The notes beneath the pieces are model-generated. The model was not told where the DNA came from, ran no database searches, and was given only the letters and a program-made list of their open reading frames with translations. This document shows, one piece after another, positions 1-64,000 of a stretch of 64,000 nucleotides of DNA. This stretch comes from Azorinus chamasolen. Its lineage: Eukaryota > Mollusca > Bivalvia > Cardiida > Solecurtidae. The stretch covers positions 25,364,655 to 25,428,654 of the forward strand of contig OY755252.1 of assembly GCA_963576725.1 (NCBI GenBank). Reading direction: 5' to 3'. The position numbers and the translations under genes were made by a program. Numbering within the stretch: the stretch's first letter is position 1; the number at the start of each line of letters is the position of its first letter.

Positions 1-3000
1 CACAGAGGACAACCATCACAGGTAGTACCATCTGTACAGGGCTATATAGGGTTATACACAGAGGACAACCATCACAGGTAGTGCCATTTGTACAGGGCTA
101 TATAAAGTTATACACAGAGGACAACCATCACAGGTAGTACCATCTGTACAGGGCTATATAGGGTTATACACAGAGGACAACCATCACAGGTAGTTCCATG
201 TGTACAGGGCTATATAGAGTTATACACAGAGGACAACCATCACAGGTAGACCATGTGTACAGGGCTATATAGAGTTCTACACAGAGGACAACCATCACAT
301 GTAGTAGAATCTGTACAGGGCTATATAGGGTTATACACAGAGGACAGCCATCACAGGTAATACCATCTCTACAGGGCTATATATAGTTATACACAGAGGA
401 CAACCATCACAGGTAGTACCTTCTGTACATGACTATATAGAGTTATACACAGAGGACAACCACCACATGTAGTAGAATCTGTTAAGGGCTATATAGGGTT
501 ATACCCAGAGGACAACCATCGCAGGTAGACCATGTGTACAGGGCTATAGACAGAGGACAGCCATCACAGGTGTACAGGGCTATATATGTTTATAACAAGA
601 GAACAACCATCACAGGTAGTACCATTTTTAAAGGCCTTTATACCATATTATATAAAGAGGACAACCATCACAGGTAGTGCCATCTGTACAGGGCTATATA
701 GAGTTATACACAGAGGACAACCATCACAGGTAGTGCCATCTGTACAGGGCTATATAGAGTTATACACAGAGGACAACCATCACAGGTAGTACCATCTGTA
801 CAGTGCTATATAGAGTTATACACAGAGGACAACCATCACAGGAAGTACCATCTGTATCGCAGGTAGATCATGTGTACAGGGCTATAGACAGAGGACAGCC
901 ATCACAGGTGTACAGGGCTATATATGTATATAACAAGAGGACAACTATCACAGGTAGTACCATTTTTAAAGGCCTTTATACCATATTATATAACGAGGAC
1001 AACCATCACAGGTAGTGCCATCTGTATAGGGCTATATAGAGTTATACACAGAGGACAACCATCACAGGTAGTACCATCTGTACAGGGCTATATAGGGTTA
1101 TACACAGAAGACAACCATCACAGGTAGTACCATCTGTACAGGGGTATATAGAGTTATACACAGAAGACAACCATCACAGGTAGTACCATCTGTACAGGGC
1201 TATATAGGGTTATACACAGAGGACAACCATCACAGGTAGTGCCATTTGTACAGGGCTATATAAAGTTATACACAGAGGACAACCATCACAGGTAGTACCA
1301 TCTGTACAGGGCTATATAGAGTTATACACAGAGGACAACCATCACAGGTAGTGTCATGTGTACAGGGCTATATAGAGTTATACACAGAGGACAACCATCA
1401 CAGGTAGACCATGTGTACAGGGCTATATAGAGTTTTACACAGAGGACAACCATCACATGTAGTAGAATCTCTACAGGGCTATATATAGTTATACACAGAG
1501 GACAACCATCACAGGTAGTACCTTCTGTACATGACTATATAGAGTTATACACGGAGGACAACCACCACATGTAGTAGAATCTGTTAAGGGCTATATAGGG
1601 TTATACCCAGAGGACAACCATCGCAGGTAGACCATGTGTACAGGGCTATAGACAGAGGACAGCCATCACAGGTTTACAGGGCTATATATGTTTATAACAA
1701 GAGGACAACCATCACAGGTAGTACCATTTTCAAAGGCCTTTATACCATATTATATATAGAGGACAACCATCACAGGTAGTGCCATCTGTACAGGGCTATA
1801 TAGAGTTATACACAGAGGACAACCATCACAGGTAGTGCCATCTGTACAGGGCTATATAGAGTTATACACAGAGGACAACCATCACAGGTAGTACCAACTG
1901 TACAGTGCTACATAGAGTTATACACAGAGGACAACCATCACAGGTAGTACCATCTGTATCACAGGTAGATCATGTGTACAAACAGAGGCCTACAGAGGAC
2001 AGCCATCACAGGTAATACCATCTCTACAGGGCTATACACAGAGGACAGCCATCACATGTGTACAGGGCTATATATGTTTATAACAAGAGGACAACCATAT
2101 CACAGGTAGTACCATTTTTAAAGGCCTTTATACCATATTATATAAAGAGGACAACCATCACAGGTAGTGCCATCTGTACAGGGCTATATAGAGTTATACC
2201 CAGAGGACAACCATCACAGGTAGTACCATCTGTACAGGACTATATAGAGTTATACACAGCGGAAAACCATCACAGGTAGAACCATCTGTACAGGGCTATA
2301 TAGGGTTATACACAGAGGACAACCATCATAGGTAGTACCATCTGTACAGGGCTATATAGGGTTATACACAGAGGACAACCATCATAGGTAGTACCATCTG
2401 TACAGGGCTATATAGAGTTATACCCAGAGGACAGCCATCACAGGTATTACCATCTGTACAAGGCTCTGTAGTGTTATACCCAGAGGACAACCATCACAGG
2501 TAGAACCACCTGTACAGGGATATATTAGGTTATAAATAGAGGACAACCATCACAGGTAGTACAATGTGTACAGGGCTTAACACGGTTATACCCAGAGGAC
2601 AACCATCACAGGTTTAGCCACCTGTACGGAGCTTTATAAGGTTATAACAAGAGGACAACCATCACAGTTAGTACCATGTGTACTTGGATACATAGGTTTA
2701 TAACAAGAGGACAACCATCACAGGTAGTACTATGTTTACAGGCCTATATACTATTATACAAAGAGGACAACCATCACAGGTAGTACCATCTGTAAGGGTT
2801 ATATCGGTTATACACAGAGGACAACCATCTAATGTAGTACCATCTGTATAGGGCTCAATAGGGTTATACACAGATGATAACCACCACATGTAGTACCATG
2901 TTTACAGGGTTATATAGGGTTATACCCAGAGGACAACCTTCACAGGTAGTACCATGTGTACAAGGCTGTAAAGGGTTATACCAAGAGGAGAACCGTCACA

Positions 3001-4584
3001 GGTAGTATCTTGACTACAGGGCTCTATAAGGTTATACCGAGAAGACAACCATCCCAGGAGGACAACCATCACAGGTAGTACCATGTGTACAGGGCTATAA
3101 AGGGTTATACCCAAGTGACAACCATCACAGGTAGTACCAGGTTTACAGGGCTATATAGGATTATACCCAGTGGGCAACTATCACAGGTAGTACCATGTGT
3201 ACAGGGCTATATAGGTTTATACCCAGAGGACAACCATCACAGGTAGAACCACGCGTACAGGGTTAAATAGATTTATACCCAGACGACAACCATCACAGGT
3301 TGTACCATGTGTACAGGGCCATATAGTGTTATACCCGGACGAAAACCATCACAGGTAGTGCCATGTCTACAGGGTTGTAATGGACTATAAACAGAGGACA
3401 ACCATCACAGGTCGGACCATGTCTACAGGGCTGTATAGGGATATACACAGAGGACAACCATCACAGGTAATGCCATGTGTGCGGGGCTCTATAGGGTTAT
3501 ACCCAGAGGGCAACCATCACAGGTAGTACCATGTGTGCAGGGCTGTATAGGGTTATACCCTGAGGACAACCGTCACAGGATGTATTGTGTGTATAGGACC
3601 CTATAGGGTTATACCCAGAGGACAACCATCACAGGAAGTACCATCTTTACAGGGTTATACACAGAGGACAACCATCACAAGTAGTACCATCTGTACAGGG
3701 CTATATAGGGTTATACACAGAGGACAACCATCACATGTAGTACCATCTGTACAAGGGCTCTATAGGGTTATACACAGGGGACAATCATAGCAGGTAGTAC
3801 CATCTGTACAGGGCTATATAGGGTTACCATCAAAGATTATACCGTGTGTACAGCGCTCTATAGGGGTTTACCCAGAGGACAAACATCACAGGTACATGTA
3901 GTACCGTCTGTACTGGGCTATACACAGAGGACAACCCCACATGTAGTACCATGTGTACAGGGCTATATAGGGTTATACACAGAGTACAACCATCACAGGT
4001 AGTACAATTTGTACAGGGCTCTATAGGGTTATACACAGAGGACAACCACCACAGGTAGTACCATCTGCACAGTGCTCTATCGGGTTATACACAGAGGACA
4101 ACCATCACAGGTAGTACCATGTGTACAGGGCTCTGTTGTGTTATGCCAAGAGGACAACCACCACAAGTAGAACGACCTCTACAGGGATATATAACAGGGA
4201 TTTATAAGGTTATAAAAAGAGGACAACCACCATAGATAGTAACATGTGTACAGGGCTATATAGAGTTACACCTGGGCGACAATCATCACAGGTAGTACCA
4301 TGTGTACAGGGCTATATAGGGTTATACCAAGAGGACAACCATCACATTTAGTACCATGTGTACAGGGCTCTGTAGTGTTATACCCAGAGGACAACCATCA
4401 CACGTAGAACCACACGTTCGGGGCTATATAAGGTTATAACAAAAGGACAACCAACACAGGTAGTTGAATATGTACAGGGCTAAATAGGTGTTTACCCAGA
4501 CGACAACCATCACAGGTAGTGTCATGTGTACAGGGCTATATAGCGTTACACCAATAGGAAAACCATCACAGGTAGTACCACGTG
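1..4584 (+). repeat. 56-bp minisatellite array, left arm
   Basis: About 80 tandem copies of a 56-bp unit whose landmarks are GAGGACAACCATCACAGG, GTACCATCTGTACAGGGC and TATATAGGGTTATACACA. The array runs off the left edge of the window. It has higher-order structure: a block near 250-560 recurs near 1,400-1,670 with a lag of 1,102-1,158 bp, a difference of one unit. Units nearer 4.5 kb are more diverged. Short open frames here follow the repeat and are not genes, since 56 is not a multiple of 3. The same unit returns inverted from 7,568. Confidence 0.95.
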
Positions 4585-7567
4585 TATGAATTTTGAAGTG
4601 TGAAGTTTAAAGTGTGAAGTGTTAAGTTTGAAATGTGAAGTTTGTAGTGTGAAGTTTGAAGTTTGCAGAATGAATTTGTAAGTGTGAGGTTTAAAGTTAG
4701 AAGTGTTAGGTTTGTAGTGTGAAGTTTGAATTTTGTAGTGTGAAGTGTGAAGTTTTAAGTTTGAAGAATACATTTTGAAGTGTTATTTTTCAAGTGTAGA
4801 TTATGAAGTTTAAAGTGTTAAGTTTGAAGTGTGAATTTTAAAGTGAGAAGTTTTAAGTTTGAAAAATGAAGTTTCAAGTGTGAACTAAGTTGTTTAAAGT
4901 GTTCATTTTGAAGTGTGAAGTTTGAAGTGTGATGTGTTAAGTTTGAAAGTTTAAAGTGTGAAGTGTCCATTATGAAGTGTGAAGTTTCAAGTGTTAAGTT
5001 TGAAATGTGAAGTTTGTCGTGTGAAGTCTGAAGTTAAAAGTATAAACTTTTAATTTAGAAGAATGATGTTTGAAGTGTGAAGTTTGAAGTGTGAAGTATG
5101 AAGTTTTTCGTAGTGTGAAGTTTGAAGTGTATATTTTGTAGTGTGAAGTTTGAAGTTAAAAGTTTTAAGCTTTTAGTTTGCAGAATGAATTTTGAAATGC
5201 GTGGTTTAAAGTGTGAAGTTTGAAGTTTTAAGTTTGAAGTGTGAAATTTAAAGCGTAAAGTATGAAGTTTAAAGTGTTATTTTTTATGTGTAAAGTGGTG
5301 AAATTAATAGCGTGAGGTTTGAAGTGTTAAGTTGAAGTGTAAAGTGGTAAGTTTGTAGTGTGAAGTTTGAAGTGTAAATTTTGTAGTGTGAATTTTGAAG
5401 TTAAAAGTGTGAAGCTTTAAGTTTGCAGAATGAATTTTGAAGTGTGAGGTTTAAAGTGTGAAGTTTGACGTTTGACGTTTTATGTTTTATGTGTAAAGTG
5501 TGGAATTAATAGTGTGAAGTATGAAGCGTAAAGTGTGAAGTTTGTAGTGTGAAGTGTAAAGTTAAAAGTGTGAAGTTTCAAGTGTGAAGTATGAAGTGTT
5601 AAGTGTGAAGTTTCATGTGTGAAATTTCAAGTGAAAAATTTCCAGTGTGAAGTGTTAAGCTTGTAGTGTGAAGTTTGAAGTGTTAATTGTGTAATGTAAA
5701 GTTTGAAGTTAAAAGTTTGAAGTTTTAATTGTTAATTTGAAGTGTGAAGTATGACATTTCAAGTGTTAAGTTTGAAGTGTAGAGTTTAAAGTGTGAAGTT
5801 CGAAGTGTATATTTTGAAGTTTGAAGTTTGTATTATGAAGTGAAAGTTAAAAATGTGAAGGTGCAAGTGTGAAGTCTGAAGTTTCAAGTGTTAAGTGTGA
5901 AGTGTTAAGTTTGTAGTGTGAAGTTTGAAGTGTGAATTTTGTAGTGTAAAGTTTGAAGTTAAAAGTGTGAAGTTTGAATTGTTAAGTTGAAGTGTGAAGT
6001 ATGAAGATTTAAGTTTTTAGTTTGAAGTGTGAAGTTTCAAGTGTGAAGTTTCAAGTGTGAAATTGCAAGTGCGAGGTTTCCAGTGTGAAGTATGAAGTTT
6101 CAAGTGTTAATTTTGAAGTGTGAAGTTTGAAGTGTTAAGTTGAAAGTGTGAAGTTTCAAGTGTGAAATTTTAAGTGTGAAGTTTCAAGTGTGAAGTTTTA
6201 AGTTAGCAGAATGAATTTTGAAGTGTAAGGTGTGAAGTGTGAAGTTTGAAGAGTGAAGCTTCAGGTGTGAAGTATGAAGTTTAAAGTGTTAAGTTCAAAG
6301 TGTGAAATTTTAAGTGTGAAGTTTAAAGTGTGAAGTGTTAAGTTTGAAGAGTGAAGTTTGATGTGTGAAGTATGAAGTAACAAGTGTGAAGTTTGAAGTG
6401 TGATGTGTTAAGTTTGAAAGTTTAAAGTGTGAAGTGTCCATTATGAAGTGTGAAGTTTCAAGTTCGAAGTGTATATTTTGAAGTTTGAAGTTTGTATTAT
6501 GAAGTGAAAGTTAAAAATGTGAAGTTTCAAGTGTTAAGTGTGAAGTGTTAAGTTTGTAGTGTGAAGTTTGAAGTGTGAATTTTGTAGTGTAAAGTTTGAA
6601 GTTAAAAGTGTGAAGTTTGAATTGTTAAGTTGAAGTGTGAAGTATGAAGATTTAAGTGTGAAGTTTCAAGTGTGAAATTCAAGTGTGAAGTTTCAAGTGT
6701 GAAATGTTAAGTTCGTAGTATGAGGCTTGAATTGTGAATTTTGTAGTGTGAAGTTTTAAGTTCGCAGAATACATTCTGAAGCGTGAAGTTTAAAGTGTTA
6801 AGTTTCAAGTGTGAAGTTTCAAGTGTGAAGTTTCAATTGTGAATTATGAAGTTTAAAGTGTTAAGTTTGAAGTGTGAAATTTAAAGTGAGAAGTTTTAAG
6901 CTTGAAATATGAAGTTTCAAGTGTGAACTATAAAGTTTAAAGTGTTAATTTTGAAGTGTTAATTTTGAAGTGTGAAGTTAATAGTGTGGAGTTAAGTTGA
7001 AGTGTTAAATATGAAGTTTCAGATGTTAAGTTTGAATTGTAAAGTTTAAAGTGTGAAGTTTGTAGTATGAAGTCTAAAGTTCAAAGTGTAAACTTTAAGT
7101 TTGAAGACTGAAGCAATAGTGTGAAGTTTGAAGTTTTAAGTGTCAAGTATGAAGTTTCAAGTGTTTAGTTTGAAGTGTGAAGTTTGAAGTGTGAAGTTTC
7201 AAGTGTGAAGTTTCAAGTGTGAAGTTTCAAGTGTGATGTATGAAGTTTCAAGTGTTAATTTTGAAGTGTTAAGTTTGAAGTGTAAAGTTGAAAGTGTGAA
7301 GTTTCAAGTGTGAAATTTTAAGTGTGACGTTTCAAGTGTGAAGTTTTCAGTTAGCAGAATGAATTTTGAAGTGTAAGGTGTGAAGTGTGAAGTTTGAAGT
7401 GTGAAGCTTCAGATGTGAAGTATGAAGTTTAAAGTGTTAAATTCAAAGTGTGAAATTTTAAGTGTGAAGTTTAAAGTGTGAAGTGTTAAGTTTGAAGAGT
7501 GAAGTTTGATGTGTGAAGTATGAAGTAACAAGTGTGAAGTGTGAAGTTTGAGGAATGAAATTTGAAT
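4585..7567 (+). repeat. C-poor GTGAAGTTTGAAG minisatellite
   Basis: About 3 kb of degenerate short units (roughly 9-10 bp: TGTGAAGTT, TGAAGTTTG, TTCAAGTG). The + strand is very poor in C, so the strands are strongly asymmetric. Longer duplications sit on top: a segment near 6,201 recurs at 7,349 (lag 1,148 bp) and one near 5,801 recurs near 6,465 (lag about 664 bp). It separates the two inverted arms of the 56-bp array. No coding potential is seen. Confidence 0.93.
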
Positions 7568-8870
7568 GTGATGGTTGTCCTCTGGATATATCCCTATACA
7601 GCCGTGTACACATGGTACTACTTGTGATGGTTGTCCTCTGGGTATAACCCTTGATAACCATGTAGACATGGTATTACCTCTGGTGGTTGTCCGCTTGGTA
7701 GAACCCTATATAGCCTTGTACACATGGTACTACCTGTGACGGTGGGCCTCTGGGTATTATCCTATATATCCATGTACACATGGTACTACCTGTGATGGTT
7801 GTCCTCTAAGTATAATCCTATATAGCCCTGTACACATGGTACTACCTCTGATGGTTGTCCTTATATAGCCTAGTTCACATGGTACTACCTGGGATGGTTG
7901 TCCTATTGTTGTAACCCTTTAGAGACCTGTACAAATGGTACTAGCTGTTATGGATGTCCTCTGGGTTTACCCGTAAAATTGCCATGTACACATGTTATTA
8001 CCTATGATGGTTGTCCTAAGGGTATAATCCTATATTGCCCTGTAGACTTTGTACTACCTGTGATGGTTGTCCTTATGATAGAACCCTATATAGCCCTGTA
8101 CACATGGTACTACCAGTGATTGTTGTCATATTGGTATAATCGTATAGAGCCCTGTAAATATGGTACTACCTGTGATGGTTGTCCTCTTGGTATAACCCAA
8201 TAGAGCCCTGTACACATGCTAATACCTATGCTTATGTCCTCTGGGTATAATCCTATAAAGCCCTGTACACATGGTACTACCTGTGATGGTTGTCCTCCCT
8301 GTACACATGGTACTACCTGTGATGGTTGTCCTCTGGGTATAACCCAATAGAGCACTGTACACATGGTACTACATATGACGGCTGTCCCCTGGGTATAACC
8401 CTATAGAGCCTTGTACACTACCTATGACGATTGTCCTCTGGGTATAACCCTATAGAGCCCTGTACACATGGTACTACCTGTGATGGTTGTCCTATTGGTA
8501 TAATCGTATAGAGCCCTGTACACATGCTACTACCTATGATGGTTGTCCTCTGGGTATACTCCTATAAAGCCCTGTACACATGGTACTACCTGTGATGGTT
8601 GTCCTCTGGGTATAACCCAATAGAGCACTGTACACATGGTACTACATATGACGGTTGCCCCCTGGGTATAACCCTATAGAGCCCTGTACACTACCTGGGA
8701 TGGTTGTCCTCTGGGTATAACCCTATAGAGCCCTGCACACATGGTACTACCTGTGATGGTTGTCCTCTGGGTATAATCCTATAAAGCCCAGTAAACATGA
8801 TACGACCTGTGATGGTTGTCCTCTTGTTATAACCTTATATAGCCGTATACACATGGTACTACCTGTGATG

Positions 8871-10446
8871 GTTTTTCTCTGGGTATAATCCTATAGAGCC
8901 CTGTACACATTGTACTACCGGTGATGGTTCTCCTATTGGTATAATCCTATAGAGCCCTGTAAATATGGTACTATCTATGATGGTTATCCTCTGGGTATAA
9001 CCCTATAGAGCCCTGTACACATGGTACTACCTTTGACGGTTGTCCTCTGGGTATAACCCTATGTAGGCTTGTTCACATTGTCCTCTCTTGTTATAACCCT
9101 ATATAGCCATGTACACATGGTACTACCTGTGTTGGTTGTCCTCTGGTATAACCCTTTAGAGCCCTGAACACATGATACTACCTGTGATAATTTTCCTCTG
9201 GGTATAACCCTATACAGCCCTGTACACATGGTACTACTTGTAATGGTTGTCCTCTGGGTATAACCCTTAATAGCCCTACCTTCTACATGTTGTCTTCTTG
9301 TTATAACCCTATATAGCCCTGTACACATGGTACTACCTGTGTTGGTTTTCCTCTGGTATAACCCTTTAGAGCCCTGAACACATGGTACTACCTGTGATGG
9401 TTTTTCTCTGGGTATAATCCTATAGAGCCCTGTACACATTGTACTACCTGTGATGGTTCTCCTATTGGTATAATCCTATAGAGCCCTGTAAATATGGTAC
9501 TATCTATGATGGTTATTCTCTGGGTATAACCCTATAGAGCCCTGTACACATGGTACTACCTTTGACGGTTGTCCTCTGGGTATAACCCTATGTAGGCTTG
9601 TTCACATTGTCCTCTCTTGTTATAACCCTATATAGCCGTGTACACATGGTACTACCTGTGTTGGTTGTCCTCTGGTATAACCCTTTAGAGCCCTGAACAC
9701 ATGATACTACCTGTGATAATTTTCCTCTGGGTATAACCCTATACAGCCCTGTACACATGGTACTACTTGTAATGGTTGTCCTCTGGGTATAACCCTTAAT
9801 AGCCCTACCTTCTACATGTTGTCTTCTTGTTATAACCCTATATAGCCCTGTACACATGGTACTACCTGTGTTGGTTTTCCTCTGGTATAACCCTTTAGAG
9901 CCCTGAACACATGGTACTACCTGTGATGGTTTTTCTCTGGGTATAATCCTATAGAGCCCTGTACACATTGTACTACCTGTGATGGTTCTCCTATTGGTAT
10001 AATCCTATAGAGCCCTGTAAATATGGTACTATCTATGATGGTTATTCTCTGGGTATAACCCTATAGAGCCCTGTACACATGGTACTACCTTTGACGGTTG
10101 TCCTCTGGGTATAACCCTATGTAGGCTTGTTCACATTGTCCTCTCTTGTTATAACCCTATATAGCCGTGTACACATGGTACTACCTGTGTTGGTTGTCCT
10201 CTGGTATAACCCTTTAGAGCCCTGAACACATGATACTACCTGTGATAATTTTCCTCTGGGTATAACCCTATACAGCCCTGTACACATGGTACTACTTGTA
10301 ATGGTTGTCCTCTGGGTATAACCCTTAATAGCCCTACCTTCTACATGTTGTCTTCTTGTTATAACCCTATATAGCCCTGTACACATGGTACTACCTGTGT
10401 TGGTTTTCCTCTGGTATAACCCTTTAGAGCCCTGAACACATGGTAC
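8871..10446 (-). repeat. 529-bp higher-order repeat, three copies
   Basis: Inside the inverted array a block recurs with exact 529-bp spacing; the marker GTTTTTCTCTGGGTATAATCC starts at 8,871, 9,400 and 9,929. 529 is not a multiple of 56, so each block includes a partial unit, with the odd stretch CCTACCTTCTACATGTTG. The last two copies look almost identical, which implies recent amplification. Confidence 0.9.
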
Positions 10447-13400
10447 TACCTCTGATGGTTGTCCTCTGGGTAGAACCCTATATAGCCCTGTACACATGGT
10501 ACTACCTGTGGTGGTTCTCCTATTGGTATAATTGTACAGAGCCATGTAAATATTGCACTACTTGTGACGGTTGTCCTCTTGATATTATCCTATATAGCCA
10601 TGTATACATGATACTACCTGTGATGGTTGTCCTCTTATTATAACCTTTTATAGTCATGTACACATGGTACTAACTGTGATGGTCTTCCTCTGGGTATAAC
10701 CCTATAGAGGCCTGTATACATGGTGCTACACGTGATTGGTATCCTTTGGGTATAACCCTATAGAGCCCTCTACACATTGTACGACTTGTGATAACTGTCC
10801 TCTGGGTATAACCCTATAGAGCCCTGTTCACATGGTACTACCTCTGATTGTTGTCCTCTAGGTATAACACTATATAGCCCTGCTCACATGGTACTACCTG
10901 TAATGGTTGTCCTATTGGTATAATCATATAGAGCACTGTACACATGGTACGACCTGTGATGGTTGTACTCTTGTTATAACCCTATATAGCATTGTACACA
11001 TGGTACTACCTGTGATGGTTGTCCTCCTGTTATAACCCTACATAGTACTGTACACTTGGTACTACCTGTAATGATTGTCCTCTGGGTATAACCCTTTACA
11101 ACCCTGTACACATGGAACGACCTCTGATGGTTGTCCTCTGGGTGTGACCCTATACAGTCCTGTACACATGGTACTACCTCTGATGGTTGACCTTTGGGCA
11201 GAACCCTATATAGCCCTGTTCACATGGTACTACCTGTGCTGGTTGTCCTATTGCTTTAATCGTATAGAGCCCTGTAAATATGGTACTACCTGTGATGGTT
11301 GTCATCTGGGTATAACCCTATAGAGCCCTGTACACATGGTACTACCTGTGACGGTTGTCCTCTATGTATAACCCTATAGAGCCCTGTACACATGATACTA
11401 CTGGAGATGGATCTCCTTTGGGTATAATCCTATAGAGCCCTCTACACATGGTACCACCTGTGATGGGTGCCCACTGGTATAACCCTTTAGAGCCCTGTAC
11501 ACGTGGTACTTCATGTGATTGATGTCCTCTGGGTATAACCTATTTAGCCCTGTAAACATGGTACTACCTGTAATGGTTGTCTATTGGCATAACTGTATAG
11601 AGCCCTGTACACATGGTTCGACCTGTGATGGTATTCCTTTGGGTATAACCCTATAGAGCCCTGTACATATGGTACTACCGGTGATGGTTGTCCTCTGGGT
11701 ATAATCCTATAAAGCCCTGTACACATGTTACGACCTGTGATGGTTGTCCTTTTGTTATAACTTTATATAGCCTTGTACACTACTTGTGATGGTTGTCCTC
11801 TTGTTATAACCCTATATAGCCTTGTACACATGGTACTACCTGTGATGGTTGTCCTCTTGTTATAACTCTATATAGCCTTGTACACACGGTACTACCTGTG
11901 ATGGTTGTCCTCTTGTTATAACTCTATATAGCCTTGTACACACGGTACTACCTGTGATGGTTGTCCTCTTGTTATAACCCTATATAGCCTTGTACACATT
12001 GTACTACCTGTGATGGTTGTCCTCTTGTTATAACTCTATATAGCCTTGTACACACGGTACTACCTGTGATGGTTGTCCTCTTGTTATAACTCTATATAGC
12101 CTTGTACACATGGTACTACCTGTGATGGTTGTCCTCTTGTTATAACTCTATATAGCCTTGTACACATGGTACTACCTATGATGGTTGTCCTCTTGTTATA
12201 ACTCTATATAGCCTTGTACACATGGTACTACCTGTGATGGTTGTCCTCTTGTTATAACTTTATATAGCCTTGTACACTACCTGTGATGGTTGTCCTCTTG
12301 TTATAACCCTATATAGCCTTGTACACATGGTACTACCTGTGATGGTTGTCCTCTTGTTATAACTCTATATAGCCTTGTACACATGGTACTACCTGTGATG
12401 GTTGTCCTCTTGTTATAACTCCATATAGCCTTGTACACATGGTACTACCAATGATGGTTGTCATCTGTTATAACTCTATATAGCCTTGTACACATGGTAC
12501 TACCTGTGATGGTTGTCCTCTTGTTATAACTTTATATAGCCTTGTACACTACCTGTGATGGTTGTCCTCTTGTTAAAACCCTATATAGCATTTTACACAT
12601 GGTACTACCTGTGATGGTTGTCCTCTTGTTATAACTTTATATAGCCTTGTACACATGGCACTACCTGTGATGGTTGTCCTCTTGTTATAACTCTATATAG
12701 CCTTGTACACATGGTACTACCTGTGATGGTTGTCCTCTTGTTATAACTCTATATAGCCTTGCACACATGGTACTACCTGTGATGGTTGTCCTCTTGTTAT
12801 AACTCTATATAGCCTTGTACACATGGTACTACCTGTGATGGTTGTCCTCTTGTTATAACTCTATATAGCCTTGTACACATGGTACTACCTGAGATGGTTG
12901 TCCTCTTGTTATAACTCTATATAGCCTTGTACACATGGTACTACCTGTGATGGTTGTCCTCTTGTTATAACTCTATATAGCCTTGTACACATGGTACTAC
13001 CTGTGGTGGTTGTCCTCTTGTTATAACTCTATATAGCCTTGTACACATGGTACTACCTGTGATGGTTGTCCTCTTGTTACAACTCTATATAGCCTTGTAC
13101 ACATGGTACTACCTATGATGGTTGTCCTCTTGTTATAACTCTATATAGCATTGTACACATGGTACTACCTGTGATGGTTGTCCTCTTGTTATAACTTTAT
13201 ATAGCCTTGTACACTACCTGTGATGGTTGTCCTCTTGTTATAACCCTATATAGCCTTGTACACATGGTACTACCTGTGATTGTTGTCCTCTTGTTATAAC
13301 TCTATATAGCCTTGTACACATGGTACTACCTGTGATGGTTGTCCTCTTGTTATAACTGTATATAGCCTTGTACACATGGTACTACCTGTGATGGTTGTCC

Positions 13401-14339
13401 TCTTGTTATAACTCTATATAGCCTTGCACACATGGTACTACCTGTGATGGTTGTCCTCTTGTTATAACTCTATATAGTATTGTACACATGGTACTACCTG
13501 TGATGGTTGTCATATTGTTATAACTTTATATAGCCTTGTACACATGGCACGACCTGTGATGGTTGTCCTCTTGTTATAAATTTATATAGCCTTGTACACA
13601 TGGTACGACCTGTGATGGTTGTCCTATTGTTATAACTTTATATAGCCTTGTACACATGGTACTACCTGTGATGGTTGTCCTCTTGTTATAACTTTATATA
13701 GACTTGTACACATGGTACTACCTGTGATGGTTGTCCTCTTGTTATAACTCTATATAGCCCTTAACACATGGTACTACCTGTGATGGTTGTCCTATTGTTA
13801 TAACTTTATATAGCCTTGTACACATGGTACTACCTGTGATGGTTGTCCTCTGTGTATAACCCTATGTAGCCTTGTATACGGTGTCCTATTTTTATAACTT
13901 TATATAGCCTTGTACACATGGTACGACCTGTGATGGTTGTCCTCTTGTTATAACTTTATATAGACTTGTACACATGGCACGACCTGTGATGGTTGTCCTC
14001 TTGTTATAACTCTATATAGCCTTGTACACATGGTACTACCTGTGATGGTACGTTGTCCTCTTGTTATAACTTTATATAGCCTTGTACACATGGTACTACC
14101 TGTGATGGTTGTCCTCTTGTTATAACTTTATATAGCCTTGTACACATGGTACTACCTGTGATGGTTGTCCTCTTGTTATAACTCTATATAGCCTTGTACA
14201 CATGGTACTACCTGTGATGGTTGTCCTCTCGTTATAACTCTATATAGTCTTGTACACATGGTACTACCTGTGATGGTTGTCCTCTTGTTATAACTCTATA
14301 TTGCCTTGTACACATGGTACTACCTGTGATGGTTGTCCT

Positions 14340-16870
14340 CTTGTTATAACTTTATATAGCCTTGTACACATGGTACTACCTGTGATGGTTGTCCTCTTGT
14401 TATAACTTTATATAGCCTTGTACACATGGTACGACCTGTGATGGTTGTCCTCTTGCTATAACTCTATATAGCCTTGTACACATGGTACTACCTGTGATGG
14501 TTGTAATCTTGTTATAACTCTATATAGCCTTGTACACATGGTACTACCTGTGATGGTTGTCCTCTTGTGATAACTCTATATAGCCTTGTACACATGGTAC
14601 TACCTGTGATGGTTGTCCTCTTGTTATAACTTTATATAGCCTTGTACACATGGTACGACCTGTGATGGTTGTCCTCTTGTTATAACTCTATATAGCCTTG
14701 TACACATGGTACTACCTGTGATGGTTGTCCTCTTGTTATAACTCTATATAGCCTTGTACACATGGCACGACCTGTGATGGTTGTACTCTTGTTATAACTC
14801 TATATAGCATTGTACACATGGTACTACCTGTGATGGTTGTCCTCTTGTTATAACTATATATAGCCTTGTACACATGGTACTACCTGTGATGGTTGTCCTC
14901 TTGTTATAACTCTATATAGCCTTGTACACATGGTACTACCTGTGATGGTTGTCCTCTTGTTATAACTCTATATAACCTTGTACACATGATACTAACTGTG
15001 ATGGTTGTTCTCTTGTTATAACTCTATATAGCCTTGTACACATGGTACTACCTGAGATGGTTGTCCTCTTGTTATATCTCTATATAGCCTTGTACACTTG
15101 GTACTACCTGTGATGGTTGTCCTCTTGTTATAACTCTATATAGCCTTGTACACATGGTACTACCTGTGATGGTTGTCCTCTTGTTATAACTCTATATAGC
15201 CTTGTACACATGGTACTACCTGTGATGGTTGTCCTCTTGTTATAACTCTATATAGCCTTGTACACATGGTACTACCTGTGATGGTTGTCCTCTTGTTATA
15301 ACTTTATATAGCCTTGTACACTACCTGTGATGGTTGTCCTCTTGTTATAACCCTATATAGCCTTGTACACATGGTACTGCCTGTGATGGTTGTCCTCTTG
15401 TTATAGCTCTATATAGCCTTGTACACATGGTACTACCTGTGATGGTTGTCCTCTTGTTATAACTCTATATAGCCTTGCACACATGGTACTACCTGTGATG
15501 GTTGTCCTCTTGTTATAACTCTATATGGTATTGTACACATGGTACTACCTGTGATGGTTGCCCTCTTGTTATAACTTTATATAGCCTTGTACACATGGTA
15601 CTACTTGAGATGGTTGTCCTCTTGTTATAACTCTATATAGCCTTGTACACATGGTACTACCTGTGATGGTTGTCCTCTTGTTATAACTGTATATAGCCTT
15701 GTACACATGGTACTACCTGTGATGGTTGTCCTCTTGTTATAACTCTATATAGCCTTGTACACATGGTACTACCTGTGATGGTTGTCCTATTGTTATAACT
15801 TTATATAGCCTTGTACACATGGTACTACCTGTGATGGTTGTCCTCTTGTTATAACTTTATATAGCCTTGTACACATGGTACGACCTGTGATGGTTGTCCT
15901 CTTGCTATAACTCTATATAGCCTTGTACACATGGTACTACCTGTGATGGTTGTAATCTTGTTATAACTCTATATAGCCTTGTACACATGGTACTACCTGT
16001 GATGGTTGTCCTCTTGTGATAACTCTATATAGCCTTGTACACATGGTACTACCTGTGATGGTTGTCCTCTTGTTATAACTCTATATAGCCTTGTACACAT
16101 GGTACTACCTGTGATGGTTGTCCTATTGTTATAACTTTATATAGCCTTGTACACATGGTACTACCTGTGATGGTTGTCCTCTTGTTATAACTTTATATAG
16201 CCTTGTACACATGGTACGACCTGTGATGGTTGTCCTCTTGCTATAACTCTATATAGCCTTGTACACATGGTACTACCTGTGATGGTTGTAATCTTGTTAT
16301 AACTCTATATAGCCTTGTACACATGGTACTACCTGTGATGGTTGTCCTCTTGTGATAACTCTATATAGCCTTGTACACATGGTACTACCTGTGATGGTTG
16401 TCCTCTTGTTATAACTTTATATAGCCTTGTACACATGGTACGACCTGTGATGGTTGTCCTATTGTTATAACTTTATATAGCCTTGTACACATGGTACTAC
16501 CTGTGATGGTTGTCCTCTTGTTATAACTCTATATAGCCTTGTACACATGGCACGACCTGTGATGGTTGTACTCTTGTTATAACTCTATATAGCATTGTAC
16601 ACATGGTACTACCTGTGATGGTTGTCCTCTTGTTATAACTATATATAGCCTTGTACACATGGTACTACCTGTGATGGTTGTCCTCTTGTTATAACTCTAT
16701 ATAGCCTTGTACACATGGTACTACCTGTGATGGTTGTCCTCTTGTTATAACTCTATATAACATTGTACACATGATACTAACTGTGATGGTTGTTCTCTTG
16801 TTATAACTCTATATAGCCTTGTACACATGGTACTACCTGAGATGGTTGTCCTCTTGTTATATCTCTATAT
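14340..16870 (-). repeat. Segmental duplication inside the young 56-bp array
   Basis: Rare variants mark duplicated blocks. TCTTGCTATAACTC occurs at 14,451, 15,900 and 16,236. TGTTCTCTTG occurs at 15,006 and 16,791. The lag 14,451 to 16,236 and 15,006 to 16,791 is the same, 1,785 bp; 15,900 to 16,236 is 336 bp, six units. This fits unequal exchange of multi-unit blocks. Confidence 0.8.
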
Positions 16871-17352
16871 AGCCTTGTACACATGGTACTACCTGTGATG
16901 GTTGTCCTCTTGTTATAACTCTATATAGCCTTGTACACATGGTACTACCTGTGATGGTTGTCCTCTTGTTATAACTCTATATAGCCTTGTACACATGGTT
17001 TTACCTGTGATGGTTGTCCTCTTGTTATAACTCTATATAGCCTTGTACACATGGTACTACCTGTGATGGTTGTCCTCTTGTTATAACTTTATATAGCCTT
17101 GTACACATGGTACTACCTGTGATAGTTGTCCTCTTGTTATAGCTCTATATAGCATTGTACACATGGTACTACCTGTGATGGTTGTCCTCTTGTTATAACT
17201 CTATATAGCCTTGTACACATGGTACTACCTGTGATGGTTGTCCTCTTGTTATAACTTTATATAGCCTTGTACACATGGTACTACCTGCGATGGTTGTCCT
17301 CTTGTTATAACTCTATATAGCCTTGTACACATGATACGACCTGTGATGGTTT

Positions 17353-17529
17353 AGAAAAGGTAATATATGAGTAATGCAAGCCAACAATGAATAATTCAAG
17401 TACGTTTTAAGAAAATAGAATAAATCTAAATCGTTTACACATAAAAGGAAGAAACCGTTCTTAATTTAGTTACATATCGATGTCTAAATGTATAAATCAG
17501 TTTGTGCTTTAAGCAAGGGTGCATCAAGT
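17353..17529. other. Short unique spacer
   Basis: AT-rich non-repetitive sequence between the minisatellite and the next element. No gene or motif is recognised. Confidence 0.6.
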
Positions 17530-18865
17530 AGTAAACTAGAGGTTTGTTTTTGTCACAAAAACAGATGTCTCCCCCTCCCATCCTCTTTCCAATACACAAG
17601 TGTAATGTCTGTAACTCCAAACTTATCAGGGGTTAATTTTTACGTCATCAGGGGCAATAACTCAAACATTGTCATGGGGAAACAATTCAAAAGCCACAGG
17701 TATACAAAAACACATGTTTGTCAACATTCTTGTGAAGTTTGGTGATTCTAGTACTAGTGGTTTCAGAGATACATGTGACACAAAGTAAAGTTTCTCTTAT
17801 TTAAAGTCATCAGGGGCAGTAACTCCAAAGTTATGAGAGGGAGACAATTAAAATTCCCAGATGCACAACAACTCATGCTGGTGAACATTTCTGTGAAGTT
17901 TGGTGAATCTAGCCCTACTGGTTTCAGAGATACGTGCAGCACAAAGTTTCTCTAATTTTAAGTTATCATATCAGGGGCAGTAACTCAATAATTATCAGGG
18001 GGAGACAATTAAAAAAAACAGGTGCACAACAACTCAAACTGGTCAACATTCCTGTGAAGTTTGGTGACTCTAGCCCTAGTGGTTTTAAAGATATGCATGA
18101 CACAAAGTTTCTCTCAATTTTAAATATCAGGGACAATAACTCCAAAGTTGTCAAGGGGAGACAATTTAAAAATTCCAGGTGCATAAGAAGTCATGCTGGT
18201 GAACATTCCTGTCAAGTTTGGTGACTCTAGCCCTAGTGGTTTCAGAGATATGCATGACACTAAGTATAGTTTGTCTAATTTTAAGTCATCAGGGGGAGTA
18301 ACTCCAAAGTTAACAGGGGGAGACAATTCAAAAACTCATGAGCAAAACAACTCATGTAAGTGAACAATCCTGTGAAGTTTGGTGACTCTAGCCCTACTGG
18401 TTTCAGAGATACGCGCGACACAAAGTTTGTATAAATTTAAGTATTCATATCAGGGGCAATAACTCAAGAATTATCAGGGGAAGACAATTCAAAAACAATA
18501 GGTGCACAACAACTCATGCTGGTGAACATTCCTGTGAAGTTTGGTGACTCTAGTACTAGCGGTTTCATAGATACGCGCGACACAACGTTTTTCTAATTTT
18601 AAGTCATCAGGGGCAATAACTCCAAAGTGATCAGGGGGAGACAATTCAAAAAACTCAGGTGCACAACAACTCATGCTGGTGAACATTCCTGTGAAGTTTG
18701 GTGACTCTAGCCCAACTGGTTTCAGAGATACGCGCGACACAAGTTTGTGACGGACAGACAGACAGACAGACGGACGGACGGACAGACGGACGGACAGACA
18801 GACAACTCTGGCAAAAACAATATATCTACCCAAAATGGGGAAGACATAATAAGTAATACAACGAG
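17530..18865 (+). mobile_element. Pearl-like non-autonomous element 1
   Basis: The left end has a hairpin (GTTTTTGTCACAAAAAC) followed by AGATGTCTCCCCC. Seven ~160-bp core repeats follow, marked by GGGGGAGACAATTCAAAA near 17,669, 17,842, 18,002, 18,155, 18,320, 18,480 and 18,640. Then comes a GACA/GACG microsatellite (about 18,745-18,802), and the right end is TGGGGAAGACATAATAA. The ends form a short inverted repeat (ATGTCTCCCC/GGGGAGACAT). This plan of short inverted ends, ~160-bp core repeats and a tetranucleotide tract matches bivalve pearl elements, later linked to Helentrons. No protein is encoded. Related copies lie at 35,970-36,400 and 49,040-50,190. Confidence 0.75.
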
Positions 18866-20160
18866 CTGTTTTTCGACTAATTAGTACCTTCAGCACAAAA
18901 GAGATAACATTAAAATGTGGGCGGTAACGATATGAGAAGGGGGCGGTTCCAAAAATACCTGTGATAGTTGACCTCGTGTGATGGTTGACATCTAGCCTTT
19001 TCGGAGGCTGTGCGGCAGTATGTATAGACGATTCCAGAAATATTTTTTTACCTGATTATCTCCCCTTACTACTCTCCCCGTCCGTCATTACTGGACTGAA
19101 CATATTTGGCAGATTTACCTCATCTCCGAAGGATTCATAACTATTTTAACTGCATACGATAAAAAATTCGTATATAAACGGAGCGGGGGAAAGCAGTCTC
19201 TAGCTGTTGGATGTGTTAACAGCCAGAACAAAATACGATCGGGAAAATTCATGTTGTTAACTACCCAAAATTGAACAAAAAGAACATAAAGAATGACCCT
19301 GTTTGATGCCGTTCAAGCTACATTACATGCCGGCGATGGCAGTAAAACGAAGAGTCTGGTTAAAAGCCTTGAATTGAAAAGACTTCAGTCCATCTTCACG
19401 AACTGTCGTAATTTATTAAGTTACATGTATAGTTTTTAGTCTGTCGTTGTTTTGAAAGTTTTCTCCCTAAATCCGATCGAATGTGTTTTACAGGGTCAGG
19501 CATATTTGGGCCGATGCGTTTTGGAAAGACGGCAACGAAATGTATTAAATATATACATTCTTAGCTGAATTCGTTTCCTACAGAAAAGTGGTTACTGGTT
19601 GGTTGTCAACCTTTCCCTGATGAATATATATGTCAGAAAATATGACACAATTATTATTTATTAGCAGATTTTTTGAGAATGGTGTAGTTACACAAGACTT
19701 TTGTAGAGTAAGATCTGTAAAAAGTTTCATAAGCAAACAGACTGGGTCCTGATCTTTTGGCTCCAACAGGCGCCTTCAGATCTGGACCTTCTCTGTTTGC
19801 AAAGGGCGTTAACACTGTATATGGTAATGGGATAAGCAAACAGAGCAGACCACCTGATCAAACAGCTTAAATTTGAGCAATCTGATCCGAGTATTGTCTG
19901 TTTGCAAATGCGTTTATATAGGGTTAAGCTAGGGTTTTAACACATTCCCTCATATAAACGTGTTCACGCATTTGCAAACAGAGCAGACCCAGAGCTGACG
20001 TCTCAAGTAGGATCATCCCAACTGATCAGGGTCTGCCCTGCACAGGTTTCTAGAATGGCTACAATGTACCACCATCCATATTTCATTATAACTTATGTTT
20101 TATGAATATTCAGTAAGTATTGAAATTTTGAATAAAAAAAGAACAGGGAAAGGGTTAAAC
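18866..20160. other. Non-coding region with dispersed repeats
   Basis: No exon is recognised. From about 19,740 to 20,060 there are several copies, in both orientations, of a dispersed motif containing TTTGCAAACAGAGCAGACC. The same motif recurs near 28,905, 45,580 and 55,455, so it is an interspersed repeat and not locus-specific. Confidence 0.6.
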
Positions 20161-20162
20161 AA

Positions 20163-22127
20163 ACAAGAGATGTTTGTAAAACATGTATACCCCCCAGACC
20201 CCCTGACCTTTGATCTAGTGACCTCAACTATAGAGGTCATCTAGTGGTCATGACTAATCACCACAGCAACTTTGAAGATCCTAAGCCAAACCACTGATCA
20301 TTTATTGATCTGAAAACATTTCACAAGTTAAGGTCATGGTGACCTTGACCTTTGACTTAATGACCTCAACAACTATAGGGGTCGTCTAGTGGTCATGACC
20401 AACTACCACAGCAAGTTTTAAGATCCCGAACCAAACCATTGAGCAGTTATTAATTGGAAACCATTTCATCAGTTAAGCTCACGATGACCATGATCTTTGA
20501 TCTAGTGACCTCAAAAGCAATAGGGGTCATCTAGTGGTCATGACCAACCACCACAGCAAGTTTGAAGATCCTAAGCCAAACCCTTGAGCAGTTATTGATC
20601 GTTAACCATTTCACCAGTTAAGGTCATGGTGACCTTGACCTTTAACCTAGTGACCTCAAAAACAACAGGCCTCATCTAGTTGTCAGATCCTAAGCCAAAT
20701 CCTTGAGCAGTTATTGATAAGAAACCATTTTACCCGTTAAGGTCATGGTGACCTTGACCTTTGATCTAGTGACCTCAAAAACAATAGGGGTCATCCAGTG
20801 GTCATGACCAACTACTGCAGCAAGTTTGAAGATTCTAAACCAAACCCTTGAGCAGTTATTGATCGGAAACCATTAAACCATTTAAGGCCATGGTGACCTT
20901 GACCTTTGACCTAGTGACCTCAAAAACAATAGGGGTCATCTAGTGGTCATGACCAACCACCACAGCAAGTTTGAAGATCCTAAGCCAAACCCTTGAGCAG
21001 TTATTGATCGGAAACCATTAAACCAGTTAAGGTCATGGTGACCTTGACCTTTGACCTAGTGACCTCAAAAACAACAGGGCTCATCTAGTGGTCATGACCA
21101 GCCACCACAGCAAGTTTGAAGATCCTAAGCCAAACCCTTGAGCAGTTATTTACCGGAAATGATTTCACCAGTTAAGGTCATGGTGACCTTGACCTTTGAC
21201 CTAGTGACCTCAAAAACAACAGGGCTCATCTAGTTGTCATGACAAACCACCTAAGCAAATTTGAAGATCCTAAGCCAAACCCTTGAGCAGTTATTGATCA
21301 GAAACCATTTTATCAGTTAAGGTCATGGTGACCTTGACCTTTGACCTAGTGACCTAAAAAACAATAGGGGTCATCCAGTGGTCATGACAAACTACCACAG
21401 CAAGTTTGAAGATTCTAAGCCAAACCCTTGAGCAGTTATTGATCGGAAACCATTAAACCAGTTAAGGTCATGGTGACCTTGACCTTTGACCTAGTGACCT
21501 CAAAAACAATAGGGGTCATCTAGTGGTCATGACCAACCACCACAGCAAATTTGAAGATCCTAAGCCAAACCCTTGAGCAGTTATTGATCACAAACCATTT
21601 TATCAGTTAAGGTCATGGTGACCTTGACCTTTGACCTAGTGAGCTAAAAAACAATAGGGGTCATCCAGTGGTCATGACCAACTACCACAGCAAGTTTGAA
21701 GATTCTTAGCCCAACCCTTGAGCAGTTATTGATCGGAAACCATTTAACCAGTTTAGGTCATGGTGACCTTGACCTTTGACCTAGTGACCTCAAAAACAAT
21801 AGGGGTCATCTAGTGGTCATGACCAACCACCACAGCAAGTTTGAAGATCCCAAGCCAAACCCTTGAGCAGTTATTGATCGGAAACTATTTCACCATTTTA
21901 GGTCATTGTGACCTTGACCTTTGACCTATTGACCTCAAAAAACAATAGGGGTCATCTACTTGTCATGACCAACCACCACAGCAAGTTTGAAGATTCTATG
22001 CCAAGTCGTTTATTAGTTATCATTCGGAAACCATCGATCTACCGACCGACCGACCGACAGACCGACCGACCGACCGACATGTGCAAAGCAATATACCCCC
22101 ATTTTTTCAAAAGGGGGGTATAATAAG
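20163..22127 (+). mobile_element. Pearl-like element 2, 145-bp core repeats
   Basis: Left end GTATACCCCCC; twelve core units; a CGAC microsatellite at about 22,035-22,078; right end GGGGGGTATAATAA preceded by TATACCCCC, giving an inverted terminal motif. The motif AGGTCATGGTGACC (or its variant) starts at 20,331, 20,476, 20,621, 20,740, 20,885, 21,030, 21,175, 21,320, 21,465, 21,610, 21,755 and 21,900. Spacing is exactly 145 bp except one step of 119 bp, a 26-bp deletion. Same layout as element 1 but with unrelated core sequence. Non-coding. Confidence 0.8.
20331..21930 (+). promoter_or_regulatory. Clustered nuclear-receptor half-sites
   Basis: Ten of the twelve 145-bp units carry a perfect inverted repeat AGGTCAnnnTGACCT, the consensus oestrogen-response element. 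It is directly followed by TGACCTTGACC (ERR/SF-1-type extended half-site). In the eight units from 20,885 onward TGACCTTTGACCT follows, a perfect DR1 site for RXR, HNF4 or COUP-TF type receptors. The motifs are seen directly; any binding or regulatory effect is inference. Confidence 0.55.
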
Positions 22128-22411
22128 CATATTTTATAAATTGTATAACTATGAAAACTTTCTTTTTATTCTGTTGCGTTGTGATGATTAAACCTTTGAA
22201 TGCTGAAATTTTAAAATGAAATGGCCCATCATTGTTTAACTGTATATTGCATGACTCATTATATAAGACTTAAAGTTGCTCGATGATTTTGAATACTAAA
22301 CAGTGAAGACCCAGATCAGAGGGTTGCTTTTTTGGGTCTACACTGTTTTTAAATGTCAGTATACTTTTCTTTCCCGCATACAAACAATTTGTTTTGAATA
22401 CATGAAAATAA
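22128..22411. other. Sequence 5' of the Naiad frame
   Basis: AT-rich sequence that may contain the 5' end of the retroelement, but no boundary can be fixed. It contains an imperfect hairpin of 13-base arms (CAGTGAAGACCCA with TGGGTCTACACTG, 22,302-22,345). In the Naiad frame a TGA (22,403-22,405) and a TAA (22,409-22,411) lie just before the recognisable protein. Confidence 0.5.
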
Positions 22412-25360
22412 TTTGTGTTAGACAGTTTGAAACAATATTATAACATATTATATCCAATAATTACTAAGTGCAATAGTAAGAGGTGTATGTGTTGCAATTT
22501 CATTTCTACTAGATCAACAATTAAATCTCTTGTTAATGGTAGAGTGTTTAGTGTGAAGATTAATTCTGATTTAGACTGAAACTCATCTAATATTATATAT
22601 GTTCTTACATGAAATGCGCCACGTTGTGGCATTCAATATGTAGGTCAGACATGACGTTCTTTAAAAACTAGGTTTCGTGAACACAGTTACCATTGCCGGA
22701 TCAAAAAAGTACGCAATTTTCTTTACCAGCATTTTCGTCATACAGGACATTCTTTCAAATATGTTTCGGTTCAACCAGTAGAACAAATTTATTATGATTC
22801 TAAAACTACTGGTAGTTTAAAATCTAAAGCTCGTTTTATCACAGAGCTAGACTGGATAAAGAAATTACAAACACCTTTTCCTTTAGGCCTTAATGATAAC
22901 ATTTTCCAAAGCGGCAACATTTCTAAAGATCCAAGTATCGATATTTTCTCTATATTTTCTATTCGAAAACGTAAAAGTAGATCACATGGCAGACGTAGAA
23001 ATGGTAATATTAAGCGTAAATTACGTCGTAATATGTCTATTCATGATTTACATACTATTCTAAAACAAACTGGTAAACATTCTATGTTATCTTGTTTATC
23101 GTCTTTACCCTTTTCCTGTCTTAAGTCAATAGACGAAGAGGCTGATAAAATCTATATGCGTACAGATCCGTTAATTAATACTGCCTTACTTATACAAAGT
23201 TACACACAGCATGTTCTTCGTCCACGTATTGATAAAGAATCTGAACATAAAAGAAATTTTCTGAAACTTCAGTTCCTAAATAAAGGTATCGATTTTATTG
23301 ATATTCAAAGTATATTTCGTGATAAGAATGTAATCGATGCTATTCCCAAATATTTCATCAACTCTGAATCACCTATCATCTGTTATAAATATAATAAACC
23401 TATTAGAAATGTTATTTTGAACTACAATAAAATTGTCTCTGACTTAAATATTGATGTTAATACCCCTATTTCTTGAGATTGTAGCATTTCTAGCTTTTGC
23501 TATAAACCAGTTGGTCATGTCATTACTGGTAATTTTGATATCATTAAGGATAAACGTCTCAGGAACCTCCTAACTAAAGGACCTAAATATAGATTACCTT
23601 CCCTTATTGATTTTGACGCTTGTCGAACTCATATTGCGGAAGCTATTCAAGAATTCTGCATCAAATGGTGTCGACGAGAACATGCTGATGTTAATGCCCT
23701 TTCGGATTGGAAGAAATGTATTTTCGATATTATTGATACACGAATAACTTTTTACAAATCAAATAACCATCTTTTACCACCTCGACCTAGAGTTACATTT
23801 CGCTACTTGAAGAAAAGCATTTCTAATTTTCATTCAGATTATGTTCTTGTTCCTGCTGACAAGGCATCAAACAATGTAATCATTATTTGAAGATTGTATT
23901 ATGTTGATGTTTTAAAGAAGGAGCTAACTGATTCAAAAACTTATATAACAGTTCAAACATCTGAAAAAGATATAGTCTCGGAACATGTAAAAATGTGCAA
24001 TGATTTTAAGTCTGGTCCTAACATAAAACAACATAAACTTTCTACTTTGTACTGGATTCCGAAACTACATAAAAACCCTTATAAGTCGCGTTTTATTGCC
24101 AACTCTAGCTGTTGTACCACTACTAAATTATCTATACTTTTGACGTCCTGTCTTACTACGATCAAAGAACATGTTAAACGCTACTGTGATAAAATATATG
24201 AAAATTCTGGTATTAATGTTTTTTGGTCCATAAAAAATTCAAATGATGTTTTAACAAAACTTGAAAATGAACAGTATAACATTTCTTTACTGAGCTCTTA
24301 TGATTTCTCTACACTCTATACTACTCTACCTCACCATCTTATAAAGGATAGACTTATTAAATTAATAGAAAAAACCTTTGCCAGAGAAAACAAAATGTTC
24401 ATTGCTTGTAATGTTCAACGTTCATTCTTTTCGAATTCAGAAGTTGAACATTACACAATGTGGACTTGCCTTGATGTTTGTAGATCTCTTACCTTTCTTT
24501 TAGATAATATATTTGTGCGTTATGGAGATACCATATATCGTCAAGATGTTGGTATACCCATGGGTACAAATTGTGCCCCTCTTGTTGCAGATTTGTTTTT
24601 GTATTGCTACGAGAGGGATTTTATGCTTAGCTTAAAACCTGATACACAGACCGATATTGTTAATGCTTTTAATAAAACTTCAAGGTATTTAGACGATATT
24701 TTGAATTTAGATAATCCTTATTTTGATACTATGGTTTCTTCAATCTACCCAAAAGAACTGTCTTTAAACAAAGCTAATCAATCTGACATTAATGCTTCAT
24801 TTTTAGATTTGAATCTTTCAATTACAAATGATAAAGTTTCGTCCAAAGTATACGATAAAAGAGAAGATTTTAATTTTAAAATTGTTAATTATCCTTTTCT
24901 AGATGGGGATGTGCCACGTTCTACATCTTATGGTGTTTATATTTCTCAACTTATTAGGTTTGCCCGAGCCTGTTCTTTGCTTGAAGATTTTAACAGACGT
25001 AATTTAGTTATAACTGATAAACTTCTTAAGCAAGGTTACAGATATCACAAACTTCGGAAAACCTTTTCTAAATTTTATTATCGAAATTTACCTCTCATTA
25101 GTAAATATAATTGCAATCTACGGACGTTACTGCGACAAGGCATTTCTCAACCAGAATTTTATGGGGATGTTATCTACAAACTTAGGAAAATTCGGGGTCA
25201 TATCCATTTTCATGATTTGTTTATAAAACGCATTAAAACATTTAAAAAGAAAGGTTATGATCCTATTATATTGCAACACACTGCATGTTTGGTTATCGAC
25301 CCTTTTACAGTCGGTAGCTACGCTTCCCTCTTTGCTTGCGCGATGACAGGCCGAGGGTAG
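22412..25360 (+). CDS. Naiad-type Penelope-like element protein: N-terminal GIY-YIG endonuclease + reverse transcriptase, selenoprotein
   Basis: Single frame of 982 codons broken only by TGA at 22,577, 22,610, 22,652, 23,474 and 23,888 (residues 56, 67, 81, 355, 493); it ends at TAG. There is no internal TAA or TAG. Order: CxxC-like segment (KRCMCCNF), GIY-YIG nuclease (NIIYVLT, CGIQYVGQT, LKTRFREH; residues about 60-115), basic linker, a CxC-type motif read as TGA-Asp-Cys, then reverse transcriptase with SSYDFSTLYTTLPH (Asp 631), GIPMGTNCAP and RYLDDIL (759-762). A nuclease placed before the RT defines the Naiad/Chlamys class of Penelope-like elements; clam Naiads with several selenocysteines are known. 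The TGAs sit where relatives have Cys (after VLT, in CxC, after NVIII) or a variable residue. The start is not fixed; the N terminus may be truncated. It copies itself by target-primed reverse transcription (family knowledge). Confidence 0.85.
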
Positions 25361-25422
25361 TACTCTATGATGGTATACTCTTAAACTTGGATACAGGAGG
25401 AGCTTACCAGACTCATGTATTA
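25358..25422 (+). promoter_or_regulatory. SECIS-like element in the Naiad 3' UTR
   Basis: Starts at the TAG stop. Helix I TAGTAC (25,358-25,363) pairs with GTATTA (25,417-25,422). A 4/4 internal loop follows. The non-Watson-Crick quartet is TGAT (25,368-25,371) with AGAC (25,409-25,412). Helix II is GGTA with TACC, a 2/2 internal loop, then CTCTT with AGGAG. The apical loop begins with AAA (25,383). The distance from quartet to AA is 11 nt, as in known eukaryotic SECIS elements. It would direct UGA decoding as selenocysteine. The fold was derived by hand; support comes from a covarying copy at 37,431-37,494. Confidence 0.75.
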
Positions 25423-25932
25423 TTTTTTCCCTGTCGTGCCCTTAACGGCTTACCTGCAGGTGCTCTGACTTCAGCAAAGTCATTGAGTACATATTTGACG
25501 GATTGTCACAGTTATTATGCTATGTTTTACATGTTGTCCTGTGTTCACCGTCGTCTATGTTGTGGGTAAGTCCAGCGGGGATACCTTTATTTACAATATT
25601 TGTAAAGCTAGGGTGACTTTGAGAGAAGTGCGAGGTTAGGACGTCCGTAAACCGGTTTAAACCCCCAGTGGTGTTTTTGCTGCTGACCGTGCCAAGGCGG
25701 TACTCTCTTTGTCACCCTTCCTTTTGTTTGCCTTGCGTCTTTGTGCTTGTGGTTTATGTTGTGGAACGTTTGTCCCTGGTTCTTGTGTCTCTTTTGTGTT
25801 CATTTCGTGTGTGTGTGTGTGTGTGCGTTTGGGTGTGTGGTTGTGTGTGTCATACTGTCTATTGGTGTTTTGGTGGTGGTTGCGTCTTGCATGTGGCTTT
25901 GCCTGCTTGACTTTACTACTTTTCCATTACTC
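25423..25932 (+). other. Naiad 3' UTR and terminal tail, subfamily A
   Basis: Non-coding tail ending in CTTGACTTTACTACTTTTCCAT at about 25,932. Landmarks are ACCGGTTTAAACCCCC near 25,650, a GT-rich stretch near 25,809-25,850, and TTGTTTGCCTTGCGTC. The same tail recurs at 37,015-37,250 (+), 40,717-41,035 (-), 53,163-53,389 (+), 53,480-53,775 (-) and, diverged, 59,137-59,564 (+). This fixes the 3' end of the element. The Val/Cys-rich open frames over the GT tract are artefacts. Confidence 0.75.
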
Positions 25933-28280
25933 AGCCTTAATACTGCTAAATTACTAACTAGACATGGGGATCAAAGGTGTCAGATGGCCAGTAAATCCCA
26001 TATGATCGCAACAGGGGACAATGGTCAGTGATTACATAACTGCCATCTATCACACTTTCTTATCAACAAAGTTATGCATTATAACGTAACAGCTATACTT
26101 CTAATAACACAAGAATACCAAACAAGGTGCCAATTATCTAAAGTTATAATTTGTTAGTTTCCCGAAAAATAGAAGAAAACTATATTTTGACAAATTAGAT
26201 CTATGACTTAGGATAGAACTTTAAATCCCAACGTTTTGGGTTATTCTTCAGCCATTCCAAGTATTTAGGGTGTTGATATGTTAAGTAAAAAGATAAAAAA
26301 AGCTCTATAAAAACAATAGATGATTACATTTGTATTTTTTATCATGCACTAGTCATTCACAACCTGTTAAATAGCTGATCTGGACTGTATGATAAATGGA
26401 ACTTTGGTAATCTGGAACCGAATTACATTATCTCCAATGGATTTGGAACCAAACCATCTGGAACGTATTAATTATTACGTTATAAATGCTTGCAGATTAA
26501 ACGAGAAAAAACCCGGTTACAAACTGAACTTTTTCATGCAGAGGTGCAGATTTTGGGTACCATAATTATTTTTTTTCTTTTGGACTCTGTCTTCAAGTGG
26601 GACAAATTGCTTCAAAAGTTCGCTAGATGAAAGTGATAGTAAATCATGTTAAAAACGTATTTTAAACTAAAATAAAATAACATTAATTCATTCATAGAGT
26701 AAATTCTCGACCCTGTGCGTTAACAATTCTTAAATATCGTATAATTATATTCCTCGTCGAGCCGTAATAACTCGAAGATTCGCCGATAGATAGTCCTGTG
26801 CATCATTCTGTTAGATAATTATTTTCTTCTTAAAAGCCATAGAGCAAAACTAAAAATAGAAAATAATGATAATCTTAACATTTAATGTGTGTTTCTACTT
26901 ATGATGTTCGAGCTCATCCGTAATGGGTGTGTTAAAACAAATTTTGTGAAAACTTTGATGCCTTTTCTTGCATTGTTTATCAGTCATGTACTAGCGGACA
27001 GGTCACGGGACATTCAAAATGGCGGCGTCAATTTATCAAAAATAGAATCGTCTATAGACAGATAGGGCGATGGTAGTAGGAGACGTATTAGGAACATTGC
27101 TGAAACAAAGCCCTTCACTCCCGAACGTTCCGATTACGTTTGCGTTAATGTTTAAACTATGAGCTCTTATAAAAAAGCAATGTGTTACAATTTCCCTGGG
27201 TGCTTTAAAATAGTGATCGAGGTAATACAGATTTTGCAATCACTTTCTTTACCCTTGATAGTATGCGGCAGACTGTATAGATAGGTAGAGATAAGGGCGA
27301 TGGTAGTAGGAGGCGCATTGGGCACATTGCTGAAACGAAGCTCTTCAGTGGAAAAAGGTAAAATTCTACCATCAATGCAAGAAAATTAGTCATCGGAAAA
27401 ACCAAACACAATATAGGTCTGCGCGATACGCGCAGCCCAATCAATAACTAGTAATGAAAGAATAACTCCGAACATTCCGAATGATAAAAAGTATGAATGA
27501 TTCGTCCCCAGACCGATTGTACTGAATCAATCGAGGTTTGTTATCGTTTTTCTTGGATTGTTTTTGTAAATTGAGATTGTCCTAAAAAATAGGTGAAAAC
27601 ACACCTTTTGCCATTGGGAATATAGCCAGATAAAAAACCCTGAAACTTTTATTGTAAAATAAGATAAAAATGGAATATCTTTTTCATTGTACATGTATAC
27701 ATATTTCTGTTATAACCAGGTGTGCGATTAAGGGCCATCATGATCCTCGTGTTAAACTCTTACATTTAATGTTTGTAGTTTTGATCAGGGATGTTTTCAC
27801 ATTTAGAAGAAAGAACTAGTGTGATGCTATGGTTAGTTGAGTGTATATTTAATACTTGGGTATTTGGCTTTTTTATATAATTTGGTAATATGTTCAGAAA
27901 AAACAAAATAATCTATGTATTTACATTTCAGTTATTTATACTTACAGAAAATCTTTTTTTTTCCTTTACCCAATCTTGAAAATAATAGTTTTTTGCATAA
28001 AATCAATTAATTTTGAAAATTCAAAAGGATTTTCAATATGATCAATGAATAAAAGAATGGTCATTTTCTTTTAAAAGTAAATATATTTATATAGACAACT
28101 GATATACTTATGTTTTCTTATTTTAATAAATAAATGGAGATGATTTTCAAAAAAAATGTTTTCTTTATTACTTTTAATTGTGTTCTTGCCAATCTTGGTA
28201 GATCAACATGCATGTCCTTAAATAAAGACATAATGAGCAGATGTTAGTTCTGAGATTAATAATGCCGAGTCTGTCCATAG
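25933..28280. other. AT-rich non-coding region
   Basis: No exon or known element recognised. A ~65-bp direct repeat containing GGGCGATGGTAGTAGGAG occurs near 27,065 and 27,284. A solo copy of the pearl-like terminus GTGCGATTAAGGGCCATCATG lies at about 27,722-27,742. Confidence 0.55.
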
Positions 28281-28515
28281 CATTTTTTAAAATCATGATC
28301 AAATGTCTGTCTGTTTGTCAAAGGCAAAACTTTAATCATATGTCTGTCTGCCTGTCTGTCAATGGCAAAAGTCTTTAGTCATGATCACATGTCTGTCTGT
28401 CAATGGCAAAAAACTTTAACCAAGATCACGTCTGCCAATGGAAAAATGGCATGATCACATATATATCCGTCTGTCTGTCTGTCAATGGCAAAAAACTTTA
28501 GCCTTGATCACAACT
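28281..28515 (+). repeat. CTGTCTGT-bearing short tandem repeat
   Basis: Four degenerate copies of a ~60-70-bp unit made of ATGTCTGTCTGTC, TCAATGGCAAAA and ACTTTAGTCATGATCAC. Confidence 0.7.
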
Positions 28516-29860
28516 TTTGTGTTAGGGTGATTTGTACGAAGTCCATACATTGAAACATTGGTGATCATTCATATGTATTAAGTCTCTGCACCTAAACCCA
28601 GGTGTAAAAGGAGTCGATTTCCTATATTATAACATAAAATTATATATTGATAGAGTGATCCAGATAGCAGGAAATTGCACCATTCAATGCGGCATACTAA
28701 AAACATTTCGACTACCGGGAAGGGACACCCCTATACCCTCCCCAACTCGGCCCCCAGACAAAAAATTCTGGGTACAGCCCTGGTGACAGTGATTGTTAAT
28801 GTGAGTGTCATTATGACGATTAATTAGTGGCATTTTCATAAGAAAATTTGAACACTGGAAGCTTTCACCATGGCAGAAACTTTGCATCAGATCTATATTA
28901 GTTCATAAGTAAACAGAGCAGATTCAGCGGGAGCTATCTATTTTGAGTTTACTCTAGGTTTACTCTGTTTGCAAAGGTGTATCTATGAAGTAAAATGTTA
29001 TGCCTGGGTCTTAAATCATGCTCTAGCATAAAATAGGTGTATATATTAATTAAAAACACTAATGATAAACCGCAGTTCTGTATTCAATTACATTACTTAA
29101 GAGCTCCTTTCGCGGGATTTAGTACTGTGGCGAAAGCAGCAAGTAATCCGATTTCCTGGTAAATCATGTAAATGTCATCAATATATTAATGATGTGTTCA
29201 TATATCCAGGCTTATATCAGTATATTAATGCCAAATATATTTAAAATATATGTTCATATCATTTATAATAACTAATCAGTAGCCGTTATTAATCTTTAAC
29301 CCTCCTTTCGTCTGCTTTCGCCTCATTTCGCCAAATATCCTCCTTCCGTGTTTTAGTCATACTCGGTTTCGCAACATCTTAGACATTTCCTCGGTGGTTA
29401 TCGTTAATGATCTTGCCATTGCGGTATTACATTTTGTATTAGCCCCGACCATAGGAGAAATAATTTTCTAATATTTTCATTTCCAAAATACAAACAATCA
29501 TACAGTGGAAACAGATCAGTCGACCTGTTTCCAACGATATTGAATGTATTATTCCAAACATACTGTTTTTGCACTCATAACCCACAAATTGCAGTTCCAC
29601 TGTATTCTCACAAGTCTTGATATAGTGCTTATATACATAACAGCATCGCTGTTACGTTACTTTCCCCTCCGAGAAATCTCGACCCGAGATTTGGCCTGGA
29701 AAATAACAGTGGGTAAGGCAATTCTAGTCCGGCAATTGTCTTCATCCCACCGCTGCCACGCCATAAGATACGCAGTCACGTGTAGTTCAGGCCTCCGTTT
29801 ACCATTGAGTCAGCAATTGTTTGGCAGTTGAACATAAGACATTTGATAGCTCACATGGTA
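28516..29860. other. Non-coding region
   Basis: No supported gene. One copy of the TTTGCAAA/AAACAGAGCAGA dispersed repeat lies near 28,905-28,975. CTTTCGCC-type motifs near 29,108-29,345 appear in both orientations. Open frames are short and unlike known proteins. Confidence 0.5.
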
Positions 29861-29864
29861 TTAT

Positions 29865-30110
29865 CCGTAAAAGTACAAAAATGAGTCATGCAGGAAACAC
29901 CACATACAGAACAAACAGTCGCCCGAACAGCAACACAAGGGAACAGCAAACGTACATAACTATAAAAACATAAAGAGACACACAAAGACAAAACAAACAT
30001 ACAATAGGGGGAAGGTGGAAGTGCCGCCTTGGAACGGTCAGTGACAAAAGTCACTGGGGGGGGGGGGTAAACCGGTTTATGGGCGCCCAACCTCACACTT
30101 ATTCCAGCCT
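29865..30110 (-). mobile_element. Naiad-associated tail, subfamily B
   Basis: Read on the minus strand it starts with AACCTC/GGGCGCCC, then AAACCGGTTTA, CACTGACCGTTCCAAGGCGG, and ends CCTGCATGACTCATTTTTGTA. It shares the ACCGGTTTA to CCAAGGCGGTAC part with tail A but has a different terminus. Other B tails: 33,440-33,600 (+), 42,740-42,990 (+), 46,330-46,570 (+), 55,955-56,350 (-). A run of 13 G lies near 30,056. Confidence 0.65.
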
Positions 30111-30434
30111 AGATTTGAAAATGAGAGTCACATCAATTCAATAGTTGCTGCTGAGCAGGGATCTTTAGACTCAAATGCAAAAACCTTGAAATACACTGCC
30201 TCTCTGTTTGAAAACTTAACTCTGACTGCAAAGAAAGCAAGGAAGTAGGCCAAACAGTAGGGATAGATCAGACTCACGCTCACGCAAGGAAATCGAGTTT
30301 CACTTAAAGGGGTATAAAGCTTTTAACTGTTTGGAAAATGAACAATTCAAATGTCGCTCTGCATCAAACACACCAACTAAATAGGAAAACTAGTCTTGAA
30401 TGAAAATTAGTAAAGTCAAGTTAAAGTTTTATCA
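30111..30434. other. Unassigned sequence
   Basis: Between a Naiad tail and a Naiad RT fragment. Similarity to the main element stops at about 30,435. No gene seen. Confidence 0.4.
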
Positions 30435-31680
30435 AAAGCATCAGCCCGTGTATCTGGTTTTAAGCTTAGCATAAAATCCCTCTCATAGCAATACAAAAAA
30501 CAAATCGGCAACAAGAGGGGCACACTTTGTACCCATGGGCATACCAACAACTTAACGATATATGGTATTCCCATAACGCACAAATACCGCCGGTATATTA
30601 TCTAAAAGAAAGGTGAGAGATCTACAAACATCAAAGCAAGTCCACATTGTGTAATGTTCACTTTTTGAATTCGAAAAGAATGAACATTACAAGCAAGGAA
30701 CATTTTATTTTCTCTGGCAAAGGGTTTTACTATTAATTTAATTAGTTTATCCTTTATAAGTTGGTGAGGCAGAGTAGTATAGAGTGTAGATAAATCATAA
30801 GAGCTCAGTGAAGAAATGTTAAATTGTTAATTTTCAAGTTTAGTTAAAACATCATTAGAATTTTTATGGACCAAAAACATTAATACCAGACTTTTCATAT
30901 TTTATCGCAGTAACAATTTACATGTTCTTTGATCGTAGTAAGACAGGACGTCAAAAGTTTAAATATGTTAGTATTAGTACAACAACTACGGTTGGCAATA
31001 AAACGCGCACTATAAGGGTTTTTATGTAGTTTCGGAAACCAGTACAACTAGAAAGTTCCTGTTGTTTTATGTTACCAGACTTAAAAGTATTGTACATTTT
31101 AACATGTTCCGAGACTACACATGTATATCTTTTTCAGGTGTTTGAACTGTAATATAAGTTTGTGAACCAGTTAGCTCCTTTTTTAAAACATCAACATAAT
31201 ACAATCTTCAAATAATGACTACATTATAGGATGCCTTGTCAGAAGGAGCAAGCACACACTTTGAATGGAAATTTGAAATGTTTTTCTTCAAATAGGGCAA
31301 TGCAACTCTGGGTCGAGGTGATAAAAGCTGGCAATTTGATTTGTAAAAAGTAATGCGCGTATCAATAATATCAAAAATACATTTCTTCCAATCCAGAAGG
31401 GCATTAGCATCAGCATGTTCTCGTCGACACCATTTGATTCAGAATTCTTGAATACCGGTAGCTTCCGCAATATGAGTTCGACAAGCGTCAAAATCAATAA
31501 GGGAAGATACTCTATATTTAGGTCCTTTAGTTAGGAGGGTCCTGAGACGTTTATCTTTAATGATATAAAAATTACCAGTAATGACATGACCAACTGGTGT
31601 ATAGCAAAAGCTTGAAATGCCACGATCTGAAGAAGTATGGTTATTGACATCAATATTTAACATATTTATTGTAGTTAAAA
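30435..31680 (-). pseudogene. Naiad copy 2: linker and RT N-terminal half
   Basis: Minus-strand relative of the protein at 22,412-25,360. It includes GHVITGNFYIIKDKRLRTLL at its upstream side and runs to the YERDFMLSLKPD-type segment at 30,435-30,480. Several frameshifts. The TGA before RLYYVDVLKKE is kept (31,210-31,208, minus strand), matching TGA at 23,888 in the main copy. At the CxC position it has TCA-GAT-CGT (Ser-Asp-Arg) instead of TGA-GAT-TGT. Truncated before the RT YLDD motif. Confidence 0.8.
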
Positions 31681-32962
31681 ACTAGAATTGTTTTTGATAC
31701 AAAAACTGATGTCCCCCAAGCGTCAGGGTAAACTTTTCCGAAGTCCCATAACTCTGCAGACAAACCTTTAAACCGGAAAACGAATAAACTATGCACAACT
31801 AGGCATAGTGCTGATCAATCCTTTGAAGTTTCATGAAAATCCGACCAAAGATTTTAGAGAAACCACGCAGACAAAATTTTCCATGTGAAAATTTCAAAGT
31901 CCCTTATGACTGAAGAAAATAATAAAACAGGAATAGGAATAAGACATGCACAACTAGGCATGGTGCTGATCAATCCTATCAAGTTTCATGAAAATTCAAT
32001 CAAATGTTTTGGAGAGACCGCGTGGACAAAATTTTCCATGTGAAGATTTCAAAGTCGTATAATTCTGCAGTAAATCATACAACCAGAACAGGAATAAGAT
32101 ATGCACAACTGGGCATGATGCTAATCAATCCTATGAAATTTAATGAATATCCAATTAAAGGTTTTGGGACAATAACTTCAATATTATTGAAGCCAGAGTT
32201 ATGAAAAATACCGAACACTTCCTTCCACCATGCTCTTTCTATCAATGAAATGTCATTCCAATACCATCAGTAGAACAGGAGTTATTGATCGGAAAAAATG
32301 TCACAAAGGACAATAACTCCAAAAGTATTGAAGCCAGAGTTATGGCCCTTATACATGACACTTCCTATCATCATGCTCTTTCCATGTATGAAGTTTCAAT
32401 CAAAAGGCATGAGCAACATAGGAGTTATTGTCCCGACAAGAAAATGTAAATATTTGACCTCGAATTGTGACCATGATCTTGAATTATGACCTTGACGTTT
32501 GAACCACGTGCCTGAATCCTGCTGTCTGCACATTGGATTGTTAAGGAGAACAGTTGTGCCACAGCATTTTGGAATCCTTCCAAGGGTTATTCAGATCTAG
32601 ACTTGAATTGTGACCTTGACCTTTGTGCCTGAATCCTGCTGTCTGCACATCGGCTTGTTAAGGAGAACATTTGTGCCACAACATGTTGAAACCCTTCCAA
32701 CGGTTTAAGAGATATGGAGCGGACACGAAGGGTGTGGCTAAAATGACTTGAATTGTGACCTTGACCGTTGATCCATGTGCCTGAATCAAACGTTCTGCAC
32801 ATTGTCTTGTTGAGTCGAACATTTGTGCCAAAGCATTCTGAAATCCTTCCATAATTGTGAGAGATATGGAGCGGACATGAGTGCGACAGGCAGACATACG
32901 GACAGACAGACGGACAACTCGACCAAAACAATATGTCTCCCCATTATAAATGGGGGAGACAT
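31681..32962 (+). mobile_element. Pearl-like element 3, inserted in Naiad copy 2
   Basis: Left end has GTTTTTGATACAAAAAC then GATGTCCCCC. Core units contain TATGCACAACTAGGCAT and AGTTTCATGAAAATCC, then AATTGTGACCTTGACC and ATATGGAGCGGACA. A GACAGACGGAC tract lies near 32,900, and the right end is ATGTCTCCCC with GGGGGAGACATAA. The interrupted Naiad gives the empty site: GTTAAAA joins TAACATT with nothing lost. A target duplication longer than 2 bp is excluded. Confidence 0.75.
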
Positions 32963-33440
32963 AATAACATTCCTAATAGGTTTTAGATGATCGGTGATTC
33001 AGAGTTGATGAAATATTTGAGAATAGTATCGATTACATTCTTATCACGAAATATACTTTGAATATCAATAAAATCGATACCTTTATTCAGGAATTGAAGT
33101 TTCAGAAAATGCCTTCTTTATTCAGATTCTTTATCAATATGAGGACGAAGAACATGCTGTGAGTAACGTTGTATATAGATTTTATCAGCCTCTTCATCTA
33201 TGGACCTTAGACAAGAACAAGCAAAGACGACAAACAATATAACATACAATGTTTGCCAGTTTGTTTAAGAATGTATTTGTTCTACTGGTTGAATCGAAAC
33301 ATATTTGAAAGAATGTCCAGCATCACGAAAATGCGGGTAAAGAAAATTGCGTACTTTTTTGATCCGGCAGTGGTAACTGTGTTCACGAAACCAAGTTTTT
33401 AAAGTACGAAAGCGCGTTTCATTGCTAATTGTAGTTCTTG
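32963..33440 (-). pseudogene. Naiad copy 2: GIY-YIG and basic linker remnant
   Basis: Minus-strand continuation of copy 2 on the other side of the pearl-like insertion. It encodes LKTWFREHSYHC, then RIKKVRNFLYPHFRDAGHSF and FKYVSIQPVEQI at about 33,265-33,415, joined after an internal deletion to a degenerate linker. The 5' part of the nuclease is missing and the sequence runs into a tail-B fragment. Confidence 0.8.
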
Positions 33441-33600
33441 TACAACTACACAATTGTCCCATAACCGGTTTAACCCACCATTGACATTTGTCACTGACCG
33501 TTCCAAGGCGGTACTTCCATCTTCTCCCGATTGTTTGTTTGTTATGTCTGTGCGTCTCTTTGCGTCTTTTATATACACTAGAAAAGAGCCCGCACTGGCG
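33440..33600 (+). mobile_element. Naiad tail B fragment
   Basis: Carries ACCGGTTTAACCCACC, CACTGACCGTTCCAAGGCGG and TTTGTTATGTCTGTGCGTC. It is in the opposite orientation to the adjoining Naiad body, an inverted arrangement typical of Penelope-like insertions. Confidence 0.6.
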
Positions 33601-33767
33601 CGGGCAGACTGTTTGGTACATTCTGGTGAATTGCAAAGTACAATCACTACAATGCTTTCCCAATATCGTTATTGATTATAGCGTAACCTTAAGTTTTATG
33701 TTAAAAATGTTTGGTTTAAAGGACAAAATATCGGCGGAAAAGCATAGTTTATGTAAAGGTAAATATA

Positions 33768-34250
33768 TTCTGAAAATGGGTGATCCTTCGAAAGCAAAAG
33801 TAGAAATGCAAAAAGAGAAAATTGCAGACTCAGATTTATTGAGTCTGTTCATGAGTAGTAATTAAAAGTGCAACACTACTCACGCCCCCTAGCACCGACT
33901 TAAGCAGTATTCAATTTTCAAAACTGATAACATGAAAACTAATGATCCCGAAGGACAAGAAAATATAACAACACTGAGAATGAAGTACGGGGCGACTTTT
34001 TTACGGCCGCCACACAAGCACTTAACACCTGCTGTTGTGAAGTAGATACATTCTGAAAATGGGTGATCCTTCGAAAGCAAAAGTAGAAATGCAAAAAGAG
34101 AAAATTGCAGACTCGGTAATTAAAAGTGCAACACTACTCATGCCCCCTAGTACCGACTTAAGCAATATTCAATTTTCAAAATTGATAACATGAAAACTAA
34201 TGATCCCGAAGGACCAGAAAATACAACAACACTGAGAATGAAGTACACTT
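33768..34250 (+). repeat. Tandem copy of a dispersed hairpin-bearing repeat
   Basis: CTGAAAATGGGTGATCC starts near 33,773 and 34,056 (lag about 283 bp). The unit contains GCAGACTC, TTATTGAGTCTGTTC, TGAGTAGT..ACTACTCA, CGCCCCCTAGCACCG and CAACACTGAGAATGAAGTAC. Related pieces: 39,370-39,480, 39,830-39,900, 41,196-41,293, 46,595-46,740, 51,300-51,390, 55,755-55,890, 58,225-58,350. They often touch Naiad pieces, so this may be part of a Naiad pseudo-LTR or a separate small element. Confidence 0.6.
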
Positions 34251-35969
34251 TATCTTATAGACTTCTTTACGCCATAGTAGATGTTTTAAAAGCACAGAAA
34301 AAGACCCGCTCAAGTGCTGCTTATACCGATATGTACCGATATTTGAATTTAAATATATTGTATATAACACAGGTATAACATTCAACTCAAAAGGGTCTCA
34401 GTGGTCAAGTAGTTGGGGTCCCTAAATGACAATTACTTTGCTTCTCATAGCACTGGGTTTGATCCATGTCTTAGTCTGATCTGCCAAGTAAGGATGTCTT
34501 GCAGCTTGTAAGTAAACTGAAATACTACTAACGTCATGTAAAACCAAATAAATCTACAAAAAATATTAAAAGCATTAATTTAAGTGCCATTTAAGCAACG
34601 GTTTATTAATTTAGCTGTTATGATTTCTCAAAATACTACTTGGTAAAGAGTAACAGCTAAATCCGATGTGTTTGGTTTGTGATGAAATAAATGATTGCAA
34701 TCAATACCTAAAAAAGATTCATTTAAAATCTGGAGCAGGTGGGCCTAACGGTAAAGATGTTTATTTAATTTCAAAAAATGTTAAAGCTGCACAGAGAACG
34801 TCGCCGTTTCAGCTAATTTAGGTCCTTATAAATAAGTATAATCGATATTATGATACTGTGAAAATGAATTAATCCGTCTAAAGAGTAAAATCCGTCTAAA
34901 TGAAGCAACGGGCAGTATTGTATGCATGTTCAAAAATGGGTCTGTACCAGTCTCAGTCTCACTGTCTGTGAAAACAGACAACATTATGACCAGTTAGGTG
35001 CTGGGGTGATTTGGCCGAGGATGCATCAGCTGCTTTGCCCTTCGTCTGTCAATTTATTTCCTACTCGTTTGTAAATAAAACAATATAACTATAACGCTGA
35101 TAACTGTTGAAATAGCAAACATTTTTGCATTGTATATATTACCTACGTTATTGGTTATTAATATTTATGCGCAAGCAGCCTGTTTCTTCATATATGTTCC
35201 TAATCTTCTTTTTATTTTTTATTCTTTTTCAGTTAGATATATATTTTTTGTTATTAATTATTATATCTAGATCTACATGTTATTAATAACACTTATTGTT
35301 GTTATGTACGGACAGTAGATCTATTTTTATAAAAAAAATGGTTACTGGTTAGAATCGAACTCAAGACCCCGCACATGCAAGCCCAGACACATATCCACTG
35401 CATCAAGACAGCTGTGTTGTTCCAGTATCTTATGGCTCGAGTCGAGAGATGAAAGAGTTCATGTGGTACTGTGTCCTGAATGTGGAATTAAGCAGTTATT
35501 TTTTCTGATGCGTGTAAGGTGGTTGTGGTCTACACAATCTGGTGTTGGATTTTAAATAACACAATTAGAGAGGTATGACTTTTGCGGTGGGCGAGGGTGT
35601 TCCACTCAAGAGTATGTAGCATTTGGGTCACACTACTAGGAAAGTTCATTCAGGACATACCTGGCGGCAGCTTGTTGAACCCCCTCAACCATATCTTTTA
35701 GGTAGTTTTGCTAGGGATGCCACACAACAGCACACTTTTCCAGTTGGGTATCACAAAGGGAGTGTATGCGGCTTCTTTAACCTTAGCATTCTTGGTTTTT
35801 ACATTTCTTTTATTAAATATGCAATAAGAAATCTGAAAGGCCACATAACACCAAGCGTCATCACAGTCACACTTGGTGGAAGGAGGAGTCACTAAAATAA
35901 AATAGCGGATAAAATTAACTATTTCCCACCAGGTAATGCTCGTCCCTATTTTCTTATCCATATAAAACG
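34251..35969. other. Non-coding region with tRNA-like sequences
   Basis: No supported coding exon. One + strand tRNA-like segment (34,393-34,480: A box TGGTCAAGTAGTTGG, B box GGTTTGATCC) and one minus-strand segment (next entry). The rest is AT-rich and unrecognised. Confidence 0.45.
35341..35416 (-). other. tRNA-like pol III unit (SINE or tRNA relic)
   Basis: Read on the minus strand: A-box-like GATGCAGTGGATATG, B-box GAGTTCGATTCT, and a T8 run after the 3' end that could end pol III transcription. No convincing acceptor-stem complement, so it is more likely a tRNA-derived repeat than a functional tRNA. Confidence 0.35.
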
Positions 35970-36400
35970 GTTAAGCGGAATGCAATGAGAGTCACCAAAC
36001 GTCACAGGAATATTCACCAGCATTACTTGTCTCCCCTGGTGACTTTGGAGTTATTGCCCCTGATGACTTGAATTAGACAAACTTTGTGTTGCGCACATCT
36101 CTTAAACCAGTAGGGCTAGCGTCATCAAATTTCACAGAGTGTTGAACAGCATGTGTTGTGCACCTGGCATTTTCGAATTGTCTCCCTCTGATAACTTTGG
36201 ACAAACTTTGTGTTGTGCGTATCTCTGAAATCGCTAGGGTTAGAGTCATCAAACTTCACAGGAATGTTCACCAGCATGTTGTGCACCTGGGGTTTTGAAC
36301 TGTCCCCCTGATAACTTTGGAGTTACAGACATTACACTTGTATATTGGAAAGAGAATAACAGGGGGATCTCTGTTTTTGTGAACAATCAAACCTCTAATT
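35970..36400 (-). mobile_element. Pearl-like element 1 family, partial copy
   Basis: Inverted relative of 17,530-18,865: repeated AACTTTGTGTTG, TCACAGGAATGTTCACCAGC and CCCCTGATAACTTTGGAGTT, ending with TTACAGACATTACACTTGTA and CTCTGTTTTTGTGAAC. Only about two and a half core units; the microsatellite end is missing. Confidence 0.75.
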
Positions 36401-36729
36401 ACTTCCCACTTTCTATATATATATACATATAGAAAAATGTGGAAATCCGATAAGACACGGTTGTACTACATGTTAAATTTAATAACAAATGAATATATAT
36501 CGACAAATTCCTCAACTGGTTTCACGTATTGATCATCAGGGGGATTGTTCTTCTTGACAAATTATTACTGATTAATTCAACATTTGCTTAGAATAATGCA
36601 AATCATATTGGATAAAGTGTCTACACTTCCTTCTTATTTATTGAAATTATTTATTTTTGACAAAACTATTTCTAATTTTGGTATTAAGATGGGGAAGTGT
36701 ATCATTAATCACTTTTATGCAGTATTGTG

Positions 36730-37012
36730 TACACGGAACGTCTATTACCTTGACGGAGATGTTTCCCATGCTCCGTCTAAAGGGTTTACATATCTCAACT
36801 TATTGGTTTTGCTAGAGCTTGTTTTTCCGTTGACGCTTTTAACAGTCGACATCTCATTCTAACTGAAACGCTGCTAAGGCAAGGGTATACGATATAAACC
36901 AAGAACACCATTATCTAATTTTTACCACCGAAATGTCTCACTTATTGGCAAGTAAAAGTGCAATCTTAAGATGCTCCTGCGACACCGATTTCACATCCGG
37001 AAATTTATGGTG
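36730..37012 (+). pseudogene. Naiad copy 3: RT C-terminal remnant
   Basis: Translates in pieces to YYLDGDVSHAPS, then ISQLI-like and LILTE-like segments and KCNLK, corresponding to FLDGDVPRSTSYGVYISQLI onwards in the intact protein. Frameshifted and with stop codons. Joined at 37,015 directly to a tail-A fragment, so the insertion is rearranged. Confidence 0.65.
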
Positions 37013-37014
37013 AT

Positions 37015-37255
37015 GTGATTGTCACCCTTTTGTTTGCCTTGCGTCTTTGTATTTGTGATTGTTCATGTGTGGAGTGTTTGTCTCTGGTTCTTGTGTGTCT
37101 GTTGGTGTTTTCTGTGTTCATCTCGTGTGTGAGTGTGCGTTTGGGTGTGTGGTTTCGTGTGTCGGTGTGTCATGCTGTCTATCGGTATTTTGGTGGTGGT
37201 TGCGTCTTGTATGTGGCTTTGCCTGCTTGACTTTACTACTTTTCCATTTACAAAC
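37015..37255 (+). mobile_element. Naiad tail A fragment
   Basis: TTGTTTGCCTTGCGTC, a GT-rich tract, and CTTGACTTTACTACTTTTCC at the end. The Val/Cys-rich open frames over it are artefacts of GT-rich sequence. Confidence 0.75.
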
Positions 37256-37692
37256 TACGCAATATTTTTGGACACCAGTTTCCCCCCTTTGTTCATCATA
37301 TACGTATGTTTAAAATGCATTAAAAAGGCATGTGCTTCTACAGTACTACAACATACTGCATGTCTGGTTGTCAGCCCCTTTGCAGTTGGCAATCACGCTG
37401 CCTCGTTCCATGTACGCCGACATGAAAGGCTTAGTACTCCATGAAGACGCTCTCTTCAATCCAGAAACGGAAGGAGGACGTCGGATCTTTGTATCTCTTT
37501 TTGTCGTACCCTTAATTACTTTTCTACAGTTACTCTGATTGCAGCTCAATCATTGAGTACACTAGCGATAAAGTGGATACAGTTTATTTCATTTAAATAT
37601 ATTTTTGTTTTACATGCAATTTACGGCTGTATTTGTCATCACAGTTGTTGTAGATTCGTCGTAGAGGGGATATGTTTATTTACACTTTTTGT
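37256..37692 (+). pseudogene. Naiad copy 4: protein C-terminus, SECIS-like hairpin and B-type 3' UTR
   Basis: Encodes LQHTACLVVSPFAVGNHAAS, equivalent to LQHTACLVIDPFTVGSYASL at the end of the main protein. The SECIS-like hairpin follows (37,431-37,494), then a 3' UTR with TTGTCGTACCC, CAATCATTGAGTAC and GATACAGTTTATT, shared with 42,550-42,720 (+) and 50,920-51,110 (-). A mariner interrupts the UTR at 37,693. Confidence 0.7.
37431..37494 (+). promoter_or_regulatory. SECIS-like element, second Naiad lineage
   Basis: Helix I GTAC (37,434-37,437) with GTAT (37,491-37,494); 4/4 internal loop; quartet TGAA (37,442-37,445) with GGAT (37,483-37,486); helix II GACG (37,446-37,449) with CGTC (37,479-37,482), one C-A mismatch, then TCTCTT pairing with AGGAGG; AA at 37,458-37,459, 12 nt after the quartet. 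Where the main copy has GGTA/TACC this one has GACG/CGTC: both strands changed and pairing is kept. Confidence 0.7.
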
Positions 37693-37694
37693 TA

Positions 37695-38997
37695 CGAGGG
37701 GTGTTCCAAAAATAATGTCACTTGCATCGGTGCTCATATAGCGGAAGTGCTTTTGTTCATTTTTATTTGCTCTGCCCTTCAAAATACTCTCCGCCAGCCA
37801 GAATACACCTTTTTAGCCGGTCAATCCATTTTTGGAAGCATTTTTCATACTCTTCAATGGGGACACCCATCAGACACTGATAAACAGCAGATCCAAGGGC
37901 ATTTCTCGAATTGTATCTCCTTCCAGATAAATGATATTTAAGTTTTGGAAAGAGAAAATAGTCGCAGGGGGCCAAGTCTGGCGAATACGGAGGGTGCGGA
38001 AGGACGGTAACCTTCTCTGACTCCAAAAAGTCAGTCACAATACGTGCCTTGTGAGCGGGTGCATTATCATGCAAAAGTCGGACATACTTAAGTCCTGTTT
38101 TGGGGCGGCTACTTTTGTAGTAGTTCTTCAATTTTCTCAGAACAACGTTTTTATAGAACTTGCCTGTGACCGTTCTGCCTTTTGGCACCGGGATTTGAAT
38201 AGCTGGACCCTTATTAGTGAAAAAATAGCATACAAAACCTTCTTTACCGTTCGTATTCGTTTGGCAATACGGGGGCGTCTGGCATTTTTAGTGGCCCATA
38301 TTCGGTTGGAAACCTTCCGCTTTGGTTCAAAATAATACACCCAGGTCTCATCACCAGTGACTATATTATCAAAAGCCTTTTTACTATATTTTGGGTACAT
38401 TTTGAGAAGTTTTTTGCCATTGTTACACGCGTCTTCTTTTGCTCATCCGTTAACAAATGGGGTATCCATCTTGCATTTATCTTTCTAACTTTTAGGTGTT
38501 TCTTCAAAATTGCATGAACTCTTGCTAACGACAAGTTTGTCATTCGAGCCAATTGTCTTACGGTGAATCTTATGTTACCTTTGGTCGTAGTTGTTGCAGG
38601 ACGACCTGGGCGAGCAGCATCTTTCAGTTGCTGCTGCCCAGCACTCAATTTAGCTACCCACCTACAAACAGTCCTGTTGGACATTTGGCCCTCCCCATAA
38701 ATGTCACACACCTCGCGGTGAATATCTACAGCCTTTATGCCGAGTATTGACCTACCTTTTATATAGGCCCTAATTTCAAGAACATTTTCAGCTCGTTTTC
38801 CTGTCATTTTGTGTATAGTCTAACGAATAGGCTATGAAACGATGTACATTGTACCGAGGCAAGTGAACGTGTGGACGAGATATTTACCTGTGTCACGAGC
38901 CAGTGATCACTCAATCGACACGAGGTGGTTTTGTGCATGAATTGCACGATTTCCGCGAAATAAAGCACAGATGACATTATTTTTGGAACACCCCTCG
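37695..38997 (-). mobile_element. Mariner-family DNA transposon, complete
   Basis: 1,303 bp with perfect 26-bp terminal inverted repeats (CGAGGGGTGTTCCAAAAATA at the left, its complement at the right) flanked by TA on both sides (37,693-37,694 and 38,998-38,999), the usual Tc1/mariner target duplication. It sits inside a Naiad 3' UTR copy that resumes at 39,000. Identical ends imply a recent insertion. Confidence 0.95.
37763..38807 (-). pseudogene. Mariner transposase, two frameshifts
   Basis: Cut-and-paste transposase in three overlapping pieces: 38,807-38,361 (MTGKRAENVLEIRAYIKG, N-terminal helix-turn-helix DNA-binding region with GRPATTTT linker), 38,400-38,137 (first catalytic Asp in TGDETWVYYFEP) and 38,188-37,763 (second Asp in LLHDNAPAH, third in PPYSPDLAPCDYF). 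There are 34 residues between the last two Asp, the DD34D signature of mariner. Length (about 345 residues) is normal. Both frame changes lie in homopolymers, an A-run near 38,410 and a T-run near 38,222, each explained by one missing base. They may be real lesions or assembly errors. Confidence 0.9.
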
Positions 38998-38999
38998 TA

Positions 39000-39120
39000 T
39001 CAAGGTGAGGATGGAATAAGTGTGAAGCTGGGCACCCCTTAAGCGGTTAAAATATTCAGTGACAATTGTTTTGTATGTGGTATTTCCTGCATGACCTATA
39101 CATGTACCGTGGTCAAATGT
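39000..39120 (+). mobile_element. Naiad tail B remnant beyond the mariner
   Basis: GGATGGAATAAGTGTGAAGC, AAGCGGTTAAAA and TTTCCTGCATGACC continue the Naiad UTR split by the mariner at 37,693. Confidence 0.6.
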
Positions 39121-39755
39121 TGGTCAACAATAGGTTGGCTTGCTGTTATATGTTTAAAGGCAAACAGCGTGAATGAGTAAAACCAACGCTGATAGAGGTA
39201 ATTAAGCTGTCACCCGCATGTTGTTTGGTGTTTGCATAGCAAACAACTCGTAATTACCGACTGTGAAATCTGTGTACCATAGCTGACATAACTAAGCTTT
39301 TGAAGGATCTCCAACTTTCAAACGTGATGTACTGCGGCCGTAAACGTCTCCCAGTACATGTACCTCATTCTCAGTGTTGTTGAATTTTCTGATCCTTCGG
39401 GATAATCTTTTTCAATGCTTTCTTAATGAAAATTCAAATCGCTTAAGCAGGGACTAGGGAGCTTGAGTAGTTGCACTTTTAAAAAATCATACTACATGAG
39501 GGATATTTGCACATTCGTGAAATACATTATTGTGGATTTATGTGAATTTGTCATGAATTAATTAATAAGATTTATATGAATTTGTCATTAGTTAATTAAT
39601 AAGATTGATTGTTATAAGGAATTTTACTAACATACGGACCAACAATGAGGCGGGTAATTTATCTTATTAATTTCAATTTTATATTTGCGTTATTTATCTG
39701 TACCATTCATAATTCTACTTTAATCCACGGTAATAGTCTTTCTGTAGTTTTTATG
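39121..39755. other. Non-coding region
   Basis: No exon recognised. It contains one inverted piece of the hairpin-bearing dispersed repeat (about 39,370-39,480) and a short direct repeat GAATTTGTCATKARTTAATTAATAAGA near 39,545 and 39,580. Confidence 0.5.
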
Positions 39756-40716
39756 CCACCAATGCTAGGCTTTGGGGCATATAGTGATTGAATCGTCCGT
39801 TAGTTATGCCTAGTTTACATTTTGACCCGGTTTTATTGAGTCTGTTCATGAGTAGCAATTAAAAGTGCAACACTACTCACGCCCCCTAGCACCGGCCCAT
39901 GCGGTGCCTTTGCGTGTTCCATAATAAGACCAACGGGGTTGTTCCTTCTTCTATAGCTAGACAAACTATTAATGCGGGAAATGTCAAATACATATGCACC
40001 CATCATAAATCTCAAAATTGCCACACGGCCAACATGTGGTCACTGTGAGGTTACGACACCGTAAACCCATGTATCGCAAAGCAAATGTAAACTAGGCATT
40101 AGTGCGTTAGTGTGTGTGTTAGTGTGCAGATTTTGCTTGTCCAGAGCATATCCCCTACACTACTCTGGCTAAGATCACCAAATATGGTGTGTTAGTACAT
40201 CCTGAGGTGTCACGCACTATTTATAGGTCAATGTGACCTTGACATTGGGCTTCATTTACGAAAACAAATTGTCTGGAAAATACCTCCTATACCAAATCAG
40301 ATAGGATCACCAAATATGGTGTGTGAGTTCATCTTGGGATGGCGGAGTTTATTTATAGGTCAATTTCACATTGACCTTGACCTTTGACCTCGTTTACAAA
40401 AACCTTGTCCGGAGCATATCTCCTACACTACTTCAGCTAGGATCACCATGTATGGTGTGCAAGTACATTTTGGGATTGCAGAGTGTCGCATACTATTTAT
40501 AGGTCAATGTGACCTTGACATTCGGCTTCATTTACAAAAACAAATTGTCCGGAGTATACCTTCTATAATCTGAAACCCTATAAAACCTCCTATAATATGG
40601 TGTGTGAATACATCTTGGGATGGCGGAGTGTAGCATACTATTTATAGGTCAATGTAACCTTGACATTGAGCTTCATTTACAATAAAAACTTGTCTGAAGC
40701 ATACCTCCTATGAATG
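39756..40716 (+). mobile_element. Pearl-like element 4, left part
   Basis: A terminus-like hairpin (TATGCCACC..GGGGCATATAGTG) near 39,761-39,785, an intervening piece of dispersed repeat (39,830-39,900), then ~135-140-bp core units at 40,140-40,716 with AGCATATCTCCTACAC, TAGGATCACC, TATGGTGTG and AGGTCAATGTGACCTTGACA. The array continues at 42,086 after a Naiad insertion. Confidence 0.65.
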
Positions 40717-42085
40717 AAAAAAGTAGTAAAGTCGAGCAGGCAAAGCCACATACAAGACGAACCCACCACCAAAACATCGATAGAAAGCATGTCACACACA
40801 CACAACTACACACCCAACACACGCACATACACGATAAGAACACAGATAACCTTAACAAACACAAAAGTACCAGATACTAACATTCCAAACATTAACAAAA
40901 GCACAAGTACAAAGACACAAGAGTGGCAAGATAACCACTGGGGGTTTAAACCGGTTTACGGACGTGCTAACCTCACACTTATATCAAAGTCACCCTGTCT
41001 TAACAAAAAGTGTAAATAAAGATGTCCCCGCCGGACTTTCCCACAACATAGAATACGGTAAACACATGACAATATGTAAAACATGGCACAACTTTGAAAA
41101 ATCTGTTAAATATGTACTCAATGACTTTGCTGAAGTTAGAGCAACTGCAGGGAAGCCGTTAAGGGCACGGCATGGAAAAGGTTATACATAATTAATTCTG
41201 AAGGGTGGTGATCCCCCGAAAGCAAAAATTGCAACACAAAAAGAGAAAATTGCTGACTCGGTTTTATTGAGTCTGTTCATGAGCAGTAATTGAAGTCTGG
41301 TAAGCTCATCCCGTTTCTGAGTTTAAGAGTATACCACCATAGTGTACTACCCTCGGCCTGTCATCGCGCAAGCAAAGAGGGAAGCGCGCAGCTACCGACT
41401 GTAAAGGGGTCAATAACCTAGGATGCAGTGCGTTGCAATAAAATATGTCATAACCTTTCTTCTTAAAGGTTTTAATGCGTTGTATAAACAAACCATGACA
41501 ATTGATATAACCCCGAATTTTACTAGGTTTGTAGATAATATCGTCATAACATTCTGGGTGAGAAATGCCTGGTTGCAGTAACGTCCGTCGATGGCAATTA
41601 TATTTACTAATGAGGGGTACATTTCGAAAATAAATTTAGGAAGCGTTTTCAGAAGTTTGTGATATATGTAACCTTGCTAAAGAAGTTTACCAGTTATGAC
41701 TAAATTACGAATGTTAAAATCTTCAAACAAAGAACAGACTCGGGCAAACCAAATAAGTTGGATGTAGAACGGGTCAAATCTCCATCTAGAAAAGGATGAT
41801 TAACAATTTTAAAATTGAAATATTCCCTATTATCGTATAGTTTGGACGAAAGTTTATCATTTGTGATGGAAAGATTCAAATCTGAAAAGGAAGCCATAAT
41901 GTCAGATTGATTCGCTTTGTTTAAGGACAGTTCTTTTGGGTAAATAGAAGAAATAATAGTTTCAGAATAAGGATAATCCAAATTTAAAATATCGTCTAAA
42001 TACCTTGAGGTTTTATTAAAAGCATTAACAATATCGGCCCGTGTATCAGGTTTTAAGCTTAGCATAAAATTCCTCTCATACCGAA
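40717..42085 (-). pseudogene. Naiad copy 5, 5'-truncated, inserted in a pearl-like array
   Basis: Minus strand. It begins at 42,085 within the RT (MLSLKPDT, NKTSRYLDDILNLD, FNFKIVNHPFLDGD), runs through the C-terminus and SECIS region (41,300-41,365), includes a dispersed-repeat piece (41,196-41,293) and ends with tail A at 40,717. Several frameshifts and a deletion after the DGD region. The SECIS stem (GGTA/TACC, AAA, AGAC) is present but the quartet ATGA has become ATGG. Flanking core repeat reads CCTCCTAT before and ATACCGAATC after, so the insertion is precise, with at most a very short duplication. Confidence 0.8.
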
Positions 42086-42485
42086 TCAGCTAGGATCACC
42101 AAATATGGTGTGTGAGTTCACCTTGGGATGGCGGAGTGTCGCGTACTATTTTTAGGTCAATGTGACCTTGACATTTGACCTCATTTACGAAAAAAACTTG
42201 TCTGAGCATATCTCCTAACTACTTCAGCTAGGATCAACAAATATGGTGTGTGAGTACATCTTGGGATGGCAGAGTGGTACATACTATTATAGGTCAATGT
42301 GATCTTGACCTTGGATTTCATTTACAAAACGCTTGTCCACAACATATCCCTACACCTAATCAGCTAGGATCACCAAATGTGATGTGTGAGTGTTCATCAT
42401 CAGATGGCGGAATGTCGCGTACTATTTGTATGTTACGTTGTCATGACCTTGACCTCTGACCTCAATTACAACAAAAGCTTGTTGT
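42086..42485 (+). mobile_element. Pearl-like element 4, right part
   Basis: Continuation of the core units of 40,140-40,716: AGCTAGGATCACCAAATATG, TTGGGATGGCGGAGTG and AGGTCAATGTGACCTTGACA. Three more units, then similarity fades. Confidence 0.75.
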
Positions 42486-42990
42486 TTGGGGTAATTTGAG
42501 TTGAAATTCTGGTCATACTATGCAATCTTTATACTATTTAATACTATTTCGTTTTTGTCGTACCCTTTATTACTTTTCTAGAGTTACTCTGTTTGCAGCT
42601 CAATCATTGAGTATACTAGCGATAGGTGGATACAGTTTGTTCACTTAAATGTTTTCGTTATACATGCACTTTACCACTGTATTTTCCGTCGCGGTTGTTG
42701 TAGATTAGTCGGAGAGGGGATACGTTTATTTACACTGTTTGTCTTTTAGGGTGGGGATGGAATAAGTGTGAGGTTGGGCGCCCATAAACCGGTTTAACCT
42801 CCCAGTGACTTTTGTCACTGACCGTTCCAAGGCGGTACTTCCATCTTCCCCCTATTGTATGTTTAATTTGTCTTTGTGCGTCTCTTGATGTTTTTATAGT
42901 TATGTACGTTTGCTGTTTCCTTGTGTTGCTGTTCGGGCGAGTGTTTGTTCTGTATGTGGTGTTTCCTGCATGACTCATTTTTGTACTTTT
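42486..42990 (+). mobile_element. Naiad 3' UTR and tail B
   Basis: TTTTTGTCGTACCCTTTATT, CAATCATTGAGTATACTAGC, GATTAGTCGGAGAGGGGATA, AACCGGTTTAACC, CACTGACCGTTCCAAGGCGG and the terminus CCTGCATGACTCATTTTTGTA. It is the most complete B-type 3' end in the window. Confidence 0.7.
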
Positions 42991-42999
42991 ACTTTCAAT

Positions 43000-43605
43000 T
43001 TTAATCCCCCAACGGGGACCGGGAAAGAGTTATAAGAATGGCCTCCGTCCATCCATCCATCCGTCCGTCTGTCCGTAACAATTTCGTGTCTCCTATACCC
43101 CTAGAAGGATTTTCATGAAACTTGTCTCAAATGTTAACCAAGTTAAGACAAGGTGCAGAACATATGGGGCGGTCAGGTCGGTTAAAGGTCAAGATCACAT
43201 TTGAAGGTCAAATGTTTTATCCTTCAATTTCCATATTACATGTTCGAGTCCGCTTCATATCTTCTTCTAAGCCCCTTGAAGTATTTTCATAAACCCTTAG
43301 TCAATTGTTAGCTAAATTAAGACGTTAGCCAAGTTGAGACAATGTGCAGAACAAATGTGTCAGTCATGTCGGCTCAAGGTCAATGTCACATTTGAAGGCC
43401 AATTGTGTGGTGTCTGTAACAATTTCGTGTCCGCCCCATATCGCCTATACCCTTGGGGTATTTTCATGAAACTTGCCTCAAATGTTAACCAAGTTCAGAC
43501 GATGTGACTAACACATACGACAGTCATGTCGGATCAAGGTCAAGCTCACATTTGAAGGTCAAATGCAATGTCTTAATTTAGGCGGCGGTGGGGAATTTAA
43601 CTGTC
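43000..43605 (-). mobile_element. Pearl-like element 5
   Basis: Terminal hairpin TCCCCCAACGGGGA near 43,006, a CCAT/CCGT/CTGT microsatellite (about 43,044-43,078), then three ~185-bp units with ATTTTCATGAAACTTG, CAAATGTTAACCAAGTT and AAGGTCAAGNTCACATTTGA, and an end near GGCGGCGGTGGGGA (43,582-43,595). Orientation is set by the microsatellite being at the hairpin end. Confidence 0.65.
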
Positions 43606-44452
43606 CTTTGGACTACCTTGTGCAGTTGCATTTGTAGGCCTGCTTAAAAATATATTTCATTGTCAGTGTTTTGCATTGGGGGCATTTGTCACCTACTGTG
43701 ATTCATTTCTTGTTTCATATTTCTTCTACCAAAAAGATAAAGATAGCTGTACAGAGACTGTGCCGACTGATTACATAAACTTGAACATCTAGAACGAAGC
43801 AAATTATATTTTAAAGTCTGCATACCTTAGTGTTAAGAATTATATTTTACTTACCTAACTATTTTATTCGTCCAATTAAATACATTTTAAGGATGATATT
43901 AGGCTGTCAACGGAATTATGGCCATATTGTGTAATGCTCATGATGTGTGGGAGTTTTACCTTTTCACCGGTTTCCAACACATACGAACAAACAATAGATC
44001 GACACTCCGAAATATTTTAGGGAAAACATGTCAGGTAGAGACCAAGAGACCATTGGGCCACATACTGAAATCACTCAACAGTTAAATTGTGAGTACTATC
44101 GTAAAAGTAGCGAGAACTGGTCGCCAGTCAGTAAAACTTAATTTTGCTTTTTCTGTCTGTTTATCTTGACTAAATGAAAGTGTTGCTTAACATCTAAACA
44201 CGAAATTATGGTATTTCATGTATCGTTTCGATTTCGAATGAATGCAGTGTGTGTATAGTGAACTTTACATTACCAAGATATTTAATTACGGGAAGGACAA
44301 TGAGACGAAAACACCGAGATAAAACATTCATTTATATGTATGTATGTTATATATGTATATGTCTCTGTAATATCTTACACATTAAAACAGTCGAATACAC
44401 ATTTTATTTTGTATCGGGTTTTATGTTTCAGTCATTATGTTCATAGCTAAAT
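43606..44452. other. Non-coding region
   Basis: No exon or element recognised in this AT-rich stretch. Confidence 0.45.
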
Positions 44453-44698
44453 ATTGTCCCGTTTTTTGGACCTGTCAAAAGGTAAATATTCCTACGTCAT
44501 TGAAAGGATATATTTAGCTTCGGTAAACCTGTGTTTCAAACGTTTTTCACGGGTGTTACAATAAATATACATGACTAGAATAAGCCAAGTAGGAAAGTTT
44601 TTATTAGCGGAAACAATCGATATCAACCGAAGCTTTATATGACGTGTTCAGCAAGCGTATAATTATTTGAATTTTGACAGGTTAAAAAACAGGACAAT
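44453..44698. mobile_element. Small MITE with ~27-bp inverted ends
   Basis: Left end ATTGTCCCGTTTTTTGGACC and right end GGTTAAAAAACAGGACAAT are imperfect complements. The element is 246 bp and non-coding, consistent with a miniature inverted-repeat element. No clear target duplication is visible. Confidence 0.6.
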
Positions 44699-46194
44699 AC
44701 AAGCGGAGGAAATCCACCGGGTGTTTTTCTGTGCATTGTTCAAATTGTAAATACTGTTCTGTCCATAGAAGCGTGAATGAGTTTGGGATGTACGACACTG
44801 CGACACTAAATAGGTCATAAGCGCCACTGACGAAGTTATGATGAAAAGATGATATTCAATACAAATTTCGATCAACGAGTTTGTAAATCATAGAAAAAAG
44901 TAACTGAAAATTTAAAAACGAAAAAAAAAGACCGTGTAAAATGCTTTATATTTTAGAATAATGAAGAGTCTCTTTCAAAAACGAGATTATTTTCACATGC
45001 GGAAATCTATTAGACAATTGGCGAATAGAAGCAACAGTGAAATATTTACATCTGATTATGGCATGGTCAACACATTCAATCAAACAATGTTTATAAAACC
45101 GAGACTGCAATTTTCTCTCTTCACTTGCTGCTTTTGCTTTCCAAGGATCTAAAACTTTCAGAACTTAATATAATGTGTATGGCTCTTGACAGAAGATACA
45201 TTCTGTCTGATCTTCACGCTTTAGTAAATAAGACAAATATTTATAAAATAAGTGCACTGAAGACCACCCGGGTGGTAGACCTAACAACTTATCCCAAGTC
45301 AGATGCATTTGCTGGCTTGTGGAAGGACACATTTTACTAAGTAGACAGCCTATACATTTCGGTCAATTCAAATAATGATATAACGTATTAAGTTACATCC
45401 CTTATTATACACCTCTAAATATTGTACATATTTTTGCATTTCCGCCTTTCGTTAAGATGTATATTATAAATGTGTTAATTAACCCTTTCTCTTGTCTATA
45501 ATTAGTCCAAATTTCAATAACTAAAATAAATAAGGTGGAACACTGTAGCCAACCATTAGAAACTAATTATCAAACAGAGTAGACCCAGATCATACGGCTC
45601 TTACTTCTCTAATTGCAACTGCTTGAAAAGGCGTTTACATGAAGGAAAGAGTTAAAAAAAATCAATAATCTAATTTGTAATTTTTTGTAGGAGTACTTAT
45701 CTGGTGACCGTTTACCGAAATTGCTAAAACTGAGTTGATATGAAAAAAGACTGCTAGGCATGGGGCTTAACTTCCTTCTATGTCCATACGTAACAAGATG
45801 GATTTAAAGGGAGTTTAGCTTATTGATAAGATTTGGTTTGTGTGAGGAGGTTGTCTCCCGTTACTCATTTTGTTCTGGTTTGCTATATAGTATCATCGGA
45901 AAGTCGCTCATGCATATTGATGTCCATTGCACGGAATTGATCTCGCGTGTAGAGATGGGGTCAGTGTAAGACCGTATTTGAGAGAGAACATTCATGCTTT
46001 GGTTGGAAGCGTATGTGTTTGTTGTTTGGGTGAAATGTAAGTTTGCTTCCTAAATGGGATTAGTTTCGTAGTCTGTATTAGGAGCTAAAACGCAGTGTTA
46101 TTTTACAATAAAGGAACAATTCAATTACAGTTAATTTCCACTTTGCCAGTTTTCATGGAAAATGTCTTTCTATTGTTTAAATTCATTTGTGGAT
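44699..46194. other. Non-coding region
   Basis: No supported exon. A copy of the AAACAGAGTAGACCCAGATC dispersed repeat lies at about 45,573-45,640. Open frames are short and show no recognisable domain. Confidence 0.45.
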
Positions 46195-46740
46195 AGGTGG
46201 ATCCAGTTCGTCTCACTTAATATATATTTTCGTTTTACATGTAATTTACCCCTGTATTTGCGATCGCGGTTGTTGTAGATTAGTCGGAGAGGGGATACGT
46301 TTATTAACACTGTTTGTCTTTTAGGGCGGAGATGGAATAAGTTTGAGATTAGGCGCCCCTAAAGCGGTTTAAACCCCAAGTGACATTGTCACTGATCGTT
46401 TGAAGGCTGATTTCCATCTCCCCCTTTTGTTTGTTTGTTATGTCTTTGTGCGCCCCTTTGTTTCTTTTATATGCATGTACATTTACTGTTGTAGTCGTGG
46501 TGCTGTTCGGGCGGCTGTGTGTTTTGTATGTCGTGTTTCCTACATGACTCATACTTGTACTTTTGTACGGTCGCCACACGATCACTTAACACCTGCTGTT
46601 GTGAAGTACATAAAATCCGAAAGTAGGAGATCCTTCGCAATTAAAAGCAGCTAAAACAGGAAATTGAAGACTCGGTTTGTTCATGAACAGTTATTAAATG
46701 TGCAACACTACTCGCATCCCCTAGCACCTGCTTAAGCAAC
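46195..46740 (+). mobile_element. Naiad 3' UTR, tail B and attached dispersed repeat
   Basis: Shares GATTAGTCGGAGAGGGGATA, a GCGGTTTAAACCCC block and a CCTACATGACTCATACTTGTA end with other B tails. It is followed by CACTTAACACCTGCTGTTGTG and the hairpin-bearing repeat (AGACTCGG, TTCATGAACAGT, GCAACACTACTC). It adjoins a Naiad body in the opposite orientation at 46,750. Confidence 0.65.
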
Positions 46741-46749
46741 ATTCAATCA

Positions 46750-47517
46750 TTATAGAGTACTACACTTGGCCTGTCATCGCGCAAGCAAAGAGGGAAGCGT
46801 AGCTACCGAATGTGAAGGGGTCAATAACCAAACATGCAGTGTGTTGCAATATAATCTGGTCATAACATTTCTTCTTGAAAGTTGTAATGCGTTTAATAAA
46901 CAAATCATGTAAATGGATATGACCCCGATTTTTTCTAAGTTTGTAGATAACATCATCATAGGATTCTGGGTGAGAAATACCTTGTTGTAGTAATTTAAAG
47001 ACTTAAAATTAGTATTCATCTCCATATTGGATATAACCAAGGTCTACACAATACCGCAACAATAATAATGTACTGCCTTAAGCCGTCGATATAATGTAAT
47101 CATCAAATAATAATGACATTATTCGATGCTTTATCAGCAGGGGCGAGGATGTATGTTGGATGGACATCTTGTAAGCTCTTTATAAGATATCTAAAAGTAA
47201 TTATAGGGTTAGGTGAAAGGTGTTCATTTGAGCTATAACATGCAACGCGGTAGTCAATTATATAAAAAATAGATCTTACCTGTCCGAATGAGCATAAGAC
47301 TCAACATGTTCTCTACGATACCATTTAACACGAATATTTTGTAAAGCCTCCGCAATCTGACCTCGACAAGAGTGAAAATCTATCGAGGATGGTATTCTAT
47401 ATTTTGGAACTTTATTCAGAACAAATCGTAGACGTTTATCTTTAATTACCTCCAAATTATCAGTAATTACGTGGCCAGTCGGAGAAAAGCAAATGTTAAG
47501 GTGGCACAGCCTCAACT
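46750..47517 (-). pseudogene. Naiad copy 6: CxC linker and RT end pieces
   Basis: Minus strand. 47,517-47,276 encodes the linker (GHVITDNLEVIKDKRLRFVL) preceded by TGA-GGC-TGT at 47,514-47,506, i.e. the CxC motif with TGA first, before a one-base deletion. Near 47,105 the NNVIII segment is again followed by TGA, then by a second TGA. Most of the RT is deleted; 46,750-46,990 holds the C-terminal part up to the SECIS start. Confidence 0.75.
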
Positions 47518-47519
47518 AT

Positions 47520-48479
47520 CATGCATAATAAACTAATTATCAAATTCTTGTTTACATGACTTTTCACCAAACCTTGTCATCAGACCGACTTATCATATCT
47601 TGAAACAATTCACCATACTACTGCATCATTTTAAATAGCTCACTGTCATTTACAAGGTGCATTCTGGTCAATAGCTCGTAAACGGTACTATAGGACCAAA
47701 GTTATGGTACTTTCTGTATTTCCCATGCCCTGCTGTTTTAAAGACTCCAATAATGATAACTTTTGTGTTCGCTTTAGTGATCTTCCACTGTATAAAAGGT
47801 ATTTTGAGTGTAAAAGAACATATACGCCATAAAGCAGGGAGCTGTCCATACATGTTGCGTTCATCCGAAATGGACTCCGTCATGGGTCGTCACACCTGAT
47901 CAAAAGTTTTGCTTATTTTCCCTACAGAATGACAGAATTGTAGTTACAAGATTCTGATGACCCAAACAAGTGTGATGGCTTTCATCTGACTGAAATACAC
48001 ACCAATGACATTCCTAAATATAGCACGGGTTAGTGTGAGAGGTGGTCTAGGATTATCAGCTCGCCGATTCGAAGCAAGTCTCACGGATAACGAGCGACGT
48101 TACCTACATGGCCAGCGAGTGAATGAGGTACACATTTCATTGTAATTAAGTTTGGCCATGGGCTGACTGTTCTAACTTTTCTCAAAATACCGAATTTTTG
48201 AAGCTAATGTTACGATACGTATCTAGGATACGAAAAGGGATAATAAATCCATGAAATGATTAGATACACATACGCTGAAAGGAATTTCTAAACGGCCACC
48301 TGACGCTTTCAAGTATTATAAGAAAACGCTATATACATGATTTATATTTAATGTATGTTTGTACATTTATCCTATGTGTCCACATCATGTTAATCATATG
48401 ATAATTTTAAAACATAACAAAAGGGATTAACATGGTCATCCACCAAACAAAATGTCACAAAGTGCTAGTAACACCATGC
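47520..48479. other. Non-coding region
   Basis: Nothing recognisable. Open frames are short and unlike known proteins. Confidence 0.45.
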
Positions 48480-50560
48480 TATTACTATTAATACTCGATG
48501 AAGTCCCCTATTGCTGCACTAACAGCACCCGGCATCTCTTCCCCATGGACAGACACGAAACATCTCTCAAAATAATGCTGGGGGTATTTGCCCACAATTG
48601 AACTACATCATACGTTAGTGCACCGACATAAAATAGTTGTCATTGGGTTCTAACCTGCCTCTTTAATGAGTCCTATACGTGTTCTATCGGTTTAGATCCG
48701 GACTTATGGCTGGTCATTGGAGCATGGTATCTCGAGCAACGTGGTAGGGTGCATTATCTTGTGCCAAGATAGTATCGCGGTTGGCATTGATATGTGGAAT
48801 CAGTGTGAGCTGTATGACGTCAACTGGGTATCTTCTAGCGTTCAGATTACCGTGAATAGTGATTGATAGTGGTCTTGGTATTATTGAAATACCAACCCAA
48901 AACATTGTGGAACCGCCATCGAGGTGATATCTGCTACCGTACAATTTTCACAGTTCCGATCGCCCCATTGTCGGTAACACTGGGCACGCCCATCAGCCCC
49001 ATGAAGCTTGATCTTTGTTTTGTCTACAAACAACACATTGGTCATTATGTCTCCCCCATTTATGGGGAGACATTGTTTTTGCCAGAGTTTTCTGTCTGTC
49101 CGTCCGTCTGTCTGTCTGTCCGTCACAAACTTGTGTCGCACGTATCTCTGAAACCAGTTGGGCTAGAGTCACTAAACTTCACAGGAATGTTCACCAGCAT
49201 GAGTTGTTGTGCACCTTATCTCCCCCTGATAACTTTAGAGTTATTGCCCCTGATGACTTAGAATTAGAAAAACTTTGTGTCGCGCATATCTCTGAAACCA
49301 CTAGTACAAGAGTCACCAAACTTCACAGGAATGTTCAGCAGCATGAGTTGTTGTGTACCTTTTTTTTAATTGTCTCCCCCTGATAATTGTTGAGTTATTG
49401 CCCCTGATATGATCACTTAAAATTAGAAAAAAAGTGCTGCATATGATATGAACACTTAAATTTATACAAACTTTGTGTCACGCATATATCTGAAACCAGT
49501 AGGGCTAGAGTCACCAAACTTCATAGGATTGTTCACTAGCATGAGTTGTTTGCACATTGAATTGTCTCCCCCTGTTAACTTTGGAGTTACTACCCCAGAT
49601 GACTTAAAATTAGACAAACTTTACTTAGTGTCGTGCATATCTCTGAAGCCACTAGGGCTAGAGTCACCAAACTTCACAGGAATGTTGACCAGCATGAGTT
49701 GTTGTGCACCTGGGTTTTTTAATTGTTCCCCCTGATAATTGTTGAGTTATTGCCCCTGATATGATAACTTAAAATTAGAAAAAAGTGCTGCACGTATCTC
49801 TGAAACCAGTTGGGCTAGAGTCACCAAACTTCACAGGAATGTTCACCAGCATGTGTTGTTGTGCATATGGGTTTTTTAATTGTCTCTCCCTGATAACTTT
49901 GGAGTTACTGCCCCTTATGACTTAAAATAAGAGAATCTTTACTTTGTGTCGCGTGTATCTCTGAAACCACTAGTACTAGAGTCACCAAACTTCACAGGAA
50001 TGTTGACCAGCATGTGTTGTTGTGTACTTGTGTTCTTTGAATTGTCTCCCCCTGATAACGTTGGAGTCATTGCCCCTGATGACTTAAAATTAGACCCTGA
50101 TAAGTTTGGAGTTACAGACATTACACTTGTGTATTGGAAAGAGGATGGGAGGGGGAGACATCTGTTTTTGTGACAAAAACAAACATCTAGTTTCTACTCT
50201 GGTGAACCACACATGGCGTCTGGCCCATATTAAATGCACCTGCCTGTGTCTTGTGGTGAACACAGGGACCCTCTTTGGATGACGAACTCACAAACCAGCT
50301 GCATTGAGACGATTGCAGACTGTCTGTGGATGGGTCGGAAGGTTGCGTGTACCAACTGTTTGCATGGTAGTTGCTGTAGCTGAGGAAACCGATGCCATAA
50401 ATGAATGAGCACACTATACCTATCCTGTTGGCGAGTGGTGATCTTTCTTTGTGGACGTCGTCGGATGTCGAAAACACTTCCAGTGCGTCTGCATTTAACC
50501 CACAGCAGTTGAATAGTACAATGCCGTCTGTTGAAAAGCCTTACAACCTCAAATAGCAAG
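48480..50560 (-). pseudogene. Tc1-like transposase, decayed and split
   Basis: Minus strand. The N-terminal part, 50,559-50,200, shows a paired-like helix-turn-helix region (RLFNRRHCTIQLL, RRRPQRKITTRQQDRYSVLI). The catalytic part, 49,038-48,714, shows KLHGADGRAQCYRQWGDR, then GGSTMFWVGIS, GNLNARRYP and AQDNAPYHVA (second catalytic Asp). The C-terminal part to about 48,480 has SPDLN-like sequence with many stops. Several frame changes. A pearl-like element at 49,040-50,190 separates the halves. Non-functional. Confidence 0.8.
49040..50190 (-). mobile_element. Pearl-like element 1 family, inverted complete copy
   Basis: Starts with the perfect hairpin ATGTCTCCCC..GGGGAGACAT (49,047-49,073), then a CTGT/CCGT microsatellite (about 49,090-49,125), about six ~160-bp core units (TCACAGGAATGTTCACCAGC and equivalents) and the other end TTTTTGTGACAAAAACA near 50,166-50,182. 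Reverse orientation to 17,530-18,865. Inserted in the Tc1-like gene. Confidence 0.8.
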
Positions 50561-50900
50561 GCATTAGATAATTTCCAAACATGAAATTATTGCTTGACCA
50601 AATTGCGTCCATAGGGAACGGATGTCTTCACCCTGCAAATGTGTCAGGGCCCCTTACTCTGCTGTTCCCGCACGCAATCAACCAAACAAAACACATGTAA
50701 TGGTTCATAATCCGTCAATGACATCAAAAGAATCATGTAATAATCAAATCTACAGTTATTATTAAAATCAACATAATGAATGATATTACTGTTTAAGGTG
50801 ATAATGTTTCAGTGCCACCTTCACCGGAGTTGCACAGCAGAAACTGCCTATCGTCAATCAACGTTCCGTAATTATGGCGCGTTTCATCAGGTAACACATT
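50561..50900. other. Non-coding region
   Basis: No gene recognised; it probably includes the outer end of the Tc1-like element. Confidence 0.4.
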
Positions 50901-50909
50901 ACTTACTGT

Positions 50910-51390
50910 TAGCTTAAATAAACGTATCTCCTCTCCGACTTATCTACAACAACCGCGATGGCAAATACAGTGGTAAAGTGCATGTGAAACGAAAACATAT
51001 TTAAGTGAAACAACTGTATCCACCTGTCGCTAGTGTATTCAATGATTGAGCTGCAAACAGAGTACCTGTAGAAAAGTAATAAAGGGTACGACAAAAACCT
51101 TTCCTGACAGCAGGTGTTAAGTGCTCGTATGGCGTTTCCTGATTTAAGAGGTGGCCTTCATGGAGAGTATTAAAGTCCATATTGGACTCGACATTATATT
51201 TTATGGGCCTGTGGGATAATGTGTTTCGACAGTATAAGATATTTGAATATTGAATACCGCTTTAGCCAGTGCTAAGAGGCTGAGTGGTGTTGCACGTTTC
51301 ATAACTGCTCATGAACATACTCAATAAAACCGAGTCTGCATTTTTCCTTTTGTATTACTGTATTTGCTTTCGAAGGATCTTCTACTTTCA
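50910..51390 (-). mobile_element. Naiad B-type 3' UTR and dispersed repeat, inverted
   Basis: Carries TATCTCCTCTCCGACTTATC, CAATGATTGAGCTGC and GTACGACAAAAACC, the complement of the B-type UTR. Near 51,300-51,390 lies an inverted piece of the hairpin-bearing repeat (CATGAACATACTCAATAAAA). Confidence 0.65.
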
Positions 51391-52897
51391 GAAGTTAGTG
51401 CGAACTCGTTAGTTACAGTCAGCAACCAGTTTTTAGCGGTTTATAATAGTTGTAGATAAATATATATAAATGTGCATATTTCAATATAATATTTTAATAT
51501 TTGAAATTAAAGAGATCTCATAAACTTAAATATATACAACTTTTGTGCAAACCAGTTTATACAACCTGATAGAAAAAACTACATCTGTTCACCTTAAAAT
51601 GATTTTAGATATATAAACAGTCCGTTTGATTCTTTGTATTTGCACTACATTACTATGGAAATGTAAAATACATTATGAAACACCATGTATCATAATATAT
51701 GTAAAAATACATTACAATACAATAATAGAGATGTGAAAAGTCTTGTCTTCTCACGAACTAAACACGTAAATCAGTTTACGCATTTAAGACCTATACAAGC
51801 ACACGTATGACAAAAAAGTTGAGTGGCAAGCGTTGGTGTTAAATAAGTAGGCTATCATACATTGTTGAGTCACGTATTAGACACGTCGACAGTCGTAAAA
51901 AGCTTCGCCACGTCCAATAGATCTGTTCATGACTGTGTACTCGTGCAATGCATTTACGTACGGAACACAAGGTATATCATACTATACAGGATCACTCTAC
52001 CAAGTTTCCAACAATACTATTAATGAGTATCCAGTGTTTCCCAAAAGGGTTTAAGCCTTTTTAACATCTGTCAAATATCGCTGATGGATAATTTATTAGA
52101 GTATATATAGAATGAAAATGTCCTTAACGATAGGTCTAATTAAGCTATAATTCTGTCTCTTGTTCAAAATACGTATGTTCCAGCATATGGATCTAATATT
52201 GTCTACTCTTTTGACGTAAGAGTCAAACTACTGTAAACCTAATAAATTTATAACATACATCAGCCCATAGTGAGCAGAAACACACATGCGTCTTTAGGTT
52301 ATACAATTTTGTTTTAAACAAAAATATACGAACATAAAGACAGCGATAAATTTCCATAGAGAATTCGAATGTGCGAAACTGTAACAAACAGCAATATGTA
52401 CAAAAGTATGTGCCAAACACGTTAAACTAAAGGTCAACCCTTTCTCAGTAATAATGATCTGATTTGTCTAAATGTCTTTTCTTATCTATCCAATCCTGTT
52501 GAAGAAACTTGTTAGCAATTATTCTGTTGACGGCTTTGTCGTGATTAGCTTCGGCATTCGAAATATGCATTTATGTTGCTTTATAAAACGTACATATATC
52601 ATTCAACGTTTTAAAGACATTGGTGAAACGACTATCTTTGCTCAGTATAATTTACATGAGCTACTGTCTTCCATAAACTTTTCTATAGGCATATTGTGAC
52701 CTTCTTAAGTTCGTTACGTCGACTGATTAGCCCCCGACCCTGTCAACCTAATCATATAAGACCAACAGTGGCATGTTTCTTCAGCAGGGAACTGATAATC
52801 ATATCAAAACTTCTTCCGTTGAGCAACGAGATGCCAAAATACACTTTCTACATAGAACGTTCCAGTTTCACCTTGTACAATATTTGTGTTTTATCAG
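51391..52897. other. AT-rich region upstream of the GNAT exon
   Basis: No repeat family recognised, which is unusual for this window. It may hold the promoter or 5' untranslated exons of the acetyltransferase gene, but none could be identified. Confidence 0.4.
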
Positions 52898-52903
52898 ACA
52901 CCT

Positions 52904-53068
52904 ATGGGCGGCACAACAGTGCGGGAAGTAACTGCTGGAGATAAGGAAGAAATCCTACAGATCAACCGAAATCTTTATGATGGTTTAGACTATTTGAATG
53001 ACTATATAGACGACTTCATAAAATGTCCTTATATGAAACTTTACAAAGCAGTCTATGAAGGCGAAATA
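52904..53068 (+). CDS. GNAT acetyltransferase (histidine N-acetyltransferase/NAT16-like), first visible coding exon
   Basis: Encodes 55 residues from MGGTTVREVTAGDKEE through LYDGLDYLNDYIDDFIKCP to YKAVYEGEI. The N-terminal GNAT strand and helix plus the GLDYL motif resemble the start of histidine N-acetyltransferase / NAT16-type proteins, which transfer acetyl from acetyl-CoA. The ATG follows a possible acceptor (TTTTATCAG, AG at 52,896-52,897). The exon ends in phase 0 at a strong donor, GTAAGT (53,069). Joining to 59,569 keeps the frame and gives EGEI-VGFTSATLVDDG, as expected for the family. The substrate is inferred. The rest of the gene lies beyond 59,793 and was not found in the window. 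Confidence 0.75.
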
Positions 53069-53162
53069 GTAAGTGAATTTTAGTTTACGACAACACGCAT
53101 AATTACTTGTTTGGGTGTCCAAAGGAATACAAGTTCCATATGTCCATAACTGATATTCGACA

Positions 53163-53389
53163 TCTTTTGTTTGCCTTGCGTCTTTGTGCTTGTGGTTTGT
53201 TCATGTTGTGGAACGTTTGTCCCTGTTTCTTGTGTGTCTTTTGGTGTTTTCTGTGTTCATTTCGTGTGTGTGTGTGTGTGCGTTTGGGTGTGTGGTTGTG
53301 TGTGTGTGTCATGCTGTCTATCGGTGTTTTGGTGGTGTTTACGTCTTGCATGTGGCTTTGCCTGCTTGACTTTACTACTTTTCCATAAT
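53163..53389 (+). mobile_element. Naiad tail A
   Basis: TTGTTTGCCTTGCGTC, a GT tract, and CTTGACTTTACTACTTTTCCAT at the end. Only the last ~225 bp of the element, so strongly 5'-truncated. The end faces another tail A at 53,480. Confidence 0.75.
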
Positions 53390-53479
53390 TATGCCCGCTT
53401 TTCTTGCCTGTTTCTAAAAGTTAGTGAGTGGAGTGAGTTAAAGGGCATCGTGCCATTTTAAGAGACTATATTATTATGA

Positions 53480-53775
53480 CAAAGTAGTAAAGTCAAGCAG
53501 GAAAAGACACACAAAACGCAACCAACACCACACCACCAACAGAAAGTAAGCAACACATACACACAACCACACACACACGCGCGTGTGCGCAAATACACAA
53601 ACATACGAGACGAACAACACGAACAAAAGCACAAGCACAAAGACACCCAATAAACATAAAAGCAAGGGTGACAAAGATAGTACCGCATTGGAACGGCCAG
53701 TGGCAAAACCACCACTGGGGGTTTAAACCGGTTCACGGACGTCCTAACCTCGCACGTATCTCAAAGTCACTCTAG
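53480..53775 (-). mobile_element. Naiad tail A, inverted
   Basis: Starts AAAGTAGTAAAGTCAAGCAGG, contains a CA tract and GGGGGTTTAAACCGGTT near 53,717, and ends near CTCAAAGTCAC. With 53,163-53,389 it forms a tail-to-tail pair about 90 bp apart. Confidence 0.75.
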
Positions 53776-53929
53776 CCACATCACAGTTTTAGCCAAAGCG
53801 ATCCTGTATGACAAGTTTCATAGCTATTCATTGAATTGTGACTGACTTGTTCCCAATTTCCGCCTGCAATTGGTAGTTAAGGCACGTGTATGAAACTTCT
53901 GTTGGCAAAATGTTTATAAGCTCACCAGA

Positions 53930-55650
53930 GCACTTTTGTGCTCAGGGTGAGCTTTTGTGATCGCCAGATGTCCGTCGTCCGTCGGCGTGCGTCGTCCGGT
54001 GTGCGTCGTGCATCGTCCGTCATCAATTTGAACCTTTAAAAATCTTTTCCTCTGAATCTACAGGGTTCTCAGCTTTCATCTTTGGTACATAGCATCATCT
54101 GTAGGTCCTCTACAAAAGTTATATAAATTATGCCCCTGGGGTCAAAATTGGCCCCGCCCCAGGGGTTTTCAGTTTTCAATAGAAACATATAGTGAAAACA
54201 TTGAACATCTTCTCCTCTAAAACTAGAAGGTTCTCAGCTTTCATATTTGGCACATAGCTTCAACTTCAGGTCTTCTACAAAAGTTATATAAATTAAGCCC
54301 CTAGGGTCAAAATTGGTCCCACCCCAGGGATTGCCAGTTTTTTGTAGCTGACTGCTTAAACAGTCCATGGGATCACTAGTTATGCATAGGAAAAACATTA
54401 AAAATCTTCTTGTCAGAAACTACATGTCCCAGCGCTTAGATAATTGGTGTATAGATTTACGTAGCATACCTGTATGAGTTTTTTAAGTATCATACTTCTA
54501 GGGTTAAAATTGGCCCTGCCCTGTGTGTATAGATATCTTCACATCAGAAACGGCATTCTAAAGGTTTCCCCTTAATCCTTACACCACTGAATTTTCAAGT
54601 GGATTATTCCAAATGTCAAACAGGTCAAGCTTATGGTGAGTATTTAGAATTGTTTCTAAAGAAATGTGTAACATAATAAACAGTGCACACACTTATGAGA
54701 GTGCTCCTCTAGGATTCCTCTCATCTGGATCTAAACTGCTTGCAAAGGACATTAGTGACTCGTGTCCCGCACTGTAAGGGTTAACTAGCTAGCCAGGGAG
54801 AGCATTATGTAATCACCTCATATGCTCTAGCATTCTTTGTACTGTACAACATGTCTGCTTCAGAATTGTCTGCTTGTTATACCCCTGCAAATGAAGTTTG
54901 AGAAGGGGCTTATAGGAGTCAGTGTGCTGGTGGGTCTGTCTGACTGTCTGTCTGTCTGTGTCTGTCTTGTCTGTCTGTCTGTCCATGACACAACCTGGTT
55001 AAGTCCACTTATTCACATAAAACTTTGAGATAGAGCTTTGAAACTTTACACATTTGCCTACCATCACAAGCTTCATCTGTAGGCAAGAGTACATAACTAT
55101 GTCATGCATATTTGACAGAATTATGGCCTTTTTTAGCTCACCAGACCCACACTTTTTAACCCAAACCGAAATCGCAAGCGCATTTTGGCTAGGATTAAGT
55201 TTGCAACAAGCTTGCAGTTGCAAGCCAATTAAGGGAGACTGGCATATCTCTAGATAAACATTTACTGGTGTCTATTTTTAGCATACATTTAAAGGTAGGT
55301 TATCTGCCTTTTTGATAACAACTGGATTGCCTCCCTGATTGGTAGTAAATCTGCAGTAATATTTCAGACCCAAACAAAGAAAATTGTTATAGTTAGATCT
55401 CGCCTGTTGCACATTAATTAACCCTTTACTCCATAAATAGGCCTTTCTACACCTTTGCAAACAGAGTAGACCCAGATTAAATGGCTTATGTAGTAGCCAT
55501 CTGATCAATCTGCTGTTTGCTTATGATATGATATAGTGCAAATTGCATTACATTATTTTCATCTATAGAAACACATAGAGAAAGCTTTGAAAATCTTCTC
55601 CTCTGATTGTCTGGTGAGCGATGTCAGGGCCTTTCAGGCCCTCTTGTTTT
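53930..55650 (+). mobile_element. Pearl-like element 6 (AGCTCACC ends), composite
   Basis: Left end AGCTCACCAGAGCACTTTTG with a nearby GTCCGTCGTCCGTCGG tract (about 53,967-54,025). Core units of ~150 bp contain TTCTCAGCTTTCAT, TTGGTACATAGC and CCCTGGGGTCAAAATTGG. Right end CTGGTGAGCGATGTCAGGGCC and CTCTTGTTTTC at about 55,612-55,650. A second left-type end (TTTTAGCTCACCAGACCC, 55,134) and a copy of the GCAAACAGAGTAGACCCAG repeat inside suggest nested or joined copies. Confidence 0.65.
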
Positions 55651-55754
55651 CATGTTACTCTAGTGCAAGTGATCGAAGGATGTCATTGATTTGAGTAAGA
55701 GTGTTAATTTGTTAACAGATTGTTAGATGAAGTCAATATAGTGTTAAGGAATAA

Positions 55755-56590
55755 ATATATTTTGAAAATAGATGATCTTTCTAAAGCAAAAGTAGAAACG
55801 CAAAAAGAGACAATTGCAGACTCGATGTTATTGAGTCGTTCCATGGGTGCACCACTGCTAACGCCCCTAGCACCGGCTTAAGCAGTATTTTAAGTCATGT
55901 TTTATCATTCGCTATGAACGATTAAACGGACTTCCACATTTATAAACAAACACACTAGTCATGCAGGAAATACGATATACAAAATACGCAGACACCTGAA
56001 CGGCACCACGACAAAGACAGAACAGCAAATGCATATGCATATCAGAAGACAAACAGAGACGTACAGAGACAAACAAAATAAGGGGGGCTGAATGTACCGC
56101 CTTGGAATAGTCAGTGAGGAGATAGTGTCAGTGACAGGTGTCACTTGGGGTTAAAAGTACAAATATGAGTCATGCAGGAAACATCCCATACAGAACAAAC
56201 AGCCGCCCGAACAGCAGCACAAGAAAAAACAGCAAATGTACATAACTATAAAAAATATAAAGAGACGCACGAAGACAAATCAAACATACAATAGGGGGAA
56301 TATGGTTAAACCGGCTTAGGAGCGCCCAACCTAACACTTATTCTATCCCCACCGTAAAAGACAAACATACGCACTCTCTGACTATTTTCTAGCAAATGCA
56401 GCGGAGCGGTAAATTGCATGTTAAACAAAAAACATATTTTTGTGAAACAAAATGGATCCACATATTGCAGGTGTACTCAGTGATTGAGCTGCAATCAGAG
56501 TAACTGTGGACACACAATAAAGGGAACGACAAGAACGAGTACATGGACCCGACGTCCTTCCATTTCCCGAATTTAAGAGTAATGAACTAA
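55755..56590 (-). mobile_element. Dispersed repeat piece and two Naiad B tails in tandem
   Basis: 55,755-55,890 is the hairpin-bearing repeat (degenerate, + strand). Inverted B tails follow at 55,955-56,155 and 56,160-56,350, each starting at GTCATGCAGGAAAYA, then a B-type UTR piece (56,380-56,590) with GTGATTGAGCTGC and GACGTCCTTCCATTTCC, a relic of the SECIS region. Confidence 0.65.
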
Positions 56591-57625
56591 GGCGTAAAGC
56601 CTGATTGCCAAATATCTCAGCTCTAAGCTAAGTTTTTAAATGTTTTATTATATAATCCAATGTAAAATATGTGACCCCAAGGTGTGGCCATGTTTGACTC
56701 CAGGGGAATAATTTGAAGAAGTTTAGTAAAGGTTCACCAGATGATAATACATACCAAATATCACAGATCTTTAAAGTTTTTACTATATAATCCTATGTAA
56801 AACTTATGATCACCGGGGTTGGGTCAAATTTGACCCCAGGGGCAAAATTTGAACAATCTATGTAGAGGTCCACTAGATGATTCTGCATACAAAATTTGGT
56901 AGCCCTAGGCCTTACAGGTTTTGACAGGAAGATTTTGTTTTAAAGTTTTCAGTAAAATTTGTGACCACAGGGGTGAGGACAATTTTGACCCCCGGGGCAT
57001 AATTTGAACAATCTTGGTAAAGGTTCACCAGATGATGCTTCATACTAACTATCACAGCTCTAATCCTTTCAGGTTTGAGACAAGAAGATTTTCTAAAGTG
57101 TTTACTATATAATACTATGTAAAACATGTGACGCCCAGGGTGTGGCCGTGTTTGACCCCAGTGGAATAATTTGAACAATCTTAGTAAAGGTTCACCAGAT
57201 GATGCTACATACCAAATATCACAGCTCTAAGCTTTTCGGTTTCAGACAAGAAGATCTTTAAAGTTTTTACTATATAATCCTATGTAAAACTTGTGATCCC
57301 CGGAGTTGGGCCAATTTTGACCCCAGAGCCAAACTTTGAACAATCTATGTAGAGGTCCACTAGATGATTCTGCATACCAATTTTGGTAGCCCTAGGCCTT
57401 AAAGTTTTTGACAAGAAGATTTTAAAAGTTTTTACTTCTTTTTGGACATTGGTTGCCATAGCAATCAGAGTTCTGCATGGAATCGAATTCGTTGAACAAC
57501 TTTGAAAGAGGTTGGCCCAAGGAACATTTCTGCCATGTTTGGTAAAAATCCAGCAAGTAGTTTAGGAGGAGATGTCATTTTAAGAAAAAGTTGACGACGG
57601 ACACAGGGCGATCACAATAGCTAAA
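56591..57625 (-). mobile_element. Pearl-like element 7, core array
   Basis: About six units of ~150-160 bp with TTTTTACTATATAATCCTATG, GTTCACCAGATGATGCT and TTTGACCCCAGGGG, ending in a degenerate GACGACGGAC tract and GGGCGATCACAATAGCT at about 57,590-57,622. Opposite orientation to elements 6 and 8. Confidence 0.65.
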
Positions 57626-57633
57626 AAGGTACC

Positions 57634-57833
57634 CCGCCGGACTTCCCCACAACATTGAAGACTGTAAACACAGGACAAAATGTAAACATAGCATAACAAC
57701 AAAGTCCATCAAAAGCCAGAGCAATGTCTGCTGAAGTCAGAAGAACTGCAGGGAGACCATTAATGGCACGGCAGAGAAAATGCAATAGATGAGTTTGGTA
57801 AGCTAATCCCGTTTCTAGGTTTAAGAGTATATA
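57634..57833 (-). pseudogene. Naiad 3' UTR fragment with SECIS remnant
   Basis: Reverse complement of the start of the Naiad 3' UTR: ACCCCGCCGGACTTCCCC, then GGTAAGCTAATCCCG, GGTTTAAGAGTAT. The SECIS helix II strands TACTCTTAAAC and GCTTACC are kept, but the 3' AGAC has become AAAC. It is cut at 57,832 by the mariner-like element and resumes near 59,005. Confidence 0.7.
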
Positions 57834-58984
57834 CGAGGCTTGTTCTAAAATTATTGAGACACTGTAAATAAAATGGACATAGAATGACATACTATTAAGG
57901 TATTATGTCACTAAATACTTGCATGTGTGTACATTGTACATGCGCAATATACAAATGCTGGACCCGTGAATCTCTCTTTAGCATCTTCCTAAAGAACATC
58001 ACTTCGCGGGACCCGGAGCACGCCATCGTCATTAACGTTACGTCATCTCTTTGAAATTACTGTGATGCCGCTCCTCTCCTAACCCTGTCATAGCAAATGT
58101 GGCACACAGCAAACACACACAGTTCCAGGTGTACCCTTTGGTCATTATTGTACGTGCTGTCACAACTCAAATGTTGTTTTGAATGGCAATGTTGCGAAAT
58201 CAGTCGTGTGTTTTGTTGTAATAAATTCTGAAGGGTGGTGATCCCCCGAAAGCAAAAATTGCAACACAAAAAGAGAAAATTGCAGACTCGGTTTTGAGTC
58301 TGTTCATGAGCAGTAATTGAAGATGCAACACTGCTCACGCCCCCTAGCATTTTATAGATCTGACATAGCCAATTCTGTAATGGTTGTGGGTCTGTTCGCT
58401 TCTATAGATGAGTATAATGTCAATGAATAATTAGTAAATCTGCTGTGCCTGTGGTAAATTTAAGCACCAGATACACTACTTCCCGTTTGTGACTTTAAGC
58501 AAATTTGTTTCATTCATACTGGAGTTTTCCACAACTCAACATAAAATTTGATGATTGCCCGCTGCTCTGGCTTTATCTAGGAACTAACACTGACGTCAAA
58601 AACTTAATTTGACAAACACCCGGAAAATACTCCTCATTTATTTAATTGTATTTCAAGTAATGTCAGATTTTCACTAAACCATGTTAGAATCGTAGTGTCT
58701 TTATGACATCACTTTGGATGATGTTTTCCCGCTGTTTCTTGTTTTTTGATCGTATAGTGTTTAAAGGCTGTGTTTGCAACATGATAATTTCACGACGTGC
58801 TCCGGGTATGACTACCTGTAGCTCTTATGCAATTACTTTTTCACAATTGTTATATAATCATCTCCTGATTTTCATGTATTATGATCGTAAGACCCCATAC
58901 TGTGCTTGTACCAATTTAAAACACTGAGCGTTAAAAATGTTTTAAAAAACAGGCAGTGTCTCAATAATTTCCGAACAACCCTCG
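57834..58984. mobile_element. Mariner-like non-autonomous element
   Basis: 31-bp imperfect inverted ends (CGAGGCTTGTTCTAAAATTA at the left; AATTTCCGAACAACCCTCG at the right) flanked by TA (57,832-57,833 and 58,985-58,986). 1,151 bp with no transposase frame recognised; a piece of the hairpin-bearing repeat sits at 58,225-58,350. A different family from the mariner at 37,695. Confidence 0.8.
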
Positions 58985-59004
58985 TATATTCTGAAAATGG
59001 GTGA

Positions 59005-59130
59005 TCCTATTACCGTCATAGAGTACTACCCCCGGCATATCATCGCGGAAGCAAAAATGGAAGCGTACATACCAACTGTTAAGGGGTCAATAACCAAACA
59101 TGCAGTGTGTTGCAATATAATTTGGTTGTT
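59005..59130 (-). pseudogene. Naiad C-terminal fragment
   Basis: Complement of the last ~120 bp of the Naiad frame and stop region: ATTACCGTCATAGAGTACTA, then CATATCATCGCGGAAGC and CCAAACATGCAGTGTG. ATGA of the SECIS quartet is intact here, but the hairpin is severed by the element at 57,834. Confidence 0.65.
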
Positions 59131-59136
59131 TGCTTG

Positions 59137-59564
59137 CACGATGACAGGCTGAGAGTAGTACTCTATGACCGGTCAATAAGTACATTTCCGACGGAAGTTC
59201 ACAATAGTGTTCATGCTTTGTTTTACATATTATCCCGTGTTGATCGTTTGCTATGTTGTGGGGAAATCTGGCGGGGATAACTTTATTTATGGTGACAGAC
59301 ACAAGTGTGACGTTGGAAAGTCCTGGAACCGGTTTAAACCCCCGAGAGGTGGTTTTGTCACTGACCGTTCCAAGGTGATTCTCCCTTTTATGATTGTCTT
59401 GTGCCCTTTACTAGTACTTGTACGTTTGTTGGTGTTTGAGATTTGCATCTCTCTCGTGTATGTGCGTCCGCACATGATGTTGTCTCGCTTGTTTTTGCAT
59501 TGGGTGCTTTGATATTAGTCGTGTTTTGTGTGGATTTTCCTGCTTGACATTACTATGTTTCCAT
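59137..59564 (+). mobile_element. Naiad 3' end abutting the second GNAT exon
   Basis: Plus strand: GCACGATGACAGGCTGAG, AGTAGTACTCTATGACCGG, then TTATCCCGTGTTGATCG, ACCGGTTTAAACCCCC, CACTGACCGTTCCAAGG and the terminus TGCTTGACATTACTATGTTTCCAT. Five bases further on is the splice junction of the acetyltransferase exon. Confidence 0.7.
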
Positions 59565-59568
59565 TTAG

Positions 59569-59793
59569 GTTGGTTTTACATCCGCTACCCTGGTTGATGA
59601 TGGCAACACAGTTGTTATCCGGGCTTCCCGAGTTAACCCTCAGTTTCAGCAAAGAGGGGTGTTCAAAATGTTATATCAGTATCTGCTAAAAATGTCCACT
59701 GCTGGTCATTTAGCATTTATTAGCAGCAGCGATTTGAAGCTTTTAACAACTCAGTGGTGGATTCAGGAGGAATTTAAACTCATTGTGTCAATG
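59569..59793 (+). CDS. GNAT acetyltransferase (histidine N-acetyltransferase/NAT16-like), second visible coding exon
   Basis: 75 codons in phase 0: VGFTSATLVDDGNTVVIR, then ASRVNPQFQQRGVFKMLYQY, HLAFISSSDLKLL and WWIQEEFKLIVSM. The run V-I-R-x-S-R-V-x-P-x-x-x-x-R-G-V-F is GNAT motif A, which binds the acetyl-CoA pyrophosphate (Q/R-x-x-G-x-G/A type, here QQRGVF). The acceptor is TTTCCATTTAG; the exon ends at a strong GTAAGT donor (59,794). It continues the exon at 52,904-53,068. No further exon was recognised downstream, so the C-terminal half of the gene probably lies outside the window. Confidence 0.75.
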
Positions 59794-60400
59794 GTAAGTG
59801 AGGAAATTAGCAACATTATTCCTTACCCCCCTAAGCACGACTTAAGGATGTGTATTTAGAATGTATTTAATGTATCAAACACGATAATCATTAATGACAA
59901 ATGCATATGGTAATTATTAAGTAGAATTATAGAATTATGAAAGACTATACAACCATGTATGCACAAGAGGTTATGAATTCTAGAATGCCCATGATACAAC
60001 AGTTAACCGTATTACTATACTTCTAACGCAACACATTTACTGATCGATTTTCTCAGAAGCGATTCTATATATCATTTTTGCTTGATCAAAATGCCGTTTA
60101 GCAGCATTAGCGATACATATTAACTGGAATAATTCATCCATGACACGCAGATACGCCTGGGCAGACAGCGGTTGCGATTTCATCGTGCCTCATTTGAAGA
60201 TGGAAATATGCGACGAATAGTGGTTTTCTTTCTAAATTTTATTTTTCTATTGCCAAATGAACTACTCTTGGGACCAGTAGGGTCTATCGTGCACCCCTTA
60301 GACTTTTTTTCATGGGTATTAAAATGTTCTAAAAGGTCTACTGAATCAGAATCGCGAATGTAGTCAAGAATAAAATATTTTAGGCTATGTGTATTTTAAC
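59794..60400. other. Intronic or intergenic sequence
   Basis: Follows the second exon donor. No repeat family or further exon recognised. Confidence 0.45.
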
Positions 60401-60984
60401 CATTTCATGGCAACCCCCTCCGTGTTTTCGTGATGAAGTCACACGACTGCAAAATCAACCAGTTTTTGTCCTAAACCTATAAAACCGGTACCAGATTGAA
60501 GATAAGACATTGTGCTTTTATTTCCAGTTATACTTTAAAATTACCTTATTTGCATACTCAGTAATATTAATGAGAACATAAGAAGTAGTAAAAAGTATAG
60601 AAATAACGTGAACGTTTCACTTTTTTATTCTACAAATATCAGAAAACAACTTTAAATGCAGTTTAACATAATGAAACAATCCTCAGAAAACAAAATATCC
60701 AATTTAAGGACCAAAACATTAACTTTAAGTAACGTTTTAACCGTTTTCATGCCCCCCCCCCCCCCCCAGTTTTCGTAATGATGGCACATGCCTGCAAAAT
60801 CGTCCACAGTCAAGTGTTTATCCTAAACCTATAAAGCTATAGTCAAACAACTAGGTCTGACGGATCACGGGTTCGCCGAGTCCATTTTTAAGGGAGATCA
60901 GCATTTCGGATATCCACGTGCCATTTATAAAAGAAAATGTTTAGTTGTAGGTATAAACAATAAGCGCACTAGTTATCGGAAATA

Positions 60985-61092
60985 TAGCGTAGTGGATAAG
61001 TCGTAGGGCCATAAAGAAGTATATGATCGGCGAAAATTTTATTAGGCGCAGGTTCGAGTCTCACATCAACCTAAAACATTTTTTTTTGCTAA
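60985..61092 (+). other. tRNA-like pol III unit, left arm of foldback element
   Basis: A box TAGCGTAGTGG (60,985), B box GGTTCGAGTC (61,051), then a run of T near 61,080. The A-to-B spacing is longer than in a normal tRNA, so a tRNA-derived SINE head or an intron-like insert is possible. Confidence 0.4.
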
Positions 61093-61344
61093 AAATATTA
61101 AGGAAAGTCCTCTTAAGAGCATTAGTTTTGTTGTGCATTAAGAAGCCACTCGTACAAGACATTTGCTAAAACTTATATTGATATTCATATTTTAGCAACG
61201 ATTTATTATTGAAAATATGGCTAATATAGGACTCGAACTCAAACAAAGGCACCCTTCCTTAACATTGACGAACATGTGCATAAATGGCCATTACAATTAT
61301 ACGATATGACATAAGATAATACTCTACTATTCATTCAAAATTTA

Positions 61345-61442
61345 AAAAAGTTTAAGGTCGACACGGGATTCGAACCCACGCTCAATAAAAAAACTACTCT
61401 CGCAACGTCTTCTGGTGTACCTAGACTTTACCCACTGCGCTA
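61345..61442 (-). other. tRNA-like pol III unit, right arm of foldback element
   Basis: Minus strand: A box TAGCGCAGTGGG (61,442-61,431), B box GGTTCGAATCC (61,386-61,376), then CTTTTTTAAA. The A box is about 147 bp from the element end, the same as in the left arm. Confidence 0.45.
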
Positions 61443-62291
61443 AACTGCTGACAACTCCGCATTCATTTTTACCTTATATACTAAACTCGTCTGTTTAACA
61501 AATGGTCCGAGAACATGCGGAATGCTGATCTCCCTAAAAATGGACTCGGCTGACCTTTGACACGTCAGACCTAGTTGTTTGACTATAGTAACAAATTGAA
61601 GATAATACATTGTGCTTTTATCTATAGCTATGTCTTGAAATTGCTTGATTTGCATACTCATGAATATTAAAGAGAACATTAAATATAGTAAAACAAATAT
61701 AGAAATAACGTAAATAATTGTTCACTTTTGTATCCTACAAATATCAGAAAACCACTTCAAATGCAGTTTAAAATGATGAAAAAATCCTAAGACAAGAAAT
61801 TATGTAATTTGAGGAGCAAAACGTTAACTAGATAAGTAACGTTTTGACTGTTTCCATAGAAACCATTCATTCCACTCTGTTCACACAGATTTATTAGTCG
61901 ACACATATATGCAAAACTCTTTCATATAACAGCAGGTTTTTGTGCTAACTGTATACACCTGGTACTGAATTAAAGCTATGACCTTGTGCTTTTGTTTAAA
62001 AGCTAAACATTATTACATTATTTGCATACACATAAACATTAATGAGAACAAAAACAAATAGTAAAAACAATATAGAAATAACGGAAATTTCTCAATTGTT
62101 ATCCTAATAATATCAGTAAACCACTTCAGATGTAGTTTAAAATGATGACAGAATACTCAGAAAGCAAAGCATCTAAATCGATAACCAAACAATGGACTTT
62201 AAGTAACATTGTAACTGTTTCCATGGTAACCGATCCTTTCACAAATTTTGGAAAATTGACATCTGCCTGTAATATTCCTCTAGATCTCAGT

Positions 62292-63880
62292 TTTTTTAGC
62301 TCACCTGGCACAGGTGAGGTATTTTGAAGGGGCAGTCTCCGACATCCGTCTTCGTGCGTCGGGCATACGTGCGTCGTGCGTACTTGCGTCGTTAACAATT
62401 TACTTAAACATCTTCTTCTCTGAAACCACAAAGCCCAGAGCTTTGATATTTAGTAAGTAGCATTATCTAATGGTCCTCTACAAAGATTGTTCAAATTTTC
62501 ACACACGGACCAAAAATGGCCCGCCCCGTGGCTTATCAGTTTTTCATAGGAAAATCTTAAAAAAATATTCTTCTCTGACATGGTAAGGCCTAGACCTTTG
62601 ATATTTGGTATGTAGCATCATCTAAGGGTCCTCTACAAAGATTGTTCAAATTTTAACCCCCGGACTAAAATTGGCCCCGCTCCAGGACTTATCAGTTTTT
62701 CATAAGTAAATCTTTAAAAATCGTCTTCTCTGAAACCGCAAGGCCTAGACCTTTGATATTTGGTATGTAGCATCATCTAATGGCCCTTTACACAAATTGT
62801 TCAAATTATGAACACGGACCAAAAATGGCCCGCCCCGGGGCGTATCAGTTATTCATAGGAAGATCTTTAAAATATTTATTCTCTGAAACCGTAAGGCCTA
62901 GACCTTTGATATTTGGTATAAAGCATAATCTAATGGCCCTCTACAAACATTGTTCAAATTGTGGCCCCTGAACAAAAATTGCCCCCCACGGGGCCTATCA
63001 GTTTGTCATAAGAAAGTCTTTAATAATCTTCTCCTCTAAAACTGTAAGGCCTAGATCGTTGATATTTGGTATGTACAATGATCTGATGGTCCTCTACAAA
63101 GCGCGTTCAAATATGACCCCGGACCAAAAATGGCCCCGTCACGGAACTTATCAGTTTTTCATAGGAAAATCTTTAAAACAATTCTGCTCTGAAACCGTAA
63201 GGCCTAGTCATTTGATATTTAGTATGTAGCACCACCTAATAGTCCTCTACACATTTTGTTCAAATTATGACACCTGGATTAAAAATGGCCCCACCCCGGG
63301 GCTTATCAATTTCTCATCGAAAAATCTTTACAAATGTTCTTCTCTAAAACTGTAAGGCCTAGATCTTTGATAGTTGGTATGTAGCATCATCTAATGGTCC
63401 TCTAAATCGGTTGTTCAAATTATGACCCCCGTCTAATGATTTTCTAACAAGATTGTTCAAATTGTGACCCCAGGGCCAAAAGTGGCCCTGCCCCGTGGCT
63501 TATCAGTTTCTTATAGGTAAATCTTTAAAAATATTCTCCGAAAATGTTAGGTGTAGTGTCATCTAATGGTTTTCTACAAAGATTGTTCAAATTATGACCC
63601 CTGGACCAAAATGGCCCTGTCCCGGGTTTATCAGTTTTTCAAAGGAACGTCTTTTTAAAATCTTCTGTGAAATTGTAAGGCCCAGACCTTTGAAATTTAT
63701 ATGAAGCATCACCTAATGTTCCTTTATTAAGATTGTTCAAATTTCAACCTTCGGGCCTAAATAAAAATTGTGGCCCTTGGTTTCATATTGGTCCCAATCT
63801 GAAGCTGACTAATTTTATTTTTTATTGTGTATGCATCAGTCTATAATAACCAGGTGAGCGATTTAGGGCCTCTTGTTTGA
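62292..63880 (+). mobile_element. Pearl-like element 8 (AGCTCACC..GGTGAGCG ends)
   Basis: Left end TTTAGCTCACCTGGCACAGG (hairpin with GGTGAG), then a degenerate GTGCGTCGTGCGT tract (62,350-62,390). About ten ~150-bp units follow with AAGGCCTAGACCTTTGATAT, GTAGCATCATCTAATGG, TCTACAAAGATTGTTC and ATGGCCCCGCCCCGGGG. Right end CCAGGTGAGCGATTTAGGG and CCTCTTGTTT near 63,851-63,879. The largest and best bounded of the AGCTCACC family here. Confidence 0.75.
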
Positions 63881-64000
63881 TAAATCATGAAATTAATTGT
63901 TACAAACCTAGAGCTGAAGCATTGCATTAATGGTAAATATTGTTTTTCTGATATAACCTAATGTGCATATGGGTGAATATTTATGAGGACAGTAAAAGAT
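63881..64000. other. Window end, unassigned
   Basis: AT-rich, nothing recognised. Confidence 0.4.

Follow-up and report, generated by a model that had tools for sequence, protein, structure and literature searches.

The window, by which we mean the whole 64,000-nucleotide stretch of DNA that was analyzed, contains a Penelope-like retroelement, likely of the Naiad type. Its frame includes five TGA codons that are very probably read as selenocysteine through a SECIS-like hairpin that overlaps the stop codon. The encoded enzyme is predicted to be a selenium-containing reverse transcriptase because its frame has five TGA codons, no other internal stop, and a SECIS-like hairpin at the stop (Table 1). 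Selenocysteines were reportedly described in 2021 at several positions in the Naiads of clams and spiders, and a selenocysteine-encoding clam retroelement is likely of a kind already reported.

Table 1. Predicted features of the element (main copy) and of related copies in the window
Feature	Position	Strand	Remarks
Retroelement ORF	22412..25360	+	982 codons + TAG; GIY-YIG endonuclease, linker, reverse transcriptase
TGA 1	22577..22579	+	residue 56; precedes NSSNIIYVL
GIY-YIG domain	22592..22738	+	residues 61-109; 19.9 bits vs Pfam cut-off 22.6
TGA 2	22610..22612	+	residue 67; 3' of YVLT
TGA 3	22652..22654	+	residue 81; 3' of GQT
Telomerase-like reverse transcriptase fold	23390..25255	+	residues 327-948
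TGA 4	23474..23476	+	residue 355; position 1 of CxC linker
TGA 5	23888..23890	+	residue 493; flanked by NVIII and RLYYVDVL
YLDD	24686..24697	+	intact in ORF
SECIS-like hairpin	25357..25423	+	overlaps stop codon; core AUGA / AAA / GA
TAG stop codon	25358..25360	+	within 5' strand of SECIS helix I
3' untranslated region	25361..25928	+	four copies cease matching at 25922-25928
SECIS parts	AUGA 25367-25370; apical AAA 25383-25385	+	AAA followed by helix III; 3' GA follows helix II
In-frame TAA	25382..25384	+	next stop after TAG; AA common to SECIS apical AAA
Decayed copy	30421..31681	-	87% identical; site 5 TGA kept, site 4 TCA
Old copy	36749..37561	+	66-83% identical in pieces; TAG + SECIS with compensated pairs
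Decayed copy	40719..42080	-	RT end + SECIS region; AUGA to AUGG
Old copy	47078..47477	-	70% identical; site 5 TGA kept

The first-pass annotation described a frame of about 980 codons that is interrupted solely by five TGA codons, and this description was borne out. The ORF (22412-25357, plus strand) comprises 982 codons with five TGA, no TAA, and no TAG codons before the terminating TAG at 25358, and the remaining five frames of the same segment contain 50, 132, 56, 55, and 109 stops. The origin of the internal stops was modeled as single-base changes from the sense codons present in the ORF. Because TGA is expected in just 26-28% of new stops under this model, the finding that five of five stops are TGA has a p-value of 0.0012-0.0017. 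Both this result and the undisturbed single frame of 982 codons argue against the alternative that the element is a dead retroelement copy in which ordinary decay has produced TGA-only stops by chance.

The positions of the TGA codons were compared with Cys columns in an alignment (A1) containing 23 of the 32 relatives obtained from a protein search. Cys occupies the column of residue 56 in 10 of 10 relatives and that of residue 67 in 12 of 12, with the alignment of P0005 doubtful at the latter. Residue 355 aligns with Cys in 19 of 21 relatives and with Trp in the other two, and residue 493 with Cys in 19 of 23 and with Trp in four. Residue 81 falls in a variable column (n = 12; six Lys, two Gly, and one each of Thr, Cys, Arg, and Ile). 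The claim that the TGA codons mostly occupy Cys positions thus holds for four of the five sites but not for residue 81. At the DNA level, all four Cys sites are TGT or TGC codons in relative L001, whose site 81 is GTA, and relative L002 has TGT at site 493, the sole Cys site it covers. Columns that are at least half Cys in the relatives number 13 of 982, and the probability that at least four of the five TGA codons would fall on them by chance is 9e-8, a coincidence that decay would also have to explain.

The domain motifs had been described as intact, and DFSTLYT, GIPMGTN, and YLDD, the last of which we take to be reverse transcriptase motif C, are indeed present. The GIY-YIG match in the ORF has an E-value of 9.5e-4, though its score is below the Pfam cut-off, and 11 of the 24 members of A1 also match. 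The Pfam model RVT_1 was matched by nine of these 24 members and not by the ORF protein, and a profile search of solved structures found no sequence match at E 0.01. As in Naiad Penelope-like elements, the GIY-YIG domain is N-terminal to the reverse transcriptase (RT), the linker between the domains carries a CxC-type motif (UDC at residues 355-357, where residue 357 is Cys in 95% of A1), and the RT is related to telomerase RT. Canonical Penelope/Poseidon elements, recovered as the distant matches P0025-P0032, have the same two enzyme domains, but their GIY-YIG domain is located near the C-terminus (640-768 in P0027 and 628-757 in P0028), whereas it is N-terminal in the 22412-25360 ORF.

Gene callers fragment genes of this kind, and the ends of many database relatives coincide precisely with the TGA sites. 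Residues 82-354 were used in a search limited to proteins of 150-478 amino acids, which resulted in 345 matches, 120 of them listed. The C-terminal ends of these 120 listed proteins correspond to residue 354 in 69 cases, residue 492 in 39, and other positions in 12. Such exact ends indicate that the listed relatives have stops at sites 355 and 493, and their coincidence with these sites is a further point against decay. We infer that the stops are TGA, as the database relatives show stops through protein ends alone. Relatives that read through both sites are absent from this set because of its length window; P0002, which has Cys at both 355 and 493, is an example of such a protein. A search with the RT resulted in 3111 matches, 120 of which were listed and pooled with the 32 relatives to give 151 proteins. 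Among the matches listed in this pool, no N-terminal start falls within residues 442-494, and starts are found at residue 495 in 23 proteins and at residue 501 in 16.

Some of these predictions raise the possibility that TGA is decoded as an amino acid other than selenocysteine, for example Trp or Cys, through readthrough or a changed code. Trp is found in 4 of 271 relatives at site 355 (P0001, P0003, P0105, and P0169) and in six at site 493 (P0001, P0003, P0004, P0005, P0103, and P0105), compared with Cys in 60 and 29 relatives and other residues in two and four, respectively. However, these Trp residues lie on Cys columns and are consistent with a gene caller having translated TGA under code 4. 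Plain readthrough, moreover, needs no SECIS-like hairpin, and the fact that TGA is a stop in animal nuclear genomes also counts against such decoding, which we regard as very unlikely.

Several relatives are located in records that carry bacterial names. P0128, P0151, and P0245 are in lucinid symbiont records, and L002 and L003 are from a Bathymodiolus symbiont record, which makes a bivalve the likely host of the element. Four relatives are on bacterial genome contigs, three of them in symbiont records (with mussel or thioautotroph names) and one in a Planctomycetota bin; these four presumably represent host contamination. The near full-length relative L001 (2063-4850; about 30% identity) is in a record titled Planctomycetota bacterium and is probably eukaryotic contamination. 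No relative was found in viral contigs, and a degenerate pattern that requires TGA at site 5 likewise had no match there.

The putative SECIS was evaluated by covariance model, folding, core motif, and comparison between copies. The Rfam model SECIS_1 matches 25359-25421 with 23.2 bits, which is below the gathering score of 35, and with an E-value of 0.58 in 7 kb or 5.3 over the 64-kb window. Folding of 25352-25430 gives a SECIS-shaped minimum-energy structure (-22.5 kcal/mol, z -2.46), which is equaled by 2 of 200 shuffles. A strict core scan, which was designed after the candidate was known and required AUGA, a helix of 11-13 nt containing no more than two mismatches, AA, and GA, resulted in a single match on both strands of the 64 kb, 7 nt 3' of the TAG; 0.24 matches per window are expected from 100 dinucleotide shuffles. 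Comparison of three copies (main, 41281-41351 on the minus strand, and 37431-37500 on the plus strand) revealed five compensated pairs, of which helix II has three and helix III has two. This number is reached by 8 of 500 shuffles, with slid controls giving zero or one. Pairing across the three copies extends to 93% of cells in helix II and 57% in helix I, and both decayed copies share the central-helix fold, with AUGA gone in one. The core, the fold, and the compensated pairs, if not the Rfam score, support a SECIS downstream of the TGA codons. The hairpin, the four Cys columns, and the relatives whose C-terminal ends coincide with site 355 or 493 provide three independent lines of support for the multi-selenocysteine reading put forward in the first-pass annotation.

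The other copies within the window are 66-94% identical to the main element. Site 493 is covered by two decayed copies (at 31 kb and 47 kb) and is TGA in both; site 355 is covered by one, which reads TCA. Elsewhere the decayed copies contain four TAA, two TAG, and two TGA stops as well as gaps. The random mixture of stops in genomic copies that the first-pass annotation had named as evidence against its reading is thus seen away from the shared site and not at 493. Ordinary decay draws its support from these decayed neighbors and from the first Cys motif of the main copy, which is not preceded by an in-frame ATG. Given that both decayed copies covering site 493 retain TGA there, and in view of the evidence given above, we consider it very unlikely that decay explains the TGA codons. 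The dN/dS values relative to the main frame (0.16-0.77 in eight comparisons) fit purifying selection preceding decay. Among five other window copies that include the TAG, AUGA is kept at 37432, 59156, and 59028, and is replaced by AUGG at 41349 and by AUAA at 46762; the remainder of the SECIS is lost from the copies located around 59 kb and 46 kb.

The main copy had been judged to be in good condition, which is true of its frame, motifs, and SECIS, but its 5' end is doubtful. A TAA at 22409 is located immediately 5' of the ORF, and the first in-frame ATG is codon 26 (22487), beyond the first two Cys residues of a motif at 20-28. Since no in-frame ATG precedes this first Cys motif, either translation begins at another place or the 5' end has suffered damage, and the 22412-25360 copy may be 5'-defective. 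No 5' flank beyond 22655 is common to the other window copies. Naiad elements can be inserted in tandem or with pseudo-LTRs and near microsatellites. No element repeats flank the main copy, and an (ACCG)n array is present at 22041-22078, at a distance from the element that depends on where its 5' end lies. The adjoining TAA, the lack of an upstream ATG, and the unshared flank would all be expected if the family used selenocysteine and the main copy, being 5'-truncated or damaged, makes nothing, an explanation that we consider quite possible, if somewhat less than probable, given that the remaining frame, motifs, and SECIS are intact. It does not conflict with selenocysteine use at the family level. 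The predicted multi-selenocysteine reading stands firm for the family and with a reservation for this copy, which may be inactive if its 5' end is damaged. The 3' end of the element is probably near 25922-25928. The end of the 3' UTR (25709-25928) also occurs alone at 37019, 53164, 53481, and 40719, as if 3' fragments insert independently.

The overlap between the stop codon and the SECIS was examined in the pooled proteins. At least residue 960 is reached by 116 of the 151 listed proteins, which end at 982 (the TAG position) in 52 cases, at 990 (the TAA position) in 31, and elsewhere in 33. The stop of the 31 relatives ending at 990, which form 10 groups at 85% identity, would be TAA. Every one of them extends into the SECIS and carries a Met five residues from its end, and the next residue is Met in 27, Thr in two, and Asn and Ile in one each. 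Because these residues all have A-initial codons, the ATGA is conserved in all 31. As a tentative proposal, and one that we hold to be rather unlikely, a large bivalve retroelement lineage may have fused the SECIS to the end of the gene, such that the stop codon lies within the SECIS and terminating ribosomes unfold the recoding signal. If true, the stop would be either a UAG in helix I (22412-25360 copy) or a UAA that supplies the invariant apical AA (31 relatives); each terminating ribosome would unfold the SECIS because the stop codon is part of it; and termination would be coupled to the supply of selenocysteine for the five UGA codons. With a stop codon inside a SECIS, one could test directly if selenocysteine insertion is hindered or aided by a ribosome that terminates there. 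A literature search that did not reach the Naiad paper found no description of a stop codon as part of a SECIS. A review places the SECIS of cellular genes in the 3' UTR (PMC8310308), and an exception is described in fowlpox glutathione peroxidase, whose SECIS is in the coding sequence (PMC8310308, PMC6769590). The fowlpox SECIS is like that of the clam element in overlapping coding sequence and not lying wholly in the 3' UTR, but it belongs to a viral gene and not to a retroelement, whereas the clam element has a stop codon in its SECIS and five UGA codons.

In the mechanism that we propose, the host selenocysteine machinery would bind the SECIS, and ribosomes would insert selenocysteine at the five UGA codons and then terminate at the UAG. 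Four of the selenocysteines would take the place of cysteines that are conserved in the endonuclease region, in the CxC linker, and in the RT fingers; the GIY-YIG domain of the protein would nick DNA and its telomerase-like reverse transcriptase would copy the element RNA. Several UGA codons in one animal mRNA are also found in selenoprotein P, a selenium carrier whose domains are unrelated to those of the clam element. Frames with more than 45 UGA codons are mentioned in PMC8310308. For an element that copies itself, selenocysteine comes at a high cost and has to persist through every insertion round, and for this reason the sites that alternate between Cys and TGA constitute a natural test of the benefit of selenium to an enzyme that cuts and copies DNA.

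Other repeats were observed in the window. A 145-base tandem array is located at 20204-22004, just 5' of the element, and its main part holds about nine units at a 91% match. Two open stretches on the minus strand at 37763-38819, adjoining an old element copy, contain HDNAPAHKA and YSPDLAPCDYFLFPKLK and resemble a mariner-type transposase. At 9059-10557 on the minus strand, a nearly identical frame of 138-146 codons occurs three times at a spacing of about 529 bases, forming a larger tandem repeat.
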